Shown in pieces: positions 1 through 64,000 of a stretch of DNA of 64,000 nt. A program made the position numbers and the translations under genes. The stretch's first letter is position 1, and every line of letters starts with the position of its first letter. Location: IMG/VR virus record IMGVR_UViG_3300009008_000010, positions 56,241-120,240 of that record, one strand, 5' to 3'. The stretch comes from a virus. The notes beneath the pieces are model-generated. The model did not search any database. It was not told the DNA's origin and saw nothing but the letters and a program-made list of their open reading frames with translations.

Positions 1-291
1 AAATATGAGCCTTTGGTTGATCCTAGACTACGAACACTCCAATCCATAGAGGGTTGTCTTTCACTCCGAAAGGACGATGGTTCGTTTCGGAGTTTCTTAG
101 TTAATCGCTACCCAAAGATAAAAGTTACAGGCAAATCTCTTGTAGTGGGAGAATATCCTGTAATACAGGATATAGATTTAAGACTGAGTGATGATAGGAT
201 GACAGTGGTTTTTCAGCATGAAATAGATCACCAGTTTGGCACTGAACGCCTCATATCTGTCATTGGTGAAGAAAAAGAAATTATTATCTAA
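1..291 (+). CDS. def: peptide deformylase, 5' end cut by window
   Basis: The frame is open from base 1, so the start lies outside the window. Deformylases remove the formyl group from the initiator Met of nascent proteins. Two of the three family motifs are visible: EGCLSL (its Cys is a metal ligand) and, near the C-terminus, QHEIDH (two His ligands and the catalytic Glu). The stretch RYPKIKVTG matches the beta-strand between them. Phage deformylases are known from marine myoviruses. It belongs with the IF-1, IF-3 and initiator-type tRNA genes further along. Confidence 0.85.
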   Translation, partial: KYEPLVDPRLRTLQSIEGCLSLRKDDGSFRSFLVNRYPKIKVTGKSLVVGEYPVIQDIDLRLSDDRMTVVFQHEIDHQFGTERLISVIGEEKEIII

Positions 292-340
292 ATTATTGCA
301 TGAAACTATTTATTGTGCATAAATAACATGTGGAGTAATG

Positions 341-1048
341 ATGCACAAAAACGTTAAAGATATTACAGGGCAACAATTCAACAATTGGACCGTTATTCAA
401 AAAAGCGAGTCTCGTCAAGGTAAGGCGTATTGGTTGTGTATTTGTAGGTGTGGGACTGAACAGATCGTATCTGGTTATAAATTAAGAAATGGTGCAAAAG
501 GTTGCAGGCGTTGCGCTGGCGTAGAAGATTTAAGTGGCAGAAAATTCGGCAGTTGGCTGGTGTTAAAGAGAGACTATTCAAAATCAGGCAATGTTTATTG
601 GTTGTGCCGATGTGATTGTGGGTTGGAGAAGCCTGTTTTGGGTTGTCACCTTGTTAGAAATAAAACATTAAGTTGCAGAAAGTGTTCCAATCATAAACAC
701 AAGGGTAAACTTAACGGTACTTTGATTGCTAGAATCAGATGGGGCGCAAAAAAAAGAGGTATTTTTATTGAAGACACAAATGCCTTTTTTAAATATGTTT
801 ATGATTTGTTTTATGAGGTTCAAGAAGGCAAGTGTGCGTTGACGGGTAGAGATATTACTATTGCTAATTGCAATAAAGAGCAAAAGTCTGGAATGGCTAC
901 TGCATCGTTGGATAGAATTGATTCATCTAAAGGTTACGTGAGAGGAAATGTGCAGTGGGTACATAAAGATGTAAATTTAATGAAGATGAATTTGGATCAA
1001 AAACACTTTGTTGATTTGTGTAGAGAGGTGGTTGAGTATGCTATCTAA
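341..1048 (+). CDS. HNH endonuclease with N-terminal zinc-finger repeats
   Basis: Two successive CxCG...CxxC modules (about residues 30-65 and 85-115) are followed by a C-terminal HNH-type fold: KCALTGRDI, then SLDRIDSSKGYVRGNVQWV, typical of phage homing-type endonucleases. A tandem ATG allows a start at 338 or 341; the second is better spaced from GTGGAG. The gene stands alone after a short AT-rich gap, as expected for a mobile endonuclease. Target site unknown. Confidence 0.8.
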   Translation: MHKNVKDITGQQFNNWTVIQKSESRQGKAYWLCICRCGTEQIVSGYKLRNGAKGCRRCAGVEDLSGRKFGSWLVLKRDYSKSGNVYWLCRCDCGLEKPVLGCHLVRNKTLSCRKCSNHKHKGKLNGTLIARIRWGAKKRGIFIEDTNAFFKYVYDLFYEVQEGKCALTGRDITIANCNKEQKSGMATASLDRIDSSKGYVRGNVQWVHKDVNLMKMNLDQKHFVDLCREVVEYAI

Positions 1049-1313
1049 AGAACATTTGAATTGTTATTGTCTTCCTTACGGCGGTCCTTCAAGGTGCAAA
1101 TACCTTGCAGAAGACGACAATCACATGGGAAGATTTTTCTGTCTTAAAAAATCTGTCAAGAAGAAAGTTGTAGATGCTGAGCTAAATGAGATTCTTAAAA
1201 CCTTAAAAGGCAAAGGCAAAGATCCCTCAAAACAAGGCATCCCTCTAGGAAACAATTGTCCTGGTTTCATTTTGTTAAAAAACAAAGAGCAGGGTCTTGA
1301 TGTTCAAGATTAG
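1038..1313 (+). CDS. small cysteine-containing protein, function unknown
   Basis: 91 residues, overlapping the HNH gene by 11 bases. The ATG at 1038 follows GAGAGG. Cysteines cluster near the N-terminus (CYC, SRC, FFC) with another in NNCPG, so metal binding is possible. The middle is Lys-rich. I do not recognise the family. Confidence 0.65.
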   Translation: MLSKEHLNCYCLPYGGPSRCKYLAEDDNHMGRFFCLKKSVKKKVVDAELNEILKTLKGKGKDPSKQGIPLGNNCPGFILLKNKEQGLDVQD

Positions 1314-1813
1314 ACTTTAATGCCAAACTTTCTCTGATTTCGCTTGATAACCATTAGTATCTCTTTTTCGACACCGATGGTCATAGCTTTGCTGAATACA
1401 GCGTTTTCAACATCTATGTCGTTAAATTTAACCACCTCTTCAGCTAGGATTTCTAGCGCCTTTTCGTTCTTTGAGTATTTCTCTCTGTAATACATCAATA
1501 GGAACATTAAGACTATCACAATTGTGGCAAAGGCAAAGATCAACCCGCCCGATCCCTGAAACATCTGAAATCCAGAGTTTTCGTTGCTGCTGTTGACTAA
1601 GCCTTGTTGTAGGTTGTTAATGCTATCGGCATTAATCTCGCTTTGGTGTTGAAGATTACCTACTTCTAAATTGATTGAGTTTTGCAATTCCTGCAACTCT
1701 TGAATCTGCCCTCCTTGGTTATCAATGTCATTCTGCATATCGCTGATTGGAGACATGTTGCCACAACCAGGGAAGAATAAAATCAGTGCAAGCAGTGCAA
1801 GTAGATTTTTCAT
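1310..1813 (-). CDS. membrane-anchored coiled-coil lipoprotein
   Basis: The N-terminal hydrophobic run ends in a lipobox-like FPGC (residues 14-17), predicting lipid attachment. A Gln/Leu/Asn-rich coiled coil follows (about residues 25-80), then a transmembrane helix (about 90-110) and a charged tail. A lipid anchor, coiled coil and membrane span could suit a lysis or superinfection-exclusion role, but this is inference. Convergent with the upstream gene, overlapping by 4 bases. Confidence 0.7.
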   Translation of the reverse strand: MKNLLALLALILFFPGCGNMSPISDMQNDIDNQGGQIQELQELQNSINLEVGNLQHQSEINADSINNLQQGLVNSSNENSGFQMFQGSGGLIFAFATIVIVLMFLLMYYREKYSKNEKALEILAEEVVKFNDIDVENAVFSKAMTIGVEKEILMVIKRNQRKFGIKV

Positions 1814-1867
1814 TTTATACCCCCTTGACTGTTATATATATGCTTCTGACCTCATAGAAAAATGGTG

Positions 1868-1896
1868 TTGACGAGATCAATTAAAGCGGCTAGAAT
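1868..1896 (+). promoter_or_regulatory. sigma70-type promoter
   Basis: TTGACG at 1868-1873, a 17-base spacer, then TAGAAT at 1891-1896. The predicted start of transcription is about 28 bases before the ATG at 1931. Confidence 0.65.
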
Positions 1897-1930
1897 TAAA
1901 TATCATTTGACTTCGAGATAGGAGGCTCCG

Positions 1931-2278
1931 ATGCGGAAAGAGAAGGAAGTAAACTTTGATGGGTTGGATGACAAACAGAAATGGGAGATTTGTAAGGATC
2001 TTATAACGTTATTTTTTTGCGACAAGCAATTTACATGGGGTGGGCCGATTCCGGCAAGTAAATTGCATTCAAACCGTAATGTCCGTCGTGTTATGAATAC
2101 CACCATAAGCGAAGGCGTAAGTAAGTTCTACGCAGCAGTTTGGGATGAATGGCCCAATGCTCAACAACGGTTGGTGGATGTGTTGAATCAATGCGCTAAA
2201 CGACATATCCCCAAACAGTTCGCTGCTGGTATTATGTTGATGTATTTTAATCTTTGTGAGGGTGTCCAAATTGCGTGA
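1931..2278 (+). CDS. hypothetical protein
   Basis: 115 residues. A strong ribosome site (ATAGGAGG) lies 8 bases before the ATG and a good promoter lies upstream. Predicted mostly helical; it contains DKQKWEICKDLITLFF and a C-terminal hydrophobic helix. No family recognised. Confidence 0.7.
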   Translation: MRKEKEVNFDGLDDKQKWEICKDLITLFFCDKQFTWGGPIPASKLHSNRNVRRVMNTTISEGVSKFYAAVWDEWPNAQQRLVDVLNQCAKRHIPKQFAAGIMLMYFNLCEGVQIA

Positions 2279-2564
2279 TTTGAAGTTAATATCTGGCGAG
2301 TTCTTTGACTTAACACTTCCAAAGGAGAAGTTGTATCTGCTCAAGTATTTTGATACGGAAGTGCAGTTGCAGTTTTTGTATTACTACCACATTTTCCGTT
2401 CTACAGACAGATTCATACAACATACGGGGCACCTTGTTAGCAAAAGGTGGTTGAATGACCTGAAGAACAAGTATGAAAAACTTGTAGAAACTCACGATAA
2501 TGCCAAAAGCAACTTAGATTTAGATATTTTGGCTGAAATAACTTCGGGTAAATTTAAGTTATGA
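2256..2564 (+). CDS. hypothetical protein
   Basis: 102 residues, overlapping the previous gene by 23 bases and beginning with GTG; a downstream GTG is an alternative start. The middle is aromatic-rich (QLQFLYYYHIF). No recognised domain. Confidence 0.6.
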   Translation: MRVSKLRDLKLISGEFFDLTLPKEKLYLLKYFDTEVQLQFLYYYHIFRSTDRFIQHTGHLVSKRWLNDLKNKYEKLVETHDNAKSNLDLDILAEITSGKFKL

Positions 2565-2582
2565 GTTGCTACATAAGATATT

Positions 2583-3134
2583 ATGGCACTAAAATCATTT
2601 AAAGAATTTCTTGCACAGAGGGAATCTAGTGCATTTACCAGAACGAGAAAACAGGCAATGTTGGGCTTAGGGCCTGATATACCAGACGCCTCTACCCATT
2701 CTCGTTCAACTTGCGATCCCACTCTTCTCGATTACAAAGAGAAGCGAAAAAAGAAGAAAAAAGGCAAGAAAAAGAAAAAGAAGATGTTTGACGAATCTTC
2801 AGATGAATCTTTAAATGAGGCCAAAACCCCGCGTCCGGTCAACAAGCAGATTGATAAATGGTTGGATGCTGTAGACGGTTTAAAGAAAGATGTGGATGAG
2901 CTAGATGATGCTCCTGATGAAGACGAAGACGAAATCGGTCATCACATTCCAAGAGACGCAGATGAGCTTGAAGATTTAGAAGATGAAATCGGTGGCTTGG
3001 AAGATGATGTTGAGGATTTAGAAGACGACATAGATGATCAGGAAGATGACATGGAAGATGCGGCTGAAGAAGGCCCAAAATCCTTCCAGTCTTGGATGAA
3101 AAACAAGGATAAAACCCCACCTATAGACGCTTAA
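2583..3134 (+). CDS. putative internal capsid protein with capsid-targeting N-terminus; Lys-rich then acidic
   Basis: The N-terminus SFKEFLAQRE resembles the T4 capsid-targeting sequence that ends in an L/I-x-E processing site, shared with four other proteins in this window. A run of about 20 Lys (residues 52-67) is followed by a long Asp/Glu-rich tail with a predicted coiled coil. The strong charge separation suits a DNA- or scaffold-binding internal protein. Packaging and cleavage are inferred from T4 internal proteins. Confidence 0.65.
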   Translation: MALKSFKEFLAQRESSAFTRTRKQAMLGLGPDIPDASTHSRSTCDPTLLDYKEKRKKKKKGKKKKKKMFDESSDESLNEAKTPRPVNKQIDKWLDAVDGLKKDVDELDDAPDEDEDEIGHHIPRDADELEDLEDEIGGLEDDVEDLEDDIDDQEDDMEDAAEEGPKSFQSWMKNKDKTPPIDA

Positions 3135-3162
3135 TAATTTCCTAGCCATAGTAAATATTACT

Positions 3163-3681
3163 ATGGAGTTTATCAATGTTCCCCGGCTAGGGAAGAAGCG
3201 GGACGAATTCATTAAATTGCTCAACAAGAGAGTTGGTAAAGGCAATTGGTATTGGGCTTTCCAAATAGGGAAGAATCTCTATTCTTGGGAATTTGGCCTA
3301 CAATTATATGAAGACTCCTATTGGCTTTATTTAAAAGATCACTTGACTTTGTTGAAAGAAATCGTTACAAAGTATGGAGATGTTTACGTTGTAGATAAGA
3401 AGGATCTTAAATCGGGTCTTGATTATAAAAAACAATCCCAATACGAAGACCATTATGCTGACATTGCTATCAGACGTTCATTGAGGCGATTAGGCGTTTG
3501 GTTCAAAGGGGATAAGTTGTTGAAAATATCAGAATCAGATTTAAGTGAAAACAAAGTGCCTTTTCATCTAACTCATTTATTGAAAAACAGACCAGTTGGA
3601 GACTTTTTAAATACCAGGGTTGCTGTAGTCGTCGTAGAAATAGGTGACAAGCATGAACTGGGAGAAAGGTTAATTAAATGA
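3163..3681 (+). CDS. hypothetical protein
   Basis: 172 residues, rich in Trp/Tyr in its first third (GNWYWAFQIG, DSYWLYL), ending in a beta-rich segment (TRVAVVVVEIGDK). Looks like a compact alpha/beta domain. No family recognised; overlaps the next start by 4 bases. Confidence 0.65.
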   Translation: MEFINVPRLGKKRDEFIKLLNKRVGKGNWYWAFQIGKNLYSWEFGLQLYEDSYWLYLKDHLTLLKEIVTKYGDVYVVDKKDLKSGLDYKKQSQYEDHYADIAIRRSLRRLGVWFKGDKLLKISESDLSENKVPFHLTHLLKNRPVGDFLNTRVAVVVVEIGDKHELGERLIK

Positions 3682-3857
3682 GAGAAGATGGTGAACCGAT
3701 TACCACTGAACAAGAGTTGAAAGAGCTTTTGATCAGGATTCGTAAAGGATCGTTAGAAAGTGAAAGTGCCCGTGATTTTATATCGTGGGTGCAGGAAATC
3801 TTAATTGAACATCCATTATTAGAGGAGGATGACGATGGAGAAGATGGAATTTCATAA
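3678..3857 (+). CDS. small acidic hypothetical protein
   Basis: 59 residues starting at ATG 3678, with GGAG just upstream inside the previous gene. Helical, Glu-rich, ending in a poly-acidic stretch (LEEDDDGEDG). Its 3' end overlaps the next gene, as in a translationally coupled pair. Confidence 0.55.
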   Translation: MREDGEPITTEQELKELLIRIRKGSLESESARDFISWVQEILIEHPLLEEDDDGEDGIS

Positions 3858-4149
3858 ACCTCGATTGCCCCATGTGACAATGAAGGAATTGAGGGAACAG
3901 GATGAAGTGTCGTTTGAAATAGTGATGACAGTCGTAAGAAATGCTGCATTGATGCTATATCATGCTAATCCAGCTACTTACGAACTGGGCTTAGAAAAGT
4001 GCGAAGAAGCCATTTTAGACATGCTCGATGAAGGGACAGCTAAGATAATGTGGGATGAACATGATTTCGATCCAGAGGAAGATCGTGTTTGGATTGGGTA
4101 TTTCCACTCCACTACTGGCGAATATCACCCTCCTGCATTTGCTGAATAA
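3835..4149 (+). CDS. hypothetical protein
   Basis: 104 residues. AGAGGAGG seven bases upstream favours ATG 3835 over 3829. Acidic C-terminal half with FDPEEDRVWIGYF. Two bases separate it from the dCMP deaminase gene. Unknown function. Confidence 0.65.
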   Translation: MEKMEFHKPRLPHVTMKELREQDEVSFEIVMTVVRNAALMLYHANPATYELGLEKCEEAILDMLDEGTAKIMWDEHDFDPEEDRVWIGYFHSTTGEYHPPAFAE

Positions 4150-4151
4150 CT

Positions 4152-4622
4152 ATGAACTGGGACGAATATTTTTTCGATATAATCGAATCTGTATTAAAAA
4201 AATCTAAAGATCCAAGCACTCGCGTTGGGTCCATAATTGTTTCCCCAGACCATGAAATCGTCTCTACTGGTTTCAATGGTTTTCCTAAACGTGTTCAGGA
4301 TGTTTCTAATAACCTCAAAAATATTGAGGCGAGATATGAGCGATCCCAGAAGTTGCTTTTCACAGAACATGCTGAAAGGAACGCCATTTACGCCGCCGCC
4401 CGCAGAGGTACACCATTAGATGGATGCACAATCTATGTTGATTGGACCCCTTGTGCAGATTGCATGAGGGGTATTATTCAGTCTGGGATTGTAGAAGTTG
4501 TTCTTAATGGGCGCAGCGAATCATTTAATAATGAGGCGCTACAGAAAAGGTGGGCAGATCACATCGAATGCTCAAATACTATGGCAAGTGAGGCCGGTGT
4601 TTTGATAAGGGTGTGGAAATAG
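4152..4622 (+). CDS. deoxycytidylate deaminase
   Basis: Converts dCMP to dUMP, feeding thymidylate synthesis during phage replication. The zinc signature is complete: HAERNAIY (His ligand and catalytic Glu, about residue 75) and PCADCMRGI (two Cys ligands, about 100). The N-terminal RVGSIIVSP and GFNGFP segments match the family. Length 156 fits the T4-type enzyme, although some of those carry an extra zinc insert not seen here. Confidence 0.9.
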   Translation: MNWDEYFFDIIESVLKKSKDPSTRVGSIIVSPDHEIVSTGFNGFPKRVQDVSNNLKNIEARYERSQKLLFTEHAERNAIYAAARRGTPLDGCTIYVDWTPCADCMRGIIQSGIVEVVLNGRSESFNNEALQKRWADHIECSNTMASEAGVLIRVWK

Positions 4623-4649
4623 ATTTTATTGGTGATATATACCTTTACT

Positions 4650-5438
4650 ATGACATGTAAAAGCTCAGGATGTGGAAATACGATGGATGCCCCGATTGTT
4701 CGCAATTCAGGGTGTCCCGACAAATTTGGATGTGGCCCAGATGTTTGCCCAGATTTTGTAATAAGGCGAAATGATTCTCTGCCTTCTTTCAAGTTGCTTG
4801 TCGAAGATTGCGATGGGCCGCTAGATTTAGAGGACGAAGACATCATTGTTGAAGCCAATATGTGGGCCAGAGTAAAATTAAAGGCCGCTCTTACCGCAGA
4901 TGCTACGTCATTTAGACTAGCAGATGATATTGGGTTTGAGCAGGTAATGACTGGGGATATTATTATTATGGAACGGGTTCGTGCGCCCGAACATATGATA
5001 GTCACTGGATTTGATGAAGTGAATAAATTGATTCATGTTACTCGTGGCTACAATGCTACTATACCCTCAGCGTGGAAAAAAGGGGCGGTTATGAGGGTTT
5101 TTCGCATGATAAATGCCCCAGCCGCAATTGAGTTAATTAAGCAAGATATACTAAGCCCTGATGGGTCTACAGAAGAAGATGTTTTAACAGATACTTTTTT
5201 GGTGTATGAGTGGAATACTGGTAACACCTGTCTTCCTGGTTGTTATTATTTTGAGTTTAAAGTGTTGAAGCAAGAAGAAGGTGCTGAACCACATACACAC
5301 ACACCAAGCGTAAGTTCTACTCCAAGCGTCAGTTCAATTCCCTGCGGGGCTACTGGCATTGAGTGGATAAGAAGGTTCCCTGTATCGGGAGAGGGGTTTT
5401 TAATTCAAATAGTTGATTCTCCAACATCGGAACCGTAA
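4650..5438 (+). CDS. putative baseplate or tail structural protein, BppU-like N-terminus
   Basis: 262 residues from ATG 4650. After a Cys-rich beginning, residues 40-75 (RRNDSLPSF, DCDGPLDLED) resemble the N-terminal domain of BppU-type baseplate upper proteins. The rest is beta-rich with a Ser/Thr/Pro linker (TPSVSSTPSVSS) before a C-terminal strand. Structural role inferred; a start at 4629 is also open. Confidence 0.5.
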   Translation: MTCKSSGCGNTMDAPIVRNSGCPDKFGCGPDVCPDFVIRRNDSLPSFKLLVEDCDGPLDLEDEDIIVEANMWARVKLKAALTADATSFRLADDIGFEQVMTGDIIIMERVRAPEHMIVTGFDEVNKLIHVTRGYNATIPSAWKKGAVMRVFRMINAPAAIELIKQDILSPDGSTEEDVLTDTFLVYEWNTGNTCLPGCYYFEFKVLKQEEGAEPHTHTPSVSSTPSVSSIPCGATGIEWIRRFPVSGEGFLIQIVDSPTSEP

Positions 5439-5451
5439 AACGAAACGAAAT

Positions 5452-5973
5452 ATGAAAAAGAAAGAAAAAAACAAGTTCACAAGAGTAAACGATCAGATTA
5501 GAATTTCTCCTGTTCGTGTTGTAAAAGATGGTGAACAATTAGGCGTTATGCCTTTAGATAAAGCTAAAAGGCTGGCCAGAAATGCAAAGCTGGATCTCGT
5601 AGAGATAGCTCCGCAAGCCAGACCACCAGTTTGTAATATTATTGATTATGGTAAATTTCGTTACCAGCAATCAATTAAAGAAAAAGAGATAAAACAAAAA
5701 TCCAAGACTTCAGAAGTTAAAGAAATTCGTCTTTCGCCTAAAATTGCTGTTCACGATATAGATACGAAAACGAAAGCGGCTCGCAAGTTTTTAGAGCAAG
5801 GTAAGAAGGTGCAGTTTAATTTACTATTTAAAGGTCGTGACTTAGCACATAAAGACACGGGCTTTGCAGTGGTTAAAAGAATGGCAGAAAACCTTGAGGA
5901 CGTTGCTCAAGTAGAATTGAAACCTAAACTCGATGGCAAACGTCTTATATGTAGACTTGAACCCAAAAGGTAA
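5452..5973 (+). CDS. infC: translation initiation factor IF-3
   Basis: 173 residues, the normal two-domain length. The N-domain starts FTRVNDQIR and contains DLVEIAP and PPVCNIIDYGKFRYQ. A Lys-rich linker (about 70-85) leads to the C-domain with KEIRLSPKIAVHD, VQFNLLFKGRD and ending ICRLEPK. IF-3 binds the 30S subunit, blocks 50S joining and proofreads initiator tRNA. Bacterial infC often starts with a rare codon; this copy has ATG at 5452, so it is probably free of that feedback. Phage copies are rare and pair here with IF-1 at 21698. Confidence 0.95.
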   Translation: MKKKEKNKFTRVNDQIRISPVRVVKDGEQLGVMPLDKAKRLARNAKLDLVEIAPQARPPVCNIIDYGKFRYQQSIKEKEIKQKSKTSEVKEIRLSPKIAVHDIDTKTKAARKFLEQGKKVQFNLLFKGRDLAHKDTGFAVVKRMAENLEDVAQVELKPKLDGKRLICRLEPKR

Positions 5974-5974
5974 C

Positions 5975-6883
5975 ATGGATATTAAAAAAACAATTCAGCA
6001 GGCCGTTGAACTACAGATGCTATGTAATGAGCCATTTGACTCTAGTGCTGTGCGCTTTAATTTATTGAATTGTTTTTTGCCAAAACCGCATCGTTTTAGT
6101 TCTCAATTATCTCCTATGAATCCCAAAGTAGTAGGAATGTTGGGAGATGTGGGCTGGAAGTTGGCTCTCTTAGCTGTTGCTTTTGATGATAATGTTAATC
6201 ATCCTGATATTCACAATGCTCTTGGTGGTGCTTTTAAGTTAGAAAGCAAATTTGCTCAGTCAATTGATGAATTTCTCAAGATGGCTCGAATGCTAGTTCC
6301 ACACATGCAGAGCACCCATAAAAATCATAATTTTGATTACTTCATCAAGAAAGACAAGGCGGTTAGAAAGATTCTTCCTAGATTGGGGACGCCTCATGTG
6401 GTCCGGTTTTTAAAGGAAAAAAACAGAACTACATGTAGACTAGAAAAGGAATCTTTTAACCTAGATTTGCCACATACGCTTCCTATCTGGGAGAGAATGA
6501 ATAGTGCTTCTTTTTGGGACTATGTAAGATTTAATACTCCCACAGCAAAGGATCTGAGGAAAGAAGATTTATACAAGCACCAACCTTATTTCGGTTTTAA
6601 TCGCATCACCATGACTAATGCTGGCGTGCTGCTTTCTCTTAAAAAACCGTTCATACCAGGAAAACACCTTATAGCCAGAGTGGTTCCAGTTGTTCCATCT
6701 TCTGATCATAGCCAGTGGTCTTGGTTGCCTGACCACGCCAAATATGTTTTAGAAAAGTTGGAAGAATTTCCTGATGCAGGCAATCGAGCCATTTTTGATT
6801 ATTTTTGGGCAATAACGATAGGTAATGACTCTATTCTTTTAGGCGAACGTGAGAAACGTTGCTACTTCATTACTATGTTATAG
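5975..6883 (+). CDS. hypothetical protein
   Basis: 302 residues, starting one base after the IF-3 stop with AAAGG upstream. No motif recognised; a central helical part (QSIDEFLKMARMLVPHM) and a beta-rich C-terminal half (PGKHLIARVVPVVPS). Likely cotranscribed with IF-3 and the co-chaperonin. Confidence 0.7.
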   Translation: MDIKKTIQQAVELQMLCNEPFDSSAVRFNLLNCFLPKPHRFSSQLSPMNPKVVGMLGDVGWKLALLAVAFDDNVNHPDIHNALGGAFKLESKFAQSIDEFLKMARMLVPHMQSTHKNHNFDYFIKKDKAVRKILPRLGTPHVVRFLKEKNRTTCRLEKESFNLDLPHTLPIWERMNSASFWDYVRFNTPTAKDLRKEDLYKHQPYFGFNRITMTNAGVLLSLKKPFIPGKHLIARVVPVVPSSDHSQWSWLPDHAKYVLEKLEEFPDAGNRAIFDYFWAITIGNDSILLGEREKRCYFITML

Positions 6884-6903
6884 AAAGAACCGAAAGGAAT
6901 AAA

Positions 6904-7221
6904 ATGGGCGTTGCAAAGATTTCAGACATTAGAGCTACTGGTATGTCTATTTTGGTAGAATTAATCAATCCAGAAGAGATGATACAAACCACCATCATTA
7001 CTCCTGAAGGAGGCGCGAAAGATTTGATTGATGGTGCCTCTCAGGCTTACATTTTAAGTTTGGGTCCAAAAGTAGACCCAGAAGAATGGGGTTTTGATGA
7101 GGGTGATAGGGTGATGTTTTCAGGTAATTTTGTGCCTGCTTATAACTTCGATGAGAGCAAGAGGGCTAAGGGCACAATTGACCCTCATAGCATAAAAGCT
7201 GTTTTTGATGAGGCAGAGTGA
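6904..7221 (+). CDS. co-chaperonin, GroES / T4 gp31-like
   Basis: 105 residues. The pattern ATGMSILVELI, a mobile-loop region with TTIITPEGG, then AYILSLGP and FDEGDRVMFSG follows the GroES beta-barrel. T4 gp31 replaces GroES so that host GroEL can fold the large capsid protein; a similar role is inferred. AAAGGAAT precedes the ATG. The J-domain gene overlaps its stop. Confidence 0.8.
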   Translation: MGVAKISDIRATGMSILVELINPEEMIQTTIITPEGGAKDLIDGASQAYILSLGPKVDPEEWGFDEGDRVMFSGNFVPAYNFDESKRAKGTIDPHSIKAVFDEAE

Positions 7222-7526
7222 ATTATTACGAGATTTTGAGTGTAGCCACGGATGCCAGCATTGAACAGATAAATATTGCTTATCGTAGGCTGGCTATCAA
7301 GAGTCACCCCGATGCAGGAGGCGACCCAGAGCAATTTAAAAAATTCACTGAGGCATATGATACATTAGGCGATCCTGTTAAAAGAATGGCCTACGATAAG
7401 CAATATAAGGTTTATAATGTTTGCTACAACAGAGATGCAAGATTAATAATGCCGCTCTGTAAAAAAAAGACTCATAGGGAATTATTAGATGAGTTAGTAA
7501 ATACAGAGTGGGAGGTAAACAGATGA
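7218..7526 (+). CDS. J-domain (DnaJ-like) protein
   Basis: 102 residues; GTG start overlapping the co-chaperonin stop by 4 bases. A complete J domain (about 1-62): YYEILSV, AYRRLAIKSHPDAGGD with the essential HPD, and AYDTLGDPVKRMAYD. It lacks the Gly-rich and zinc domains of DnaJ, so it probably stimulates host DnaK for a phage-specific task. Confidence 0.88.
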   Translation: MNYYEILSVATDASIEQINIAYRRLAIKSHPDAGGDPEQFKKFTEAYDTLGDPVKRMAYDKQYKVYNVCYNRDARLIMPLCKKKTHRELLDELVNTEWEVNR

Positions 7527-7762
7527 AGAAAACCAAGAATAAGAATACCATAATAATTATTGCTGTTGTGCTGGGTGCTGCCCTTATAGGATTTCAGGGG
7601 TGTGATATGCTGATGGACAAGATAGCTGATAGGGTTATCGAAAAGCTAGAAAAAGATTATTCTCCGTCACCTTATGGACCGGGACTTGATCCAGATAGGG
7701 TTGATGTGAATGCTTTTGCTAGGCCCCAACAGCAACAAATCCCTCAACAGCCGCCTAATTAA
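7523..7762 (+). CDS. small lipoprotein
   Basis: 79 residues. Lys-rich start, a hydrophobic helix, and the lipobox GFQGC (residues 23-27). The mature part is short, with a Gln/Pro-rich tail (RPQQQQIPQQPP). GGGAGG precedes the ATG. Possibly a lysis or surface-exclusion lipoprotein; inference only. Confidence 0.7.
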   Translation: MKKTKNKNTIIIIAVVLGAALIGFQGCDMLMDKIADRVIEKLEKDYSPSPYGPGLDPDRVDVNAFARPQQQQIPQQPPN

Positions 7763-8174
7763 TTTCGCCATATCTAATATGCAGATTGCCGTGAGGGTCG
7801 TGTCCTTGACAGTAGAGCTTGATATGTTTCTTGAGCAGACCCTCTGCCCCTTCTCTTGCATTATAACCCTTTATCCAGTTTTTCAGGGCATCGTGATATA
7901 GATCCACAGACTTTGTTCCCTGTCTTGTGTTTATCATCACCTTCCATCTCTCCCTGCCGGGAGTAGCTTGTATGATTTCCCCTTCTATCGTTTGATTGGG
8001 GTAGTCATCCCAGACTAAATCTGTACTTGCAAATCTTGGTATATGACTGGGCATTGATTCTGATCCTGTCCCTGTGCTGGGAAGGTACGCACCTTTACCG
8101 CCTCCTGAAGCACCATCGTTGTGCGTGCCCACAGTTAATTCTTCTCGCAATAGAAATTCTTTAAAACTAAGCAT
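7755..8174 (-). CDS. putative internal capsid protein with capsid-targeting N-terminus
   Basis: 139 residues beginning MLSFKEFLLREE, matching the capsid-targeting pattern F-K-E-F-L...E of this window. A Gly/Ser linker follows (residues 20-35), then a beta-rich domain (about 55-139) with EGEIIQATPGRERWKVMIN. Divergent from the gene at 8220; the AT-rich gap holds TATATT-type elements for both strands. Confidence 0.6.
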   Translation of the reverse strand: MLSFKEFLLREELTVGTHNDGASGGGKGAYLPSTGTGSESMPSHIPRFASTDLVWDDYPNQTIEGEIIQATPGRERWKVMINTRQGTKSVDLYHDALKNWIKGYNAREGAEGLLKKHIKLYCQGHDPHGNLHIRYGEIN

Positions 8175-8219
8175 GATTACTATTTTATATTACACACGTC
8201 CTTTATTATATGTATTGCC

Positions 8220-8615
8220 ATGCCTAAATATTACGAAGAGGGTAAACCCTTTAAATTTATCTTAGATGATGATCCAGAAGTCATCCCTGTTGAGGAGAAA
8301 GACTCCAGAGTAAAGATAAATAATGTCTCAAATGTCATCCCTTTGCGGATTGGTTGTGAAATAGATGGTGAACCACACGAAATTTCTGGGTATGTGGATT
8401 ATGAGACTCAGAGGGTCATCATTCCTGATGGGAATAATATTCCAGATTTGGAAGAGTTCAAAGAGCAAGTCATGCTTTTCTTGCGTAGGCGAGCTATGAG
8501 GTATGCACCTTTGAACAAGGATATTCCACCCGAAGTTTATGACCAACTCAAGAAAGGCCAATCATACGGAAATCCCAAGAATATGAAGCCTGAAGATTTT
8601 AGGAGACAACAATAA
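8220..8615 (+). CDS. hypothetical protein
   Basis: 131 residues, acidic N-terminus, beta-rich middle (EPHEISGYVDYETQRVIIP), helical C-terminus. The stop overlaps the next ATG by one base, so translation is probably coupled. Unknown. Confidence 0.65.
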   Translation: MPKYYEEGKPFKFILDDDPEVIPVEEKDSRVKINNVSNVIPLRIGCEIDGEPHEISGYVDYETQRVIIPDGNNIPDLEEFKEQVMLFLRRRAMRYAPLNKDIPPEVYDQLKKGQSYGNPKNMKPEDFRRQQ

Positions 8616-9463
8616 TGCCAGAACCAACTCAAATGAACATGAGTTTTTCGTCTAATACTGGGGAACCCAGTCTTAACAGTTTGATTAAAGAAAGCCAAGG
8701 CGCAGCCAAAGATGTCAGAGTAAGGACGCCTCGTTTAAGTGTTACTTTGAAGCGGGTCGTTAAGTGGATTGAAGATCAAGATTACGATGATTTTACAAAA
8801 CAGGAATTAATTAAGGTTGCAAAATCCTATCCTGTAGGGGCTTTGAATAAGTTTAGAATGACCGCAAGGAATCATCTTGCTAGAATTCAGGAAAAAAAGA
8901 GAGATATAGATAGGCAGGGTGTTGTTAAAAAGGAAGCTATTGATATTGATTCTCTAAAAGATGAAGAGAGAAAGAAGGCTTTAGAATACAAAATATTACG
9001 TGCTCAGCAGAAGGCAGAAGAGGATGCTATAGCTGCACAGCAACAGGAAGATGAATTAAGGAAGCTGGCTGCGGCTCGACATAGTGAAGATGCTGCGAAT
9101 CCTCAGCCTCAACAACCTCAACAACCTCAAGTTCAAGCACAACCTGAACAACGTCGTTGGTATCCGCCTGAACGACCTCAAGAGTCTCAGCAACAGACAG
9201 AGCCTCAACGTCAACCTGTAAGTCTTGATTCTGCTATGCACCGTCAACAGCCTCAACAGCAACAGCCGCCTCAACAGCCCCAAGAAATGCCAACTTCTGG
9301 AACGGTAAAATTTGGACCGCCTCCAGAAATCAATAAGACAGCAGAGCAGAACAAGGCAGCAATGGATAATAGACGAGCCTTTGCTTTAAAAATGAAGCAG
9401 TTGGCCGACGAAGAAGACCAGGGAGATAATTTCTCAGCAGATGAGGATTGGATGAATGAGTAA
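8615..9463 (+). CDS. Gln/Pro-rich coiled-coil protein
   Basis: 282 residues. Residues 40-95 form a helical domain (TLKRVVKWIEDQDYDDF), then a charged coiled coil, then about 100 residues dominated by Gln and Pro (repeats of PQQPQ). The tail is acidic. Such low-complexity proteins are often scaffold or head-assembly factors; not assigned. Confidence 0.65.
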   Translation: MPEPTQMNMSFSSNTGEPSLNSLIKESQGAAKDVRVRTPRLSVTLKRVVKWIEDQDYDDFTKQELIKVAKSYPVGALNKFRMTARNHLARIQEKKRDIDRQGVVKKEAIDIDSLKDEERKKALEYKILRAQQKAEEDAIAAQQQEDELRKLAAARHSEDAANPQPQQPQQPQVQAQPEQRRWYPPERPQESQQQTEPQRQPVSLDSAMHRQQPQQQQPPQQPQEMPTSGTVKFGPPPEINKTAEQNKAAMDNRRAFALKMKQLADEEDQGDNFSADEDWMNE

Positions 9464-9695
9464 GAAAATTTATATTGTGGTTAGCACTGGTAGGCAGATT
9501 ACAGGGGATAATGTGGCTGCTTTGAGTGATTATTATGCAGTTAAAGTTCATAAGGCTTTTACTGATCCCAATAAAGCCCAGGAATACTGTAGCGGTATTT
9601 CTAAAGAATGGGAAGAAGATGTGGTAACACCAGAAGGAAAAGTCAAGTGTTACTGTACTAATATTGGTATCCAAGTTGTGGAATTAGAGGAGTAA
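9456..9695 (+). CDS. hypothetical protein
   Basis: 79 residues, overlapping the previous gene by 8 bases. Compact alpha/beta pattern beginning KKIYIVVSTGRQITGD. No family recognised. Confidence 0.6.
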   Translation: MSKKIYIVVSTGRQITGDNVAALSDYYAVKVHKAFTDPNKAQEYCSGISKEWEEDVVTPEGKVKCYCTNIGIQVVELEE

Positions 9696-9698
9696 AAT

Positions 9699-10460
9699 AT
9701 GGCTGATATGCCCCATAGTCCGCTTGAAGGCGAAAGACCTGAATTGCAAATTACCATGCATGATGGTAGTGAAGAACAGATTACTATTATCGTGGTTCAC
9801 AAAGACCGTCCCGAATATTTAAATATGTGCCTGCAATCTATTGCAGTAACAAGTTTGAATAATAATTACGAGATTGTCGTATCAGATAATTCAGTGGGAG
9901 ATGAGATTCATCCTCTTAATGAAACCTACGATTATTTAGACGCTCTTGAAGATGATGGCATTAAAGTTGTCAGAAACGAAAAGAATCTTTATTTTGGTCC
10001 TGCTTGTAACAAGGGTGTTGACAAGGCAGATAAGGCGTCTAATTATTATATTTTTATGCATTGCGATGTTGTGGTTATAAATCCAGCTTGGATTGATTTG
10101 TTGATTAATATTGCTGAGGCGCAAAATTCAGGTTTGGTAGGATGTGAGTTGCATTCTTATGTGATGCAAAATCAAAAGGTTGATTTTATTCAAGAATACT
10201 GTTTATTGGTGAGTAAAGATTGTTGGAAGGATGTCGGCCCTTGGCCAGATGAAATCCCACAAATCGGACCAGCTTTCGTGATGACCATTAGAGCACAGTC
10301 TTCTGGTTGGAAGCCTCAAATCATGCGTAATCCCATTTGCCATCATTACAAGACGTTTGCTTTAGATATTAGTGAATATGAGCGACTGTCCGAGCAGGCT
10401 ATGGTGGAATTGCCTAAAATGATTCGAGATGCGCAACAAATTTCAAAATCGGTAAAATGA
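9699..10460 (+). CDS. glycosyltransferase, GT2-like (GT-A fold)
   Basis: 253 residues. EQITIIVVHKDRPEYLNMCL and YEIVVSDNS match the nucleotide-sugar binding start of family 2 enzymes; MHCDVVVINPAW carries the metal-binding acidic motif. It overlaps the sulfotransferase gene by 4 bases, suggesting that a glycan is built and then sulfated, on the virion or the host surface. Confidence 0.8.
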   Translation: MADMPHSPLEGERPELQITMHDGSEEQITIIVVHKDRPEYLNMCLQSIAVTSLNNNYEIVVSDNSVGDEIHPLNETYDYLDALEDDGIKVVRNEKNLYFGPACNKGVDKADKASNYYIFMHCDVVVINPAWIDLLINIAEAQNSGLVGCELHSYVMQNQKVDFIQEYCLLVSKDCWKDVGPWPDEIPQIGPAFVMTIRAQSSGWKPQIMRNPICHHYKTFALDISEYERLSEQAMVELPKMIRDAQQISKSVK

Positions 10461-11041
10461 GAATAAGAGCGTTTGTTTTAGATAGACATTCTTTGATTTA
10501 TGTTGTTATATTCAAATCTGCTAGTAGATCCATTGTTGCTGCATGTAAGCAAGTTCACAAAAAGAAGAATATAATATCAATTACTGATGTAGATGAAAAG
10601 TTGTTGAAGTATTCATGGTTTACGTGTGTGCGAAATCCGTGGGATCGTTTGGTGTCATGTTACAGTTTTGCTGCACAACGCAAGAAACTAAAGGCACATT
10701 ATGTCATATTTGAAAAGTCATTGGGATTTGATACAACACCTTCTTGGAATGAGTTTGTAGAGAGGGTGTTGTCGGGCGATCCTTTGAATTCTAATGTGCA
10801 TTTCAGGCCACAAGTGCATAGAATCCCCAATTTGCCGGTGAGGATTCTAAATGTGGAAAGCCTGAATAATGACTGGAAAAAACTGAGAGAAGATTATCCT
10901 TTTATGCCCCCATTGACCCATGAAAACCCAAGTGATCATTCCCATTATTCTACATATTACACGGACGATTTAGCAAAAAGGGTAGGGGAATTTTATAAAG
11001 ATGATATTGATCGTTTTGGGTATAAATTTGAAAGGGAGTAG
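10457..11041 (+). CDS. sulfotransferase, carbohydrate type
   Basis: 194 residues. IFKSASRSI corresponds to the 5'-phosphosulfate loop, and FTCVRNPWDRLVSCYSF to the 3'-phosphate-binding region of PAPS-dependent sulfotransferases; HFRPQVHRI also fits the family. Overlaps the glycosyltransferase gene. Phage sulfotransferases are uncommon; the acceptor is unknown. Confidence 0.8.
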   Translation: MRIRAFVLDRHSLIYVVIFKSASRSIVAACKQVHKKKNIISITDVDEKLLKYSWFTCVRNPWDRLVSCYSFAAQRKKLKAHYVIFEKSLGFDTTPSWNEFVERVLSGDPLNSNVHFRPQVHRIPNLPVRILNVESLNNDWKKLREDYPFMPPLTHENPSDHSHYSTYYTDDLAKRVGEFYKDDIDRFGYKFERE

Positions 11042-11042
11042 G

Positions 11043-11228
11043 CTATTTCTTTTTCATTTGTGGTGGACGAATAGAGTTTATTTCTTTATCTCTCATTACT
11101 GGCTTCTTACCCAAGACAAATCCTCTCGCCCTATCACTTGCCAATCTTTTGGATCTATCCTCTGGCTTTTCGTTTTTGGGCACATCTGCTGCGGCTAATT
11201 CAGTCAGCCATTCTTTAAATGTTTTCAT
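11043..11228 (-). CDS. small putative internal protein with capsid-targeting N-terminus
   Basis: 61 residues, MKTFKEWLTEL at the start: the closest match here to the T4 targeting sequence, with a candidate cut after WLTE. The rest is basic and disordered. Last of three consecutive minus-strand genes with this signal. Confidence 0.6.
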   Translation of the reverse strand: MKTFKEWLTELAAADVPKNEKPEDRSKRLASDRARGFVLGKKPVMRDKEINSIRPPQMKKK

Positions 11229-11665
11229 TTTAGACCTTTAATGAATTTTTCCCACTGTTCGTGATCATGGATGACAATTTTATTTTTGGCATATGTGTTG
11301 GCGTATGCGTGGCAAAATAATTCTTCTGGGTTCTGATTTTGGTGGTCCTCTTTGGTCTTTTTTACTACTTTGGCCCATTTATCTTGAATGGGTTTTTCTA
11401 ATGTAGCCCAAACCAGATGTGCTAATTCATGCAAAAGCGTGAATTCTCGACCGTAATTCCAAGGGGACGCTATGGTTACTGTTTTGGCTTTTGTGTCAAT
11501 ACAGCCCACATGTTCATTGTCATTAGGCAAGGTATTCCCGCCTTTGAAGTTGAATTTGAACCCTTTTATTAGCGCAGCGTGTTTGGCAGGCAATTTGGAG
11601 ATTGTCTGCTTGATTTCGCTTTTGTAACTATCTTCCGACTCTGTGAGAAATTGTTTAAATGTCAT
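11225..11665 (-). CDS. zinc metallopeptidase (HELAH) with capsid-targeting N-terminus
   Basis: 146 residues. HELAHLVW is a zincin HExxH site, and NPEELFCHAYANTYA downstream supplies a plausible third ligand Glu. The first residues, MTFKQFLTES, match the capsid-targeting pattern with a cut after FLTE. Together this suggests a protease packaged in the head and delivered with the DNA, like T4 Alt and internal proteins. Alternative: a prohead-maturation enzyme acting inside the head. Confidence 0.75.
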   Translation of the reverse strand: MTFKQFLTESEDSYKSEIKQTISKLPAKHAALIKGFKFNFKGGNTLPNDNEHVGCIDTKAKTVTIASPWNYGREFTLLHELAHLVWATLEKPIQDKWAKVVKKTKEDHQNQNPEELFCHAYANTYAKNKIVIHDHEQWEKFIKGLK

Positions 11666-12045
11666 TTTGGCGTAATAAAATCATTCATTGCTCCACCTAG
11701 TCTGTTCTGGACACTGCTGAGCTTGTTTACATCTCTTTGGGTTTTGTTAGCATAAAAATTAGCTTTTCCCATTGATTTGAGTCCTTGAATCGCATTTTGG
11801 TATCGATCTGGCATATGGGTTTTCATATTTGCGATTTCTTCTGGTGATAATTGATAATGCTGCATTATTAGTTGGTCATAATTTTGCCCTGGCGATTCAC
11901 CGCCGCCGCCACCGATGCCGCCACCGATGCCCATTGCACCAGCGGCCAATGCACCACCTACCGCTGCTCTTTTTGCCCATTTTCGCCAATCTTCATTGAA
12001 AAAATCAGGGTGTTCGTTATCTAAAAATTCATAAAATGTTCTCAT
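11662..12045 (-). CDS. putative internal protein with capsid-targeting N-terminus and glycine-rich hydrophobic segment
   Basis: 127 residues, start MRTFYEFLDNEH. A possible membrane-active segment rich in Ala/Gly follows (AAVGGALAAGAMGIGGGIGG, residues 26-45), then a helical C-terminal half. First gene of the minus-strand trio and overlapping the metallopeptidase gene by 4 bases. A role in genome entry is possible but unproven. Confidence 0.6.
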   Translation of the reverse strand: MRTFYEFLDNEHPDFFNEDWRKWAKRAAVGGALAAGAMGIGGGIGGGGGESPGQNYDQLIMQHYQLSPEEIANMKTHMPDRYQNAIQGLKSMGKANFYANKTQRDVNKLSSVQNRLGGAMNDFITPK

Positions 12046-12113
12046 GTTGAATCCTTTATAATTGTATTGTTCTTATTTATATATAGTAGCAACTCCTTTT
12101 TGAAAGGAATTTG

Positions 12114-12782
12114 ATGGCAAGAACTAAAAAAGCTAATGGTGGGAGTATCCCTAAATTTCATATCAACTTTTTAAATGACTCACAAAAATTAGCATATGGG
12201 GTGTATCAACAGCATGATATAGTCATTATGACAGGCCCCGCAGGAACAGGGAAAACACACTTGGCCTCAGCATTTGCAATTGCTGATGTGTTAAGTAAGA
12301 AAAAGAGGCGGATTATTCTTACAAGACCAGTAGTGGAAGCTGGTGAGCGATTAGGTTTTCTCCCAGGAACTTTAGAAGAAAAAATAAATCCTTATGTGAT
12401 GCCAGTGTATGATTGTTTTAAAAAAATGGTAGGAAACGGCAATACCGAGCAGTTTGAAAACTTTCTTGACACATATGTAGAAGTTGCACCAATAGCGTAT
12501 ATGAGAGGTAGAACTTTCGATGACGCTGTGTGTATTTTTGATGAAGCCCAAAATGCTGAGTATTCACAATTGAAGTTGTTTCTAACTAGATTTGGACAAA
12601 ACAGTAAAATAATTATCACTGGAGATCCGAGACAAAGCGATTTACCAGGGGATAACGTGCCTTTGGTGGATATTACAGCTAGGATTGAAACTGTTCCAGG
12701 TATCGGCATAGTTAGGTTCTCAGAAGACTCAATTGTGCGACATGCGCTTGTTTCTGAGATTTTGAAAAAATTAGAGGCGTAA
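12114..12782 (+). CDS. phoH: PhoH-like ATPase
   Basis: 222 residues. Walker A GPAGTGKTHLA (about residue 40), Walker B VCIFDEAQN and the sensor TGDPRQSDLPG are the PhoH signature. Frequent in large myoviruses; proposed to be an RNA helicase or RNA-linked ATPase. GAAAGGAA precedes the ATG and a TATATATAG element lies about 40 bases upstream. Confidence 0.92.
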   Translation: MARTKKANGGSIPKFHINFLNDSQKLAYGVYQQHDIVIMTGPAGTGKTHLASAFAIADVLSKKKRRIILTRPVVEAGERLGFLPGTLEEKINPYVMPVYDCFKKMVGNGNTEQFENFLDTYVEVAPIAYMRGRTFDDAVCIFDEAQNAEYSQLKLFLTRFGQNSKIIITGDPRQSDLPGDNVPLVDITARIETVPGIGIVRFSEDSIVRHALVSEILKKLEA

Positions 12783-12811
12783 TTCATATCGTTTTATATT
12801 TATCATAAATT

Positions 12812-12846
12812 GAACCCCTCACAGATTTGTGGGGGGTTCTTTCATA
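12812..12846 (+). terminator. Rho-independent terminator after phoH
   Basis: Stem GAACCCCTCACA (12812-12823) with TGTGGGGGGTTC (12828-12839), loop GATT, followed by TTTCATAAAT. It separates phoH from the tail-fibre gene. Confidence 0.75.
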
Positions 12847-12855
12847 AATAGCTTT

Positions 12856-15800
12856 ATGAGCAGTGGAAATATATTAGACATATCATCATGGACAGTGGGA
12901 ACAGGCAGTGTTACTCATTTTTCTGCTTATGGCGATGGCAATGAGAGTCACAGGTTTCTAGCTGATGATCCTTTTGGCAATACGGCTGTTGTATGGGAGG
13001 CTCGTCCCACGTTGGGTGATAATTTAGGTGGTGGTTTTACTGGTGGCGATATATCCATCATGGCTGACCACAACAGCATGTATCGTTTCTCCGTTTGGGG
13101 AAAAAGAACTGTTACGGGCACCGCTTATAATGGTTTTGGTCTGACGACCACTACAGGTGTATATCGACGTAGTACCGGCCAGCTAATGGGAACAGGATCA
13201 GTTTTCATGGTGTATGATGGTGGGGCTTTGAATGAGTGGCTGTTGATGGTGGGTTTTGTTTGGCCAAGCGGGTCGGGCATGGGCGCTTTTCATGCTGATT
13301 CAGGAATTTATAACACTTCTGGGAAAATAGCAGATGTTTCTGAAGAATATGTTTGGGAAACTACAAACACCGCATTAAGGTGTCGTAATGTTCTTTATCA
13401 ACCACTTGATGCAGCTACTAGACACCGATGGGTTTATCCTAGAATTGATTTGGTGACTGGTGATGAACCAACCGTAGAAGAGTTGCTCAGTCATTCAATG
13501 GGCCAAACTGGGGCAGTTAGCGGTGGTGTAGCGGCCCCAACCACGACTTATGGTTTTATGCCTTCTGGTGGTGCAACCGTTGCTGGTTGGACTCAATATC
13601 CAACAAAAATAATTTCTGGTGAAACTGATGGAAGGTTTGGTCTTAGTGTATCTATTTCTAATGAGGGTGATACTGCGGCTATTGGTGCCCCAGATGAAGA
13701 TTCTGTTTATATTTTCACAAAATCAGCAAGTGGAGTTTGGTCTGAGCAACAAAAAATAACCAGTTCTGTAGCTGACAGCGCTTTTGGTGCTTCTGTAGCT
13801 GTTTCAGGAGATGGTAATACAGTTGTTATTGGATCTCCCGCATATGATTCTCTTCCCCAAATAACTAACCGAGGCATTGTTTATGTGTATAAAAGATCGG
13901 GTGGGGTTTGGACTCGCCAAAAGATAATTTATTGTGGTGATGCAAAAATCGATCCCAACCACCCTTCGGGCGAACAATTTGGGCATGAAGTGGCTATTAG
14001 CGGTGATACTATAGTAATTAGCGCCAGATTTGCGGATTCATCTTGGGATGATTACGATACTGTGGGAGGGGTTTATGTTCATACAGAATCAAGTGGTTGG
14101 GCACGTCAGCAAAGGTTGCACGCTGATGATTTTGGGAATAATTGGGGATTTAATGTTGTAGACATTTCTGGTGATACAATTATTGTAGGTGCGACTGGGG
14201 CCAATAGTGTTGGTGCTGCTTATGTTTTTACAAGATCAGGTGAAACTTGGACCCAACAACAGAAGTTGACTGTTAGCGAAAATAGTTTTGGTGCTAGTGT
14301 TTCCATCTCTAATGATGGAAACACAGCAGCTATTGGGTCTGAGGATAGCGTTTATACTTTTGTAAAATCGGGTGCAACTTGGTCTGAGCAACAAAAAATA
14401 ACTCCTAGTGATGCTGAGTTTGGAGATCAATTTGGCGACTCTGGGTGTGTTTCAATTTCTAGTAATGGAAATGCATTGATTGTTGGTGACATATATGAAG
14501 GCGATCCAGTTCAACAACTCTCTACAGGTGCCGCTTATATTTTCAAAAGATCAGGTGGCACTTGGACCCAACAGAAAAGATTGCTCGCAAGTGATGCTCA
14601 AGCCGGGGATGGATTTGGTCGTGTAGCTATTTCCGGTAACGGCAACGATACATTGGTAGGTGCATTATTTGCTGATGGAAATGATGGGGCTGCGTACTTC
14701 TTCTCAGAATCACCAATGGCTAGTGTAAGTCAAATTGACTTTGAAACTGGTGCTGGTGGTGCAGTAGTGGGTGGCTCTGTAAGTATTTTAAATGAAATTA
14801 ATCCTTCTGGTGGTGTAGTTGTAAGTGGAACTGCACCTTATGCTTATGGGTACGGCATTTCTGGTGGAGTGGTTGTTGGAGGAGATGTCGATCCAACTTA
14901 CATTGATTTTGAAACTAGCTCTGGCGGTGCGGTAACAGGTGGATCTGCAAGTTTGGTGCATGAAGAAGCCGCACACGGCGGCGCTGTTGTTGGTGGTTCC
15001 TCGCCTGCTGCTTATAGTTATCCAATTTCTGGCGGGGCTGTTACTGGCGGAACTGTTCAAATAAATATGTCAGATTCCGAGACTGGTTCTGGCGGTGCGG
15101 TGACAGGCGGATCTGCCAAGGTCAGTTTGATTGTTGCTGAAGAAGGAAGTGGTGGTGTAGTCGTAAATGGCACTGCCTCACATGCTTACGGGTACGCCAT
15201 TTCAGGCGGCGTAGTTGTTAATGGTGAAGCAGATGTTGATGATAGTTGGTATGTTCCCAGTAAGGGTGCTGAGGGTGGAGACGAGAGTGTAGATACGCAA
15301 GAAGAAGATGAAATTGCCACACACACCTTCGATGCAGAGAAAACATTTGAGTATCACGCTGGTTCTTGTGTTCCATTTTATTGGCAAGTAGAGAGCAGGT
15401 GCCGTCCTGTTAAGTGTGTTATTTGGGGCGAGAATCAATGGACGGTTGTTGAATATGATTATGTTCTGCCTACTCTGGAGTGCGAACGCAAGCAAATGGC
15501 TATAATTATGGCTTGCACTTTTGCAGAGGTTTGCAAAAAAATGGCTCTAAGGGGATTTAGATTTCCTATCGAAAAGGTTTTAAGATTTACACAACCTGCT
15601 AGAACAGGCGATTCAGCCAATCCAAATCATTTTGATGGTTGTGGCACTTATGTTCAAGAATATCCACCAGTGGATGGAGGTTCAGATATACCTCTTGATT
15701 GTTTAGATTTTCTGTTAGAGGGCGAAATAGAATCTGATTGGGGAGTGTTTACCCGTGTAGAATGGGCTGGGACTAGCATAGCAAATGGTGGCGTTGAGGT

Positions 15801-16641
15801 TGGTGGCGATGCTGATATAAAAACAGATAGACGTTCCATGAATGTCACTGGCGGCGTTGTAGTGGGTGGCACAGGAAGCAATTATCTTGGTGACTTTAGC
15901 ACAACTTGGGGTGGTTATTCTGAATTAATCAGCATAGAAGGAGAATTTACCACTCAACAGGGTGAACCGTTGTTGCCTGGAACTGGTTTAGTGATTGATG
16001 AATGTTCTTGTGATTCATTGCCTATTCAAGTTGCCATGACTCATAATTTAAATGATTCTCTTAAAATACAGCAATTTTTGACAAGGAATGCCGAAGAATT
16101 TCCTGAAAGAATCACTCTTTATCACAATAAGGTAAACTACTCCTGGCAGGCGAATATTCATTTTCAAGGATGGGCTGCTGACGGGGTAACTCAGGAAACG
16201 TGGGATTTCCTTTTTGAGTGGGCATGTGTTGCTGAAGTGGGAAATATACCATTGGGCAACACATGGAAATGGAGCATGTATGTTAAACAGAGGAACCTTT
16301 CAACTGGGGAAGATTTTGATACAAGGATTCTTTTAGTTTTTGATTCTACTTTGGTCTGTCCTCCTCACCTGGGTCTTAGACACATATTTTCTCTAAACAC
16401 GGAAGAACTTACATGGTCATTCGCATCACCGATAGGCACATATGATGCTAATGTTAATTTAAACGTTTGTACCGATAATGCTGGCATATTTAAATCTCCA
16501 CAGTGGTTAAGGAGTCCTGTTTTTAAGATTGGGGTCATTCCACAGGGCACGCTCGGTAGAACTACAGTCACCAACATTAATAATGATATTTTCAAAGATC
16601 GTACTGTATTAACAAGTGGTCCTAGTGTCCCCGTGAGGTAG
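12856..16641 (+). CDS. large tail fibre / adhesin with FG-GAP-like propeller and GG(V/A)V repeats
   Basis: 1261 residues from ATG 12856; the upstream in-frame GTG lies inside the terminator stem. Residues about 245-620 hold repeated blocks such as GRFGLSVSISNEGDTAAIG and VYIFTKS, FG-GAP-like blades of a beta-propeller. Residues about 630-830 carry many copies of GG(A/V)V(V/T)GG. A Cys-containing C-terminal part (from about 840) may be the attachment domain. Probably a receptor-binding fibre; size and repeats are the evidence. Confidence 0.75.
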   Translation: MSSGNILDISSWTVGTGSVTHFSAYGDGNESHRFLADDPFGNTAVVWEARPTLGDNLGGGFTGGDISIMADHNSMYRFSVWGKRTVTGTAYNGFGLTTTTGVYRRSTGQLMGTGSVFMVYDGGALNEWLLMVGFVWPSGSGMGAFHADSGIYNTSGKIADVSEEYVWETTNTALRCRNVLYQPLDAATRHRWVYPRIDLVTGDEPTVEELLSHSMGQTGAVSGGVAAPTTTYGFMPSGGATVAGWTQYPTKIISGETDGRFGLSVSISNEGDTAAIGAPDEDSVYIFTKSASGVWSEQQKITSSVADSAFGASVAVSGDGNTVVIGSPAYDSLPQITNRGIVYVYKRSGGVWTRQKIIYCGDAKIDPNHPSGEQFGHEVAISGDTIVISARFADSSWDDYDTVGGVYVHTESSGWARQQRLHADDFGNNWGFNVVDISGDTIIVGATGANSVGAAYVFTRSGETWTQQQKLTVSENSFGASVSISNDGNTAAIGSEDSVYTFVKSGATWSEQQKITPSDAEFGDQFGDSGCVSISSNGNALIVGDIYEGDPVQQLSTGAAYIFKRSGGTWTQQKRLLASDAQAGDGFGRVAISGNGNDTLVGALFADGNDGAAYFFSESPMASVSQIDFETGAGGAVVGGSVSILNEINPSGGVVVSGTAPYAYGYGISGGVVVGGDVDPTYIDFETSSGGAVTGGSASLVHEEAAHGGAVVGGSSPAAYSYPISGGAVTGGTVQINMSDSETGSGGAVTGGSAKVSLIVAEEGSGGVVVNGTASHAYGYAISGGVVVNGEADVDDSWYVPSKGAEGGDESVDTQEEDEIATHTFDAEKTFEYHAGSCVPFYWQVESRCRPVKCVIWGENQWTVVEYDYVLPTLECERKQMAIIMACTFAEVCKKMALRGFRFPIEKVLRFTQPARTGDSANPNHFDGCGTYVQEYPPVDGGSDIPLDCLDFLLEGEIESDWGVFTRVEWAGTSIANGGVEVGGDADIKTDRRSMNVTGGVVVGGTGSNYLGDFSTTWGGYSELISIEGEFTTQQGEPLLPGTGLVIDECSCDSLPIQVAMTHNLNDSLKIQQFLTRNAEEFPERITLYHNKVNYSWQANIHFQGWAADGVTQETWDFLFEWACVAEVGNIPLGNTWKWSMYVKQRNLSTGEDFDTRILLVFDSTLVCPPHLGLRHIFSLNTEELTWSFASPIGTYDANVNLNVCTDNAGIFKSPQWLRSPVFKIGVIPQGTLGRTTVTNINNDIFKDRTVLTSGPSVPVR

Positions 16642-16643
16642 TA

Positions 16644-16898
16644 ATGGAAATATTTTTACTGACAGTAATATTGCTGATATTGATATTTGACACTGTATCC
16701 ACAGTTCTTGTTGGAGCGGCAACGGCTAGGAATACCGAAAACATAGAGGCAATTGCTATGGTCCTCTTGCAATCGAGAAAACCGAGCGATGCCCCAGCAG
16801 GCCATCGTTATGATCCAGGCAGTCAACTGGATGATTTACAAACACAAGAGACGCTTTTAGAGCCAAAACCAGAAGACCTCCCTGAACTTCGCAAATGA
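16644..16898 (+). CDS. small membrane protein
   Basis: 84 residues: an N-terminal transmembrane helix (EIFLLTVILLILIF), then a soluble Pro/Glu-rich tail. It follows the fibre gene by two bases. Could be a fibre-associated or lysis protein; not assigned. Confidence 0.6.
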   Translation: MEIFLLTVILLILIFDTVSTVLVGAATARNTENIEAIAMVLLQSRKPSDAPAGHRYDPGSQLDDLQTQETLLEPKPEDLPELRK

Positions 16899-16979
16899 TC
16901 TTGATTTTTTCTGGAGAATACAGGAGAATACATCAGAATGCGATAGACTATAACTGATGGTTTTTGAGGATTTTGAAAA

Positions 16980-17885
16980 ATGGTACGATTCATTCTTCTT
17001 CTAGCAATTTTGTTTTCATGTGGTGCGGTCAATGCTCAGGATCGTCCTGTTCCCATTCCTGTCATCTATGAGGGAACTGTCAAAATAGAATCCGAAGATC
17101 CTCAATTGAAGGATTTGGTGTGGCATCGCTGGACGGCAGGGAAGTTCACCATTCTTGCTTTGAATGACCAGCAAGGTAAATATCTGGCACAAAACGTCAA
17201 CAATATAAAATACTGGGCTTTAAGCAGGTGGGGATTGCCAGATGTGCCTCTTTCAGCAGAATGTCGCCTCTTGTGCGTCTATGACGCCCAATTAATGAAC
17301 AAGCTATTTCGTTTAACTCGTTCCAGAGTTGAGACTAGGAAAGAGAATTCACAAATAAAGATGTATGCCGGATGGTTGCTTACGAATGCCGATCCATCTG
17401 TCACGTTACCTGTCCCCTTGACTCAAGTTTGCTTGAGTCAAGTGGATCAGGTTTATGGTTTGGGGTTGGGATTTTGGGCCAAGAGGGGGTTTGGACAACT
17501 TAATTTACCTGTTGCAAAAATTAAAGAAGAGATTGTTGCATTGCACCAGCATTTGACAACAGGAAAAAGCGTTTATTTCTCAAAAACGCTTCTCAACATG
17601 GAACAATCAAGCTATGACAAGTTGAGTGACGAAGACAAGAATTTATTTGACAGACAATGTATGGTCATGGTGCTTCTTTTGAGGAAGGAGTTTGGACAGC
17701 AAAAACTGCACGCTTTTATGAATTCGGATAATAATAACCCTGAATTGCTTTTAAGAAGGGTGTATTTATTTCGAGATTATAGTCAGTTTGATGTTAGTTT
17801 AATGCGTTATATGGGTGACTTATGCAAAGATGTTCTCAACTCCAAAACTCCAGATTCCTATTTAAGTATTACTCCAGCAAAGTGA
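16980..17885 (+). CDS. secreted hypothetical protein
   Basis: 301 residues with a signal peptide (ILLLAILFSCGAVNAQ, likely cut after NAQ). The rest resembles the secreted DUF1570-type proteins common in Planctomycetota (KYWALSRWGLPD, LHAFMNSDNNNPELLLRR), but I see no peptidase motif. Unusual in a phage. Confidence 0.6.
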   Translation: MVRFILLLAILFSCGAVNAQDRPVPIPVIYEGTVKIESEDPQLKDLVWHRWTAGKFTILALNDQQGKYLAQNVNNIKYWALSRWGLPDVPLSAECRLLCVYDAQLMNKLFRLTRSRVETRKENSQIKMYAGWLLTNADPSVTLPVPLTQVCLSQVDQVYGLGLGFWAKRGFGQLNLPVAKIKEEIVALHQHLTTGKSVYFSKTLLNMEQSSYDKLSDEDKNLFDRQCMVMVLLLRKEFGQQKLHAFMNSDNNNPELLLRRVYLFRDYSQFDVSLMRYMGDLCKDVLNSKTPDSYLSITPAK

Positions 17886-17929
17886 GAGGCATCTATACTA
17901 AATAGATGTAGGCTAACAAAGGAGGTTTT

Positions 17930-18226
17930 ATGGGAGTTTTTTCAGTCGTAATGTGGTTAATTTACGGCCTTATCGTAGGTTTATTTGCGAAAGCATTGCA
18001 CCCTGGCGATGATCCTGTGGGATTTTTACCTACAATCGGAGTAGGTGTAGCAGGTTCTTTTGTTGGTGGCTTGATAAATTATGTTTTAGGTAACGGTTCA
18101 AGTCCTCTACAATCATCTGGCATCCTTATGGGCGTCATAGGTGGTGTGATTTTTTTGGTGATTTTCCGATGGGGCAAACTAAAATATAGTGGTAGAAGTT
18201 TCTGGACCGGGAGACGTTTATATTGA
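17930..18226 (+). CDS. GlsB/YeaQ/YmgE family membrane protein
   Basis: 98 residues with three hydrophobic helices: LIYGLIVGLFAKALHPG, VGVAGSFVGGLINYVLG and MGVIGGVIFLVIF. The pattern with Lys and HPGDDP after helix one matches transglycosylase-associated stress proteins. AAAGGAGG is strong. Possibly alters the host envelope. Confidence 0.78.
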   Translation: MGVFSVVMWLIYGLIVGLFAKALHPGDDPVGFLPTIGVGVAGSFVGGLINYVLGNGSSPLQSSGILMGVIGGVIFLVIFRWGKLKYSGRSFWTGRRLY

Positions 18227-18453
18227 TTTCTGAGGAAATAACCTTAGCATTAAGGAAACGATATTCGGAAATTCCACCTTTAATTTTTCAAAGATCGGTG
18301 GATAGGGCTAGAAATGATACTGAACTTTTTGATATATTGGAGGGAATACCAAAGAAGTATCCATTAGTTTGGTGTGATAAGAAACGTTGCTGGACAACAG
18401 CAAAGGACTTGTTAGCGACATGGAGTTTCGATTTCGGGAGGATTAAAAAATGA
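18223..18453 (+). CDS. hypothetical protein
   Basis: 76 residues, 4-base overlap with the upstream gene. Helical, with LVWCDKKRCW possibly metal-binding. No family recognised. Confidence 0.6.
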   Translation: MISEEITLALRKRYSEIPPLIFQRSVDRARNDTELFDILEGIPKKYPLVWCDKKRCWTTAKDLLATWSFDFGRIKK

Positions 18454-19184
18454 ACGCATTAGTTGCAGTCGCATTACTAACAGTAGGACAGTGTGGTAGT
18501 GGTGGGGTTTATTACTCCCAACCTGTTTACACTCAAGCCTACACCTATACCGCGCCAGCCGTGGTATATAGCGAACCCGTTGTTCATTACAAAATCTGTA
18601 ATGAAGGGAAGATTTACTCAAAGTTTTACGTGCCAGTGAAGATGCCTAATGGCAGGACCATTAAAGTTCCTGTGATTAATGGTATGCTTCCCCGCGTAAG
18701 AACTGTATACCAAGGTGGTTATGAGCATAGGATTTGCACATATAATACTGGGGTATATTTTAAAGGTGGTGTTCCTCAATACCATACGGCAACAAGTGCC
18801 ACGCAAACGAATGGCACTAACGGACATTCATTGCCCGCAACGCCTATGAGAGAAACTTCACCAGCAGATGTTATAAGGGATGTGCCTCAAACGCCATCTC
18901 GCACATCATCGAATGGTCGGGCTGTTATAAATCACCCGCCCAAGTTGCAGGAGATGCCACGTAGAGATACAGATCAGTCTTCGGAACTTGATAAAAAGAT
19001 GGTTCCTGTCACTCCTTTAAGAAGCACTCTTGAAGTGAGAGAAGTGCCAGCACCTACACCTAAAAGGGTTATTCCTAAATTGGATGCACCAACAGATAGG
19101 GTAGAGGGCTTTGGAAAAGAACCTTATCAGTTTAAAACCTCAGACGAACCTGACTTTACGAGGGAATTTCCCAAATACGAATAG
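18450..19184 (+). CDS. secreted Tyr/Pro-rich protein
   Basis: 244 residues. Short hydrophobic start, then YYSQPVYTQAYTYTAPAVVY, a Tyr/Pro/Val-rich tract typical of cell-surface proteins of Planctomycetota. The middle is beta-rich (FYVPVKMPNGRTIKVP); the C-terminal half is Pro/Thr/Arg-rich and disordered. Probably exported; role unknown. Confidence 0.55.
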   Translation: MNALVAVALLTVGQCGSGGVYYSQPVYTQAYTYTAPAVVYSEPVVHYKICNEGKIYSKFYVPVKMPNGRTIKVPVINGMLPRVRTVYQGGYEHRICTYNTGVYFKGGVPQYHTATSATQTNGTNGHSLPATPMRETSPADVIRDVPQTPSRTSSNGRAVINHPPKLQEMPRRDTDQSSELDKKMVPVTPLRSTLEVREVPAPTPKRVIPKLDAPTDRVEGFGKEPYQFKTSDEPDFTREFPKYE

Positions 19185-19202
19185 AAAACAAATGAATAGC
19201 GT

Positions 19203-19281
19203 AAGCAGTCCCGAAGGCACTCCACAAGTGGGAGATTAAGTTCATCCACGGTTGGAGAGTCTCGCAGGCTGCTTTTTTAAT
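19203..19281 (+). terminator. long stem-loop terminator
   Basis: AAGCAG at 19203-19208 pairs with CTGCTT at 19269-19274, followed by a T run. The loop of about 60 bases has internal pairing (CTCC with GGAG) and may be a small structured RNA. Ends the 16.6-19.2 kb group. Confidence 0.5.
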
Positions 19282-19298
19282 TTACAAGGGCGAAAGAA

Positions 19299-20417
19299 AT
19301 GAAAGGACGAAAGCGAGTTTTACTAACTGGCTCTGGTGGTTTTATCGGAGCGCACTGTGTTGAATACTTCCTAGACAACACTAAATGGGATCTAATTTGC
19401 CTGGATTCTTTCCGACATAAAGGCACCCACCGTAGAACCCAAGATGTTGTCGGTGAGGAAAAATTAAAAGAGGCGATGGCTAGTGGTCGCCTTCTGATGT
19501 TAAAACATGATCTGTCCGTTCCCATTGATCCTCAACTAGAGAATTTGATAATGGACAGACAAATTGACGACCGTGGAAACATTGTCGAATCAAAATTGGA
19601 TTACATCATCAATATGGCAAGCGAGAGTGCAGTTGAGCGCTCGGTTGATGATCCAACTCCATGTCTAAGAAACAATTACGAGCTTGTCATAAACATGCTG
19701 GAATTTGCCCGTCGTGTGAAGCCCAGCATTTTTTATCAGGTTAGCACCGATGAAGTATATGGAGAGGCACAGCCTGATCAAGCCCATACCGAATGGGACG
19801 TGATTATGCCTTCTAATCCGTATGCCGCCAGTAAGGCCGCACAAGAAGCTGTGGCTATTTCTTACTGGAGAAGTTATGATGTTCCTGTAGTCCTTACTAA
19901 TACCATGAACAATTTTGGGGAAGGACAAGATCCAGAAAAATTTATTCCCAAGATTGTAAAGATGGTAGCGTCGGGTAAAGAGATGCCTGTTTATGCTGAT
20001 ATGGCCGAAGCAGATCGCGCTGACTTTATCAGCAACCACCAAGAAGGCGACGAGTTTTGGAATATTGGTGCAAGGTATTATTTACATGCCAAAAACCATG
20101 CAGACGTATTCGTGTTCTTATCTCAGTTTGAACCTGCGATGTATCGAGATGGTGCTTTGCGTCCCGATAGATATAATGTGTGTGGCGACGTTGAATTCAA
20201 CAACTTAGAAATGGCTCAGATGATCGCCAAATTTGTTGGTAAAGAGCTTAAATATAAATTAGTTCCTTCTGAATCAGCCCGGAAAGGTTATGATCGCCGT
20301 TATGCCTTAGATGGCACCTGTTTGAGGAAGATGGGGTGGAAGATGCCTCTCACTTTCGAGGAGAGCATCGAGCAAGTTGTGCGGTGGACTTTGAATAATC
20401 CACATTGGGCTGTTTAA
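19299..20417 (+). CDS. NAD-dependent epimerase/dehydratase (nucleotide-sugar)
   Basis: 372 residues. An extended short-chain dehydrogenase: GSGGFIGAH binds NAD, SESAVERSVDDP and QVSTDEVYGE match dTDP-glucose dehydratase-like enzymes, and NPYAASKAAQEA contains the YxxxK catalytic pair. The segment 230-265 (DRADFISNHQEGDEFWNIG) looks like an insert. Supplies a modified sugar, perhaps for the glycosyltransferases. Confidence 0.85.
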   Translation: MKGRKRVLLTGSGGFIGAHCVEYFLDNTKWDLICLDSFRHKGTHRRTQDVVGEEKLKEAMASGRLLMLKHDLSVPIDPQLENLIMDRQIDDRGNIVESKLDYIINMASESAVERSVDDPTPCLRNNYELVINMLEFARRVKPSIFYQVSTDEVYGEAQPDQAHTEWDVIMPSNPYAASKAAQEAVAISYWRSYDVPVVLTNTMNNFGEGQDPEKFIPKIVKMVASGKEMPVYADMAEADRADFISNHQEGDEFWNIGARYYLHAKNHADVFVFLSQFEPAMYRDGALRPDRYNVCGDVEFNNLEMAQMIAKFVGKELKYKLVPSESARKGYDRRYALDGTCLRKMGWKMPLTFEESIEQVVRWTLNNPHWAV

Positions 20418-20421
20418 CATA

Positions 20422-20457
20422 GAGCCTTGGGGAGCTTCCCCAAGGCTCACTTTTTTT
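20422..20457 (+). terminator. Rho-independent terminator
   Basis: Near-perfect hairpin GAGCCTTGGGGA / TCCCCAAGGCTC followed by AC and seven Ts; directly after the epimerase gene. Confidence 0.9.
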
Positions 20458-20483
20458 CACTTCTCCGATTTCTATGCTATAAT
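20456..20483 (+). promoter_or_regulatory. extended -10 promoter for a leaderless gene
   Basis: TTCACT (20456-20461), 16-base spacer, TGC and TATAAT (20478-20483). Transcription would begin about at 20490, next to the ATG at 20491. Confidence 0.6.
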
Positions 20484-20490
20484 AGTTGTC

Positions 20491-20808
20491 ATGGGAAAAA
20501 ATTGGAGGTTCAAACCAGAAGGGGATGAAATGAAGGAATTCGCCCGTCAGTTCATGTTTGGGGAGTGTTGGTGCTTGACTGCGCCTGCATCCGTGATCAG
20601 CGTGTTGGCGACGTGTTATTGGTTTGGCGCGTATAGTTTGTTGGTTGGGTTTGGGGTGATGGTAATTCTCAGAACGATTATGGCCTTCGCATATTTGGAT
20701 GAACCCAAATCAGAGGAAAAAGAAAAAACCATTTCCTCAGTAAGTTTTGTTGTTACTCAGCGTGGTGCTGAGTCAAGTGTTGGAAAAGTAGGAGTAGGAA
20801 GTAAGTGA
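20491..20808 (+). CDS. membrane protein, possibly leaderless
   Basis: 105 residues with two hydrophobic helices (about 32-50 and 52-70, SLLVGFGVMVILRTIMAFAY). No ribosome-binding site precedes the ATG, and the -10 box sits only 7 bases upstream. Function unknown. Confidence 0.65.
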   Translation: MGKNWRFKPEGDEMKEFARQFMFGECWCLTAPASVISVLATCYWFGAYSLLVGFGVMVILRTIMAFAYLDEPKSEEKEKTISSVSFVVTQRGAESSVGKVGVGSK

Positions 20809-21527
20809 TTTATTTTACATCGGATTGGCATTGGGACCACAACAGGATTATGACGTATTGCCGTCGCCTCGATTTTATGTCGAGTAGCGAACGCGCTCGA
20901 TTTCTGGAAACCGAGGCGCAATATAATGAGGCGGTTGCACGGGGCGACGACGACGCCTATGACATAATGAAGAGTCTCCCTCGCTACAGCCGTGAATCGG
21001 TCAACCGCATGAATGATTGCATTATTGACAATTGCAATTCGGTTGCGCGTGAGGGGGATACGATTGTTTTTCAGGGCGATATTATTTTTGGCGAATATGC
21101 CCGCCTAAGAGAACTTCGTCGCCGGATTGTTTGTCGTGATCTAAGAATGATTTGGGGCAACCACGATAAGAGACTCAGGAAATTGTGGGAGGCGGATAAA
21201 ACCGTTTTTTACGATCTCTTTTCATCGTGCAAAGACGTAGATACTATTAGATATAACAATCAAAAAATATGGGTAAGTCATTATGCCCATGCGGTTTGGG
21301 ATCAATCCCATCGCGGTGTGTGGCATTGTTATGGGCATTCGCACGCTAATTTTGAACATTGGCGCGAAGAACATATGCCGCACGCCAAAATGATTGATGT
21401 GGGTATTGATTACCGAGCTAGGCTGGGACATGGTTACTCACTATGGAGCGTTGATGATTTGAGGGAGCGTTTTGAGAATCTGGATGGCCAGTCCGTAGAT
21501 CATCATCGACCGGGGGATGGAAAATAA
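20805..21527 (+). CDS. metallophosphoesterase
   Basis: 240 residues; GTG start overlapping the previous stop. All five calcineurin-type blocks are visible: SDWHWDHN, VFQGDIIFG, IWGNHDKR, VSHYAHAVW and YGHSHANF. Acts on a phosphoester, possibly a nucleotide or nucleic-acid end; substrate unknown. Extra helices at residues 25-70 are an insert. Confidence 0.88.
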   Translation: MIYFTSDWHWDHNRIMTYCRRLDFMSSSERARFLETEAQYNEAVARGDDDAYDIMKSLPRYSRESVNRMNDCIIDNCNSVAREGDTIVFQGDIIFGEYARLRELRRRIVCRDLRMIWGNHDKRLRKLWEADKTVFYDLFSSCKDVDTIRYNNQKIWVSHYAHAVWDQSHRGVWHCYGHSHANFEHWREEHMPHAKMIDVGIDYRARLGHGYSLWSVDDLRERFENLDGQSVDHHRPGDGK

Positions 21528-21705
21528 ACCTTTTTACGCTGTTTTTAAAAACAGGCAATTGATAGAATTAACCACAAGTGCGGAAAAAGCAGTCAGAAAA
21601 TATGTGTCAGATGCATCACCTTCTTCGGGCATTTTTCGAGTGATGACAATTGACGATCTGGCTGCGATTTTCGCCAAAAGTTACAAGAAGGAACAGGATG
21701 GCTAA
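21517..21705 (+). CDS. hypothetical protein
   Basis: 62 residues, overlapping both neighbours. Alpha/beta pattern [19 protein letters not shown]. Upstream partner of IF-1, which begins 8 bases before its stop. Confidence 0.55.
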
Positions 21706-21931
21706 GGAAGAAGCGTTGACGGTTCAAGGTGTGGTAACACAGGCTTTGCCTAATACCACGTTCAGGGTAGAGATTGATATGCCGGATAGTGACAATATGC
21801 CCACAATTCTTGCGCATTTGTGTGGAAAAATGCGCAAGAATTATATTAAAATTGTTCCTGGGGACAAGGTTAAGGTAGAACTATCCCCTTATGACCTAAC
21901 CAAAGGGCGTATCGTTTTCCGAGAGAGATAA
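21698..21931 (+). CDS. infA: translation initiation factor IF-1
   Basis: 77 residues, the family's usual size. The OB fold is unmistakable: [20 protein letters not shown], then [17 protein letters not shown], then [20 protein letters not shown]-1 fills the 30S A site and works with IF-3 and IF-2. A short insert (DSDNMPT) lengthens the loop before the AHL segment. An IF-1 gene in a phage is very unusual; together with IF-3 it implies takeover of initiation. Confidence 0.95.
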
Positions 21932-21969
21932 GGCGATTTTTTGAGCCGGTTCCTTCACAATGCTATCAA

Positions 21970-22545
21970 ATGAGCTACAATGAGCTTATGATTGCTTGTT
22001 CTCGTCACAAAATGTTCGAGGAAAACATCAGTCTGGTGACAAGTTATGTTTTGAAACATCACCCCCCAGATGGTGGATTTCCTGTAGAGGATACCGAAGA
22101 GTATTCATGGGGGAGTTTTGGCCTCTGGAAAGCCTGTTTAACCTTTGAGGTTGATCAGGGTAACAAGTTCTCTACCTACGCCTATTACTGCATACGAAAT
22201 GCCATTATCAACGGGTTTCGGCAAAATTCTCGACTAGCTCCCACGATTGATCCGCTTGAAATTGATGGAAAAAATTGTAGTTCGGATGATGTTCACAATC
22301 CATTTCAAATGGTGGAACTTATCTTGAAAGAGGGCAACGACGAGAAGCCCAGAGATAAGGTGGACAGACAGATGTTGGTAATGTACTACCTAGACGACAT
22401 GACTTTGGAAGAGGTAGGAAAACGATTCCAGGTTACGAAGAATCGGGTTCGTCAACGGATAGGTAGAGCCATTAAAGTTATTCGCCAGAGGTATCGGTCT
22501 TTATTTGAGAGTGATCAAAATGCCCAAGAATCTTTCGGAATTTGA
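21970..22545 (+). CDS. sigma-70 family-like RNA polymerase sigma factor
   Basis: 191 residues. A region-2-like helix set (GSFGLWKACLTFEVDQGNKF followed by STYAYYCIRNAIINGFRQ) and a C-terminal region-4 HTH (DDMTLEEVGKRFQVTKNRVR). Probably redirects host polymerase to phage promoters. It precedes and overlaps the ubiquitin-like cassette by 26 bases and may control it. Confidence 0.85.
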   Translation: MSYNELMIACSRHKMFEENISLVTSYVLKHHPPDGGFPVEDTEEYSWGSFGLWKACLTFEVDQGNKFSTYAYYCIRNAIINGFRQNSRLAPTIDPLEIDGKNCSSDDVHNPFQMVELILKEGNDEKPRDKVDRQMLVMYYLDDMTLEEVGKRFQVTKNRVRQRIGRAIKVIRQRYRSLFESDQNAQESFGI

Positions 22546-23683
22546 ATACAAAGTTGTCGATGGGGCAGTTACGGAATGCCTGTCTTCAAAAAAGTTCCAA
22601 GAGGCTATCCAAGCCGCCATTCAAGCCTCCGTTTCAGGGGCGTCTCAGAAGGTCCAGGGTGACATTCAAAGAATCGCAGAGGAATGCTGCAATGGTTTTC
22701 GGACTGATCTGAAAAAAAGCATTGCAGCTTTTTGTGATGATTGGATGTCGAAAACAGGCAACTTTGAAGTTGTTCCAAGGAACACCCGTCTTTTGAAGTC
22801 AGTGGGCAACTATCGCATTTGCGTTGTGGAACAAGAGCCGTGCGTCCGAACACTCTCTTGGAGTCATGGTCGTGATGGTGGTGGTGATGGCACCTACCGT
22901 TTGGCTTTGCCTTACGTTGTTTTCATCGTGTATGTTGATGCTCGCGGCACGTTGGGCGGCATTCATGTAGCCTTTGCTGATCAACCCCTTACATCGCTCA
23001 AAAGCAACATTTATGGTGCGGCTTTGCCCAACTTGAATGAGGATTTAAGCGTTTGCACGGGTGACATGATTCAAAAACGTCACAATAAAGTATCAAGCGG
23101 TCGCCAAGGAAATAGAGGCGCAGCCAATGCTGAATGGACGCTTTGTGAAGTTGTTGAAGAGGTGATTGCCGGTTTCTGGGGCAGCACATTCAACAATGAT
23201 CTGAACACCAACTTTCAAAAGATGAATGGCGATCCAAGACTTGCTTCGCCCCAAGCATGGGAGGAAGCATCAGCGCAAGACCCCTTGTTTGTCTTGGGTG
23301 TCAAGTGGAAGGGTCGTCGTCGTCTTGAACAACTGCTAAATAAAATCACGAATGACGAAGTGCGAATGCAGTTCGCTCCGATTATTGATGGTGCGGTCGT
23401 GAATGCCAGCACTAGGTTGAACCAATATCTCTTGGATTTTGCGACCCAAGGGATTGCGGTCAGTGGAAACCGTCGTGCAGTTGGTCAATTTAGAAGTCGC
23501 CTTTATGATTTCATGTATCAGGCTGCTCAAAGTGTCTGTGAGGATGTTAAAAGGCAATACCAGAAAGACTACGATACCAAGTTGGCCCGCGAATTGGAGA
23601 AGAAATCCCGTTCAAAGACTCCGCAAAAGCGGACATACACTGATGATTATTTGTATAGAGCGCCTGAGGAGGCAACGTGGTAA
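22520..23683 (+). CDS. E2-like protein of a ubiquitin-like system, paralogue 1
   Basis: 387 residues. Residues 100-185 share with the next gene: VVEQEPC (102-108), PYVVFIVYVD (131-140), a hydrophobic strand, QPLTSL, LPN (169-171) and Cys179 in VCTG. This order resembles the bacterial E2-type/PRTRC-B family, where a strand pair is followed by a short loop and a Cys. The N-terminal 90 residues are helical; the C-terminal 150 differ from paralogue 2. Catalysis through Cys179 is inferred. Confidence 0.6.
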   Translation: MPKNLSEFEYKVVDGAVTECLSSKKFQEAIQAAIQASVSGASQKVQGDIQRIAEECCNGFRTDLKKSIAAFCDDWMSKTGNFEVVPRNTRLLKSVGNYRICVVEQEPCVRTLSWSHGRDGGGDGTYRLALPYVVFIVYVDARGTLGGIHVAFADQPLTSLKSNIYGAALPNLNEDLSVCTGDMIQKRHNKVSSGRQGNRGAANAEWTLCEVVEEVIAGFWGSTFNNDLNTNFQKMNGDPRLASPQAWEEASAQDPLFVLGVKWKGRRRLEQLLNKITNDEVRMQFAPIIDGAVVNASTRLNQYLLDFATQGIAVSGNRRAVGQFRSRLYDFMYQAAQSVCEDVKRQYQKDYDTKLARELEKKSRSKTPQKRTYTDDYLYRAPEEATW

Positions 23684-24744
23684 GTCTAACGGATTTAATT
23701 GACGTAGACGAACTTGCGGAACAAATTACAAAACAAGCAATCAGTCGAGCCAAAGAATTGGTTGCTAATAAAGTGGTGGCGCGTTCAGGAGACGATGTTT
23801 CTAGATCGCTTCTGAACGTAGCCAACGCTTTGGAAAAAAGTGTTGCCGGTAAGTTCGAGGTTTGGGCTGATCAGGATGGCAAATTCGTTGCTCCTACTGG
23901 GACAAGATTTGTTCATCACACCAAAAATGTAACGATTTTTGTTGTCGAACAAAAGCCGTGTTATCGTACAATTAATGTTTCTCCTGCTGCAATTGCTGAG
24001 TTTAGCAGGAAGCACGGGAATCAATCAAGAAAAAGAGGAATTGCTAAAACACTTCACCTTCCTTTCCCTTATGTGATTTATGTTCCGGTTTTTTGTCGCG
24101 GACAGTTTCAAGGGATGGGGGTTTACTACAGCAATAAGCCCGTTTCTTCTTTGACTCAGGCTTTGCATTATAATAATTTGCCCAACTTTGTAGGTGGCGG
24201 CAAGTCTTATTGTAGCGGCAATGCAGAGCGTGATATTGGGATGAATTTGGGTCAGAGGGTTGAGTCTACAATCAGGGGTTTTTGGAACAGTAATTTTAAT
24301 AATGATGCTTCAGGCAATTGGGCAGGAAAAAGACAACCTTTTAAATCGTTGACAAAGTGGGCGAACTTATCGCTTCTTGAGATCACAAAAGTTAAATGGT
24401 GTCCTGCGACTTCGGTAGAAAAAATCATCAAAGATTGGCAGAAACAGAGTGGTAAAAGGCCCAATAAAAGTTTGGTAAAGGCTGTTTGTCAAGATACTGC
24501 GCCAGACATAGAACGGGCTATCCTATCTTCCTTGAAGAGGGTTAGAATAGGCAAAAGGGATGAAACCGCGTTGCGGGGCGAGATCGGATCACTCATTGAG
24601 CAAAAATTGGAGTCCGTCAACGTAACGACAACGAAAAAAGTTGCCGCAAAAAAAACCACAAAAAAAAGAGTGGTGAAGAAGAAGAAAGTCCCGAAAAAAG
24701 CGGTGAAAAAGAAGAGTGTACGCCGACGTAAAATTGGGGATTAG
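23677..24744 (+). CDS. E2-like protein of a ubiquitin-like system, paralogue 2
   Basis: 355 residues; GTG start overlapping paralogue 1. Same core: VVEQKPC (89-95), PYVIYVPVF (131-139), KPVSSL, LPN (168-170), Cys179 in YCSG, then RGFWNSNFNND as in paralogue 1 (AGFWGSTFNND). The last 40 residues are Lys/Arg-rich (KKTTKKRVVKKKKVPKKAV), suggesting nucleic-acid or capsid binding. A functional pair with paralogue 1 is likely. Confidence 0.6.
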   Translation: MVSLTDLIDVDELAEQITKQAISRAKELVANKVVARSGDDVSRSLLNVANALEKSVAGKFEVWADQDGKFVAPTGTRFVHHTKNVTIFVVEQKPCYRTINVSPAAIAEFSRKHGNQSRKRGIAKTLHLPFPYVIYVPVFCRGQFQGMGVYYSNKPVSSLTQALHYNNLPNFVGGGKSYCSGNAERDIGMNLGQRVESTIRGFWNSNFNNDASGNWAGKRQPFKSLTKWANLSLLEITKVKWCPATSVEKIIKDWQKQSGKRPNKSLVKAVCQDTAPDIERAILSSLKRVRIGKRDETALRGEIGSLIEQKLESVNVTTTKKVAAKKTTKKRVVKKKKVPKKAVKKKSVRRRKIGD

Positions 24745-24772
24745 CTTCACAATCGGGTTTTTTGTGTTAAAA
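24744..24772 (+). promoter_or_regulatory. promoter of the JAMM/E1/Ubl operon
   Basis: GCTTCACA at 24744-24751 and TTTGTGTTAAAAAGG at 24761-24775 match a second site at 34253-34284 almost base for base. It starts a transcript about 45 bases before the JAMM gene. Confidence 0.5.
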
Positions 24773-24825
24773 AGGTATTACGAAGTCTGCAATCGAAATT
24801 CATTTTGGAAATGAGAGGGTAATCC

Positions 24826-26313
24826 ATGTCCAAGTCGCTTCCTCCGCTACCGCCGCTTACGTCACTTGCGTCTTTGACTCCTGTGTTTCTGGCCAAAAAG
24901 GGTGTGCAACTCCCCCAAAAGGGAACGTTCTTCCTGATTGCGGCTAATGGCGCATTTGTTCGCAAGGACACTGGTATTTTCGAGGGGCTGGTATCTGTGC
25001 CCTTCAAGGATGTTCCGGGTATCAACTCGATAGGCTACTGCCTACCCACAGAGCAAGGCCCGGTCTTCTTCAATTCTACCAGTGTCAAGCAGAAGACCTA
25101 CAGTGGTGGTTGGTTTGGCAAGGATGACGATGACGATGCATCCCTTACCAACGTCAAGATGGTCAACCCTCTGACTGGCAAGGCTGTTTCTGAGGAAGAT
25201 GATGACGAAGCCAACAAGCTGTTGAGCGCTCGTCCCTACATCAACATGAATCTGCCGAAGATTCCGCCTGAGATTATCTATCGGGCGTTGCTGTTCTTCC
25301 GCAAGGTTTACCGCAAGCACAGATCAGAATCGGCTGTCATTCTGTGCTTCAATGTGGAAACGAACGAATATTCCCTGTATTGCCCGAAACAGGACGTGAG
25401 TGGTGCGCATGTCGATTATGACCGTCGCTACTACAAGCGAACCAAGAGGGGTGAAGTTCACTTTCCCCCGGATCACGAAACCCCGGATCAGAACTACGGC
25501 AAGGTTGACCCGGTGATGTGTGAAATGGTGAAGAATGGTTTCCAAATGGTGGGTTCCATTCACAGTCACGCCAACTTTAGTGCGTTCCACAGTGGAACCG
25601 ATACCCACGATGAGGCCAGCATGAATGGCGTGCATATCACGCTGGGTCATGTTGCCGATGGTGAGTTTTCGTGGGCATCATCCTTGGCGTTGAACGACCA
25701 CCGAGAACAGGTCGAAGCTGAAAATGTTGCCGTGGGCGTTGTGCGGGTTGGTGATCAGAAAGCCGCCAATAGCAAGTGGATTTCCACTGGTTCGCAGAAC
25801 TATTACAACATCGAGTTGGAAGATTTGTCGGCAATTCACGATGAATACGACAAGTTTATTGACGACAACTGGATGGATAAGGTGGAACACGGTTTTTTCG
25901 GTGGGAAGGGGAATCGGGTTGCGGGTGCATCCTATGGGGGTTCCTCTTACTCGCGTTCGGGTGGATATTCCTCATCGCCCTATGCGGCGGGCTGGGAGTA
26001 TGAGGAAGATGACGATGGCCTAGAGGGTGGCACTTCCTATGTCATGGTAAATGGCCAATGGGTGCCCGCCAAGGAAGCCGAAGAAATCGAGAAGCAGGCT
26101 GCTTTCGATGCCGATGCTGATGCTGGCACCGATGGTGACGCTGACGACGATAAGCCTGATAATGTCGATGATGCCCTCACCGAAGTTAGCGAAGCTGCTG
26201 ACGACGATACCGACAGTTGGGCAGAATACGAAAAAGAACAGGGCGAGACTGCTGAGGCTACTGAGAGTCCCGCTACTGGCGATGAAGGCGATGATTTGAC
26301 AATCATTGACTAA
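24826..26313 (+). CDS. JAMM/MPN deubiquitinase-like metalloprotease (PRTRC-A-like)
   Basis: 495 residues. N-terminal domain (1-140), then a JAB/MPN domain. The zinc motif is exact: His246, His248, Ser256, Asp259 in HSHANFSAFHSGTD (HxH-x7-S-x2-D), with Glu168 a likely catalytic acid. Cleaves a ubiquitin-like protein from targets or trims its precursor. The C-terminal 110 residues are acidic and disordered. Lies directly before the E1 and Ubl genes. Confidence 0.85.
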   Translation: MSKSLPPLPPLTSLASLTPVFLAKKGVQLPQKGTFFLIAANGAFVRKDTGIFEGLVSVPFKDVPGINSIGYCLPTEQGPVFFNSTSVKQKTYSGGWFGKDDDDDASLTNVKMVNPLTGKAVSEEDDDEANKLLSARPYINMNLPKIPPEIIYRALLFFRKVYRKHRSESAVILCFNVETNEYSLYCPKQDVSGAHVDYDRRYYKRTKRGEVHFPPDHETPDQNYGKVDPVMCEMVKNGFQMVGSIHSHANFSAFHSGTDTHDEASMNGVHITLGHVADGEFSWASSLALNDHREQVEAENVAVGVVRVGDQKAANSKWISTGSQNYYNIELEDLSAIHDEYDKFIDDNWMDKVEHGFFGGKGNRVAGASYGGSSYSRSGGYSSSPYAAGWEYEEDDDGLEGGTSYVMVNGQWVPAKEAEEIEKQAAFDADADAGTDGDADDDKPDNVDDALTEVSEAADDDTDSWAEYEKEQGETAEATESPATGDEGDDLTIID

Positions 26314-26375
26314 AAATTGGAGACGTGAGAGGAAAGCCTATTAGTCAATGAAACTTGAAGCGTGGAGAAAGTCGC

Positions 26376-27149
26376 ATGAAAGTCAAGGTTATTGGTTGTG
26401 GGGGGATCGGCGTCCATTTGTTGGACCCTTTGTGCCGGTTCCTCAATTATCACAAGGATTTCAGTGAAAGTGGCGATTGTGAAGTCACTTTGATTGATGG
26501 TGATAAATACGAAGAACACAACAGGGAACGTCAATCGTTTGAGTCTTTCGGAAACAAGGCTGAAGAAACTGCCAATCGGTTGAAAGAAGAATTCCCGAAC
26601 ATTTTTTTCCGGGTTGTGACTGATTATCTTGGAGAGGATAATATCGTCTTGCATTTGCGAGAGAGCGACGTGATCTTCTCCTGTGTGGATAATCATTCCG
26701 CACGCAAGTTGTTTTCTGATCACTGCGAAGATTTGGATGACGTTTTGCTGATTTCAGGTGGTAACGACTACCATGATGGTAATGTTCAAATCTTCCATCG
26801 GAAGGAAGGACAAAATTGGAGTTTGCCGCTTACTGGTCGGCACACTGATGCGATCACAGGCGACGAAGCGTTTTATCACCCTGAAATCGAAGAGCCGGAA
26901 GACGAAAATCCGGCTGATGCAGAGGAAAGGGAAGCTGGTTGCGATGTAGAACAAGAGCATGAACCGCAGTTGGTATTTGCAAATAATTCCGCCGCGTGTC
27001 ACATGATGAACATGTTCTACCGTTACCTGGAAATCGGTAGTTTCGATTTCGATGAGTTGTATTTTGACTGCCGTAGTGGCAAAGTCAGAGTTGTGAATCG
27101 TATGGGTTCCGAAAGACCTAGTTCCTTAACCAAGTTGGAGGTTGCATAG
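26376..27149 (+). CDS. E1/ThiF-like adenylyltransferase
   Basis: 257 residues. The ATP-binding loop GCGGIG (7-12), DGDKYEEHN and RERQ (acidic, Asn and Arg residues that contact ATP and the Ubl tail), and SCVDNHSARK are the E1/ThiF/MoeB signature. It would adenylate the C-terminal Gly of the neighbouring Ubl. No CxxC zinc pairs are seen; Cys residues in EAGCDVEQ and SAACHMM are candidates for thioester formation. Confidence 0.85.
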   Translation: MKVKVIGCGGIGVHLLDPLCRFLNYHKDFSESGDCEVTLIDGDKYEEHNRERQSFESFGNKAEETANRLKEEFPNIFFRVVTDYLGEDNIVLHLRESDVIFSCVDNHSARKLFSDHCEDLDDVLLISGGNDYHDGNVQIFHRKEGQNWSLPLTGRHTDAITGDEAFYHPEIEEPEDENPADAEEREAGCDVEQEHEPQLVFANNSAACHMMNMFYRYLEIGSFDFDELYFDCRSGKVRVVNRMGSERPSSLTKLEVA

Positions 27150-27150
27150 C

Positions 27151-27480
27151 ATGACGCAACGACAAACGACCAGTAACAGTGACGCCAAGGCCAGTGCCGC
27201 TAACGCCAGTGGAGGCGTGACAGGGCAGGCCGACACCAGTGCCGCTCAGGACAAAGTAAACGAGGCTCTAGGGAGCGTCGAGGTCATGTATGGTGCGGAG
27301 TCGCAGGAACTTGCGATTGCCGGTCATACGGTGTCCGACGTGCGTTCTCACCTGAAGCACGTTTTGAATATTCCCGCCGACGCCCAGGCCCGTGTCAACG
27401 GCGAACTGAAGGACGGCGACTACGTTCTTCTGGAAAACGACACCCTGGAATTCGTGAAGGTGGCTGGCCAAAAGGGGTAA
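27151..27480 (+). CDS. ubiquitin-like protein ending in Gly (PRTRC-C/ThiS/MoaD-like)
   Basis: 109 residues from ATG 27151. Disordered Ser/Ala N-terminus (1-35), then a beta-grasp domain: SVEVMYGAESQEL, VSDVRSHLKHVLNI, ARVNGELKDGDYVLLENDTL, EFVKVAGQKG. The chain ends in Gly109, so no trimming is needed before activation by the adjacent E1. Likely the modifier of the system. Confidence 0.8.
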   Translation: MTQRQTTSNSDAKASAANASGGVTGQADTSAAQDKVNEALGSVEVMYGAESQELAIAGHTVSDVRSHLKHVLNIPADAQARVNGELKDGDYVLLENDTLEFVKVAGQKG

Positions 27481-27539
27481 ACGGCCAGACAGAGTTTCCA
27501 AGGGTAAGGAACCCGATTGCCCTCTGGCTGTAAATACTC

Positions 27540-27567
27540 GGCCCCCCGTGTAGCACGGGGGTGCCGG
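27540..27567 (+). terminator. GC-rich hairpin between Ubl gene and csrA
   Basis: CCCCCGTG TAG CACGGGGG with flanking GGC/GCC pairs; no T run follows. May be an attenuator, a processing site or an mRNA stabiliser. Confidence 0.5.
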
Positions 27568-27612
27568 GTGTTTCCTTATTGCGGAAATGGATTTTCAAAA
27601 AGGGCTAGGATT

Positions 27613-27804
27613 ATGTTGGTTCTATCTAGGAAAAAGAACGAGAGTATCGTGATCGATGAACACATCACGATCACGGTGGTGGAGGTTCGGGGCGACAAAG
27701 TAAGATTGGGTATTGATGCTCCCAAAGAAGTTCCAGTTCACCGGAAGGAAGTTTGGGAAGCCATCAGAAGAAACAACGAGGCATCCGATGGTGATACGTC
27801 ATAA
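27613..27804 (+). CDS. csrA: CsrA/RsmA RNA-binding regulator
   Basis: 63 residues, the normal length. Begins MLVLSRKKNESIVI; ITITVVEVRGDKVRLGIDAP and VPVHRKEVWEAI match the CsrA core, including Leu4 and Arg-containing RNA contacts. CsrA dimers bind GGA motifs near start sites and repress or activate translation. Its own leader has several GGA triplets (27583-27610), suggesting autoregulation or a phage-specific target set. Confidence 0.93.
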   Translation: MLVLSRKKNESIVIDEHITITVVEVRGDKVRLGIDAPKEVPVHRKEVWEAIRRNNEASDGDTS

Positions 27805-28066
27805 TTATCCATACTGGATCGTTGTGACAATATCAGGCAGATTGCCAACCCCGCCTCAATACCGACACACCCCAGTTCAGAAATTATTTTTCACTGGGAA
27901 GATTGGTGGCACGAAAAGAGAAGAATTTGAAACCGATGATTTTCAGGAAGCGCGGCAACATGCTTTGATTGCTGAGCGAAATGGAAAACGCATCGAATTC
28001 CTCAAGGTGTCGCGTCCCGGTGGGCCGCGACACCTTTGCAATTGGAGAGGAATTTTAAATGGATGA
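27788..28066 (+). CDS. hypothetical protein downstream of csrA
   Basis: 92 residues, ATG 27788 inside the end of csrA. Basic, beta-rich start (YWIVVTISGRLPTPPQY), FFTGKIGG, then a helix. No family recognised; overlaps the next gene by 8 bases. Confidence 0.6.
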   Translation: MVIRHNYPYWIVVTISGRLPTPPQYRHTPVQKLFFTGKIGGTKREEFETDDFQEARQHALIAERNGKRIEFLKVSRPGGPRHLCNWRGILNG

Positions 28067-28571
28067 AGACCAATTAGCAACTGCTGAAGAGCAGCTTGAA
28101 GAAGAGCTAGAACAGCCCGCAATTAAGCGACTCCCCGGCCATTACAGGTATCGGGTGGTTTACATGGCAGGTCAGATTGAAAACTTGCGCGGGTGGTATG
28201 CTCAATTCGATTTAGAGGAAGTCGAGGCTCCGGTTGATAACGGTGATGGTTTCGATGCGGTGGTTTTAAAAGCCCCTGAAGAACGAGTGGTGCAAGCCAA
28301 CCTTGAATGTTTAACCATCGTGCAGTCTGTTGAAAAGCTGCCTTCTAGGACCATTCTTACATTTGAGTTGGGGGACTGCCCGCAGCATGACAAATCTGTA
28401 GGTGAAATGCGGACGGGATTTGAGAAGATTCTACGCGAAACCTGCGATTACAATTGCACAATCAAGGTTTCCAAGGATGGCCAGCCTGTGCTGGATGATT
28501 ACGTGCCCCAGGATGGGGATTCTCTCCTGTTCGATACGACTGAAATTAAAAATGAGGCTGAAAATGAGTGA
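28059..28571 (+). CDS. second beta-grasp (ubiquitin-like) protein
   Basis: 170 residues. The C-terminal part TIKVSKDGQPVLDDYVPQD followed by GDSLLF mirrors the end of the Ubl at 27151 (KDGDYVL...DTLEF). The first half (TILTFELGDCPQ, RYRVVYMAGQIENL) may be a second domain. The tail is acidic and lacks a terminal Gly, so it may be a partner rather than a modifier. Confidence 0.5.
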   Translation: MDEDQLATAEEQLEEELEQPAIKRLPGHYRYRVVYMAGQIENLRGWYAQFDLEEVEAPVDNGDGFDAVVLKAPEERVVQANLECLTIVQSVEKLPSRTILTFELGDCPQHDKSVGEMRTGFEKILRETCDYNCTIKVSKDGQPVLDDYVPQDGDSLLFDTTEIKNEAENE

Positions 28572-28881
28572 AGGCCAGCGAGTCAAAGTTTGGAATGGTG
28601 ATCAGTCTCAATTTCTAGGATTTGGTCGATACGTGGATGATGTTATCACGTATGCCGCCCTCATGCCGGATGGTAGCCTCAGATCATCCAGAAACGCCGA
28701 GGAACCCATTCCTGCCGATCAGCTTCCCGAAGGTGCCATCGTCCAAGAGTTGCCTAAGAATCCCAAAATTGTGCTTGATAATGGACAGGTGGTGTATGGT
28801 TGCCAAGTTTGGTGGGAGTCTGTTGCGGAAATGGTGACGGTAGATGAGGACGACGGTTATGACCCGTGGGCTGATGAGTGA
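28564..28881 (+). CDS. hypothetical protein with DPW tail
   Basis: 105 residues, overlapping the previous stop by 8 bases. Beta-rich (KNPKIVLDNGQVVYGCQVWW). Ends YDPWADE, a C-terminal motif shared with genes ending at 30270 and 31010. Confidence 0.65.
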   Translation: MSEGQRVKVWNGDQSQFLGFGRYVDDVITYAALMPDGSLRSSRNAEEPIPADQLPEGAIVQELPKNPKIVLDNGQVVYGCQVWWESVAEMVTVDEDDGYDPWADE

Positions 28882-29074
28882 TTTAATAGGATGCTTATGT
28901 TCACGCCGTTGGTTTCAGGTATTTTCAAAAAGGGCTGAGAGCGGACAAGAATGGACTTTGGCTGCAATTAGAGTGCAATTGCTGTCTTGGACAAGTCTAT
29001 GCAGATTTCATAGAGCGAAGGTATCGTTGCAGCAAGTGTTCTGGGTTGGATCGTTATCTTATTTGGATTTTTGA
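28874..29074 (+). CDS. small Cys protein, possibly frameshifted into a zinc ribbon
   Basis: In frame from ATG 28874 the product is 66 residues with no clear fold. The +1 frame from about 28930 encodes LECNCCLGQV ... RYRCSKCSG, a good zinc ribbon with no start codon of its own. TCAAAAAGGG at the junction is a plausible slip site. Either programmed +1 frameshifting or a broken gene. Confidence 0.35.
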   Translation: MSDLIGCLCSRRWFQVFSKRAESGQEWTLAAIRVQLLSWTSLCRFHRAKVSLQQVFWVGSLSYLDF

Positions 29075-29075
29075 A

Positions 29076-29420
29076 ATGAAAAAAGTAGTCATTGTCAAAG
29101 CTGACACGAACGATGCGGATTATATCACTGAGGAACACCTTTTGGATGGTGAAAATGATCCCACAGGCGAGTATGAGGATCTGATTCGCAAGGTGGCGGG
29201 GGTAATTAAAACTTACACCCAAGAACACAAGTGGCAACACAACTGGCCTACTAGCGAATATGCCGATGGTTCTCTACAAGAACTTTACGCCGGTCAGTTG
29301 ACCGATGATGAAATTGCGGAATTCCAAGAGTATGTTCCTCATGGCGAGCATGGTGTTCATACCATTAAGTCCATCAGGATTATCGTAATATCCGAAGATG
29401 ATGAATTGGTTGACGCATGA
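29076..29420 (+). CDS. hypothetical protein
   Basis: 114 residues from ATG 29076. Beta strand KKVVIVKADTND, a helical centre, strand IKSIRIIVISEDDE. Compact alpha/beta domain; unknown. Confidence 0.65.
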   Translation: MKKVVIVKADTNDADYITEEHLLDGENDPTGEYEDLIRKVAGVIKTYTQEHKWQHNWPTSEYADGSLQELYAGQLTDDEIAEFQEYVPHGEHGVHTIKSIRIIVISEDDELVDA

Positions 29421-29617
29421 ACAAAGAACACGCCAAGCGAATCCGAGATCACCAACTTGCTATTTTGATGCGCACGCTACGTGTAACTGAACACGCCAGC
29501 GCCCCGTTTATTCAAAATTGCATGGAACATGCTTTTGAGGCTGGCGTAAGTGCGGCAACACCCATCGCAGAACAAGCGGTAAGAGAAGCGTTGGCCCAGA
29601 GTCGGGAATTGCACTGA
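29417..29617 (+). CDS. small helical hypothetical protein
   Basis: 66 residues, 4-base overlap upstream and 1-base overlap downstream. All-helical, His/Ala-rich. Unknown. Confidence 0.6.
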   Translation: MNKEHAKRIRDHQLAILMRTLRVTEHASAPFIQNCMEHAFEAGVSAATPIAEQAVREALAQSRELH

Positions 29618-30270
29618 TGACTATTTTCGATGAACTATTTTTAAAACAATCTGTTCACGTCCATTCGCTCCCACCCCATAGCGACATGGCGGCTAGGGGT
29701 AAATTGGTTGGTGATTCGGTCACTGCCATAATTGATATTCTCCGCAACCCTTCTTTAACACCTTGCCGTAGGGTCAATGCCCTTGCTGCATTGCAGTGGG
29801 ATTTGATTGGTAGCCTCATGGTCCCTACTGCTTTGGCTGATGTTCCTCAAGTGCATTTCGGCGCACACGTTTCCAATGATGAAAAACAAGCCGTAATTCT
29901 ATGTCCTATGGATTTCTACGAAAGCATCAAAAAGGATTTTATTTTCTGTGCTGGGGCAATGGTTTTTGTGGGTAGCCAAGCACGGGATTGGTATAACGAC
30001 AAGCTGGCTTGGATAGATGATGAAGGTGTCCATGATGGTCGGGAGGAAGTAGCCAATCGTGCCAGGGCTTACGAGGCCGAATGGTTGTTATTTATTCAAA
30101 GCCTAGACATTGGCTACGAGTTTAATGAATATCAACAGAAGATTGTGGAAGACTCACCAGAGGGCTTGGATAGTCACCCAGAACTAATTTATGATTCTAA
30201 GTTTTTCATTGCTGGAAAACCGACAATCGAAAGGCCCCCGGAACCACACGATCCGTGGCAGGAGGATTAA
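29617..30270 (+). CDS. hypothetical protein with DPW tail
   Basis: 217 residues. PVQ-like strands (VHFGAHVSNDEKQAVILCP) and helices; ends PHDPWQED, the shared acidic C-terminal motif. Unknown. Confidence 0.65.
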   Translation: MTIFDELFLKQSVHVHSLPPHSDMAARGKLVGDSVTAIIDILRNPSLTPCRRVNALAALQWDLIGSLMVPTALADVPQVHFGAHVSNDEKQAVILCPMDFYESIKKDFIFCAGAMVFVGSQARDWYNDKLAWIDDEGVHDGREEVANRARAYEAEWLLFIQSLDIGYEFNEYQQKIVEDSPEGLDSHPELIYDSKFFIAGKPTIERPPEPHDPWQED

Positions 30271-30606
30271 ATGATACCATTATGCATGGTGACGTATGAA
30301 GGCGAAGGCGAGTGGCTAAACATAGGAGAAGATGAATACGCAAATGAATGCAGACCTGCTACGGATGCAGAGGCCACGCTTGAATTGATGGCCGAATGTT
30401 TGGATCGGGATGCAGAAAATCGTAATGCACATGATTTTGTTTGCTGTCATCTTGGATTGGCTGCTTTGCTAACACAGGAAGTGGGTGAAGAAGCTGCTAC
30501 AAAAATTATGAGGCGTCTAGCAGGCTATGGTGGGCTTCATGGCATGACTGGTGTGTGCGGTGCAGGCGACGGTAGCGCAGAAGAAGATTTGGGTGTCAAA
30601 TTATGA
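30271..30606 (+). CDS. hypothetical protein
   Basis: 111 residues directly after the previous stop. A helical middle (HDFVCCHLGLAALLTQEVG) and a Gly-rich tail. Unknown; overlaps the next gene by 4 bases. Confidence 0.6.
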   Translation: MIPLCMVTYEGEGEWLNIGEDEYANECRPATDAEATLELMAECLDRDAENRNAHDFVCCHLGLAALLTQEVGEEAATKIMRRLAGYGGLHGMTGVCGAGDGSAEEDLGVKL

Positions 30607-31010
30607 AATTTGCATTCCATCCTGATTTTTCAGAAAGAAGGGAAGCAGAGATTCCTTATATCGCTGCTTTTTCTCCCATGCTGCGCGCAGCCGTGGGTGC
30701 CATGCAAGCTAAAGAAAAATTGGCCATGCAAATCGAGGCAGTGGTTAAAGACATTGCCACCAACCAAGAGATAGCAGATTCGCTCAAGCAGCCTGTAGAC
30801 GGCATGAACGTAAAAGAAGTAGAATTAAAAACTTCACCAAACGAAGATGCTGTTGTAATTGCTCGGTGTTTTGTTGGGTGGGAAGAAGAAAGAAATGTTT
30901 GGGTTGTTTGGGTAGAAGGTGGGCCAGAGAATCATTGGAGGCCACATTTCGATTCTATTTATGACCCTTGGCATGAAGAAAGTGACCCTTGGGAGATAAC
31001 AAATGAATGA
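30603..31010 (+). CDS. hypothetical protein with DPW tail
   Basis: 135 residues. Helical N-terminus, Trp-rich C-terminal strands (NVWVVWVEGG). The tail contains the motif twice: YDPWHEE and SDPWEI. Unknown. Confidence 0.65.
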   Translation: MKFAFHPDFSERREAEIPYIAAFSPMLRAAVGAMQAKEKLAMQIEAVVKDIATNQEIADSLKQPVDGMNVKEVELKTSPNEDAVVIARCFVGWEEERNVWVVWVEGGPENHWRPHFDSIYDPWHEESDPWEITNE

Positions 31011-31392
31011 CGATTGGGATGGCCCGCCGAAAGTCACTGCTACTGAGGAAGCAGAGGATTATGAATTCTTCCTGGTTCCTACTGTGTTGGGCCAAGATTT
31101 TGGCATTCAGTTGGAAGGCTCACATGATTTATTTTATCCTGTGTTCACCAATGAAGTGACGCTGAATGAATATATGGTGCATTTCAGCAAGAAGTTGGGG
31201 ATGGAGTTGGCAGGCAGTTGGGCAGTCCAAAGAATTGAAGGCATGGCTATGGAAGCCCTTTTTGAAGTGTTGCAGGAAAAAGGGGCGCGTATGATGATTG
31301 ATCCGGTTGCGGTCAGTGAACACCATACGACATGGAGAGAGCGAGTGAAGGTTGGGGATTTGTGGAAATATCAAGATTTTGAGAGCAATTAA
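31003..31392 (+). CDS. hypothetical protein
   Basis: 129 residues. Acidic start, then beta (YEFFLVPTVLGQDFGIQL) and helices. Overlaps both neighbours. Unknown. Confidence 0.6.
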   Translation: MNDDWDGPPKVTATEEAEDYEFFLVPTVLGQDFGIQLEGSHDLFYPVFTNEVTLNEYMVHFSKKLGMELAGSWAVQRIEGMAMEALFEVLQEKGARMMIDPVAVSEHHTTWRERVKVGDLWKYQDFESN

Positions 31393-31556
31393 TGACGCTT
31401 CTTCTCGACGGAACCATTCAAGATAAACCGTTGTCGCCCGGCGAAACTCAAAAGAACCTATATGACTGGCTCACTAAAGTTGAGAAAAAGCCCGGCTGGA
31501 ATACGGCGTTCGGTCGTGAGTGTAGTAGACTAGACGTAGGAGAACCCGAAGCGTGA
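31392..31556 (+). CDS. small hypothetical protein
   Basis: 54 residues; the ATG shares a base with the previous stop. MTLLLDGTIQD then a short helix. Unknown. Confidence 0.5.
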   Translation: MTLLLDGTIQDKPLSPGETQKNLYDWLTKVEKKPGWNTAFGRECSRLDVGEPEA

Positions 31557-31571
31557 GAAAAGAGATAAACC

Positions 31572-31781
31572 ATGCGAAAATATCTGGTGAAGTCTTTACT
31601 GGAACACACCAGGGATGCAGATGATGTTGAATTTGAAAAGGAATTTAATGCCCCAGACAGAGAAACGGCCATCGAATTGGCGGCTGAAAATGCCAAAATG
31701 ATGGTCGAAGATTTGGAGGCTGAATTTGATGAAGGCGAATCGGTATTTGCTATCAGAATACTTTCGTGCGAGGAAATTTAA
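31572..31781 (+). CDS. small acidic hypothetical protein
   Basis: 69 residues: strand MRKYLVKSLL, a helix rich in Ala/Glu, strand SVFAIRILS. The beta-alpha-beta pattern resembles many small phage regulatory proteins. Unknown. Confidence 0.6.
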   Translation: MRKYLVKSLLEHTRDADDVEFEKEFNAPDRETAIELAAENAKMMVEDLEAEFDEGESVFAIRILSCEEI

Positions 31782-31783
31782 AA

Positions 31784-32299
31784 ATGGCAACAACTTATCT
31801 GACTCGTTACCATGAAGAAATTGAGGGTGTAAAATCTGGCGATGTTTCTTTAAGCTGTTTAAGCTACAGGGAAAGGGAGGTTGTCAAGTTAATTGTTCAA
31901 GGATACACTCGAAAACAAATTACGGCGATTTTCAAAGTTACGAAGGCATGTGTTGCACAAGTAGAATTAAATGCTTGGGATAAACTTCGCCGTCAGCAGC
32001 GACGATTAAAAAGAACTGCTGAAATGAAAAATATGAGTAAAGAAGAGTTGCTTCAATGCTCTTTTCTTGATTTAGACTTTTCTAAGAAGAACGAAACTAA
32101 CACTCGCAGGGTTCTTCGTTTTAATCTAGCCCGCAAGAAAACCGGCGATCCTAGAAGTGAAGCGACCGTAACCATTGGGGATTTAACAGAATGTAATGCC
32201 GATGAGTTGCTGGCTTTCGAGGGTTTTGGCAAAGCAGCATTACTTCAGGTCCGTAATAAATTAGCCAAATACGGTTTAGAGTTGAAAGGTGAAATATGA
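31784..32299 (+). CDS. HTH protein fused to RNA polymerase alpha-CTD-like domain
   Basis: 171 residues from ATG 31784 (GAGGAAA upstream). Residues 24-70 are a LuxR/sigma-4-type HTH (LSYREREVVKLIVQGYTRKQ). Residues 128-168 (TIGDLTECNADELLAF followed by GFGKAALLQVRNKL) match the helix-hairpin-helix domain of the alpha C-terminal domain, which binds UP elements and activators. The fusion could dock on polymerase or mimic alpha at phage promoters. Confidence 0.8.
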   Translation: MATTYLTRYHEEIEGVKSGDVSLSCLSYREREVVKLIVQGYTRKQITAIFKVTKACVAQVELNAWDKLRRQQRRLKRTAEMKNMSKEELLQCSFLDLDFSKKNETNTRRVLRFNLARKKTGDPRSEATVTIGDLTECNADELLAFEGFGKAALLQVRNKLAKYGLELKGEI

Positions 32300-33069
32300 C
32301 CCAATATTCATCGGACGGCAAAGGCAACTGGTGGAAAACTGTTTGGGAAGAACAGTGCCCAGAGTTTGTGGGTATTGGCGGGATATTGGCCAAGATAAAA
32401 GATGGGGAGGAGTGGTCTACTCGCCACCTTCGCTGCCAAGGCGTGAAAGGACACAAGGGGTTGCATTGGCGGTATGGACCTTGTGGCTCGTATGAATGGG
32501 ATGACAACGAAGAGGATTCAACTGAAGAAGGATGCTGTGGAACCACACCACCAGATCACAAGAAATATGTTGCGCCTCAAAGGAAGTGTGAAGAGCACTG
32601 GATGAATTTTAAAACCACTACGAAGGTGGAAGATCCAGAGAAGATTGCGGCATTGGAGCGTGGCGAGTATGAGGATGGTGCGGGTGTTGACAAACCCGTG
32701 GATTTTGATGAAATGGACCCTGAAACAAGGGAAGAAATTCAGGAGAGGATGGGAATTCGTAAGGCCGAACCAAGATTGTTTTATCTTGTTCGTGACGGCG
32801 ACATGGAAAATACCATCCCGATTGTAACCATAGATCCCAGAGATGCCCGTTGTGAGATAGGCAACGAAGATCATGGTGCGATGCCTTACGAAATTTGGGA
32901 TAAGTTGCTTGACCAAGGGGATGTGAAACAAATTAAAAAGAATGATTGCCCCACAGAACTTATGGGCGCGATCCCGTTTGGAGAAGTAAACGGGTGTATG
33001 TATGATTTCACCTGTTCTCAATGGTGTCAGATGATGGACGAAAACGGAGTGATTCACTTGGAGGAGTGA
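32296..33069 (+). CDS. Cys-rich hypothetical protein
   Basis: 257 residues, 4-base overlap with the alpha-CTD fusion. Cys/His cluster in the first third (HLRCQGVKGHKGLHWRYGPC) and CSQWCQM near the end suggest zinc binding. Unknown. Confidence 0.6.
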   Translation: MTQYSSDGKGNWWKTVWEEQCPEFVGIGGILAKIKDGEEWSTRHLRCQGVKGHKGLHWRYGPCGSYEWDDNEEDSTEEGCCGTTPPDHKKYVAPQRKCEEHWMNFKTTTKVEDPEKIAALERGEYEDGAGVDKPVDFDEMDPETREEIQERMGIRKAEPRLFYLVRDGDMENTIPIVTIDPRDARCEIGNEDHGAMPYEIWDKLLDQGDVKQIKKNDCPTELMGAIPFGEVNGCMYDFTCSQWCQMMDENGVIHLEE

Positions 33070-33070
33070 G

Positions 33071-33145
33071 ATGTACACGGATGACGAGATTAGGGAAAAC
33101 AGCGGAAAAGTGGGAAAACCTCTTGTTGCCGCATCCAATGTCTAA
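33071..33145 (+). CDS. micro-ORF
   Basis: 24 residues, MYTDDEIRENSG...; the stop of the previous gene lies one base upstream and GGAGTGAG precedes the ATG. Low complexity; may be a genuine small peptide. Confidence 0.35.
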   Translation: MYTDDEIRENSGKVGKPLVAASNV

Positions 33146-33219
33146 TACCTTGGAAGTAGGTTCAATGTGATGTTTGAGAGTGGGTATCATTATTTGAGTA
33201 GGGGGTCACTCTATATCTA

Positions 33220-34233
33220 TTATATAGAAGATTTAAATATGAGTTCCTTCACGGGTTCCTTGGCCTGTTTGATTCCGCCTCGGTAATTTATGTAGTCACA
33301 TTCTGTGACTACCACATTTCCGAAGACTTCTTCCATGAGTTTTACCATCGCTTCTGGACTCATATAGCCCCTGGAATTATAAGACACCACAACTGCGTTG
33401 GTTCTATCTTTAATTTTGTTGAAAAGTGAGGTAAAGGTTTTAAAGAACTTCTGCTTGTAGCAGTATGGGGATTTGAATAAGTTGGGGTCTATGCCGCTAA
33501 CTTGCTTGTCTTTAGGAGTGTATCTTTCTTTGAATGGTCTGCACGCTTGTTCTAGTAAATGATAGTTACCTGAATATTGATGAATGTTGTAAGGTGGATC
33601 AATGTAGATCGCATTGTAAAATGTGTCTGTTTTATTGAAAAACTCTTCTGCCTCATGTTGAAATGCTTTGCCTTGGGGGCCATTCGGCAGGATGGGATTT
33701 TCTAGTTGTATGTGTGTAGTGATTCTCTTCTTATTGGAAGCATACACATATTTATACACACCTTCATTTCTAGCATTGCCAGCTATTTTCTTGTGGAACG
33801 ATTTGAACATTCCTGAAGTGTTGGCGTGAGTTGACATTCGATATATCAATTCACAAAGAGCAACAGATCGGTAAGGGTAGTTGCCCCATATTTTTTCGAG
33901 AACCGCGTCGATGAAAATACCGTTTTTTTCTGTAAAAAAGAGGCGTTTGGAAGGCGGGCTGTAGTATTTGGAGAAAAATCGTTCTTTGGGTTCACCAACT
34001 TGATTCAGATCAGAAATGTCAGGGACTTCATTGTGTTCTAAATACGTTTTATTGATGTGGTAGGAATACGAGGCCATATCATTTGCGTGGACCTGGGAAC
34101 CTTGTTGTCTCAGGTGGTATGCAACAACACCACTGCCGCTAAATAGGTCGCAGACAAGTTCTTGCGCCCCGATTGTTTCAAGGATTGGCTTGATCAGCTT
34201 TCTTTTGTTTCCGAGGTATGGGATGAATCTCAT
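33220..34233 (-). CDS. DNA adenine-N6 methyltransferase (Dam/D12 class)
   Basis: 337 residues. PYLGNKRKL and DLFSGSGVVAY bind S-adenosylmethionine; YIDPPYNIHQYSGNYHLLE carries the catalytic DPPY. Length and motif order fit the D12 class. Likely protects phage DNA from restriction or marks it for packaging. Only large minus-strand gene in the second half; convergent with 33071. Confidence 0.9.
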   Translation of the reverse strand: MRFIPYLGNKRKLIKPILETIGAQELVCDLFSGSGVVAYHLRQQGSQVHANDMASYSYHINKTYLEHNEVPDISDLNQVGEPKERFFSKYYSPPSKRLFFTEKNGIFIDAVLEKIWGNYPYRSVALCELIYRMSTHANTSGMFKSFHKKIAGNARNEGVYKYVYASNKKRITTHIQLENPILPNGPQGKAFQHEAEEFFNKTDTFYNAIYIDPPYNIHQYSGNYHLLEQACRPFKERYTPKDKQVSGIDPNLFKSPYCYKQKFFKTFTSLFNKIKDRTNAVVVSYNSRGYMSPEAMVKLMEEVFGNVVVTECDYINYRGGIKQAKEPVKELIFKSSI

Positions 34234-34252
34234 ACCTTTAATCGAGTTACTT

Positions 34253-34284
34253 GCTTCACATTAGCCGCATTTGTGTTAAAATGG
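34253..34284 (+). promoter_or_regulatory. promoter, copy of the 24.7 kb element
   Basis: GCTTCACA (34253-34260) and TTTGTGTTAAAATGG (34270-34284). Drives the gene at 34359 with a leader of about 70 bases that can fold (GAGACG with CGCCTC). Confidence 0.5.
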
Positions 34285-34358
34285 TCTTGACAATGGAGAC
34301 GTTTTTTGCAACGGACGCCTCGTAAATCTCTGAACTACCTAAATGAAAGAGGGAACCC

Positions 34359-34700
34359 ATGTCGAAGAAGTTGACCAAGAAGGAACATGTGTCAAGATTG
34401 CTGGCAAAAAAGCCAGACATCAGTGCAGATGACGCAGTTGATGCCTTGGAGAAGAAGGGTATCGAGATGACCAAACAGGCTTTTTGGAGTTGCAGGCATA
34501 CTCTGAGAAAAGCTGCCGCCGAAGAGACTGCCGAGCCTGTGATCGCTCAGAAGACCGCCAAGAAGAGAAAGACCAAGAGACGGAAGCCTCAGCGCCGCCG
34601 CCAGCCGGAACCGGAATTCGAGATTGACATGCAGACCCGGTTTGCTCTCTTGGAACAGCAGAATCAACGTTTGAAGGCTGTGATTGCCGCCTTGCTGTAA
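34359..34700 (+). CDS. basic helical protein, possible DNA-binding
   Basis: 113 residues. The N-terminal helical part (KKEHVSRLLAKKPDISADDA) resembles small HTH-like domains; a Lys/Arg-rich linker (TAKKRKTKRRKPQRRRQ) follows, then a short coiled coil. Possibly a nucleoid-type protein. Function inferred. Confidence 0.5.
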   Translation: MSKKLTKKEHVSRLLAKKPDISADDAVDALEKKGIEMTKQAFWSCRHTLRKAAAEETAEPVIAQKTAKKRKTKRRKPQRRRQPEPEFEIDMQTRFALLEQQNQRLKAVIAALL

Positions 34701-34747
34701 TCTCGCCTCAATGGGCTTGCTTTTGATTTTTTATGAGGAGGGTTGAC

Positions 34748-35044
34748 GTGCCTAGAAGGCGAAGACGCAGACTACATTTGGACTCGGAATTGAAGAAATT
34801 CCAGATCGAAAACCTTGCCAAGTTTGGCGGTTTTTCCTATCGGTTTATCGCAAGTATCGTTTTTGCGAAACCAATCGGTAGAGTGACGAAAAACGAAATC
34901 TCTTCCGTTGCGAGTTATTGTAGTCGTAACGGGATCAGATTGAGCGATTGGAGAAATGGTCGAAATCCAACGGCTATATCCCACGCGGAGAAGGTTTCAC
35001 GTCCCAAGAGTCGAGACAGACGGCGATTGCGGATTGCGGCTTGA
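34748..35044 (+). CDS. basic protein, unknown
   Basis: 98 residues from GTG 34748; GAGGAGG lies 6 bases upstream, so the ATG at 34733 is less likely. Begins PRRRRRRLH; an HTH-like middle (FGGFSYRFIASIVFAKPIGR) and ends rich in Arg. Probably DNA- or RNA-binding. Confidence 0.6.
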   Translation: MPRRRRRRLHLDSELKKFQIENLAKFGGFSYRFIASIVFAKPIGRVTKNEISSVASYCSRNGIRLSDWRNGRNPTAISHAEKVSRPKSRDRRRLRIAA

Positions 35045-35085
35045 CGTTTGGCGTTCCTTGCTTTCGGGTTCCCCTTTTGGGAAGC

Positions 35086-35121
35086 AGCCCGCCCCAAGAA
35101 AAGAAAAAATTGGGGTGGGCT
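35086..35121 (+). terminator. strong hairpin, terminator-like
   Basis: AGCCCGCCCCAA / TTGGGGTGGGCT, 12 pairs around an A-rich loop, followed by GTCTTTACC. Separates 34748 from 35147. Confidence 0.65.
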
Positions 35122-35146
35122 GTCTTTACCTTTGAGGAGAAAATAT

Positions 35147-35821
35147 ATGGATCGTCGTGCGTTCAACAATTTGCTCATTGAGACCCCTTTAGTAGATGAT
35201 GCCTTCCAGGGCTTATCAGGCTTGTATGGTGGCGGGATCAGGAAAATCATTGAAGAAGGCGTCTTGAAACTGGGGTTGCAGTGGAGTGAAGAAGACATTG
35301 AAGAGCTAGAAGGTGAAGCCAAGCAGGGTATCTTAGAGAAAACCCAGCAATTAAAGCATGACTTTGAATTTGGTGGAGTCTCCGAAGGTGATCTCAATGT
35401 TAAAGCTGGGCAAGCCATAGAAAATGTTCAAACAATGCTGGTTAGGTTCCTTTTGGGGTGGAAAGACACCCAACTAGGATACATGCAGTATTTGGAAAAC
35501 ACGGGTTCACCTGTTGGTCGTCGTCGCAAGGAAGATAAATTAAGAAGAAAGGCTGATGGTGGTGTAAGAGATCGCCACTTGGTTACGCAAAAGCACTTGC
35601 AACGAATACAGGGATTGTTAAAAAAGGCTCCTAAGCCTGTTGGACGAGAACGTGACTACGATGACGACTATTACGACGATGACTTTGACCGGGCAGAAGA
35701 AGAACGACGTTGGGCAGAAGAGGCAGAAGAGGACTACCGGATGGCTTATGCTGCCGCCGAAGAACGTTTTTCAGGTCGTTTTGAAAGTCTTTTTGATTTT
35801 TTGAGAATCCCACGCAGATGA
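35147..35821 (+). CDS. hypothetical protein
   Basis: 224 residues, GAGGAG before ATG 35147. Helical throughout, with coiled-coil segments; an Asp/Tyr-rich tract (YDDDYYDDDFD, about 170-180) interrupts the C-terminal part. Unknown; last gene before the tRNA array. Confidence 0.65.
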   Translation: MDRRAFNNLLIETPLVDDAFQGLSGLYGGGIRKIIEEGVLKLGLQWSEEDIEELEGEAKQGILEKTQQLKHDFEFGGVSEGDLNVKAGQAIENVQTMLVRFLLGWKDTQLGYMQYLENTGSPVGRRRKEDKLRRKADGGVRDRHLVTQKHLQRIQGLLKKAPKPVGRERDYDDDYYDDDFDRAEEERRWAEEAEEDYRMAYAAAEERFSGRFESLFDFLRIPRR

Positions 35822-35823
35822 GC

Positions 35824-35851
35824 TTGACGATGCCCGATGCTGTGCTATAAT
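35824..35851 (+). promoter_or_regulatory. promoter of the tRNA array
   Basis: TTGACG (35824-35829), 16-base spacer ending TGTGC, TATAAT (35846-35851). A near-consensus sigma70 promoter about 70 bases before the first tRNA. Confidence 0.75.
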
Positions 35852-35920
35852 GTCGTTATCACAAGTGGAAAAAAACAAAGTTAAAAAAATTCAGCAACTT
35901 ACTATATAAGGGATACATGA

Positions 35921-35994
35921 AGCGGGATGGAGCAGTCCGGTAGCTCGCAAGGCTCATAACCTTGAGGCCGTAGGTTCAAATCCTACTCCCGCCA
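35921..35994 (+). tRNA. tRNA-fMet(CAT), initiator-like
   Basis: A1-C72 is unpaired, as the 1-72 mismatch in bacterial initiator tRNAs (C1-A72 in E. coli). D-arm GCAGTCCGGTAGC, anticodon loop CTCATAA. The anticodon stem CAAGG/CCTTG lacks the three G-C pairs of host initiators. No encoded CCA. First gene of the array. Confidence 0.88.
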
Positions 35995-35996
35995 CT

Positions 35997-36069
35997 TACC
36001 AGGAATGCCTGCGGAACTACATTGGATTATGAAAACCAACCCCCAGTTTCGTGAAAATTTGTCCTGGTA
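35997..36069 (+). ncRNA. R-element 1, compact structured RNA
   Basis: P1: TACCAGG/CCTGGTA. Conserved AATGC follows P1; P2: GGAACT (36013-36018) with AGTTTC (36045-36050); ACATT follows the 5' strand of P2; AAATTTG precedes P1'. AATG and CATT can pair as a pseudoknot. A run of T follows, so it may also end transcripts. Same motif at 38505, 39298 and, permuted, inside two tRNAs. Confidence 0.7.
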
Positions 36070-36085
36070 TTTTTTTCGACACACA

Positions 36086-36179
36086 TGGCAGGTAGCTCAA
36101 AGCAGAGCGTTATTAAATCAGTGAAATTTCGGTTTTACAGATTTAATGAAGATGGTAGCTTCGCAACTACCCCTGCCAC
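36086..36179 (+). tRNA. tRNA-like gene with 15-bp extended anticodon arm
   Basis: Acceptor TGGCAGG/CCTGCCA and D-arm GCTC..GAGC are normal. The T-arm GGTAG/CTACC has an 8-base loop CTTCGCAA. Instead of an anticodon arm there is a long hairpin: ATTAAATC-A-GTGAAA around TTTCGG. No anticodon assignable: intron-bearing tRNA or tRNA mimic. Confidence 0.55.
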
Positions 36180-36182
36180 TTT

Positions 36183-36231
36183 ACAAAGGCTTAGCCGCCT
36201 TTGTGAATCGCCCCCTCACTTTGAGGGGGCG
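36183..36231 (+). terminator. tandem hairpins
   Basis: ACAAAGGC/GCCTTTGT (36183-36204), then a perfect CGCCCCCTCA/TGAGGGGGCG (36209-36231, 3-base loop). Without a T run; may stabilise or punctuate the precursor. Confidence 0.55.
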
Positions 36232-36239
36232 GGGGATTT

Positions 36240-36336
36240 GGTCGGGTAGCTCAGAGGTAGAGCGCTATCAAGCTGAAACTTACGCAAGTTCGTTCCAGGT
36301 TTTTAGAGGTCGATAGCTCGAAACTATCCCCGGCCA
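36240..36336 (+). tRNA. tRNA-like gene with 47-nt central insert
   Basis: Acceptor GGTCGGG/CCCGGCC, D-arm GCTC AGAGGTA GAGC, T-arm GATAG CTCGAAA CTATC (C54 instead of T54). Between G26 and the T-arm lie 47 bases with a hairpin AACTT ACGC AAGTT and no standard anticodon arm. A copy of CTATC directly after the D-arm could compete for the T-stem. Confidence 0.55.
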
Positions 36337-36358
36337 CTTGGGAGGTAAGTCACTCATA

Positions 36359-36397
36359 GGGATGCAGAGCAACCCTTATTGGGACGCAAAGCGACCC
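36359..36397 (+). ncRNA. tandem 17-nt hairpin motif
   Basis: GGGATGCAGAGCAACCC (36359-36375) and GGGACGCAAAGCGACCC (36381-36397): two copies of GGGAYGCARAGCRACCC 5 bases apart, each closable by GGG/CCC. GGGACGCAAAGC also occurs in class-I c-di-GMP riboswitches, but the rest does not match. Confidence 0.4.
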
Positions 36398-36575
36398 GCC
36401 GAGTGGCTTGCCACCCAACTGATTTTGGAGAAGATCAGAAAACGATAAAATTGGAGTTTGCGAGACACGGAAAAACCGCCGCCCAACTTTGGGGAATTTT
36501 TTTCCGAATTTTGCGAACCAAAAAACGAGAAGGTTACTCTATATAGTAGAGTCGAAACAAACGAAGGTGAATACA

Positions 36576-36704
36576 ATGTTGGTTTCTCTGGTAACAAAAC
36601 GATACTGGCAAGACGGGATTACCTGTCCGTGCGGTATTTGTGCGCCCAAACAGGGTGAACAAAAGACCGAAACAGGACATGATAATCCAATGTCCGTATC
36701 CTGA
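36576..36704 (+). CDS. small Cys protein (CPCGIC)
   Basis: 42 residues from ATG 36576 with GAAGGTG upstream and a CTATATAG element further back. Contains DGITCPCGICAPKQ, a possible metal knuckle. Longer frames across this spot lack ribosome sites. Confidence 0.5.
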   Translation: MLVSLVTKRYWQDGITCPCGICAPKQGEQKTETGHDNPMSVS

Positions 36705-36760
36705 ACCAGAGTGACAAGCGCGGTTCAGGGTTAGCCTGAGCCGGTATTAGGATAAGATCA

Positions 36761-36801
36761 AAAGCCCGCTCAGGCACACTGGATGCCGAGCGGGCTTTTT
36801 T
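36761..36801 (+). terminator. Rho-independent terminator
   Basis: AAAGCCCGCTC (36761-36771) with GAGCGGGCTTTTTT (36788-36801). Confidence 0.88.
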
Positions 36802-36817
36802 CATTGGAGAAAATAAT

Positions 36818-36850
36818 ATGAGACTGAGAACAAGGGCTGGTTTCCGTTAA
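36818..36850 (+). CDS. 10-residue leader peptide
   Basis: MRLRTRAGFR, with TTGGAGAAAA upstream. Its stop TAA lies inside the first arm of a hairpin that can mask the ribosome site of the next gene (see 36844). Three to four Arg codons suggest attenuation by Arg-tRNA or ribosome stalling; inferred. Confidence 0.5.
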   Translation: MRLRTRAGFR

Positions 36851-36867
36851 GGCTTCAACCTTAACGG
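36844..36867 (+). promoter_or_regulatory. hairpin over ribosome-binding site
   Basis: CCGTTAAGG / CCTTAACGG, 9 perfect pairs, loop CTTCAA. The 3' arm abuts ACGGAG, the ribosome site of 36877. Translation of the leader peptide to its stop would open it. Confidence 0.6.
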
Positions 36868-36876
36868 AGATCAGAA

Positions 36877-37251
36877 ATGGCACATAAAGCACACTTTTTG
36901 CGTCGTCCGAAGACAACGCAAGAGCGGAGAGCTAACGGAAAAAGAACAGAACAGCGCGACCTAGAATATAAAATTCGCGCTAAACGTAGCGGAGCTAACC
37001 TAGTTGATGCATGGGATGATATTTGCACCAGCGTCAGCACGGGTTGGAAAGCACAAACTAAAAGAAAAAAACAATACAAGGTAATTAACTTTGAGAACCA
37101 AACAGGTAATCGTGATCCGAAAGGATCTGAAGATGAGGCGGGGGAAAGAGATTGCACAGGGCAGTCACGCCTCGATGGCCTTTCTAACCAGAAGGTTAAA
37201 AAGACCATCATCCTGGTTCCGATTATTCTGGTTGTTGTTATCGACGGTTGA
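36877..37251 (+). CDS. basic protein overlapping pth2
   Basis: 124 residues as annotated. Basic N-terminal 70 residues (KAHFLRRPKTTQERRANGKR) look genuine; the last 55 overlap the peptidyl-tRNA hydrolase gene in another frame and look like a shadow. Perhaps the original stop was lost. Likely RNA-binding. Confidence 0.5.
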   Translation: MAHKAHFLRRPKTTQERRANGKRTEQRDLEYKIRAKRSGANLVDAWDDICTSVSTGWKAQTKRKKQYKVINFENQTGNRDPKGSEDEAGERDCTGQSRLDGLSNQKVKKTIILVPIILVVVIDG

Positions 37252-37480
37252 AATTAAATGGCTCAGCGATTCGTTCGCAAAAGTCGTTTGCCGTGTGGAT
37301 AGCCTCGATGAATTAAAAGAAATTGAGGCGCAGGCAAAAGAGGCGAACCTGGAAGTTCATTTAATTGTCGATAGTGGACGAACGGAGTTCAACGGGGTGC
37401 CGACGCCAACGTGTTTGGCAATCGGTCCTGATGAAGCAGATAAAATTGACGAAATAACTGGGGGGTTAAAACTGTATTGA
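37091..37480 (+). CDS. peptidyl-tRNA hydrolase, type II (Pth2)
   Basis: 129 residues from TTG 37091. KQVIVIRKDLKMRRGKEIAQ followed by GSHAS is the Pth2 signature with its catalytic Lys and His; LVVD-type segment HLIVDSGRTEF and TCLAIGPDEADKI complete the fold. Frees tRNAs from stalled peptides. Pth2 is the archaeal/eukaryotic type, rare in bacteria; here it sits within the tRNA array. Confidence 0.9.
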   Translation: MRTKQVIVIRKDLKMRRGKEIAQGSHASMAFLTRRLKRPSSWFRLFWLLLSTVEIKWLSDSFAKVVCRVDSLDELKEIEAQAKEANLEVHLIVDSGRTEFNGVPTPTCLAIGPDEADKIDEITGGLKLY

Positions 37481-37506
37481 GTCGATTAATTTCGGCTCAA
37501 TGCTGA

Positions 37507-37580
37507 CCGGCGGTAACTCAGTGGTTTAGAGTGCCTGTCCGATGAACAGGTGGCCGAAGGTTCGAGTCCTTCTCGCCGGA
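37507..37580 (+). tRNA. tRNA, anticodon probably GAT (Ile), C33
   Basis: Acceptor CCGGCGG/TCGCCGG, T-arm GAAGG TTCGAGT CCTTC. Loop CCGATGA gives GAT at 34-36 but C instead of U at 33. Shifting to the 9-base loop gives CCG (Arg). Isotype uncertain. Confidence 0.7.
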
Positions 37581-37588
37581 CTTAATAT

Positions 37589-37674
37589 GACGACGTGGCC
37601 GAGTGGCTGAAGGCAACAGTCTGCAAAACTGTCGAGCGTATTGCTCCGCGTGGGTTCAAATCCCACCGTCGTCT
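37589..37674 (+). tRNA. tRNA-Cys(GCA) with long variable arm
   Basis: Anticodon arm ACAGT CTGCAAA ACTGT. Variable arm GAGC GTATT GCTC makes it a type II tRNA like Ser or Leu, but the discriminator is U73, a main CysRS identity element. No known normal tRNA-Cys has this arm. Confidence 0.85.
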
Positions 37675-37695
37675 CTGATGTTTGATAATTTAAAT

Positions 37696-37768
37696 GGCCC
37701 GGTGTGATATTGGTCTTACAGCAAGACTTTCAATCTTGCCGATGCGGGTTCGATTCCCGTCCGGGTCA
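37696..37768 (+). tRNA. tRNA-Glu(TTC)
   Basis: Acceptor GGCCCGG/CCGGGTC with a G2-T71 wobble; loop CTTTCAA. Close paralogue of tRNA-Glu(CTC) at 40089. Confidence 0.9.
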
Positions 37769-37770
37769 CT

Positions 37771-37859
37771 GTGTACGAGGCAGATACGGTTTGCTGCGCC
37801 TGGTTGTGGCCCAGGAGGTCGATACAAAGACCATGCGGGTTCGAGTCCCGTCGTACACC
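37771..37859 (+). tRNA. tRNA-His(GTG) with long variable arm
   Basis: Loop TTGTGGC, C73 at the 3' end as needed by HisRS and a G at the 5' end able to act as G-1. The variable arm GGTC GATACAAA GACC is foreign to His tRNAs. Confidence 0.85.
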
Positions 37860-37868
37860 CTTTAATAT

Positions 37869-37942
37869 CGGGGAGTAGCTCAGCTTGATAGAGCGCCTGG
37901 TTTGGGACCAGGAGGCCGCAGGTTTAAATCCTGTTTCCCCGA
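37869..37942 (+). tRNA. tRNA-Pro(TGG)
   Basis: C1-G72, A73, loop TTTGGGA. T-loop TTTAAAT. Confidence 0.92.
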
Positions 37943-37949
37943 CTTGTGA

Positions 37950-38023
37950 GGGCATATAGCTCAGTTGGTTAGAGCGCATCGCTGATAACGATGAGGTCCG
38001 TGGTTCGACTCCACGTATGCCCA
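37950..38023 (+). tRNA. tRNA-Ile(GAT)
   Basis: Acceptor GGGCATA/TATGCCC, loop CTGATAA, A73. Fully canonical. Confidence 0.93.
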
Positions 38024-38038
38024 CCTGAAGGAAATGAA

Positions 38039-38203
38039 ATGACAAGAGAAGAATTAATTACATATTTAAAGGAGAACCTTAAAATTGTGGTCAGCGAAAC
38101 TGGCTCTGACTCATATGGTTATGGTGGTCAGTACGTTGATGTTTCACTGATGTTGGAAGGTGAAGTAATTTCTTCAGATTCATTTTCAGTGGAAAAAGAT
38201 TAA
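38039..38203 (+). CDS. small acidic hypothetical protein
   Basis: 54 residues, GAAGGA before ATG 38039. Helix TREELITYLKENLKIVV, then a Gly/Tyr loop and a strand. Lies between tRNA-Ile and tRNA-Trp. Unknown. Confidence 0.6.
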   Translation: MTREELITYLKENLKIVVSETGSDSYGYGGQYVDVSLMLEGEVISSDSFSVEKD

Positions 38204-38206
38204 AAT

Positions 38207-38277
38207 AGGTCCGTGATGAAACGGTATCATGTCGGTCTCCAAAACCGATCTTCGGGGTTCAAATCCCTGCGGGCCTG
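38207..38277 (+). tRNA. tRNA-Trp(CCA)
   Basis: A1-T72 and G73 as in E. coli tRNA-Trp; loop CTCCAAA. Confidence 0.92.
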
Positions 38278-38285
38278 CTTGTTTT

Positions 38286-38359
38286 GCGGCAATAGTGTAG
38301 TGGCTTCTGCACGTCACGTTGCCAACGTGAAAGTCGGGTTTCGATTACCCGTTGCCGCA
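38286..38359 (+). tRNA. tRNA-Gly(GCC)
   Basis: Acceptor GCGGCAA/TTGCCGC, loop TTGCCAA, A73. Confidence 0.9.
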
Positions 38360-38431
38360 CTGGTTATGAGCCTCGTATGGACTGCGTTTAATTTTTAACT
38401 ATTGGAAATAGGAGGACAAATATGAGATAAT

Positions 38432-38502
38432 GCAGGTGTCGTATAATGGTATTACCTCAGCCTTCCAAGCTGATGACGGGGGTTCGATTCCCCCTACCTG
38501 CT
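38432..38502 (+). tRNA. tRNA-Gly(TCC)
   Basis: Acceptor GCAGGTG/TACCTGC, loop CTTCCAA, U73. Confidence 0.92.
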
Positions 38503-38504
38503 CT

Positions 38505-38584
38505 TAGGCGAATGCTAGATGGGATTACATTTTTTGACTCTCAATCAAAAGCGATGAAACGATCTCATTGATTTTTGTCGCCTA
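38505..38584 (+). ncRNA. R-element 2, compact structured RNA
   Basis: P1 TAGGCG/CGCCTA, AATGC (38511-38515), P2 GGGATT (38521-38526) with GATCTC (38561-38566), TACATT after P2, ATTTTTG before P1'. The P2 loop includes TTTGA CTCTCAA TCAAA, a hairpin whose loop equals a Glu(CTC) anticodon loop. Confidence 0.7.
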
Positions 38585-38587
38585 TAT

Positions 38588-38660
38588 GCTACCGAAGCCA
38601 AATGGCGAGGCGCTGGTTTTGTAAACCAGAAATAGATGGGTTCGATTCCCTCCGGTAGCT
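38588..38660 (+). tRNA. tRNA-Thr(TGT)
   Basis: Acceptor GCTACCG/CGGTAGC, loop TTTGTAA, U73. The T-stem GA(T)GGG/CCCTC needs a bulged T, also seen in the Thr tRNAs at 42107 and 46576. Confidence 0.88.
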
Positions 38661-38675
38661 CTTGGAGAAAATAAA

Positions 38676-38870
38676 ATGACAATTTTTCGTAGCAAAAAGG
38701 ACGGACATTTATACAAAATCACTCACGAAAGGCCACCGAAATACACCGGAAGCTGGTATAATGCTCACCCATTGTTTCCAGATCAGGGTAAATTTCAAAA
38801 GAGTATACGTGTGGTGAGTTATGGCAGCGATCCGGTATTTAAGGATTTCGTGGCTATAGCAACGAGATAA
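38676..38870 (+). CDS. hypothetical protein
   Basis: 64 residues. TTGGAGAAAA precedes ATG. Basic; strand MTIFRSKKDGHLYKI and PKYTGSWYNAHP. Unknown. Confidence 0.6.
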   Translation: MTIFRSKKDGHLYKITHERPPKYTGSWYNAHPLFPDQGKFQKSIRVVSYGSDPVFKDFVAIATR

Positions 38871-38886
38871 TGGGAGCAACCGCTTA

Positions 38887-38979
38887 GTGGTGCGACGTGT
38901 ATTCGCATCCAAGTTGGCGGTGGCAGAGGAAGACAAGTTGGTTGGGTTGTCGCCTCAATTTTTAAGGAAATCAAAGTGA
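38887..38979 (+). CDS. possible 30-residue protein
   Basis: GTG 38887, GGGAG upstream; MVRRVFASKLAVAEEDKLVG... The stop TGA overlaps the GTG of the next gene, as in coupled pairs. Otherwise this gap holds only a weak hairpin (GTGCGA/TCGCAT). Confidence 0.35.
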   Translation: MVRRVFASKLAVAEEDKLVGLSPQFLRKSK

Positions 38980-39230
38980 CGAATGCAGAAGTTTTAGGTT
39001 TGCGGATCAAACGATTCATGGCGATTGGGAAAGAGATTGCGGATTTAACAAAAGAGAGCAAAAAATTAAGGAAGGAGATTGCAGGATTAACTGAGGAATT
39101 GGGGTTTACGGTGACTTCAGAAGAGCCAGTTGAATTTTTGGTTGGCAACACTCATGTGTCAGTCAAAAGGGCAAAAATGGAAAATGATTTCACGATAATT
39201 CCAAGAGAATTAAAACAAACGGTGCATTAG
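38976..39230 (+). CDS. coiled-coil protein whose stop lies inside tRNA-Asp
   Basis: 84 residues, GTG start, AAGGA upstream. A Lys/Glu coiled coil (IADLTKESKKLRKEIAGLTE). The TAG stop is at 39228-39230, positions 8-10 of the tRNA. Confidence 0.65.
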   Translation: MTNAEVLGLRIKRFMAIGKEIADLTKESKKLRKEIAGLTEELGFTVTSEEPVEFLVGNTHVSVKRAKMENDFTIIPRELKQTVH

Positions 39231-39296
39231 TGTAGCGGCTCTGCACGCTTGCCTGTCGAGCAAGAAGAATTGCGGGTTCGACCCCCGTATGCACCG
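39221..39296 (+). tRNA. tRNA-Asp(GTC)
   Basis: Acceptor GGTGCAT/ATGCACC, loop CTGTCGA, G73. Overlaps the preceding coding sequence by 10 bases. Confidence 0.92.
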
Positions 39297-39297
39297 C

Positions 39298-39392
39298 TTG
39301 GACGAATGCAAATGGGTTTACATTGGATAATTTCGTTCGACTCGAAAAGCGGGCCTAGCCCGTTTATGAAACTCATAATTTTTGTCGTCCAA
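39298..39392 (+). ncRNA. R-element 3, compact structured RNA
   Basis: P1 TTGGACG/CGTCCAA, AATGC, P2 GGGTTT (39314-39319) with AAACTC (39369-39374), TACATT after P2, ATTTTTG before P1'. The P2 loop contains TTTCG TTCGACT CGAAA, which looks like a T-arm, followed by a GCGGGC CTA GCCCGT hairpin. Confidence 0.7.
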
Positions 39393-39398
39393 ATTTAA

Positions 39399-39486
39399 TG
39401 TAGGGTACGCTAACGGTAAGCGGACTGCCTGTTAAGCAGTTGTATTCCCTTAAATGGGTATGGAGGTTCAAATCCTCTCCCTACAG
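39399..39486 (+). tRNA. tRNA-Asn(GTT) with long variable arm
   Basis: T1-A72 and G73 as in bacterial tRNA-Asn; loop CTGTTAA. Extra arm of about 20 bases with CCC TTAAAT GGG. Confidence 0.87.
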
Positions 39487-39548
39487 CTTGAAAAAATACT
39501 TCCAATACACTATATAACAGTATAAGTTATTTAAGTGTTGGAGGTATG

Positions 39549-40100
39549 ATGACAACAACAAACTCAGAATGTGTTAGACGTTGGAGGGAAAAAACTAAAT
39601 GTAGGTTGGTTGAAGGTTTTGGCGGTAAGTGTAACAAATGTGGTTATAATCGCTGTTATGCTGCTCTTGATTTTCACCACATAGATGAAACGCAAAAGAA
39701 TTTTGGTATTTCGGAGGCATTGGCAAAGCCTAAACGATGGGCAATACTTGTTGAAGAAGCCAAGAAGTGCGTTATGTTGTGTAAGGTTTGCCATGTAGAG
39801 TTGCATGAAGGAATTTGGAGTTTGTCCGAGATAGATTTGTTTGAGTTTAATTACGAGGAACAAAAATCTCAGAAAGAAATTCCAACGGGTGAGTGTCCTG
39901 TGTGTGGTAAAGAAGTTTTCTTAGGAAACATTACTTGCAGCAGGCGATGTGCGGCAAAGAAGAGAAACAAGATTGAATGGCCAGATAATTCTCAACTTTT
40001 AAAAATGTTGGAAGAAGGGTCTTTTGCTTCAGTTGCGACAGAGTTAGGAATCTCAGATGCAGCCATTAGGAAAAGACTCAAAAAATACGGCGCGGTGTGA
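39549..40100 (+). CDS. HNH endonuclease in the tRNA array
   Basis: 183 residues. CNKCGYNRCYAALDFHHIDE and CVMLCKVCHVELHEG form the HNH zinc domain; CPVCGKEVFLGNITCSRRCA is a second zinc knuckle, and the C-terminus is a small HTH (SFASVATELGISDAAIRK). GGAGG precedes the start; a CTATATAA promoter element lies 35 bases upstream. The stop TGA lies in the next tRNA. Confidence 0.85.
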   Translation: MTTTNSECVRRWREKTKCRLVEGFGGKCNKCGYNRCYAALDFHHIDETQKNFGISEALAKPKRWAILVEEAKKCVMLCKVCHVELHEGIWSLSEIDLFEFNYEEQKSQKEIPTGECPVCGKEVFLGNITCSRRCAAKKRNKIEWPDNSQLLKMLEEGSFASVATELGISDAAIRKRLKKYGAV

Positions 40101-40161
40101 TATTGGTTTTACATCCACCCTCTCAAGGTGGACGATGCGGGTTCGATTCCCGTCCGCGTCA
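40089..40161 (+). tRNA. tRNA-Glu(CTC)
   Basis: Acceptor GGCGCGG/CCGCGTC, loop CTCTCAA. Overlaps the HNH gene by 12 bases; the HNH stop TGA occupies positions 10-12. Confidence 0.9.
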
Positions 40162-40230
40162 CTTGAATATGGGAGTGTTCCCGATTGGTCGGGATACAAT
40201 AGAGAACAATTAAAGAGAGAGGAAGAAGAC

Positions 40231-40266
40231 ATGTTGCTTCAGCGATTGAAACGCAGATCCCAATAA
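40231..40266 (+). CDS. possible 11-residue basic peptide
   Basis: MLLQRLKRRSQ after a strong GAGAGG site; like the 36818 leader, a short Arg-rich peptide before a tRNA. The gap 40162-40269 holds nothing else that I see. Confidence 0.3.
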   Translation: MLLQRLKRRSQ

Positions 40267-40269
40267 CTT

Positions 40270-40352
40270 GGGGTCGTCGCATAATGGTGATTGCACCGGA
40301 CTTTTAATCCGGCTCCGAAAGGACATTGCAGGTTCGAGTCCTGTCGGCCCCA
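40270..40352 (+). tRNA. tRNA-Lys(TTT) with long variable arm
   Basis: Acceptor GGGGTCG/CGGCCCC, loop CTTTTAA. The variable region has the hairpin TCC GAAA GGA, identical to the P1 loop of the permuted R-elements. Confidence 0.87.
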
Positions 40353-40363
40353 CTATGCTATGC

Positions 40364-40436
40364 GAGGCGGTAGCTCAGTTGGCAGAGCAACGGACTTTTA
40401 ATCCGTAGGTCGAGGGTTCAAGCCCCTCTCGCCTCA
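40364..40436 (+). tRNA. tRNA-Lys(TTT)
   Basis: Acceptor GAGGCGG/TCGCCTC, loop CTTTTAA, normal 5-base variable loop. Confidence 0.93.
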
Positions 40437-40446
40437 CTTTAAAATT

Positions 40447-40521
40447 GGCTGGTTAGCTCAGTTCGGTCAGAGCGTCTGACTGTTAATCAGATTGTCCTGG
40501 GTTCAAATCCCAGACCAGCCT
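40447..40521 (+). tRNA. tRNA-Asn(GTT)
   Basis: Acceptor GGCTGGT/ACCAGCC, loop CTGTTAA, U73 instead of the usual G73. Confidence 0.9.
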
Positions 40522-40534
40522 CTAGGAGTGAATG

Positions 40535-40708
40535 ATGGAATTTACTTATGAGGATGGATGGAGAGTTGAAACGAAGGTGAACAAGCCTTATGGGATTATA
40601 GCAAGGATTTTTAATTCCAAAGGCAAAATGGTGGCTAAAAGGAATTATCCACTTGAAGAAGAAGAGCATTGGATTGCAGAGTTGATGTATGTTGAGTTCG
40701 TTCTTTGA
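40535..40708 (+). CDS. small hypothetical protein
   Basis: 57 residues, AGGAG six bases before ATG 40535. MEFTYEDGWRVETKV..., beta-rich with an acidic helix at the end. Unknown. Confidence 0.55.
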   Translation: MEFTYEDGWRVETKVNKPYGIIARIFNSKGKMVAKRNYPLEEEEHWIAELMYVEFVL

Positions 40709-40724
40709 AAATTTGGTTTAATAT

Positions 40725-40799
40725 GCCTCCTTAGCTCAGTCTGGTCAGAGCACCTGACTCTTAATCAGGGCGTCGAAGGTTCAAATCCTTCAGGGGGTA
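40725..40799 (+). tRNA. tRNA-Lys(CTT)
   Basis: Acceptor GCCTCCT/AGGGGGT (G1-T72 wobble), loop CTCTTAA. Confidence 0.9.
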
Positions 40800-40812
40800 C
40801 TGCAAGAGAGCC

Positions 40813-40913
40813 ATGCGGCGGCTATTCGGTAGTGTTTTATTTTGGTCTGGTCTGGACAAAATTTAATACTGGTGGTGGCGGCACCCTCTTAGAAGGCCAA
40901 TAGTAAACCGCAT
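40813..40913 (+). ncRNA. unassigned structured RNA
   Basis: ATGCGG (40813-40818) pairs with CCGCAT (40908-40913); inside, CTATT pairs with AATAG, then AGT..TTTATTTTG..CAAAATTTAA..ACT makes a long imperfect hairpin. Lies between tRNA-Lys and tRNA-Asp, no open frame. Confidence 0.45.
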
Positions 40914-40917
40914 TTAT

Positions 40918-40990
40918 GGGCGCGAGGAGCAAGTGGAAGCTCACTAGATTGTCGATCTAGAGGTTGCGGGTTCGATCCCCGTGGCGCTCG
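40918..40990 (+). tRNA. tRNA-Asp(GTC), second copy
   Basis: Loop TTGTCGA, G73, T-arm GCGGG TTCGATC CCCGT. Acceptor GGGCGCG/GGCGCTC with one mismatch at the inner end. Confidence 0.85.
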
Positions 40991-40993
40991 CTT

Positions 40994-41045
40994 GGGGCTT
41001 GAGGCAATGCTAAGGCAACCTTACAGCCTGTGAAAGTCAGGCCCC
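40994..41045 (+). ncRNA. small three-stem RNA element
   Basis: GGGG/CCCC closes two hairpins: TAAGG CAA CCTTA and GCCTG TGAAAGT CAGGC. Holds a GCAATGC. Directly precedes the split tRNA at 41052 and may belong to it. Confidence 0.4.
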
Positions 41046-41051
41046 TAATCT

Positions 41052-41335
41052 GCCGTCTTGGTGTGAATCGGTGAAGGGAGTAGACCGACCAATAAAGACG
41101 GTTCAAAAGGATCTGTGAGGGATTTTAAGAAAGGCTTTGAGTAACATCGCAAAAGGCACTAAAAACCGTGAGCCAGAGGAAGGGTCTGGACAGGCTTGAA
41201 GTTAAGTATTAAAATCTAGTAGTAGTTCTAAGTAGAATCGTTGAGTAGGGTCCGTTGAAACCGTAGCTAGGGAACACGCGCGTAGCATTTTGCGATTCGG
41301 AACGCGAAATATGGGTTCGAGTCCCGTAGGCGGCT
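41052..41335 (+). tRNA. split tRNA-like gene, probable Arg(TCG), with about 200-nt insert
   Basis: GCCGTCT (41052-41058) can form the acceptor with AGGCGGC (41328-41334); T-arm ATGGG TTCGAGT CCCGT and an arm GCG ATTCGGAA CGC (TCG) lie just 5' of it. Between are strong hairpins: CCGTCTT/AAGACGG (41053-41059, 41095-41101) and CCAGA/TCTGG. It may be a tRNA with an unclassified intron; tmRNA was considered but no tag frame is visible. Confidence 0.45.
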
Positions 41336-41351
41336 CTTTTGGAGAAATGAG

Positions 41352-41537
41352 ATGGCCAAGCAGTATTTGGGTGACAGTGTTTATGTAGATTTCGATGGAT
41401 ACTACATTACGTTGACTACAGAAAATGGTGAAGGACCATCTAACATCATTCATTTAGAACCGAGTGTAATGGCCAATCTCATAAAATACCATAAGGATGA
41501 GTTAGATGCACACAGAAGCGGACGAGAAACTGGATAG
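41352..41537 (+). CDS. small hypothetical protein
   Basis: 61 residues, GGAGAAAT before the ATG. Beta-rich (SVYVDFDGYYITLTTENG). Unknown. Confidence 0.6.
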   Translation: MAKQYLGDSVYVDFDGYYITLTTENGEGPSNIIHLEPSVMANLIKYHKDELDAHRSGRETG

Positions 41538-41697
41538 TGCCGCAGAGCATTTAAAAGCGGCATACAAAGACATATCCGAAGTTGTAGTGGATAAGTGTTG
41601 GGGCACGGATGAATACACTAGCGAGTATTTAGAAACAACCGAAGAGGTGATGATTACTCTGCTATCGTTACAAAGGAAACTGGGCAGACGTGGATGA
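41506..41697 (+). CDS. small acidic helical protein
   Basis: 63 residues, overlapping the previous gene by 32 bases. Helical, Glu-rich. Unknown. Confidence 0.55.
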   Translation: MHTEADEKLDSAAEHLKAAYKDISEVVVDKCWGTDEYTSEYLETTEEVMITLLSLQRKLGRRG

Positions 41698-41941
41698 GAA
41701 AAAGTGCTTTTTTGATTTCGGGCAATTTCGCATTATCAAAGCCAATAAGGTGGAGATCATTGCTCGAAATGGAGATAGAGAATTAAACTTGGGAGACGTG
41801 ATTGGGGGAAGACGACTCGATAAAATCATTCTGCACGGGAGGTCAGTTGACACACTTCCTGCAAGGATGACAGCAACGATAACGTTAAATGGTGTTCCTC
41901 TTTTAACAATTGCTGGCCCATATGATACAGATGATTTTTGA
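41690..41941 (+). CDS. hypothetical protein
   Basis: 83 residues from GTG. Beta-rich (VEIIARNGDRELNLGDVIGG, ATITLNGVPLLTIAG). Its stop is flush with the next tRNA. Unknown. Confidence 0.6.
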   Translation: MDEKKCFFDFGQFRIIKANKVEIIARNGDRELNLGDVIGGRRLDKIILHGRSVDTLPARMTATITLNGVPLLTIAGPYDTDDF

Positions 41942-42010
41942 TGCGGTACGCACGGGTTGCAAGGTTTGGCTTTGAACCAAATCTGAGGAGTTCGAGTCTC
42001 CTTACCGCTG
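41942..42010 (+). tRNA. tRNA-Gln(TTG)
   Basis: Loop CTTTGAA, G73. T1-T72 is unpaired; GlnRS favours a weak 1-72 pair. Starts on the base after the upstream stop codon. Confidence 0.88.
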
Positions 42011-42020
42011 CTGGCTGACG

Positions 42021-42093
42021 CCAAGCGATACGGAAGCGCTACCGTGCTTGGGACCGCAGCACAGAGGGGACAGCGCCATCGCAAGATGCCCCT
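42021..42093 (+). ncRNA. unassigned structured RNA
   Basis: CCAAGC/GCTTGG (42021-42026, 42046-42051) encloses ACGG/CCGT; AGGGG/CCCCT (42065-42069, 42089-42093) encloses CATC GCAA GATG. Two adjacent stem-loops, one capped by a GNRA loop, between two tRNAs. Confidence 0.45.
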
Positions 42094-42106
42094 ACCAAAT
42101 AAATAA

Positions 42107-42180
42107 GCCACCGTAGCTCAGTTGGTAGAGCGCTTGTTTCGTAAACAAGAGGTCGATGGGTTCAAATCCCTCTGGTGGCT
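42107..42180 (+). tRNA. tRNA-Thr(CGT)
   Basis: Acceptor GCCACCG/TGGTGGC, loop TTCGTAA, U73, same bulged T-stem as the other Thr genes. Confidence 0.9.
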
Positions 42181-42181
42181 C

Positions 42182-42310
42182 TGGCGGGTAGCTCAATTGG
42201 CAGAGCGCGTAAAAAAACTTCTCTGCAAAATTTGTCCGTAAGGAATGCTCGGTAGGGAATACAATGGTCTTCGGAACCCGTGGTTGCAAGTTCGAGTCTT
42301 GCCCCGCCAA
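42182..42310 (+). tRNA. tRNA-Arg(TCG) with 56-nt insert in the anticodon stem
   Basis: Acceptor TGGCGGG/CCCGCCA, A73. Removing 42210-42265 joins CG to GGT and restores the stem CGGGT/ACCCG around CTTCGGA (TCG). The insert is the permuted R-element. Its boundaries are deduced from the stem; splicing is not shown by sequence alone. Confidence 0.8.
42210..42265 (+). ncRNA. R-element insert (permuted) in tRNA-Arg
   Basis: P2' TTCTCT (42219-42224), AAATTTG, P1 TCC GTAA GGA, AATGC, P2 AGGGAA (42254-42259), TACAA. Same elements in circularly permuted order. No archaeal bulge-helix-bulge at the junctions and far too short for a known group I or II intron. Confidence 0.7.
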
Positions 42311-42313
42311 CTT

Positions 42314-42457
42314 GAGGGAATGACGTAACGGTAGCGTACCAGTACCGCTAGGCCCCAGAGCGTTGGGAGACACAATTAAATGTGGCACCCTAACCCTAAT
42401 TTGGGCATCGGTGTACAAATTAGGCTGGCAGTGTAGGTTCGATTCCTGCTTCCCTCA
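42314..42457 (+). tRNA. tRNA-like gene with about 80-nt insert in the anticodon arm
   Basis: Acceptor GAGGGAA/TTCCCTC, D-arm ACG..CGT, T-arm GTAGG TTCGATT CCTGC. Stem CCAGT/GCTGG is closed over a long insert with CACA/TGTG, CCC/GGG and a perfect CCTAATTTG/CAAATTAGG hairpin (42395-42403, 42416-42424). Not the R-element. Anticodon not assignable. Confidence 0.5.
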
Positions 42458-42466
42458 CTTGCTGTC

Positions 42467-42529
42467 AAAGATAGCAAAAAGATGCATTCCATGTAGCGAA
42501 AGATAACAAAAATGTTGCATTTCTATGTA
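42467..42529 (+). repeat. imperfect tandem repeat, about 30 nt x 2
   Basis: AAAGATAGCAAAAAGATGCA (42467 on) and AAAGATAACAAAAATGTTGCA (42499 on) are followed by ATT and ATGTA in both copies. In the gap between two tRNA genes; no other content seen. Confidence 0.5.
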
Positions 42530-42542
42530 TGAAATGATTTAG

Positions 42543-42612
42543 CGGGGTGTAGCTCAGATGTTAGAGCGTGCGAAAATATGCAAGGTCGTTGGTTCAAGTC
42601 CAATCACCCCGA
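42543..42612 (+). tRNA. aberrant tRNA with shortened anticodon arm
   Basis: Acceptor CGGGGTG/CACCCCG and T-arm GTTGG TTCAAGT CCAAT match the Pro gene at 42913, but the anticodon arm is only TGCGAAAATATGCA (3-4 pairs, no T33). Probably a decayed or repurposed tRNA-Pro. Confidence 0.6.
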
Positions 42613-42676
42613 CTTGATATGGGACAAAATATTAAAAGCCAAGGAACGGGCAATAAAAGCACTTAAGGAAAAGGAT

Positions 42677-42922
42677 ATGGCATACGATCCAGATAAAGAA
42701 CTGGTTTGTTTGAGGAAGCTGTGGGATGCGAGCGGTGGAAGTTGGATCACTACAAAAGAATTAGATGCTATCATGGAAGAAGTTTGGGGCGAGGAACACG
42801 GACTTGCCTGTAATTCCATGATGCGTCGAGGTTTAATTGACTACCACTGCGACGGAGATTGGTCAATTGAATTCACGGAAGAAGATTTAAAAGAGTGGGA
42901 AAGTGAAAGTAACGGGGTGTAG
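42677..42922 (+). CDS. hypothetical protein whose stop lies inside tRNA-Pro
   Basis: 81 residues from ATG 42677 (AAGGA upstream); a TTG at 42614 is also open. Helical, acidic, Trp-rich (GGSWITTKELDAIMEEVWG). Stop TAG 42920-42922 at tRNA positions 8-10. Confidence 0.6.
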   Translation: MAYDPDKELVCLRKLWDASGGSWITTKELDAIMEEVWGEEHGLACNSMMRRGLIDYHCDGDWSIEFTEEDLKEWESESNGV

Positions 42923-42986
42923 CGCAGTCTGGCAGCGCGTCTGCTTCGGGAGTAGAAGGTCGCTGGTTCAAATCCAGTCACCCCGA
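42913..42986 (+). tRNA. tRNA-Pro(CGG)
   Basis: C1-G72, A73, loop TTCGGGA. Overlaps the preceding coding sequence by 10 bases. Confidence 0.92.
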
Positions 42987-43012
42987 CCTTTAGCTCAAAG
43001 AAGTTTGTTAAT

Positions 43013-43045
43013 TTGACAAATCTTTTTGAGCGTCTATACTATATA
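43013..43045 (+). promoter_or_regulatory. promoter of a leaderless HNH gene
   Basis: TTGACA (43013-43018), 16-base spacer, TATACT (43035-43040), overlapping CTATATAA. The ATG is at 43051, so the leader is about 5 bases. Confidence 0.7.
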
Positions 43046-43050
43046 AAAGT

Positions 43051-43524
43051 ATGGACAAATTAATTTTACAAGAGTTAGTCTCAAAAGGACTTTCCACACG
43101 ACAAATAGCAAAAGAAACCGGCAAAAGCCAAACTTCGGTAAGATACTGGTTGGGGAAGCATGAATTAAATACAACTCGTATTCATAAGTGTAAATGTGGT
43201 GAAACCGATAAAAAAAAGTTCCATCCAGGCAGGTATTCGGAGTGCAGGGAGTGCCGGAAGAAGTGGCAAAGGGATAGATTTAGAAGGCTTAAGAAATTTT
43301 ATGTAGACTACAAAGGTGGTAAGTGTGTCAAGTGTGGTTACAATAAATGTCAAGCCTCGCTCGATTTTCACCATCTTGAAGGCAAAGATCCTAATTGGAA
43401 ATACATGAGAAGGTGGGCAAAGAAGCGGGTGTTAAAAGAGCTTGATAAATGCATCCTGGTTTGTAGAAATTGCCACGGGGAGATACACTATAGCGAATAT
43501 ACTTCGGGCGAAACATGGTGCTAG
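43051..43524 (+). CDS. HNH endonuclease with N-terminal HTH
   Basis: 157 residues. HTH LSTRQIAKETGKSQTSVRYW at the N-terminus, zinc knuckle CKCGETDKKKF.., and HNH core CVKCGYNKCQASLDFHHLEG with LVCRNCHGEIH. Close relative of the gene at 39549. Own promoter, no ribosome site, typical of a mobile endonuclease in a tRNA array. Confidence 0.87.
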   Translation: MDKLILQELVSKGLSTRQIAKETGKSQTSVRYWLGKHELNTTRIHKCKCGETDKKKFHPGRYSECRECRKKWQRDRFRRLKKFYVDYKGGKCVKCGYNKCQASLDFHHLEGKDPNWKYMRRWAKKRVLKELDKCILVCRNCHGEIHYSEYTSGETWC

Positions 43525-43594
43525 ATGCCATTGACGGGGCAAGGCGTTGCGCGCCCGCCTTTGATCCGTCTAGCCTGTAAATAAAGGATGATGA

Positions 43595-44200
43595 ATGCGG
43601 CTTTTTGTAAATAGCCACTCTATGGCATTACCTAAGCTGGAAACACCATTAGAGTCAACATGGCCTGTGTTATTGTCTGATAGACTTGGATGGCCTCTAC
43701 TTAATGTAAGTGAGGGGGGAGCGTTGCTTGCTCATTGTATGTCTAAGTTTTCACAGACTACAGTTGATGATGTAGTGGTGTTACATGCTGGTCTTGTGGA
43801 TTGTGTTGATAGGGATGTGGCAAAGTTTTACAAAGTGTTTCAGAGGAGATTTGGCGAATTTGGCACAGATATGAAATATCTGGATAGGTTTCCTCGATTG
43901 CGACTTCGTAGTATGCGAAAAATTAGACAGGACATTTTTAGAAACACAACGGAAACGATATGTGTGGTGTTGGCTTTACAGCATATTAATCAAGAACATT
44001 TGTTGAGACACCCACTGTGGAATAAGTCTGTTGATAGAGTCAATGGATTTCTACAAGAGTGGTGTGATATGGCAGAAACCAGGACATTTGTTGAGCCGCC
44101 CACATGTGATGATATGTTTTTAGGGGATAACTACCATTACTCAAAACATGGGCATGAAGTTATTGCTCATTTTTTGTTTGATGTAATTAGAAACAAATGA
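43595..44200 (+). CDS. SGNH/GDSL-like hydrolase
   Basis: 201 residues. FVNSHSMAL (possible Ser block), VVLHAGLVDC (block III-like), and a C-terminal DNYHYSKHGHEVIAHF with the Asp-x-x-His pair. Possibly a lipase/esterase acting on a surface polysaccharide; the catalytic Ser is not certain. Confidence 0.55.
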   Translation: MRLFVNSHSMALPKLETPLESTWPVLLSDRLGWPLLNVSEGGALLAHCMSKFSQTTVDDVVVLHAGLVDCVDRDVAKFYKVFQRRFGEFGTDMKYLDRFPRLRLRSMRKIRQDIFRNTTETICVVLALQHINQEHLLRHPLWNKSVDRVNGFLQEWCDMAETRTFVEPPTCDDMFLGDNYHYSKHGHEVIAHFLFDVIRNK

Positions 44201-44373
44201 ACGTTGATAAAAAAGAATTAGAAAAAATCAACAGGAGAATGGTTGGTTGGACTGTTGATCGTGTGGATAGCGGTCACGATGAAAACATATATATCATTCA
44301 CCTGTCTAAGGGAAAAAACAAGCGAAGCATTACGCTTTGTGGAAACGATCTTGGTGGATGGATGGGGCGATGA
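44197..44373 (+). CDS. small hypothetical protein
   Basis: 58 residues; ATGA overlaps at both ends. MNVDKKELEKINRRMVG..., a beta-rich C-terminus (ENIYIIHLSKG). Unknown. Confidence 0.6.
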   Translation: MNVDKKELEKINRRMVGWTVDRVDSGHDENIYIIHLSKGKNKRSITLCGNDLGGWMGR

Positions 44374-44972
44374 CATATAAAATTCTCGTAATTGAAAGTG
44401 GTGTTGATTGTTGTGAGTGTAGCGGCGAATGTTACTGTGAACCAGAAATCAACACGCATGAGTTGTGTTTAACCGATCTTGCAAGATCAACAAATTACGA
44501 ATTAAAAGAGGCGGCTAACTCTTTGGTGGTTCAAGCGTTACAGGGCAGCGATGAAACATTGAGGGAACGCCTTCGCCAATTGGGATGGGTGAATTTAAAA
44601 GAAATCAAGGATAGGGAAGAAAAGCTGGCTGCTGGAAAACAGTTTTGGATGTATCAGGGAAACAGAATTGCCGACAATCGTTATGGTTGCTCTTTGAGTC
44701 CAGTTGATCTAGAGAATCTGAGTGTTCCTACGGTGCGAATGTTGGCCCGTGAGGATACGCATATTGTCCAAACTATCACCAAACCATCTTTAAAGAAGCT
44801 GTTTAACGCAGAGCAGAAGAAGGTTTATGATCAGGTGGCTAAGCAGGAGAAGAAAGAGAAAGAGAAAAAGGCTGCTGCTGCTAAGACAAAATTGGAGAAG
44901 AAAAAGCAGAGAGAAATTGCAAAGGCTAAGAAGATCCTAGCAGAAGCGGGAGAGACAAATGACAAGCCCTGA
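44370..44972 (+). CDS. hypothetical protein with coiled-coil tail
   Basis: 200 residues from ATG 44370. CCECSGECYCEPE near the N-terminus suggests a metal site; helical middle; long Lys/Ala/Glu coiled coil at the end (KKAAAAKTKLEKKKQREI). Unknown. Confidence 0.65.
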   Translation: MTYKILVIESGVDCCECSGECYCEPEINTHELCLTDLARSTNYELKEAANSLVVQALQGSDETLRERLRQLGWVNLKEIKDREEKLAAGKQFWMYQGNRIADNRYGCSLSPVDLENLSVPTVRMLAREDTHIVQTITKPSLKKLFNAEQKKVYDQVAKQEKKEKEKKAAAAKTKLEKKKQREIAKAKKILAEAGETNDKP

Positions 44973-45627
44973 AGAAACTGAAAAAATACAGGCTTTGTTG
45001 AAACAAATAGGCGAACGAGCCAGACAAGAGGCGTGGGATGCTGGTGTCCCAACTTGCAGGATGAAAGATGGGGATATAGTCTGGGACTATCCAGACGGCA
45101 AGACTTACGGACACATACCACTTTTAATGTGTGATGACAGGGCTTTGTATCGAATATACTCTAGGAATTTAAGTTTCGGTGTGTTCAGCAAAGCGTCACG
45201 GGGGTTTGTTGGAATACGAGAGAAGTTCGGAGACTTATATTTATTCACCGAATTTCACTGGGATACTGGCCCGCCATTTGGAACGGTTCATCCCAAAGAA
45301 AAATTAGAAATGTTGCCAGAGGAGATGAGCCTTCTGGAAAGTTTGGGCACGGTTGGTGAAAAAAGCCGTCGTCCGATGGAGTTTTCCCAAGACTGGCGAT
45401 ACAAAGACACGAGTGAGTCTTGTAATGAGGCGCAGGGATGGAATGACAAGGATGGCGCAGTGGGAGAAGAAAGCGGAAGGCCACTTATAGCGGGTGAAAA
45501 TAAAGGATGGTATTACCTAGATACTAAGCAGCCCAAAACTGAAGAGGAATGGGCTGTGGGCGTCCCTAATGACGCATTGTTTAAGTGGCTAGAAGAAAAA
45601 GGGGAACAGTATAGGAGCAATGAATAG
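44959..45627 (+). CDS. hypothetical protein
   Basis: 222 residues, overlapping both neighbours. Alpha/beta with GEKSRRPMEFSQDWRYKDT and a second GEESGRPLI...GWYYLDT repeat-like block. Unknown. Confidence 0.65.
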   Translation: MTSPEETEKIQALLKQIGERARQEAWDAGVPTCRMKDGDIVWDYPDGKTYGHIPLLMCDDRALYRIYSRNLSFGVFSKASRGFVGIREKFGDLYLFTEFHWDTGPPFGTVHPKEKLEMLPEEMSLLESLGTVGEKSRRPMEFSQDWRYKDTSESCNEAQGWNDKDGAVGEESGRPLIAGENKGWYYLDTKQPKTEEEWAVGVPNDALFKWLEEKGEQYRSNE

Positions 45628-45997
45628 GAATTGGTTGTTAATTCTAATTATGTCTCTGGCGATTATAGGTTTTGTGATTTTTAACTCACAGACAAAGCCG
45701 GTGACGGAATTTGCTCCATTTTCAAGCGTTCCTCCTGAAGAACCAATTCCACCGGAAGATGAAAGGGTTATTCAAAGGATTGAAGAAATAAAGAGAGAGT
45801 TAAATAATGAACTCACTCTTTTAAAAGTTAGAGTGGATACGATTGCCACTCGCCAAGAAGGGGTTGGTGATATTGGGACTAGAGTAAGTAGGTTGGAGAC
45901 TAGGCTACGAAGTTTCGAGTATGAAGTTCAACGAATGGAACGAGATTTCGATAGACGAATCCGCCGATTGGAAATGGAGATCAGAGTAGAAGAATAA
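45620..45997 (+). CDS. membrane-anchored coiled-coil protein
   Basis: 125 residues. N-terminal transmembrane helix (WLLILIMSLAIIGFVIF), Pro-rich linker, then a long Arg/Glu coiled coil to the end. Spanin-like topology but no lipoprotein partner seen. Confidence 0.65.
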   Translation: MNRNWLLILIMSLAIIGFVIFNSQTKPVTEFAPFSSVPPEEPIPPEDERVIQRIEEIKRELNNELTLLKVRVDTIATRQEGVGDIGTRVSRLETRLRSFEYEVQRMERDFDRRIRRLEMEIRVEE

Positions 45998-46001
45998 AAT
46001 T

Positions 46002-46075
46002 CGGGGCGTAGCTCAGCCTGGAAGAGCGTCGGCTTTGGGAGCCGAAAGTCGCACGTTCAAATCGTGTCGCCCCGA
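46002..46075 (+). tRNA. tRNA-Pro(TGG), second copy
   Basis: C1-G72, A73, loop TTTGGGA. Confidence 0.92.
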
Positions 46076-46091
46076 CTCAACTTTGGTTGAA

Positions 46092-46107
46092 TTTGTGTTA
46101 TAATAGG
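46092..46107 (+). promoter_or_regulatory. extended -10 promoter inside the tRNA array
   Basis: TTTGTGTTATAATAGG resembles the elements at 24761 and 34270. Would restart transcription just before tRNA-Gln. Confidence 0.5.
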
Positions 46108-46112
46108 TGTGA

Positions 46113-46184
46113 TGGCTTGTGGTGTAATTGGCAACACGTCTGTCTCTGGAACAGATATTCTAGGTTCAAGTCCTAGCAGGCCAG
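46113..46184 (+). tRNA. tRNA-Gln(CTG)
   Basis: T1-A72, G73, loop CTCTGGA. Confidence 0.92.
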
Positions 46185-46189
46185 CTTAT

Positions 46190-46263
46190 AGCAGGATGGT
46201 TACTGGTTTTACCCGCTGGGCTTCATACGTCCAGTTATGTCGGTTCGATTCCGACTCCTGCCA
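46190..46263 (+). tRNA. tRNA-Met(CAT) with A1-C72 mismatch
   Basis: Stem CTGGGC/GTCCAG (6 pairs), loop TTCATAC. A1-C72 is unpaired as in the 35921 initiator-like gene, and the stem contains GGG, another initiator feature. May be a second initiator. Confidence 0.82.
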
Positions 46264-46575
46264 CTTCACTGTTGCCTAGCTTGCTAGGGTGTAGGGCCAC
46301 GTCCCAATACAAGGGGTTGGCGAATGCTTCGTAAGACGTTGGTTAGCCCTTCGGGGTGAAACAAGCCCACAGAATCCGTGTGGAGGCCGACGCATTTTAG
46401 GCTAAACTACCTGTGAGAATTTGGGATCAACAGTGATTTAATATGCCGCTTGAGGGAAAAACGTTGTGCGGCGGTAGGTTATTGCCGAAGTTATGGGTAA
46501 AGTCCAGCAAATTACTGGTGATCCCAGAAAGATAGGTGTAGCCAATACCCGCCGTGGACCCGATGGCGGCTCCAT
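46264..46575 (+). ncRNA. 312-nt unassigned structured RNA
   Basis: No open frame; dense hairpins: CCTAGC TT GCTAGG, CCACA/TGTGG, TACTGG/CCAGTA-type pairs, and CCGCC/GGCGG near the 3' end. Contains GGCGAATGC, as in R-elements, without the partner motifs. RNase P, tmRNA and group I cores not found by eye. Confidence 0.5.
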
Positions 46576-46648
46576 GCTACCGAAGCCGAATGGTTAGGCG
46601 CGTTCTTGGTAAGAACGAGGAAGATGGGTTCGATTCCCTCCGGTAGCT
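46576..46648 (+). tRNA. tRNA-Thr(GGT)
   Basis: Acceptor GCTACCG/CGGTAGC, loop TTGGTAA, U73; same bulged T-stem. Confidence 0.9.
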
Positions 46649-46650
46649 CT

Positions 46651-47454
46651 ATGAATGTGGCGTTAGTGGCAACGTGTCATCCTCGTGTAGAGATAGATTT
46701 CATTGCGGAATGGTTGAAACACTATGCCGCAATAGGTGTCGATTTAATTGATCTTTATATTGATCCTGCCTATACGAACAGTCCGTATAGAAGTCAGAAG
46801 CCTCAGTATAATTATTATGATGAATTGACAGACGAGGATGCGGTTGATAAATTCCAAGAAAGTGTGGCATCTTCAGGTGTTCGGTGTAACGTTAAAACAG
46901 GCGTTGCTGATGGTGGTTGGGGTTTACGTCAAGCCCAAAATATCGTGAGAACTCTTGACGGCGATGCTTTCCGTTGCGATTACTTGCTTCATTTGGATGT
47001 AGATGAATTTTTAATTCTGAAAGGGACTGGCAATTCATCCATTCAAGATAAATTGAACGAGTTGATCGAAGTGTATGGGGAAAACCACTTTGGATTTTAT
47101 CAAAATGTAATGGCTCCCCGGTGGAGCGAAAAATCCGTTTGGGATATTCGTTTGACAAAAGGGTGTATGCAGCATTCTTGGAAGTCTGCCGTTAATATTT
47201 CTCAGATAGGGAATCAATTAGACGAGGGAGGCGACCAAGAACGGGCATACAAAGCGATACACGGGAGAGTAGAACCACATATTGAAGTTCCATCCTGTCA
47301 TGCAAACGTTTTTCATTTTTCAGGATGGGACGAGGGTTCACGTCGCCAAGATGTTTTGGATAGATGGAATCCTTATGTAGTTTTTGAGACCACAGAACAC
47401 ATAGTTTATCGTGATTTTCTGTTGTTCTTAGCCTACGGAGGGGATAGTGATTAG
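46651..47454 (+). CDS. glycosyltransferase, GT2/GT92-like
   Basis: 267 residues. ATCHPRVEIDFIAEWLKHYA and YLLHLDVDEFLI (DxD-type metal site) match this family. The ATG comes two bases after tRNA-Thr with no ribosome site: after tRNA processing the mRNA would be leaderless. Substrate unknown. Confidence 0.78.
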   Translation: MNVALVATCHPRVEIDFIAEWLKHYAAIGVDLIDLYIDPAYTNSPYRSQKPQYNYYDELTDEDAVDKFQESVASSGVRCNVKTGVADGGWGLRQAQNIVRTLDGDAFRCDYLLHLDVDEFLILKGTGNSSIQDKLNELIEVYGENHFGFYQNVMAPRWSEKSVWDIRLTKGCMQHSWKSAVNISQIGNQLDEGGDQERAYKAIHGRVEPHIEVPSCHANVFHFSGWDEGSRRQDVLDRWNPYVVFETTEHIVYRDFLLFLAYGGDSD

Positions 47455-47713
47455 AGCCTGTATAACGGAAGAAGAGTTGCGAAGGGCTTTGAAGGACGTT
47501 GAAGAAGCTAAAGCAAAAGGATTTACTTCTTCCGTTGCAGTTTTAGAAGCCGTGAAGGTTGGTAGAAGCCTTTCGGATTGCGAGTTGGGTTACGATGGTG
47601 GCGTTATTTTAAAAGGCCACCCTGATGATCCAAAAAAAAACTGGGGTTATTGCAGCACCAAACAGATAGAGTGGTATAAATTAGTTGATAGAGAAGTAGT
47701 CGAAGATGACTAA
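47447..47713 (+). CDS. hypothetical protein
   Basis: 88 residues from GTG, overlapping the previous gene. Helical N-terminus, Tyr-rich C-terminus. Unknown. Confidence 0.55.
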   Translation: MIRACITEEELRRALKDVEEAKAKGFTSSVAVLEAVKVGRSLSDCELGYDGGVILKGHPDDPKKNWGYCSTKQIEWYKLVDREVVEDD

Positions 47714-47906
47714 ATCAACAGAGTATAATCTTTGGTGTTGGATTCTCAGTTGGTTCGGAAAAAGAGAACGTGGCACCGTTGTTTTAGAATGTGAAGAAGG
47801 TCATCAACATACAATAAAAATCTGGCAGAAGCCAGGAGAAGACACTTGGGAGGTTATTCAAAAACAGGTTCAAGCGGAGTTTGATAAACAAAATACTGGC
47901 GGGTAG
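47706..47906 (+). CDS. small protein whose stop lies inside tRNA-Asn
   Basis: 66 residues; contains WCWILSWFGKRERGTVVLEC. TAG stop at 47904-47906, tRNA positions 8-10. Unknown. Confidence 0.55.
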   Translation: MTKSTEYNLWCWILSWFGKRERGTVVLECEEGHQHTIKIWQKPGEDTWEVIQKQVQAEFDKQNTGG

Positions 47907-48024
47907 CTCAATTGGCTAGAGCGCGAAAAAAACTTCTCTGCAAAATTTGTCCGAAAGGAATGCTCGGTAGGGAATACATTGCCTATTAAGCACGAGGTTG
48001 TGGGTTCGAGTCCCGCCCCGCCAG
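47897..48024 (+). tRNA. tRNA-Asn(ATT) with 54-nt insert in the anticodon stem
   Basis: Acceptor and D-arm nearly identical to tRNA-Arg at 42182, so the two are duplicates. Removing 47926-47979 joins CG to TGC and restores CGTGC/GCACG around CTATTAA. T1-A72 and G73 fit Asn; A34 would need inosine. Confidence 0.78.
47926..47979 (+). ncRNA. R-element insert (permuted) in tRNA-Asn
   Basis: Same order as the tRNA-Arg insert: TTCTCT, AAATTTG, TCC GAAA GGA, AATGC, AGGGAA, TACA. Differs at only a few bases, including the tetraloop (GAAA versus GTAA). Confidence 0.7.
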
Positions 48025-48027
48025 CTT

Positions 48028-48255
48028 ATGAAAGATTGCCCAGAAGAGAAGTGTTTCCACTGGATTTGCCCTGGTGGAGCGGCTGATATGTCTGGTAAAA
48101 TTTACCAGTCACTTCAGGAGAGTTTTGATCACGGAGATTGGGTTGAATTCCCCTATGGCGGTTGTTCTTGCGGATTCGGCAAGTGCAACCGCTTACACGA
48201 TGATGGCACGGAAGATTATTTTGAACCTTGTGGCGAAGAGGAAGTTGATGTTTGA
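48028..48255 (+). CDS. Cys-rich small protein
   Basis: 75 residues; ATG three bases after tRNA-Asn, no ribosome site. CPEEKCFHWIC and GGCSCGFGKCNRLH suggest two metal knuckles. Unknown. Confidence 0.65.
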   Translation: MKDCPEEKCFHWICPGGAADMSGKIYQSLQESFDHGDWVEFPYGGCSCGFGKCNRLHDDGTEDYFEPCGEEEVDV

Positions 48256-48316
48256 TGAGCCTGCTAAAAATGGGCAAAAGAAGAAAATGGTTTTCATGGA
48301 AGATCATGTATGGTAA
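48248..48316 (+). CDS. 22-residue peptide
   Basis: MFDEPAKNGQKKKMVFMEDH... overlaps the stop of 48028 and the start of 48310 and so fills the gap exactly. Low-confidence coupling ORF. Confidence 0.35.
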   Translation: MFDEPAKNGQKKKMVFMEDHVW

Positions 48317-49242
48317 GTAGGCAAGAGAGGTTTACCAGAGTTTATCGTGATAACGCTTGGGGAAGTGGCCCAACACTATCTGAAGTAGATCATGTTAGAC
48401 AAGTTCTGCCTGAGATTTTAGTGAAGCGGAAAGTGCGGTCTATGCTTGACATACCGTGCGGAGATTTTCACTGGATGAAAACTGTGGAGCTTGGGGATGT
48501 TCAATACATAGGCGCAGATATTGTGCCGGAAATGATCGAAAGGAACAAATTAGATTATCCAACAATAGACTTTCGGTGTCTGGATTTGACTTCAGATGAA
48601 TTGCCAGAAGTTGATTTGGTGTTTTGCCGGGATTGTCTTGTTCATTTTTCATTAGAGGATTGTCACAAGGCATTAACGAATATCAAGCGGAGCGCCAAGT
48701 ATGTGATGATGACCACGTTCCCAGAACATCGCGGAAACAAGGATAAAGAAACCGGAAAAAGTTGGACAACCAGAAACTTAGCAGATCCCCCTTTTAATTT
48801 TCCTAAACCTCTGCAAGTCATCAACGAAAAAAATAAAAGACCCAAGTATACGGATAAGAGTCTTGCGGTATGGTCAACAGAATTCATCCCAGATATGGTA
48901 AGTAAGAACAGACGAAAACGCCTCATTAAATTATGGACAGAAGACCCTCATTGTTATTACTGTAAACGTAAAACGGTGATTGTCCTGATGGCTCCTGAAG
49001 AACGGATGCCTCGCAGATTTTCAAATTACCCTTTACGGGCGACATTGGAACACTTGCGAAGTAGATTAAATCCGTCTCGGCAGGAGCCTATTTCCAATGG
49101 TAATGAACAACGAATTGTTCTGGCTTGCAACGAATGCAATCAAGCACAGAACACAAAAGAGATGGATGGGTTGACTCGTGAAGAATTGTGGGAGCGATCT
49201 AAAAAAGGACACGATAATCCTCGAAATAAAAACGGAGAGTAG
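48310..49242 (+). CDS. methyltransferase fused to HNH-type domain
   Basis: 310 residues. N-terminal class I methyltransferase (SMLDIPCGDFHWMK, DLVFCRDCLVHFS). The C-terminal 110 residues are HNH-like: CYYCKRKTV, ATLEHLRSR, VLACNECNQAQNTKE. A similar C-domain is in the HNH protein at 61157. TAG stop lies inside tRNA-Pro(GGG). Confidence 0.75.
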   Translation: MVSRQERFTRVYRDNAWGSGPTLSEVDHVRQVLPEILVKRKVRSMLDIPCGDFHWMKTVELGDVQYIGADIVPEMIERNKLDYPTIDFRCLDLTSDELPEVDLVFCRDCLVHFSLEDCHKALTNIKRSAKYVMMTTFPEHRGNKDKETGKSWTTRNLADPPFNFPKPLQVINEKNKRPKYTDKSLAVWSTEFIPDMVSKNRRKRLIKLWTEDPHCYYCKRKTVIVLMAPEERMPRRFSNYPLRATLEHLRSRLNPSRQEPISNGNEQRIVLACNECNQAQNTKEMDGLTREELWERSKKGHDNPRNKNGE

Positions 49243-49306
49243 CGCAGTCTGGTAGCGCATTTGGCTGGGGGCCAAAGGGTCGCAGGTTCAAATCCTGTCT
49301 CTCCGA
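49233..49306 (+). tRNA. tRNA-Pro(GGG)
   Basis: C1-G72, A73, loop CTGGGGG. Overlaps the methyltransferase-HNH gene by 10 bases. Confidence 0.9.
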
Positions 49307-49432
49307 CTATAGGGTGTGCGTGAGTTCGATTCTCACCTTGCAGTTGGCGCTGGCACTTCACTGGAGATCCGGGTTCGATTCCCGGTGGAGCTTAGCGGCT
49401 TTATGGTCTAATGGTATGACGCCCCCTTTTAT
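49307..49432 (+). pseudogene. tRNA fragments
   Basis: GTGAG TTCGATT CTCAC and CCGGG TTCGATT CCCGG are two T-arms lacking 5' halves; GGTCTAATGGTATGAC is a D-arm lacking the rest. Could be remnants of recombination or a rearranged (3' half first) gene, but no acceptor pairing was found. Confidence 0.5.
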
Positions 49433-49509
<77 letters not shown>

Positions 49510-49536
49510 TATCTCGAAAAAAATAGGGAAGTTAAA

Positions 49537-49758
49537 ATGTCAGATGAATACTCCCGTAAAAGCATTGCTTCGACCATCCTGAAATATCACAAAATAAGGG
49601 TGGATTGGCGGAAACACACATGGCAGGAAATGTCTGATTTATACCAGCGATTGAATCAGGCGAAGAATATTAAGAACAAATGGGGAGTTGATGTAGCTTG
49701 GCAGACTACGACGCTTCAAGAGTTGGTTAGGACTTACCATTCAGGTGAAGTTGCATGA
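49537..49758 (+). CDS. hypothetical protein
   Basis: 73 residues, basic and helical (HTWQEMSDLYQRLNQAKNIK). Overlaps the next start by 4 bases. Unknown. Confidence 0.6.
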   Translation: MSDEYSRKSIASTILKYHKIRVDWRKHTWQEMSDLYQRLNQAKNIKNKWGVDVAWQTTTLQELVRTYHSGEVA

Positions 49759-49958
49759 AATTTCCAGCAACATATTGGTTGGGGTATTTGTTCACGATCT
49801 TGGGTTTTGGTGTAGCCATGTGGGGCTTATGGATGCCCCCAACATCACTTGCTCTTGGTCCGATCTTTGCTCGTTTCTTTTTCGCAATTGTTTTCCTTAT
49901 TGCAGGAGCAGGATGCTTTTATCATGCTATCCCAAGAATTAAAGGTAAAGGCCGGTGA
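49755..49958 (+). CDS. small two-helix membrane protein
   Basis: 67 residues; helices at YWLGYLFTILGFGVAMWGLW and FFFAIVFLIAGAGCFYH, basic end. Unknown; perhaps holin-like. Confidence 0.6.
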   Translation: MKFPATYWLGYLFTILGFGVAMWGLWMPPTSLALGPIFARFFFAIVFLIAGAGCFYHAIPRIKGKGR

Positions 49959-50208
49959 GTCGGTAAAGAGAGTTGCCGATGATTTTGAATTTTTCTTTGA
50001 TACAAAGCCTCATCCTGATTTTTTAGGCGACGGAATGCGCCTCTATTTTGAGGTCAAAGACGAGTTTTCACGTTCGGTTGATTTGAATGGATTTGAAGAG
50101 ATCATGGAAAGGATGATGTGGGCTTTAAATTACGAATTTGGCAAGCATGATGTTCCTTTGAAGTTTTGGTCGTGTTCGTCAACTGACATGGAGTGGGAAG
50201 AAAAATGA
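49924..50208 (+). CDS. hypothetical protein
   Basis: 94 residues from ATG 49924, AGCAGGA upstream, overlapping the membrane protein by 35 bases. Acidic alpha/beta domain (FEFFFDTKPHPDFLGDGMRL). Unknown. Confidence 0.6.
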   Translation: MLSQELKVKAGESVKRVADDFEFFFDTKPHPDFLGDGMRLYFEVKDEFSRSVDLNGFEEIMERMMWALNYEFGKHDVPLKFWSCSSTDMEWEEK

Positions 50209-50558
50209 TTTTTGCTTTTTGCACTTTGGGTGACATGAATTTCAAGGAAGTGAAGAGGGAGTGTGCAGACAATAAATTTGTTCCGATACTCGTCTATGTG
50301 TATGAGGGAAAGAGGGTGATGCCCTATTTCTCTAGCGAAAACGTATGCAAAGATTTTTGCCGTCGCAACCTTCCCAAAGAGTGGCTGAGTGGTGCTGTCA
50401 CGCTTGGGCAGGAAGAGTTAGAAAAACTAGCGGCGGATAACAATATGGACGTAAAGTTGTTTGACTGGCCTCGAAATATCAAAAAGTTTGTGGAATGGGA
50501 TATTATCATCCATGAATTCCTTGACACGCCAGACATTTCGGCCAAGGCGATTAGATGA
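50205..50558 (+). CDS. hypothetical protein
   Basis: 117 residues. Alternating strands and helices (KFVPILVYVYEGKRVMPYF). Unknown. Confidence 0.6.
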   Translation: MIFAFCTLGDMNFKEVKRECADNKFVPILVYVYEGKRVMPYFSSENVCKDFCRRNLPKEWLSGAVTLGQEELEKLAADNNMDVKLFDWPRNIKKFVEWDIIIHEFLDTPDISAKAIR

Positions 50559-50818
50559 CCCAAATTCAAAAAAAACGCGAATCCCAATACCGCAAGTCGC
50601 TTCGTCAGTGTGGTTTTCGGTCGTGGAAGCGAGCCAACTTACGTCGCGGTGAGTTGATCGCAAAGTCGGTATATGGCCAGACGAGTGATTCGGAAGAACT
50701 GGAATTGGCTGGGTTGCAGAGGTTAGCCGACCTGTATGTGAAGTGGAAGACCAATGATGCAACTGGACGGTCTATTCGTCGCCTAAAGCGACTCCAGAAA
50801 AAGATTGGGACGAATTAG
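50555..50818 (+). CDS. basic helical protein
   Basis: 87 residues, Arg/Lys-rich (YRKSLRQCGFRSWKRANLRR); probably binds nucleic acid. 4-base overlap upstream. Confidence 0.55.
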   Translation: MTQIQKKRESQYRKSLRQCGFRSWKRANLRRGELIAKSVYGQTSDSEELELAGLQRLADLYVKWKTNDATGRSIRRLKRLQKKIGTN

Positions 50819-51063
50819 TGACAGAACTCGGAATAGAGCTTAGATATATTAAGAATAAGAATGAGGTAAAGGTCCATAGCTACTGGTGGGACGGTGACGA
50901 TCTCATACTTGACACAGATAAGGGGCAATGGCGTCTCGAAAATGCTTATTTAACATCAATGACGTTTGGGGATCTCGATTATGGACACTCAGAAGAATGT
51001 ATCATCGAACAAAATGTGCAGTGGAGCCGGAACGACGGTTCCACCGAAAAGCAAGAGGGTTAG
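50818..51063 (+). CDS. hypothetical protein
   Basis: 81 residues from GTG. Beta-rich (NEVKVHSYWWDGDDLILDTD). Unknown. Confidence 0.55.
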   Translation: MTELGIELRYIKNKNEVKVHSYWWDGDDLILDTDKGQWRLENAYLTSMTFGDLDYGHSEECIIEQNVQWSRNDGSTEKQEG

Positions 51064-51100
51064 ATGCCCAGTGTGCGGCAGCACGTACTATCGTAATTGA
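50981..51100 (+). CDS. possible zinc-knuckle microprotein in an overlapping frame
   Basis: 39 residues, MDTQKNV... ending RVRCPVCGSTYYRN. CPVCG is a typical half zinc ribbon. Mostly inside 50818 in another frame, so low confidence. Confidence 0.35.
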   Translation: MDTQKNVSSNKMCSGAGTTVPPKSKRVRCPVCGSTYYRN

Positions 51101-51215
51101 CGAATATCCCAAACGAGAAGATTCGGAAGTTATAAAAAAAATTCCGCCTCATAAAGTTAAAGGGTGGTGGAAGAAACCCAAGCCCAAAAGGAAAGAAAAA
51201 CGTGTCCACAAATGA
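50997..51215 (+). CDS. basic protein in an overlapping frame
   Basis: 72 residues from ATG 50997; the frame is open from 50928. Only this frame covers 51101-51201; Lys/Pro-rich end (KGWWKKPKPKRKEKRVHK). Start uncertain. Confidence 0.4.
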   Translation: MYHRTKCAVEPERRFHRKARGLDAQCAAARTIVIDEYPKREDSEVIKKIPPHKVKGWWKKPKPKRKEKRVHK

Positions 51216-51588
51216 TGATGTTGTTGGCGGCGGCGTAACAAAGGCGTTTAAAGCCGATACAGGTCACATTGATAACACAAGCAAATACATTCGCCCTGAT
51301 GATCTTCCTGGTCGAGTGTGTAGAGTCCTTGAGGGTTATACTTTATTAGAAATGCGATCTAAAAAAGAGTCTCTTGAGGATATGGTTTATCGTTTTACTC
51401 ATATTGCTTCTGGTAAATGTGGGAATCCTCACGAAGATTGGATGGAGGATTTTCTTGAATTAGAAGCGATAGTGGAAGAGGCGGCTTACACATCTCCAGC
51501 CGAACTTGAGAGGCGAAGAAATGAGGCCAAAACTGAAGGACAAGCTGCTGGGCAAACCGCCCAAGCAGATGCTCCTAAGCCAGCGTGA
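51202..51588 (+). CDS. hypothetical protein
   Basis: 128 residues from GTG. Helical core (ESLEDMVYRFTHIASGKCGN), Ala/Gln-rich tail. Unknown. Confidence 0.6.
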   Translation: MSTNDDVVGGGVTKAFKADTGHIDNTSKYIRPDDLPGRVCRVLEGYTLLEMRSKKESLEDMVYRFTHIASGKCGNPHEDWMEDFLELEAIVEEAAYTSPAELERRRNEAKTEGQAAGQTAQADAPKPA

Positions 51589-52099
51589 CAAGCGGCTTGA
51601 AGAAATTAGAATAGCCAAAGCTACCATCCTCAAGGAAGAAAAGAGTGGGGATGAGTGGCTAGATGCATTATATCCGTTGGTTAGGGAAGAAAATGAATTG
51701 CTTCTCGACTTCCCCGATCTCCCGCCCGATGAACCCATTGTGATCGAAAGTATCAATGGTGGTGGAGCTTGCCCTACTCAATTTTTTGGTAAAACACCAG
51801 ATGGCAAGGAAGTCTATGCTCGTTATCGCCACGGTTATTTAAGTGTGGAAATTGACGACGAGTGGATATTCGGTCAGCAGTTGCATTTGGACGATAATAA
51901 AGACCACAACATGGATCATTATCGTGAAATGTGGAATGGTGACGAAGAACGTGCCAAAGCATCTTTTAAAAGCCATGAATTAGTCTTGAAAATGAACGGT
52001 GGCTTCCATTCTTATGACGGCACACTCTCTTATAGCAGGTTAAAAGAGGCGACTAAAGGCTGGTTTATTTGGCCAGATGGACAGTGTGAGTGGAAATGA
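51521..52099 (+). CDS. hypothetical protein
   Basis: 192 residues from ATG 51521 (GAGAGGCGAAGAA upstream), overlapping the previous gene by 68 bases. Helical N-terminus, then beta strands (EPIVIESINGGGACPTQFFG). Unknown. Confidence 0.65.
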   Translation: MRPKLKDKLLGKPPKQMLLSQRDKRLEEIRIAKATILKEEKSGDEWLDALYPLVREENELLLDFPDLPPDEPIVIESINGGGACPTQFFGKTPDGKEVYARYRHGYLSVEIDDEWIFGQQLHLDDNKDHNMDHYREMWNGDEERAKASFKSHELVLKMNGGFHSYDGTLSYSRLKEATKGWFIWPDGQCEWK

Positions 52100-52761
52100 A
52101 AATTAATTTCGCAGCCGACAGAAAGAAAAGAAGTCGTTTCAGCCGTTGGGTGGAGAAACAGACCGATAAGGTGAAACACACTTATTGGAATGTAATCCCT
52201 TACGACTGGCGACCTGGGCAGATTTGGTATCGGTTCAAGTGTTGGGCTTGGAAACGACATACAACGGTCAAACCACGTTATTTGCCCCATACGTGGTGTG
52301 ACCGTTGTTCTATTTTGCCCCACATGATGTTTGAGATTTTAAGTCAGTTCATCGAAAAGGAGTGTTCCCCTGGTATTGTCGAGTGGTATGGGGAGAATGG
52401 CCATAAAATCACCGTAGATGGCACTGAGAAGTATGTTATGGATGAGATGAAGGACTTATGCTCCTGGTGGCACGAAATTTATAACAAGGAATACGAGCGA
52501 GTAGATAACGTCATTTGGGAATTAATTCACACTCATAATTTAGGGCCTCAAGGCGACTGGGATGAGATGAATGATCCCTTGGTGGACGATGATGGTGAAG
52601 TCTACGCCTACCGATGGAATCCTAAATATGAGACGGCAGAGAAAGAGACGCTGTATCACATGCTCTTGAATGCTCTTAATCGCTTGGAAAGAGAGCAACA
52701 TGAGGATTTAGAAGAAAAGATGATTCGCCTCTGTAAGCTGAGGGCATACATGTGGACGTAA
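52096..52761 (+). CDS. hypothetical protein
   Basis: 221 residues. Basic start (ADRKKRSRFSRW), a HxxCDRC-like segment (HTWCDRCSILPHMM), long acidic helical C-terminus. Unknown. Confidence 0.65.
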   Translation: MKINFAADRKKRSRFSRWVEKQTDKVKHTYWNVIPYDWRPGQIWYRFKCWAWKRHTTVKPRYLPHTWCDRCSILPHMMFEILSQFIEKECSPGIVEWYGENGHKITVDGTEKYVMDEMKDLCSWWHEIYNKEYERVDNVIWELIHTHNLGPQGDWDEMNDPLVDDDGEVYAYRWNPKYETAEKETLYHMLLNALNRLEREQHEDLEEKMIRLCKLRAYMWT

Positions 52762-52913
52762 TCACAATTGAGGATACAAGCGATTGTAATACTTGCGAGG
52801 CCAGACACAGAACAGTCTGGGCATTGATGTTAAGTGTGAAAATTGTTTGTCTTGGAGATGCTTGGTGTTACGACTGTGGCCGACGATATGAGATTGTAGC
52901 AGAGGAGTTATAA
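52752..52913 (+). CDS. small zinc-ribbon-like protein
   Basis: 53 residues from GTG 52752, overlapping the upstream gene. SDCNTCEARH and AWCYDCGRRYE give two CxxC pairs. Function unknown. Confidence 0.55.
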   Translation: MDVITIEDTSDCNTCEARHRTVWALMLSVKIVCLGDAWCYDCGRRYEIVAEEL

Positions 52914-52915
52914 AG

Positions 52916-53401
52916 ATGGGAATGTCAGTTAGTATGCGGGCGTCTTATGAGGCTATGCAGGAGTTTGAAAAGAAGCTCTCTGCCTATGACTTTGGCGCTC
53001 ATAGTGTTTATGTTCTACACGAAGAAGGCACCACTTATTTTATAAGGAATGCCTTTATTGTAGATACTGATGGCGATTACATCTGGGTTTTTTGTGAACA
53101 TCAAGTAAATTTGATTTTTCACAAGGACGAACTTTCTGGTTATTCTATGTTAAGGCAGTCTAGTTGCTTTACGCAAGAGTATCAACCTAAGAATTATAGA
53201 GGCGAAACCAGCCCGGCCTTTGAATTATCACAAAAATTAGCCGATGAATATGGGCTTACTCGCAGGTGTAGTATAAATATTGAGGGTGCAATCAATAATA
53301 TATTGATTGCTTCTCAAAATTGTTCGATAGATCACGTTGAAGATATTCTTAGTGATGTGATTGAGAATGTTGAGTTTTTAGAAGATATGGAAGAAGAATA
53401 G
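52916..53401 (+). CDS. hypothetical protein
   Basis: 161 residues; starts two bases after the zinc-ribbon gene. Alpha/beta with acidic C-terminus. The stop is flush with tRNA-Thr. Unknown. Confidence 0.65.
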   Translation: MGMSVSMRASYEAMQEFEKKLSAYDFGAHSVYVLHEEGTTYFIRNAFIVDTDGDYIWVFCEHQVNLIFHKDELSGYSMLRQSSCFTQEYQPKNYRGETSPAFELSQKLADEYGLTRRCSINIEGAINNILIASQNCSIDHVEDILSDVIENVEFLEDMEEE

Positions 53402-53474
53402 GCTATCGTAGCTCAGTTGGTAGAGCGCGTCCTTGGTAAGGACGAGGCCGTGGGTTCAAGTCCCACCGATAGCT
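53402..53474 (+). tRNA. tRNA-Thr(GGT), second copy
   Basis: Acceptor GCTATCG/CGATAGC, loop TTGGTAA, U73, normal T-stem GTGGG/CCCAC. Confidence 0.92.
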
Positions 53475-53477
53475 CTT

Positions 53478-53567
53478 ATGAAAACTAAATTAAGAGATTT
53501 ATGGCCAGTTTGGTCGTATTTTGGGTTGGCCATCCTGATAGTTCTGTTCGCTTTGTGGAAGGCGTAA
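53478..53567 (+). CDS. 29-residue membrane peptide
   Basis: MKTKLRDLWPVWSYFGLAIL..., one transmembrane helix. ATG three bases after tRNA-Thr, no ribosome site: leaderless after tRNA processing. Confidence 0.5.
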   Translation: MKTKLRDLWPVWSYFGLAILIVLFALWKA

Positions 53568-53609
53568 GTATATTTAAGCAAGGTTATGAGCCTCGGATGT
53601 TCCACTCGT

Positions 53610-53645
53610 AGCCGCCTTGCTTAATTTAAGTGGGGCGGCTTTTTT
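53610..53645 (+). terminator. Rho-independent terminator
   Basis: AGCCGCC (53610-53616) with GGCGGCT (53634-53640) and six Ts. An outer stem AAGCAAGG/CCTTGCTT can compete with it, as in an attenuator. Confidence 0.7.
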
Positions 53646-53716
53646 GGCCTGTGGTGTAATTGGCAACACACGGGGTTTTGGACCCCGGATTCCAGGTTCA
53701 AGTCCTGGCAGGCCAG
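53645..53716 (+). tRNA. tRNA-Gln(TTG), second copy
   Basis: T1-A72, G73, loop TTTTGGA. The first base lies in the terminator T run. Confidence 0.9.
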
Positions 53717-53719
53717 CTT

Positions 53720-54676
53720 ATGAAGATTTGCACTAGATATTCCCAATCAGGGACTTTAACTTTTACTCCCAATTACATTGGGGAATGTTGTCCCAAACGA
53801 ACACCTCTGGTCGATCAAGCAGTTCGCAGATACGCAAGTGTCTCGAAATTAGTAGATGCTATAATTAGAAACAGGGAAGCTCTGCAAGTTCTTTGGCAGA
53901 CAGGTGGCGGCATTTGTGCTGACTGTCCTCAGTTGCAAGGAGGCGCAACATCTTACAACAAAACAAAAACCTTAGTATTTAACAATCATAGTGTTTGTAA
54001 TGCTAAGTGTTCGTATTGTTTTGGGGATGTTTGGAGAGACAAAAAGCCTCCCGGTTATGACTTATTCCCTATTATAAAGGAGTTGTTAAAAAGGGATGAG
54101 TTGCACCCCAATGCCCAATTTATTTGGAATGGAGGGGAGCCTGCAATATACCCCAGAAAAAAGGATTTTGAAGCGTGTATGCAGTTAATTACAGAACATG
54201 GGTATGAGAACCTTATCAATTCCAATGGGATTGTCTTTTCTGAAATAATCGCTGCCGCTTTAGAAAACAACCCCAGTGCCGCATTAAGATGTAGTGTAGA
54301 TGCTGGCACTCGTGCAGTGTATTTAAGACTTCACAGGGTTGATAAATTCTCCCAGGTCTGGGAGAATTTATGTAAATATGCAGAAGCGTGTTCTCCCCAT
54401 CAAATTGTGATCAAATACATAAAATTGTCTGAAAACGACAACTCGAAAGAATATACAAAGTTTTTAAATGAAATTGAGGCGAGAGGTTTATCTAAATCCA
54501 AGATAATTGTGGCATCCGATTTAAGAGACAACCCCAAATTGTCTGCTCTTAGTTCAGAGGAAATGTTTGCAAGAATCGCTGACGAAAAGGGGATAGACAT
54601 AAGTTTTCTTAATTATGCTAACAATTTACCTCAAAGATTCAGAACCCCGCCAGAGGCTAAAGAGTTCAATGCATGA
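53720..54676 (+). CDS. radical SAM protein
   Basis: 318 residues. CNAKCSYCF (iron-sulfur cluster) and IWNGGEPAIYPR (SAM binding) are clear. An extra GICADCPQLQGG in the N-terminal part may bind another cluster or zinc. ATG three bases after tRNA-Gln. Substrate unknown; the next gene is a methyltransferase. Confidence 0.85.
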   Translation: MKICTRYSQSGTLTFTPNYIGECCPKRTPLVDQAVRRYASVSKLVDAIIRNREALQVLWQTGGGICADCPQLQGGATSYNKTKTLVFNNHSVCNAKCSYCFGDVWRDKKPPGYDLFPIIKELLKRDELHPNAQFIWNGGEPAIYPRKKDFEACMQLITEHGYENLINSNGIVFSEIIAAALENNPSAALRCSVDAGTRAVYLRLHRVDKFSQVWENLCKYAEACSPHQIVIKYIKLSENDNSKEYTKFLNEIEARGLSKSKIIVASDLRDNPKLSALSSEEMFARIADEKGIDISFLNYANNLPQRFRTPPEAKEFNA

Positions 54677-55226
54677 AATACATGACATGTATAGCGACAT
54701 AAGTAGCACGGGTTACTGGCTTGATAACCGAGGCAAAGATGAGTTTGATGAGAGGTTGTCTAGGGCGCTTGCTTTGTTTTTCAAACATAAAACTGTTGTA
54801 GATATGGGTTGTGGTAGAGGTCGATATGTGAAAACGTTTGTTGATCATGGGATACAATGTCGTGGTTATGATGGGAACCCGCTGACTTCTGAACTTGAGT
54901 TTTGTGAGGTTTTAGATTTGTCCAATCCAGTTGAATTGGGTCAATTTGATTGGGTTTTGAGTTTAGAAGTTGGTGAGCATATCCCCAGAGAGTATGAATC
55001 GGTTTTTATAGATAACTTACACAAACACAATACTAAGGGTATCATATTAAGTTGGGCTAAGCCGGGTCAACCAGGAAAAGGTCATTTTAATTGCAGGCCC
55101 AGAAAATACATCAAAAACAAATTTGCTGGTATGGGTTATGAGAACGATCTGGGGTTGGAAAGATTATTGAGAGGATTTGCTTACTTGGGGTGGTTCAAAC
55201 GAAACATTATGGTGTTTACAAGATGA
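54669..55226 (+). CDS. SAM-dependent methyltransferase
   Basis: 185 residues from ATG 54669. VVDMGCGRGRYVKTF is motif I and FDWVLSLEVGEHIPREY motif IV-like. It overlaps the radical SAM gene by 8 bases; the two may act in one pathway, for example on a sugar. Confidence 0.78.
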   Translation: MHEIHDMYSDISSTGYWLDNRGKDEFDERLSRALALFFKHKTVVDMGCGRGRYVKTFVDHGIQCRGYDGNPLTSELEFCEVLDLSNPVELGQFDWVLSLEVGEHIPREYESVFIDNLHKHNTKGIILSWAKPGQPGKGHFNCRPRKYIKNKFAGMGYENDLGLERLLRGFAYLGWFKRNIMVFTR

Positions 55227-55420
55227 TGAAAGACAATGTAGAATGCCCCACCTGTAGTAATAACAAGTGGGAGCTAGAGGAAGATCACGCTCATTGCTCA
55301 GAGTGTGGCTCTGTTATCCGGTTTGATGAGTTGCGATGCCTCCTGTTATATGGAAAGCGACCCATTGATAAACTCTTAGATGACTCACTCAAGGATGATG
55401 AAGGATGGGGAACAGATTAA
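55223..55420 (+). CDS. zinc-ribbon protein
   Basis: 65 residues: CPTCSNNKW...CSECGS, two CxxC pairs 20 residues apart, then a helical acidic tail. Unknown. Confidence 0.65.
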   Translation: MMKDNVECPTCSNNKWELEEDHAHCSECGSVIRFDELRCLLLYGKRPIDKLLDDSLKDDEGWGTD

Positions 55421-55623
55421 GATACGAACCGACTTCAAAAGACATAGCAAGGGAAACAGCTAAGATCAGAGCAGGTTGGTCAGAAAGAGAGCATAGGAAA
55501 AGAGCCGTAGGTGTTCCTATATGCAATGATTGGCTTCCTCCAGTCATTGTGTTGGAAGATGTAGTTATGCATGATGCCATAAAAGAGCATAATCTTGCTA
55601 CTCATAACGGCGTGAGGCTGTGA
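55405..55623 (+). CDS. hypothetical protein
   Basis: 72 residues; basic helix (IRAGWSEREHRKRAVG) and strand VIVLEDVVMH. Unknown. Confidence 0.55.
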   Translation: MGNRLRYEPTSKDIARETAKIRAGWSEREHRKRAVGVPICNDWLPPVIVLEDVVMHDAIKEHNLATHNGVRL

Positions 55624-55904
55624 AGCAAAATAAAAAAGTCTTCTATCTGTGTGAAATCTACAATGATCGTCCAGATCATTGCGAGGGCTATCCCTGGAAT
55701 GGTGCTAACGATATATTTCCCGATTGTATTTTCTATGATGCAAAACACAACATGCTGAACACAAGGGAAGAACAGTTGGAAATAAATACTGAGGCGGAAA
55801 TAAATGAGGCGTGCTGTCGTTGCGGTAAGTGCTGCTGTTACTGGGAAAACGGTAAAATGATTCACAAATGTCAAAAACTAAAAAGGATTGTTGTTGATGC
55901 ATGA
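55620..55904 (+). CDS. Cys-rich protein, YkgJ-like CxxCxxCC
   Basis: 94 residues from GTG. CCRCGKCCCYW resembles the metal-binding motif of the YkgJ/UPF0153 family; other Cys in DHCEGYPW and FPDCIF. Possibly iron-sulfur or zinc binding. Confidence 0.6.
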   Translation: MKQNKKVFYLCEIYNDRPDHCEGYPWNGANDIFPDCIFYDAKHNMLNTREEQLEINTEAEINEACCRCGKCCCYWENGKMIHKCQKLKRIVVDA

Positions 55905-56235
55905 AGCACATCAAAAAATGGCTAACTTTCAAAGCCTTTTGGGTATTTACGCTAGGAGGCTAGATGATGTGGGGGTTGTTCCTGAGAAGGCAAATACAAG
56001 TGTGATGGTTTCTTCGGATGCAATGTTGCGTCACGTCAGTTGGATGATCGTAGAAATGTCATCATCAATGGTGATACATGCTTACGAGAGTTTAATATAC
56101 GACCATAATAAAGAACCAGCACAGAAAGAAGTGGAAAAAGTTCATCGCTGGCTAGGTTATATACAAGGCGTGCTTTCCGCACAAGAAATCTATACTATTG
56201 ATGAATTAAGGGACCAAACTCGCCTCGTTTTTTAA
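55897..56235 (+). CDS. hypothetical protein
   Basis: 112 residues from ATG 55897, overlapping the previous gene. All-helical. Unknown. Confidence 0.6.
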   Translation: MHEAHQKMANFQSLLGIYARRLDDVGVVPEKANTSVMVSSDAMLRHVSWMIVEMSSSMVIHAYESLIYDHNKEPAQKEVEKVHRWLGYIQGVLSAQEIYTIDELRDQTRLVF

Positions 56236-56237
56236 CA

Positions 56238-56939
56238 ATGAAATTTTTAGTAGTAGTCCGCAGGACTGAAAAATGGAATGAACTTACAAGTAGGGAGATG
56301 TGTGACAAGATTCGGGAGCAAGCACCCGTTCGTCGCCCCGTTATAACTGATCTTTTCTTTGAGGGGGTTGAGCTATGGGATAAGGAATGCAGTATTTCTT
56401 TTTGTGAATATCGTCAGATTCTTTGGGAGATTGCGCAGGAGTCTTGGCAAAAGGCTGGTTTAGAGTGGATCGAATTTCAAGACTTTCAAAGTTTGCCTAA
56501 AGATGACGATTTAATTTTGCTTCCAACTGATGATGATGATGTTTACGCTCCTTTTATCAAGCGTGTATTAGAAAACCATTTTAGTGGCATGGATGGCTTG
56601 AAGTGGTCGCCTGTTAGGTATTTTCCTATTACCAACAATATAAGTAGTTTTGATAACGGTATTGTCGGAACTAACTCATATGCACTTAGGTCTACTGCTG
56701 TTTTTAACCGAGGTCAGATAACGGCTCATTCTCAGGGTTTTTATAATCTTGAAAAAACCAAACATTTAGATATGTGTTTGTCTTTATCTTTATCAATTCG
56801 ACACCCAGCGTCTATTAGTTTCTTAGAGGGCGTTGTTGAAGACAACAAAAGCAGAAGTGCGGATTTACCAAGGTGGTTCCAAGAGACGGCTGATCGCCTT
56901 CACAACTTGACAGTTAATTTAGGGTTGAGTAAACTATGA
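56238..56939 (+). CDS. hypothetical protein, possibly glycosyltransferase-like
   Basis: 233 residues. Strand KFLVVVRRTEKW and an acidic motif LLPTDDDDVYAPF recall the DxD region of GT-A enzymes, but the nucleotide-binding start is not clear. Low functional certainty. Confidence 0.5.
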   Translation: MKFLVVVRRTEKWNELTSREMCDKIREQAPVRRPVITDLFFEGVELWDKECSISFCEYRQILWEIAQESWQKAGLEWIEFQDFQSLPKDDDLILLPTDDDDVYAPFIKRVLENHFSGMDGLKWSPVRYFPITNNISSFDNGIVGTNSYALRSTAVFNRGQITAHSQGFYNLEKTKHLDMCLSLSLSIRHPASISFLEGVVEDNKSRSADLPRWFQETADRLHNLTVNLGLSKL

Positions 56940-57124
56940 CTGGCATTATTTGCAAGATGGGTTGGCATGATTGGGAAACGTTTGAAACCACTCGCATTTG
57001 TCGTAAATGTGAGAAAAAACAAGCCTTGTTTGCTGTAGGTATGGAAGAGGAACGAGGCGAGAGTGGTCGTCCTGTGTTCCATGCTGGTTGGCAAGATTAC
57101 GATTGGACGAAAGACCCAATGTAG
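56936..57124 (+). CDS. small zinc-knuckle protein
   Basis: 62 residues: ICKMGWHDW...TRICRKCEKK gives one CxxC and a possible His. The stop is flush with tRNA-Gly. Confidence 0.6.
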   Translation: MTGIICKMGWHDWETFETTRICRKCEKKQALFAVGMEEERGESGRPVFHAGWQDYDWTKDPM

Positions 57125-57197
57125 GCGTCTATGGTGTTCAATGGCAGCACGGGAGCTTCCCAAGCTCTAGGTACGGGTTCGAGTCCCGTTAGACGCT
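57125..57197 (+). tRNA. tRNA-Gly(CCC)
   Basis: Acceptor GCGTCTA/TAGACGC, loop TTCCCAA, U73. Confidence 0.92.
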
Positions 57198-57213
57198 CTG
57201 AAAGGAGCTTCAC

Positions 57214-57501
57214 ATGTTTGATTGGTGGAAAAAGCCGGTTCGTAGTTCCAAGGAAGGCGAGCGATTGACTGATTGGGAGTGTAAAAAGATCGCCAAGACC
57301 TTAAAATGCCCCGATTGCGGTGGAGCATTAAAAAAAGGTCCAGAAGGCGGTTGTTCAGTAAACGTGTGTTGCATACAATGTTTTAGTGAATTTAATATCA
57401 CTATATGGGATGGCTCTTGTATGGGCGAACGGATTAGCGATGTAGGCCCAAGGGATGTGGGGGATAGAGCATGGGCGTATCAGTTAAAACAAAAGGTGTA
57501 A
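57214..57501 (+). CDS. zinc-ribbon protein
   Basis: 95 residues: LKCPDCGG and NVCCIQCFSE. GAAAGGAGC precedes the ATG. Unknown. Confidence 0.65.
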   Translation: MFDWWKKPVRSSKEGERLTDWECKKIAKTLKCPDCGGALKKGPEGGCSVNVCCIQCFSEFNITIWDGSCMGERISDVGPRDVGDRAWAYQLKQKV

Positions 57502-57758
57502 ATGATGCTTCTTCTCTCAGCTATAGAGAGAAGTTAATCCGTGAATATAATGAATATGGAGCGGAACTAGATTGTTTGTGGCGTGCGGCTCGGTTTGGTG
57601 ATAGGTGCGAAAATTGCGATCAGCCCTTGGGGACCATGAGCGGTGCTGTGGAATCAGAGAGGATAGAGTGGCTGCTGGATCGCCTCTATAATATTGTGTT
57701 GGATTTGGAGACTTTAAATGGAATCGAAAGTGATAGCGGGCCTTCGGGCGATACATAA
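57471..57758 (+). CDS. hypothetical protein
   Basis: 95 residues, overlapping the previous gene by 31 bases. Contains CENCDQPLG, one zinc-knuckle half. Unknown. Confidence 0.55.
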   Translation: MGVSVKTKGVNDASSLSYREKLIREYNEYGAELDCLWRAARFGDRCENCDQPLGTMSGAVESERIEWLLDRLYNIVLDLETLNGIESDSGPSGDT

Positions 57759-58212
57759 TCGTTATTTTCGCCCAGTGATTGCTAATCAAAATGGGCTTTT
57801 AGTCCATCATGGCGATTGTGACATACATCGTGCTAAAGAAATGCATAGCTTCGCAGCTTGCACATGTGGGTTGCTACATGATTTGCGATGGCTGGAATGG
57901 TCCTTGGTAGAGAAGATGTATCCCAAATTTGGAGATGAATTAGTTCACTCCGATATGACTTGGGAGATGGAGCAAGAAGCAAAAGGACGAGAGCCTATTT
58001 CGCATGAAGAAACTCTGAAGATATTTAAGGAGGCGGGCTTTAAAATCAATGATGATCCGCCTACGGAAGAAGAATTAAAAAAAATAGAGGCGAGAGATAA
58101 AGAACATTGGGAATCAATAGAATATGTGTTCGGTAAGGAATATGTGGAATATTTAAACCAACAGAATGATGCCAGTAGCGAGCATGATTGTTCCCATGAT
58201 AACTCTGAATAG
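57718..58212 (+). CDS. hypothetical protein
   Basis: 164 residues. HHGDCDIHRAKEMHSFAACT is His/Cys-rich and may bind metal; the rest is acidic and helical. Unknown. Confidence 0.6.
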   Translation: MESKVIAGLRAIHNRYFRPVIANQNGLLVHHGDCDIHRAKEMHSFAACTCGLLHDLRWLEWSLVEKMYPKFGDELVHSDMTWEMEQEAKGREPISHEETLKIFKEAGFKINDDPPTEEELKKIEARDKEHWESIEYVFGKEYVEYLNQQNDASSEHDCSHDNSE

Positions 58213-58243
58213 GAAATAATGTTCGCCACAAAAATGGTGTGAG

Positions 58244-58333
58244 TCAGGCATTGGAATTTTCTCCTTTTAAAAGCATGATAATGACAGCAGCAATCATACC
58301 TAGTGTTGATAGCAGTTCATATATCATTTCCAT
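58244..58333 (-). CDS. 29-residue membrane peptide on the minus strand
   Basis: MEMIYELLSTLGMIAAVIIM... with one hydrophobic helix. On the minus strand TAAGGA precedes the ATG, and TATAAT lies about 30 bases further upstream. The only supported content of the 58213-58440 gap. Confidence 0.5.
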   Translation of the reverse strand: MEMIYELLSTLGMIAAVIIMLLKGENSNA

Positions 58334-58454
58334 GCTTTATAAATCCTTACCATACACTAGATTATATTAAAAGGGTGTTATGATTTGGTTAAAATTAGGT
58401 TAAGGTGTTGTGTCCTAAATTAAATTATTGAGTTGATTTTCTTCTGTAGCTTTG

Positions 58455-58461
58455 CTATATA
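58455..58461 (+). promoter_or_regulatory. -10 element of a leaderless HNH gene
   Basis: TATATAA ends 5 bases before ATG 58467, after TTGAG-type sequence upstream. Same CTATATAA context as before the HNH genes at 39549 and 43051. Confidence 0.5.
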
Positions 58462-58466
58462 AGGCT

Positions 58467-59024
58467 ATGGAAGTAAAACAACAATTGTTAGATTATGCCA
58501 GTCGTGGTTTAAGTCGTTCAGAGATTGCCAAGGCTTTAGGAAGGAGTAGAAGTTGGGTCAACAAGTGGATGGCTCAATACGGGATAAAAACTCATGCTAA
58601 GCCCGGCGCTAAGCCCGGCAAAAAAGGTAAAATTAAGAATAATAGTTGTGAAGTGTGTGGTGGAACGATAAAAAGGAATGCTTCCAAATATTGTAGCTCT
58701 AGTTGTTGTGCAAAGGCTAAATGGGAAAAGACGAAAAGAAAGATTCAAAAGACAGGAAAGATAGATAATTCTAAACAAGGCAGAAAGTATTTTATTGAGG
58801 CGCAAGGATGTGTTTGTTCAATTTGTGGTTGCGAGGAATGGAATAGGTTGCCAATTCCTTTGGTGTTAGATCATATTAATGGTAATGCTGATGATTGGCG
58901 ATTGCAAAATCTAAGAATGGTTTGTCATAATTGCGATGCTCAATTGCCAACTTACAAAAACAAAAACAGAGGGAATGGGAGGCACACCCGACGACAACGA
59001 TATAGTGAAGGAAAAAGTTATTAA
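58467..59024 (+). CDS. HNH endonuclease with N-terminal HTH
   Basis: 185 residues. HTH LSRSEIAKALGRSRSWVNKW, zinc knuckle CEVCGG...YCSSSC, and HNH core CSICGCEEW...LVLDHINGNADDWRLQNL..CHNC. Stands before tRNA-Thr; no ribosome site. Confidence 0.88.
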   Translation: MEVKQQLLDYASRGLSRSEIAKALGRSRSWVNKWMAQYGIKTHAKPGAKPGKKGKIKNNSCEVCGGTIKRNASKYCSSSCCAKAKWEKTKRKIQKTGKIDNSKQGRKYFIEAQGCVCSICGCEEWNRLPIPLVLDHINGNADDWRLQNLRMVCHNCDAQLPTYKNKNRGNGRHTRRQRYSEGKSY

Positions 59025-59025
59025 C

Positions 59026-59098
59026 GCCACTGTAGCTCAATTGGCAGAGCGGCACACCTGTAATGTGCATGTTAGGGGTTCAATTCCTCTCAGTGGCT
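59026..59098 (+). tRNA. tRNA-Thr(TGT), second copy
   Basis: Acceptor GCCACTG/CAGTGGC, U73. Loop CCTGTAA has C33 instead of U33. Confidence 0.88.
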
Positions 59099-59141
59099 CT
59101 AAGGTAGTTGGGGGCAAGTTCCACTTGTCTTCTTTGCCTTT

Positions 59142-59192
59142 CACCCCGCACCGGGTCAGGTCTTAACCGAAGCAGCCCAGCGGGGTGTTTTT
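59142..59192 (+). terminator. Rho-independent terminator
   Basis: CACCCCGC (59142-59149) with GCGGGGTG (59180-59187) and five Ts. Ends the HNH/tRNA-Thr transcript. Confidence 0.8.
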
Positions 59193-59208
59193 ATTTAAGG
59201 ACACAGAA

Positions 59209-59424
59209 ATGGACGAAGAACAACTTAAAATATGTCAATTTTCTACAGGGTGTAGATACCTTGGCGTGCGTGATGATGACACTTACGAATGTCTCAAGAA
59301 CGATGCTAATAAGCGTAAAACAATTGACGAAGAGGTGTATGCTATTATTCCCAGTTTAATTAAAAAGCCGAACGCTCTCCTGTTAGACATGTTGCCTTTG
59401 GGAGATTTTTGTAAAGGGATTTAA
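59209..59424 (+). CDS. small Cys protein
   Basis: 71 residues from ATG 59209 (TTAAGGA upstream). Four Cys (ICQFSTGC, ECLKN, FCKG). Unknown. Confidence 0.6.
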   Translation: MDEEQLKICQFSTGCRYLGVRDDDTYECLKNDANKRKTIDEEVYAIIPSLIKKPNALLLDMLPLGDFCKGI

Positions 59425-59425
59425 A

Positions 59426-59635
59426 GTGGTCTCAGAAAAAATCAAACAATTAGCTGCTAGTTATTGCAACCGAGTGATGGATAATAAATCGGATGAATTA
59501 ACAAGAGGGGTTGAATCTTTTGGAAAACCCAGCCTTCGTAGTAGTTGTGAGTATTGTTATCCAACCTACGGCGATGCTGAGGATTTATTTCGAGCTTGTG
59601 AGCTTTATGAGAGGTCGAGGAATGGAAGCCTATAA
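59426..59635 (+). CDS. small hypothetical protein
   Basis: 69 residues from GTG; SSCEYCYPTYGDAEDLFRAC is Cys-rich. Unknown. Confidence 0.55.
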   Translation: MVSEKIKQLAASYCNRVMDNKSDELTRGVESFGKPSLRSSCEYCYPTYGDAEDLFRACELYERSRNGSL

Positions 59636-60002
59636 AATCTTTGACTTGGGTGCAGATGGCCCCAAAACGTTATTTCACGGTCTTGAAGGTAGCAGAACGC
59701 TACCAGTGGGAAAGTGGCTAGATGCTGAAATTAAATTAGTCACAGATGGATCTAGAGCGGAGCCTTATGAAAGTGGTTTCCATGCCTACTATACTTTGGA
59801 CGATATTCACGAATGGTTGCTGAGGGCCAAGAACCTCGATCATCGAGTCGTTGTCAAGGTAGAAGTGAAAGGTTGCTGGGAGAAACCACGGGCTATTCGT
59901 CCCACAATTCTGGCTAAACGCCTCAAAATCTCTGATCGAAATTGGAAAAACAGAATTCCTGCGAGAGAGTTCCTAAATACAGTAACTCTCACGGAGGCTT
60001 AG
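59622..60002 (+). CDS. hypothetical protein
   Basis: 126 residues from ATG 59622 after GAGAGG. Contains GFHAYYTLDDIHEWLLRA and VVVKVEVKGCWE, like small phage proteins with an ADP-ribose-type barrel, but not assigned. Confidence 0.6.
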   Translation: MEAYKIFDLGADGPKTLFHGLEGSRTLPVGKWLDAEIKLVTDGSRAEPYESGFHAYYTLDDIHEWLLRAKNLDHRVVVKVEVKGCWEKPRAIRPTILAKRLKISDRNWKNRIPAREFLNTVTLTEA

Positions 60003-60004
60003 GA

Positions 60005-60208
60005 ATGTTTAATTTAGTAGCTTGTTCGGTATTTATGATTGTAGCTATTGCGCACTTGGTAAGGGCAATCTGTGGGTGGGATTTATTAATTGGTAGAGCA
60101 CCAGGACATACTTTCAAAAAAGAAGGATTTTACTGGATGATGCCGAGATGGGTCTCATGGTTTGCCGCACTTGCCATTGGGGCGTTAGCAGTATGGGGAC
60201 TTTTATGA
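60005..60208 (+). CDS. two-helix membrane protein
   Basis: 67 residues; helices at LVACSVFMIVAIAHLVRAI and WVSWFAALAIGALAVWGL. Overlaps the next start by 4 bases. Confidence 0.65.
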   Translation: MFNLVACSVFMIVAIAHLVRAICGWDLLIGRAPGHTFKKEGFYWMMPRWVSWFAALAIGALAVWGLL

Positions 60209-60630
60209 CGGAATTTAAGACATGGTTGGAACATGACCAATCTGTTGTAGTGACATTTGATTTTGATTCAACGCTGACCACACCAGTTTACGATGCGGAT
60301 AACGAACTTTGGGAACCCGATGAGGATCAGCCCAATACGCCCAATGTAGCAAGACTCCGACAGGAACATGCCAGAGGCGCTAAAATTTATATCGTTACAT
60401 CTCGTAGTGAGGGTGAAAGGGGCGGCGTTGAGTTGTTTGTTAGCAAGAATAACCTACCTATAGAGGGCATAATCTGCACTGGTGGAGACAAAGGTGCGGC
60501 ACTTGTCCAACTTGGTTCAATTCGCCATTACGATGACATGGAGCAATCTTCGGATGATGCCAGGGGTCTTTTTGAAGGGGAGTGGATCAAAGTTCACCAT
60601 CCTTTTGAAAATCATGGCGTAAAGTTATAA
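60205..60630 (+). CDS. HAD-like phosphatase
   Basis: 141 residues. FDFDSTLTTPVYD carries the HAD nucleophile motif DxDST; TSRSEGE and GDKGAALVQLG fit motifs II and III. Similar to small phage 5'-nucleotidase/phosphatase domains. A start at 60193 is possible. Confidence 0.72.
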   Translation: MTEFKTWLEHDQSVVVTFDFDSTLTTPVYDADNELWEPDEDQPNTPNVARLRQEHARGAKIYIVTSRSEGERGGVELFVSKNNLPIEGIICTGGDKGAALVQLGSIRHYDDMEQSSDDARGLFEGEWIKVHHPFENHGVKL

Positions 60631-60638
60631 CCAAACCC

Positions 60639-60666
60639 TTTACAATCAATTAATTTATGCAATAAT
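60639..60666 (+). promoter_or_regulatory. extended -10 promoter
   Basis: TTTACA (60639-60644), 16-base spacer, TGC then AATAAT (60661-60666). Transcription would start at the GTG (60673). Confidence 0.55.
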
Positions 60667-60672
60667 GTAGGA

Positions 60673-61143
60673 GTGAAAGTTCTCATAGGCCAAATCGGGC
60701 TGCGCCTCTTTTTCCTTGTATGGGTAATCAGCACATCTTGTGCAGCTTATTATGCATACCAGCAAAACGGACACGCTTTTGCGTTATGGTTGTGTGGCAA
60801 GGTTATAGGTGTGGCTGGGATGTTGCAGTTTGGAGTGGGACTTTGGATGGCAAAGGATTTAAGAAAAATGGAACATCGCAACGACTGGGCTAGGGACGAG
60901 ATTGATGATGAATTAGAGCAAATGTCTGTAGAAAGGCATAATAAAAGTTACTATCAGGGTGTGCGTGATGCTCTGAGGATGTATGCGTGGTGGCGTGATG
61001 GAGAACAGTTTGTTGGTACGCAAGATGATAAAAAATTTGTAGGCTGTGGGGTAAGGACGCTCCGAGAAGCCTTAGAGGAAGTCGATAAATGGGAGCATCG
61101 GGACAACGAAAACGGGAGTCCTGGTGGGATAGATATATGTTAG
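60673..61143 (+). CDS. membrane protein
   Basis: 156 residues from GTG. Two transmembrane helices (LRLFFLVWVISTSCAAYYAY, VIGVAGMLQFGVGLW), then a soluble helical tail. Probably leaderless. Unknown. Confidence 0.6.
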   Translation: MKVLIGQIGLRLFFLVWVISTSCAAYYAYQQNGHAFALWLCGKVIGVAGMLQFGVGLWMAKDLRKMEHRNDWARDEIDDELEQMSVERHNKSYYQGVRDALRMYAWWRDGEQFVGTQDDKKFVGCGVRTLREALEEVDKWEHRDNENGSPGGIDIC

Positions 61144-61156
61144 TTGAGGTAAGGGT

Positions 61157-61612
61157 TTGCTTTTCGTAGAACCACCAAGAAAAAAGAGAGCTAGAAAGTC
61201 TAACAAAAGAATTAAATTGTTAGAACAAGATCCCTCGTGTCATTTCTGTACATCAGAAGTTAATTTTGAAAATTCTGGAATTTTCAGACTTAAAGGAGTT
61301 GGCGGAAAACCGAGGGAAAAGGTTTTAGCTTGTCTTGAATGTATTTACAAACATCGTCGTGAGGAATCAGGGGGTCGCTCCACTAAACGCAGGCAAAAAC
61401 TGCTGGAGAAAGACCCTCATTGTTTTTATTGCAACTGTGATTTGGATTTAGACAATTCGACATTGGATCACCTTATTCCGAGAGCCAGCAAAGGACCGAA
61501 CAAGGTTGAGAATATCGTTTTATCGTGTTACACCTGCAACCATAGAAAAGGCACAAAATCTGCCACTGAGTATTTGGCTATTTTAAATGCTGAAAAGAGA
61601 AGAATTGCATGA
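61157..61612 (+). CDS. HNH endonuclease
   Basis: 151 residues from TTG, AAGGG upstream. Core CFYCNCDLDLDNSTLDHLIP, RASKGPNKVENIVLSCYTCN. An additional CHFCTSEV zinc pair near the N-terminus. Related to the HNH domain of 48310. Confidence 0.85.
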   Translation: MLFVEPPRKKRARKSNKRIKLLEQDPSCHFCTSEVNFENSGIFRLKGVGGKPREKVLACLECIYKHRREESGGRSTKRRQKLLEKDPHCFYCNCDLDLDNSTLDHLIPRASKGPNKVENIVLSCYTCNHRKGTKSATEYLAILNAEKRRIA

Positions 61613-61908
61613 GCGAAGACATACAACTACCAGTGGATTACACCAAGCTGAGTCGTAGCGGCGATGACAAGAGGGTTGTTAGGGAAGCATACATAGCTCA
61701 GCAGGATGGAAAGTGTCATCATTGTAAAATGCCGTTGAGCGGCGATCCCTCAGATGAAGTCTTGAGTAAGCGTGTAAACAAAAAATTGTTTCCCGCCGCT
61801 TTTTTTGATTGTCCCGTTCACTTGCACCACGATCACAATACAGGTTTAACCATAGGTGTTGTGCATGGTTATTGTAATGCTGTTTTGTGGCAATACTATG
61901 GAGAATGA
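61609..61908 (+). CDS. endonuclease VII-like HNH nuclease
   Basis: 99 residues. CHHCKMPLSG and HLHHDHNTGLTIGVVHGYCN are typical of the phage endonuclease VII / HNH family that cuts branched DNA. Overlaps the preceding HNH gene by 4 bases. Confidence 0.8.
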   Translation: MSEDIQLPVDYTKLSRSGDDKRVVREAYIAQQDGKCHHCKMPLSGDPSDEVLSKRVNKKLFPAAFFDCPVHLHHDHNTGLTIGVVHGYCNAVLWQYYGE

Positions 61909-61931
61909 TTATTTCAACACTTATTTAGTGT

Positions 61932-62624
61932 ATGAAACACATAATAGGTTTAGGCAAGTGGGGGACTCGACTTGCTGAAGTGAACAGGCATGAAGGCAAA
62001 GAAGTCAAAACCTGGACGCATGGCGAACCGGGTTGTAACATCAAGGGTGCTGAAGAAGTAATTGTTGCGGTGCCCGCCCCATATTTAATTGATGCACTGT
62101 CTAAATTCCAGGTTGATCCTGAGACTCTAGTAACGACAGCAACTAAAGGATTGGATACATCGGGTCGTTTGCCCTCTAAAGCCATTAAATTGGTTTGGGG
62201 TTCCCAAAACGTGCGTGTAATGGGAGGCGCGTGCATATCCACAGAACCGACTTTAGATATTCAGTATGGAGAAGAACTATTAGAGATTGCTGGAATCTTA
62301 AAAAATGTGTATGCTATCGGTTTCAGCTATTCTCGCACCAAGTATGGAGACAATGCCACTGCTGTTTGGTTTGTTAAGGTCTGGAAAGAACTTAGGGAAT
62401 TGGTGAAAGACGAATCGTATTTATCGGATCTCGCCGTAACCAGTATCAGTTCTAAAAGTCGCAACAACAAAGCAGGAGTGTTTATTGCTCAGGGAAAACC
62501 AATTGATTTGGGTGGACAAGTAGCAGAGGGCGTGCATAGCGCTAAAATGATTGAAGAGTTCAATCTATTTGGCCGATTGCCACTGCTTAGGGAAACCACC
62601 CATATTATTTGTGAGCATTTGTAA
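61932..62624 (+). CDS. glycerol-3-phosphate dehydrogenase-like protein (GpsA family)
   Basis: 230 residues, shorter than GpsA (about 330). IIGLGKWGTRLAE binds NAD, TTATKGLD and LKNVYAIGFSYSR match family motifs, with DNATAVWFVKV and TSISSKSRN near the catalytic Lys region. Probably truncated; may be inactive. Confidence 0.65.
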   Translation: MKHIIGLGKWGTRLAEVNRHEGKEVKTWTHGEPGCNIKGAEEVIVAVPAPYLIDALSKFQVDPETLVTTATKGLDTSGRLPSKAIKLVWGSQNVRVMGGACISTEPTLDIQYGEELLEIAGILKNVYAIGFSYSRTKYGDNATAVWFVKVWKELRELVKDESYLSDLAVTSISSKSRNNKAGVFIAQGKPIDLGGQVAEGVHSAKMIEEFNLFGRLPLLRETTHIICEHL

Positions 62625-63052
62625 TGGAAACACTATCGGCAAATAATTACTTCCTTTGGGAAAGAAAAGATACTTGGAGCAAAAAAGAAGGCACGCCTTT
62701 TCGTGGCACCTGCGCGCGCGATTACAAAGAAATTCTTGGTAGAGATGGTTTCGTTTTTAAATTAGAGGAATTGCTTAAACTCCCATTCAGTGAATCACTT
62801 AAAAAAAGATTAAGAGGCGCACGACCCGGCACGGCTGTTAAAATTCAAAAATTTAGTCGGAATGATCATTTGTATTTGCGACGTTTGACAGATGAGGAAG
62901 TGGTTGAATGGCAGGAGTGTCGGGCATTAAAAAAACGAGACTCACAACTTACAATGGCAATAAATGAGGCGGTTCCCGATCTCATAGAAAAACAAAAGGA
63001 AGTTCGCGCCCGTTTAAGGAAAATTAAAAAGGCTTGGCACGATGAAGCGTAG
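62624..63052 (+). CDS. hypothetical protein
   Basis: 142 residues, 1-base overlap upstream. Basic, with a C-terminal coiled coil (EKQKEVRARLRKIKKAW). Unknown. Confidence 0.6.
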   Translation: METLSANNYFLWERKDTWSKKEGTPFRGTCARDYKEILGRDGFVFKLEELLKLPFSESLKKRLRGARPGTAVKIQKFSRNDHLYLRRLTDEEVVEWQECRALKKRDSQLTMAINEAVPDLIEKQKEVRARLRKIKKAWHDEA

Positions 63053-63500
63053 AGACTTCCTAAAAGCGATAGCAGCAAGCGCAGCAGCAGTGACGATTGC
63101 TCCCGCTTTACCACTGCCAGAACCACCCAAGGTTTACACGCCTCGCATCCATACAGGAGCAAATCGAAGACCAAATTGGACAAGCAGAGAGAGTGCAGAA
63201 TTCAAGAGGATAAGCATTCCTTTGGTGAGAAGAATTTATCCCCAATTAATTGCGAACAAAATTGTTTCCGTTCAACCCCTGTTGGCCCCAACAGGTTTAG
63301 TCTACTATCTAAGGTTCAGATACTCTGAAAATCGAGGCACACCTAGAACGTTCTGGGGTAAAGTGCGAGATTGGTTTAGTCCTAAAAGGAAAGTTTGTAA
63401 TGCAAATTCTTCAAGAAGGCGGATTCACACTGCTGCACCATTACCTGGAATCACCAGTAGTGACAGTCCGAGCAATCGTAAACACTGGTTCCGTAAATGA
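63042..63500 (+). CDS. Tat-signal protein with T4 gp23-like segment
   Basis: 152 residues. MKRRDFLKAIAASAAAVTIA is a twin-arginine export signal. Residues about 55-95 (FKRISIPLVRRIYPQLIANK, then VSVQPLLAPTGLVYYLRFRY) match a conserved stretch of T4-type major capsid proteins. The last 35 residues overlap the next gene and look like run-on. A capsid fragment behind a Tat signal is odd; perhaps a decoy or fused remnant. Confidence 0.55.
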   Translation: MKRRDFLKAIAASAAAVTIAPALPLPEPPKVYTPRIHTGANRRPNWTSRESAEFKRISIPLVRRIYPQLIANKIVSVQPLLAPTGLVYYLRFRYSENRGTPRTFWGKVRDWFSPKRKVCNANSSRRRIHTAAPLPGITSSDSPSNRKHWFRK

Positions 63501-64000
63501 GACGGATCAGCCGTGTTATGGTGCTGCTCATTATTTAGAACACATGTTCTTCAAGGGAACCGCCAAGAAGGACTATAAAGAACTGGGCAAAGAATTAACC
63601 AAGTTAGGCATTCATAACGCCTATACTAATTACGCCAGAACGGTCTACTATATCAATTGCCTTCCTGAAGATGTTCAAAAAGCAATAAATCTCTTAGCAG
63701 AGATGATGTTTGAGCCTACGTTTGAGCCAAAAGAATTTGAAAAAGAACGAGGCGTCATCCTTGAAGAGTGTCAGATGTATGAAGATGATCCGCATGGATA
63801 CTTCTTTGCAAATGCTGCTCGCAAGATTTGGGGCGAACACGGACACCCCATTATCGGTTTTAAAGACACAGTTGGCGATATGACGGTAGATCGCCTTACT
63901 GGCTTCAGGGACCAGCATTACAGCAAAGCAAATATTGCATTCGCTCTTGTTGGGCCAGTTGATGAAACGGCAACAGGTGAATATTTTGGTAGTGCATTGA
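63400..64000 (+). CDS. M16-family zinc peptidase, truncated by the window end
   Basis: Frame open from ATG 63400 to the last base. HYLEHMFFKGT holds the inverted zinc motif HxxEH, and GVILEECQMYEDDP the third ligand Glu of M16 (insulinase/processing peptidase) enzymes. Its position after a capsid-like segment suggests a role in head processing, or a host-like enzyme. Confidence 0.85.
   Translation, partial: MQILQEGGFTLLHHYLESPVVTVRAIVNTGSVNETDQPCYGAAHYLEHMFFKGTAKKDYKELGKELTKLGIHNAYTNYARTVYYINCLPEDVQKAINLLAEMMFEPTFEPKEFEKERGVILEECQMYEDDPHGYFFANAARKIWGEHGHPIIGFKDTVGDMTVDRLTGFRDQHYSKANIAFALVGPVDETATGEYFGSAL

What the first reader, a model, noticed from the sequence alone, without database searches (positions are those of the whole stretch)
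31784..32299. HTH domain fused to an RNA polymerase alpha-CTD-like domain
An N-terminal LuxR/sigma-4-type HTH and a C-terminal helix-hairpin-helix matching alpha-CTD (GFGKAALLQVRNKL) in one small phage protein. It could replace or block the host alpha-CTD at promoters.
Basis: partly seen in the sequence, partly recalled or inferred. Interest (0 to 1): 0.75.

Follow-up and report, generated by a model that had tools for sequence, protein, structure and literature searches.

The report
Phage regulator joining two polymerase-like domains
A large phage carries a small predicted DNA-binding protein that joins a sigma-factor-like helix-turn-helix to a worn-down copy of the host RNA polymerase alpha-subunit tail; the same pairing recurs in other phages, so it is most likely an undescribed phage gene regulator rather than something unique.

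Summary
Window 31784-32299 (+) encodes a 171-aa protein (P0001) in a 120-kb virus record. Residues 23-69 are a sigma-region-4/LuxR-type HTH. Residues 127-168 are an HhH whose best match, in Pfam, NCBIfam and the PDB, is the RNA polymerase alpha-CTD, though below Pfam's cut-off.

The fusion is better supported than either half. An HMM built from nine viral "sigma4 HTH + alpha-CTD" proteins, without P0001, hits it collinearly in both domains (42.9 bits; best of 2000 shuffles 11.4), and it ranks first of 7105 ORFs. The refuting test (a better HhH family) was run and failed: a helicase-HhH model scores 0.7 bits. However, helicase HhH tails reach about 19 bits on alpha-CTD models, so the margin is small.

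Two corrections. The architecture is not unique: 18 of 41 alpha-CTD-bearing viral loci have it, one on a 258-kb contig. And only the second half of the alpha-CTD is recognisable; R265, N268, K298 and S299 are replaced, so replacing or blocking the host alpha-CTD is not supported.

Most likely it is a phage transcription regulator acting with host polymerase and the phage's own sigma factor (21970-22545). No close homologue was found. No function was tested.

The parts
31784..32299 (+). P0001, 171-aa HTH + alpha-CTD-like protein
   Evidence: ORF with RBS; fusion HMM 42.9 bits
31770..31774 (+). Shine-Dalgarno-like GAGGA, 9 nt before ATG 31784; argues for ATG 31784 over the GTG at 31766
   Evidence: read directly from sequence
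31850..31990 (+). sigma-region-4/LuxR-type HTH, residues 23-69
   Evidence: GerE 23.9 and Sigma70_r4 20.9 bits; 26.8 bits of the fusion HMM; AlphaFold pLDDT 84-95
31991..32161 (+). long helix/linker and a low-confidence stretch (residues 70-126) where helix 1 of a true alpha-CTD would lie
   Evidence: pLDDT about 35-45 for residues 93-128; substituted 265-determinant positions
32162..32287 (+). alpha-CTD-type HhH, residues 127-168 (TVTIGDLTECNADELLAFEGFGKAALLQVRNKLAKYGLELK)
   Evidence: PF03118 only Pfam match of the domain; rpoA models; three helices 131-135, 139-143, 150-162
32296..33069 (+). downstream gene, 257 aa, unknown, 4-nt ATGA overlap with P0001, so probably co-translated
   Evidence: no Pfam or PHROG match
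31572..31781 (+). upstream small ORF, 69 aa, unknown, same strand, 2 nt before P0001
21970..22545 (+). the phage's own sigma factor (region 2 + region 4), possible functional partner (inferred)
   Evidence: Sigma70_r2 36.7 and Sigma70_r4 43.8 bits, both over cut-off

Best explanation
P0001 is a phage-specific transcription regulator. Its sigma-region-4-type HTH binds a promoter-proximal DNA site. Its C-terminal alpha-CTD-type HhH, a divergent copy of the alpha-CTD module seen in other phage proteins, provides a second, weak DNA or protein contact (sigma4, host alpha-CTD or self) that tunes host RNA polymerase at phage promoters, alongside the phage's own sigma factor. Shown by computation: the two domains, their order, and the recurrence of this architecture in other viral contigs. 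Inferred: DNA binding, contact with polymerase, the link to the sigma factor, and the direction of regulation (activation slightly more likely than repression).
For: Both domains found independently and collinearly by a fusion HMM that did not include P0001: 42.9 bits, shuffles at most 11.4, top of 7105 ORFs. 18 of 41 viral alpha-CTD loci carry sigma4 HTH + alpha-CTD. Fusion-bearing contigs tested lack the rpoA insertion domain, and some carry a terminase match. The phage encodes a sigma factor with regions 2 and 4, so it redirects a polymerase; no polymerase subunit was noticed by eye among the larger ORFs of the record. AlphaFold with alignment: confident HTH, then helices in the alpha-CTD H2-H3-H4 order. 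Foldseek top hits are sigma region 4 and LuxR-type domains, with an alpha-CTD chain (9zum_E) further down.
Against: Each domain match alone is weak; the alpha-CTD match covers half the profile and lies below the curated cut-off. Typical -35-contact positions of sigma4 (E585, R588) and 265-determinant positions of alpha-CTD are substituted, so known DNA contacts cannot be carried over. No close homologue to show conservation of these parts. No expression or binding data.
Confidence: 0.55

Rival explanations
1. One reading: P0001 replaces or blocks the host alpha-CTD at promoters by occupying UP elements or activator surfaces.
For: The C-domain is closest to alpha-CTD. Phages do target alpha-CTD by other means: T4 Alt and ModA ADP-ribosylate Arg265 (PMC2988021), and Rac of phiKMV-like phages is reported to cause cleavage of the alpha subunit (PMC7552054).
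Against: R265, N268, C269, K298 and S299 equivalents are K, G, D, A, A and helix 1 is not modelled, so UP-element binding by the known surface is unlikely. No alpha-NTD to join polymerase.
Confidence: 0.12
2. The C-domain is a generic nucleic-acid-binding HhH (DNA repair or helicase type) that only resembles alpha-CTD; P0001 is an HTH-HhH DNA-binding protein not tied to RNA polymerase.
For: Helicase HhH tails from related phages score up to about 19 bits on PF03118 and 16.9 bits on the phage alpha-CTD model, close to P0001's 19.7-21.5. Only the HhH half of alpha-CTD matches.
Against: P0001's C-domain matches no HHH family in Pfam, whereas those helicase tails rank HHH_5 or Cdd1 first. It scores 0.7 bits on a helicase-HhH model. 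It keeps an alpha-CTD-like tail, KLAKYGLELKG, shared in part with Microbacterium phage Mazun gp26.
Confidence: 0.23
3. P0001 is a sigma4 mimic that docks on the beta-flap of host polymerase, like T4 gp33 or AsiA-type factors, and thereby redirects or shuts off host transcription.
For: Sigma4-type HTH with no region 2; minimal sigma or gp33-like HTH factors are described in jumbo phages (PMC7824862).
Against: Nothing in the sequence tests flap contact; the HTH matches LuxR as well as sigma4.
Confidence: 0.1

Closest known systems
Viral sigma4-HTH + alpha-CTD proteins (e.g. L103, L107, L118, L124; 18 of 41 viral alpha-CTD loci; one Clostridia MAG locus, L154)
   Same: Same domain order and near-same HTH register; fusion HMM matches P0001 in both domains.
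   Different: Those tested have an alpha-CTD far above Pfam's cut-off, with an intact R-x-x-N-C-L motif, and nearly all have the HTH above cut-off too. P0001 is shorter, about 15-26% identical, and lacks a recognisable helix 1.
Other phage alpha-CTD proteins: Microbacterium phage Mazun gp26, Bacillus phage Goe8 QDP42789, Ruegeria phage V16 gp23
   Same: Phage proteins carrying an alpha-CTD; Mazun gp26 shares the tail GLELKG.
   Different: No sigma4 HTH was found in them; the V16 protein is called pyrophosphatase in one record.
Bacterial RpoA C-terminal domain (PF03118)
   Same: HhH half: IGDL...ADELL...GFGKAAL...KLAKYGLEL.
   Different: No N-terminal assembly domain; helix 1 and DNA-contact residues replaced.
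Sigma-70 region 4 / LuxR-type HTH regulators
   Same: HTH scores 19-24 bits; model confident.
   Different: No sigma region 2 (not a sigma factor) and no receiver or ligand domain in front.

Membership tests
RNA polymerase alpha-CTD (PF03118) | Score over curated cut-off (23.8 bits) | tested here: not met
   19.7-20.0 bits
RNA polymerase alpha-CTD (PF03118) | Best match among all HhH-type families | tested here: met
   Only Pfam match of the C-domain; helicase-HhH model 0.7 bits against 21.5 for phage alpha-CTD
RNA polymerase alpha-CTD (PF03118) | Helix 1 with R265/N268 and the second DNA-contact set K298/S299 | tested here: not met
   K118, G121, A151, A152 in the ungapped alignment; region not modelled
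RNA polymerase alpha-CTD (PF03118) | Binds UP-element DNA or activators | not testable with these tools
   needs biochemistry
Viral sigma4-HTH + alpha-CTD fusion proteins | Both domains in this order, collinear with the fusion profile | tested here: met
   42.9 bits, two domains, P0001 not in the model
Viral sigma4-HTH + alpha-CTD fusion proteins | Intact alpha-CTD (R-x-x-N-C-L motif) | tested here: not met
   RKKTGDP stands where most members have VRSYNCL
Sigma factor | Region 2 (core and -10 binding) present | tested here: not met
   The record's only region-2 match is the separate gene at 21970-22545
DNA-repair or helicase HhH domain (HHH_5 and kin) | Pfam match to an HHH family | tested here: not met
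   none up to E=10, while control helicase tails do match

The most novel reading that the evidence does not exclude
P0001 and its relatives are detached promoter-upstream readers: proteins that carry, without the polymerase core, the two modules a bacterial holoenzyme uses to read the -35 and UP regions, and that pre-mark phage promoters or mask host ones. In P0001 both DNA-reading surfaces have been re-specified, giving a phage-private upstream code that works with its own sigma factor.
Probability: 0.2. Interest if true: 0.65.

Novelty: new variant of a known kind. Interest (0 to 1): 0.4.

Why it matters
If confirmed, it would add a phage strategy in which the phage makes its own covalently joined copy of two polymerase promoter-reading modules instead of modifying the host's alpha-CTD. 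The architecture recurs in viral contigs, but no paper describing it was found in seven searches of one open-access library. That makes it testable in cultured gut-bacterium phages or prophages with the better-preserved fusions, and P0001 shows how far it may diverge.

Tried and rejected
Homologues of P0001: none in INPHARED, viral contigs with whole protein or halves, or genome contigs. Searches with the downstream gene and the sigma factor found nothing. PrkA kinase as probe gave 80 related records. In 50 of them PF03118 hits were frames of about 690 aa, of the length of the helicase (L086 read and confirmed as its HhH tail), plus short fragments with stops; P0001 itself found nothing; in 49 the fusion profile found HTH matches, and the ORFs read looked like sigma factors with no alpha-CTD. 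Single-sequence AlphaFold was poor (pLDDT 57) and its strands are not trusted. Foldseek on the alignment-based model gave no hit below E 0.001. INPHARED rpoA-like hits in Salmonella, Listeria, Staphylococcus and Enterococcus 'phage' records look like bacterial sequence and were not used. Paper searches found no description of sigma4/alpha-CTD fusions.

Full report
What is there. Window 31784-32299 (+) encodes a 171-aa protein, P0001. A GAGGA motif lies 9 nt before ATG 31784, so that ATG is preferred to the GTG at 31766. The gene sits in a tight run of small + strand genes of unknown function, 2 nt after a 69-aa ORF and overlapping the next gene (257 aa) by ATGA. The window is part of a 120,240-base virus record, with 31 tRNAs in the window.

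N-domain. Residues 23-69 match GerE (23.9 bits, just over its cut-off when the domain is scanned alone), Sigma70_r4 (20.9) and other HTH families. Sequence alone does not decide between sigma4 and LuxR. The fusion profile, which is sigma4-based, gives 26.8 bits to this part. AlphaFold with an alignment gives pLDDT 84-95.

C-domain. Scanned alone, Pfam's only match up to E=10 is RNA_pol_A_CTD, 20.0 bits (19.7 in the whole protein), below the cut-off of 23.8 and covering profile positions 33-66 of 67. NCBIfam rpoA models reach E 7e-5. The PDB matches of this domain are RNA polymerase alpha subunits, apart from one oddity. Helicase HhH tails from this and a related phage hit HHH_5 or Cdd1 first and alpha-CTD second or not at all, whereas P0001 hits no HHH family. 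Against models built here, P0001's C-domain scores 21.5 bits (phage alpha-CTD), 18.0 (RpoA alpha-CTD) and 0.7 (helicase HhH); the best of 5000 shuffles reached 9.5 and 12.5 on the two alpha-CTD models. The control also shows the limit: one helicase tail reaches 16.9 bits on the phage alpha-CTD model, and about 19 on Pfam's, so the alpha-CTD call is a best assignment and not a certainty.

The fusion as a unit. An alpha-CTD profile found 41 viral loci. In 18 of them the ORF also carries a sigma4-type HTH in front (nine of these built the model; Pfam is over cut-off for both domains in 14 loci). One Clostridia MAG locus has it too (L154). Of the ten fusion-bearing records tested, none has the rpoA insertion domain, and five match a large-terminase model, three of them strongly; one, the record of L112, is a 258,509-base contig with a terminase match. 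An HMM from nine of these proteins, P0001 excluded, hits P0001 at 42.9 bits in two collinear pieces (26.8 and 15.7), against at most 11.4 in 2000 shuffles. Among 7105 ORFs of the window and 80 related loci, P0001 ranks first; second is the phage's own sigma factor, matched on region 4 only.

How it differs. In the ungapped alignment (phmmer against a solved alpha subunit; MAFFT), E. coli alpha R265, N268, C269, K298 and S299 correspond to K118, G121, D122, A151 and A152. Residues 93-128, where helix 1 should be, have pLDDT of about 35-45, while helices 131-135, 139-143 and 150-162 follow the alpha-CTD H2-H4 order. That model used the fusion proteins as its alignment, so it is not independent evidence for the fold. 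An insertion between a displaced helix 1 and the HhH is possible but untested. In the HTH, E585 and R588 of RpoD correspond to A55 and A58, and Q589 is kept (alignment; residue roles and numbering from general knowledge). Both DNA-reading surfaces have therefore changed.

Mechanism. Shown: domains, order, recurrence, and a co-encoded sigma factor with regions 2 and 4. Inferred: the HTH binds DNA near phage promoters, and the alpha-CTD-type module adds a second contact. The replace-or-block model is less likely because the known UP-element surface is lost and there is no alpha-NTD. Phage attack on alpha-CTD is known by other routes, such as T4 Alt and ModA at Arg265 (PMC2988021).

Novelty. Phage proteins with alpha-CTDs are already in databases under names such as DNA binding protein or RNA polymerase subunit alpha, and the sigma4/alpha-CTD pairing is common in the viral loci found. 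No description in papers was found. P0001 is a divergent, orphan variant. In about 50 related PrkA-bearing phage records no such fusion was seen, though the records may be fragments.

Noticed in passing
window 24826-27149 (+): A Prok-JAB domain gene (24826-26313) followed by a ThiF/E1-like gene (26355-27149): a possible phage ubiquitin-like conjugation or deconjugation module.
   Followed up: no
L003 7313-12432 (record 27313-32432): PrkA-like kinase followed by what look by eye like UPF0229/YeaH-like and SpoVR-like genes; the first gene as probe matched 129 viral contig stretches, on contigs up to 320 kb. None of the three names was checked against a library.
   Followed up: partly
window 35921-59099: 31 tRNA genes, and an ORF at 37091-37480 that resembles archaeal-type peptidyl-tRNA hydrolase by eye (not tested).
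   Followed up: no
L003 13453-14844 and L004 4431-7292: DNA polymerase III alpha appears split into two separate genes about 10 kb apart (by eye); split phage DnaE is described in PMC7824862.
   Followed up: no
L002 5072-7090: Ski2-like helicase with a C-terminal HhH; such tails in related phages give misleading alpha-CTD matches (about 19 bits on PF03118).
   Followed up: yes
L133 1266-2288: A viral-contig protein fusing a GNAT acetyltransferase to an alpha-CTD, suggesting alpha-CTD is reused as a module on different enzymes.
   Followed up: no
window 33220-34233 (-): D12-class adenine methyltransferase on the minus strand, amid + strand genes next to P0001.
   Followed up: no
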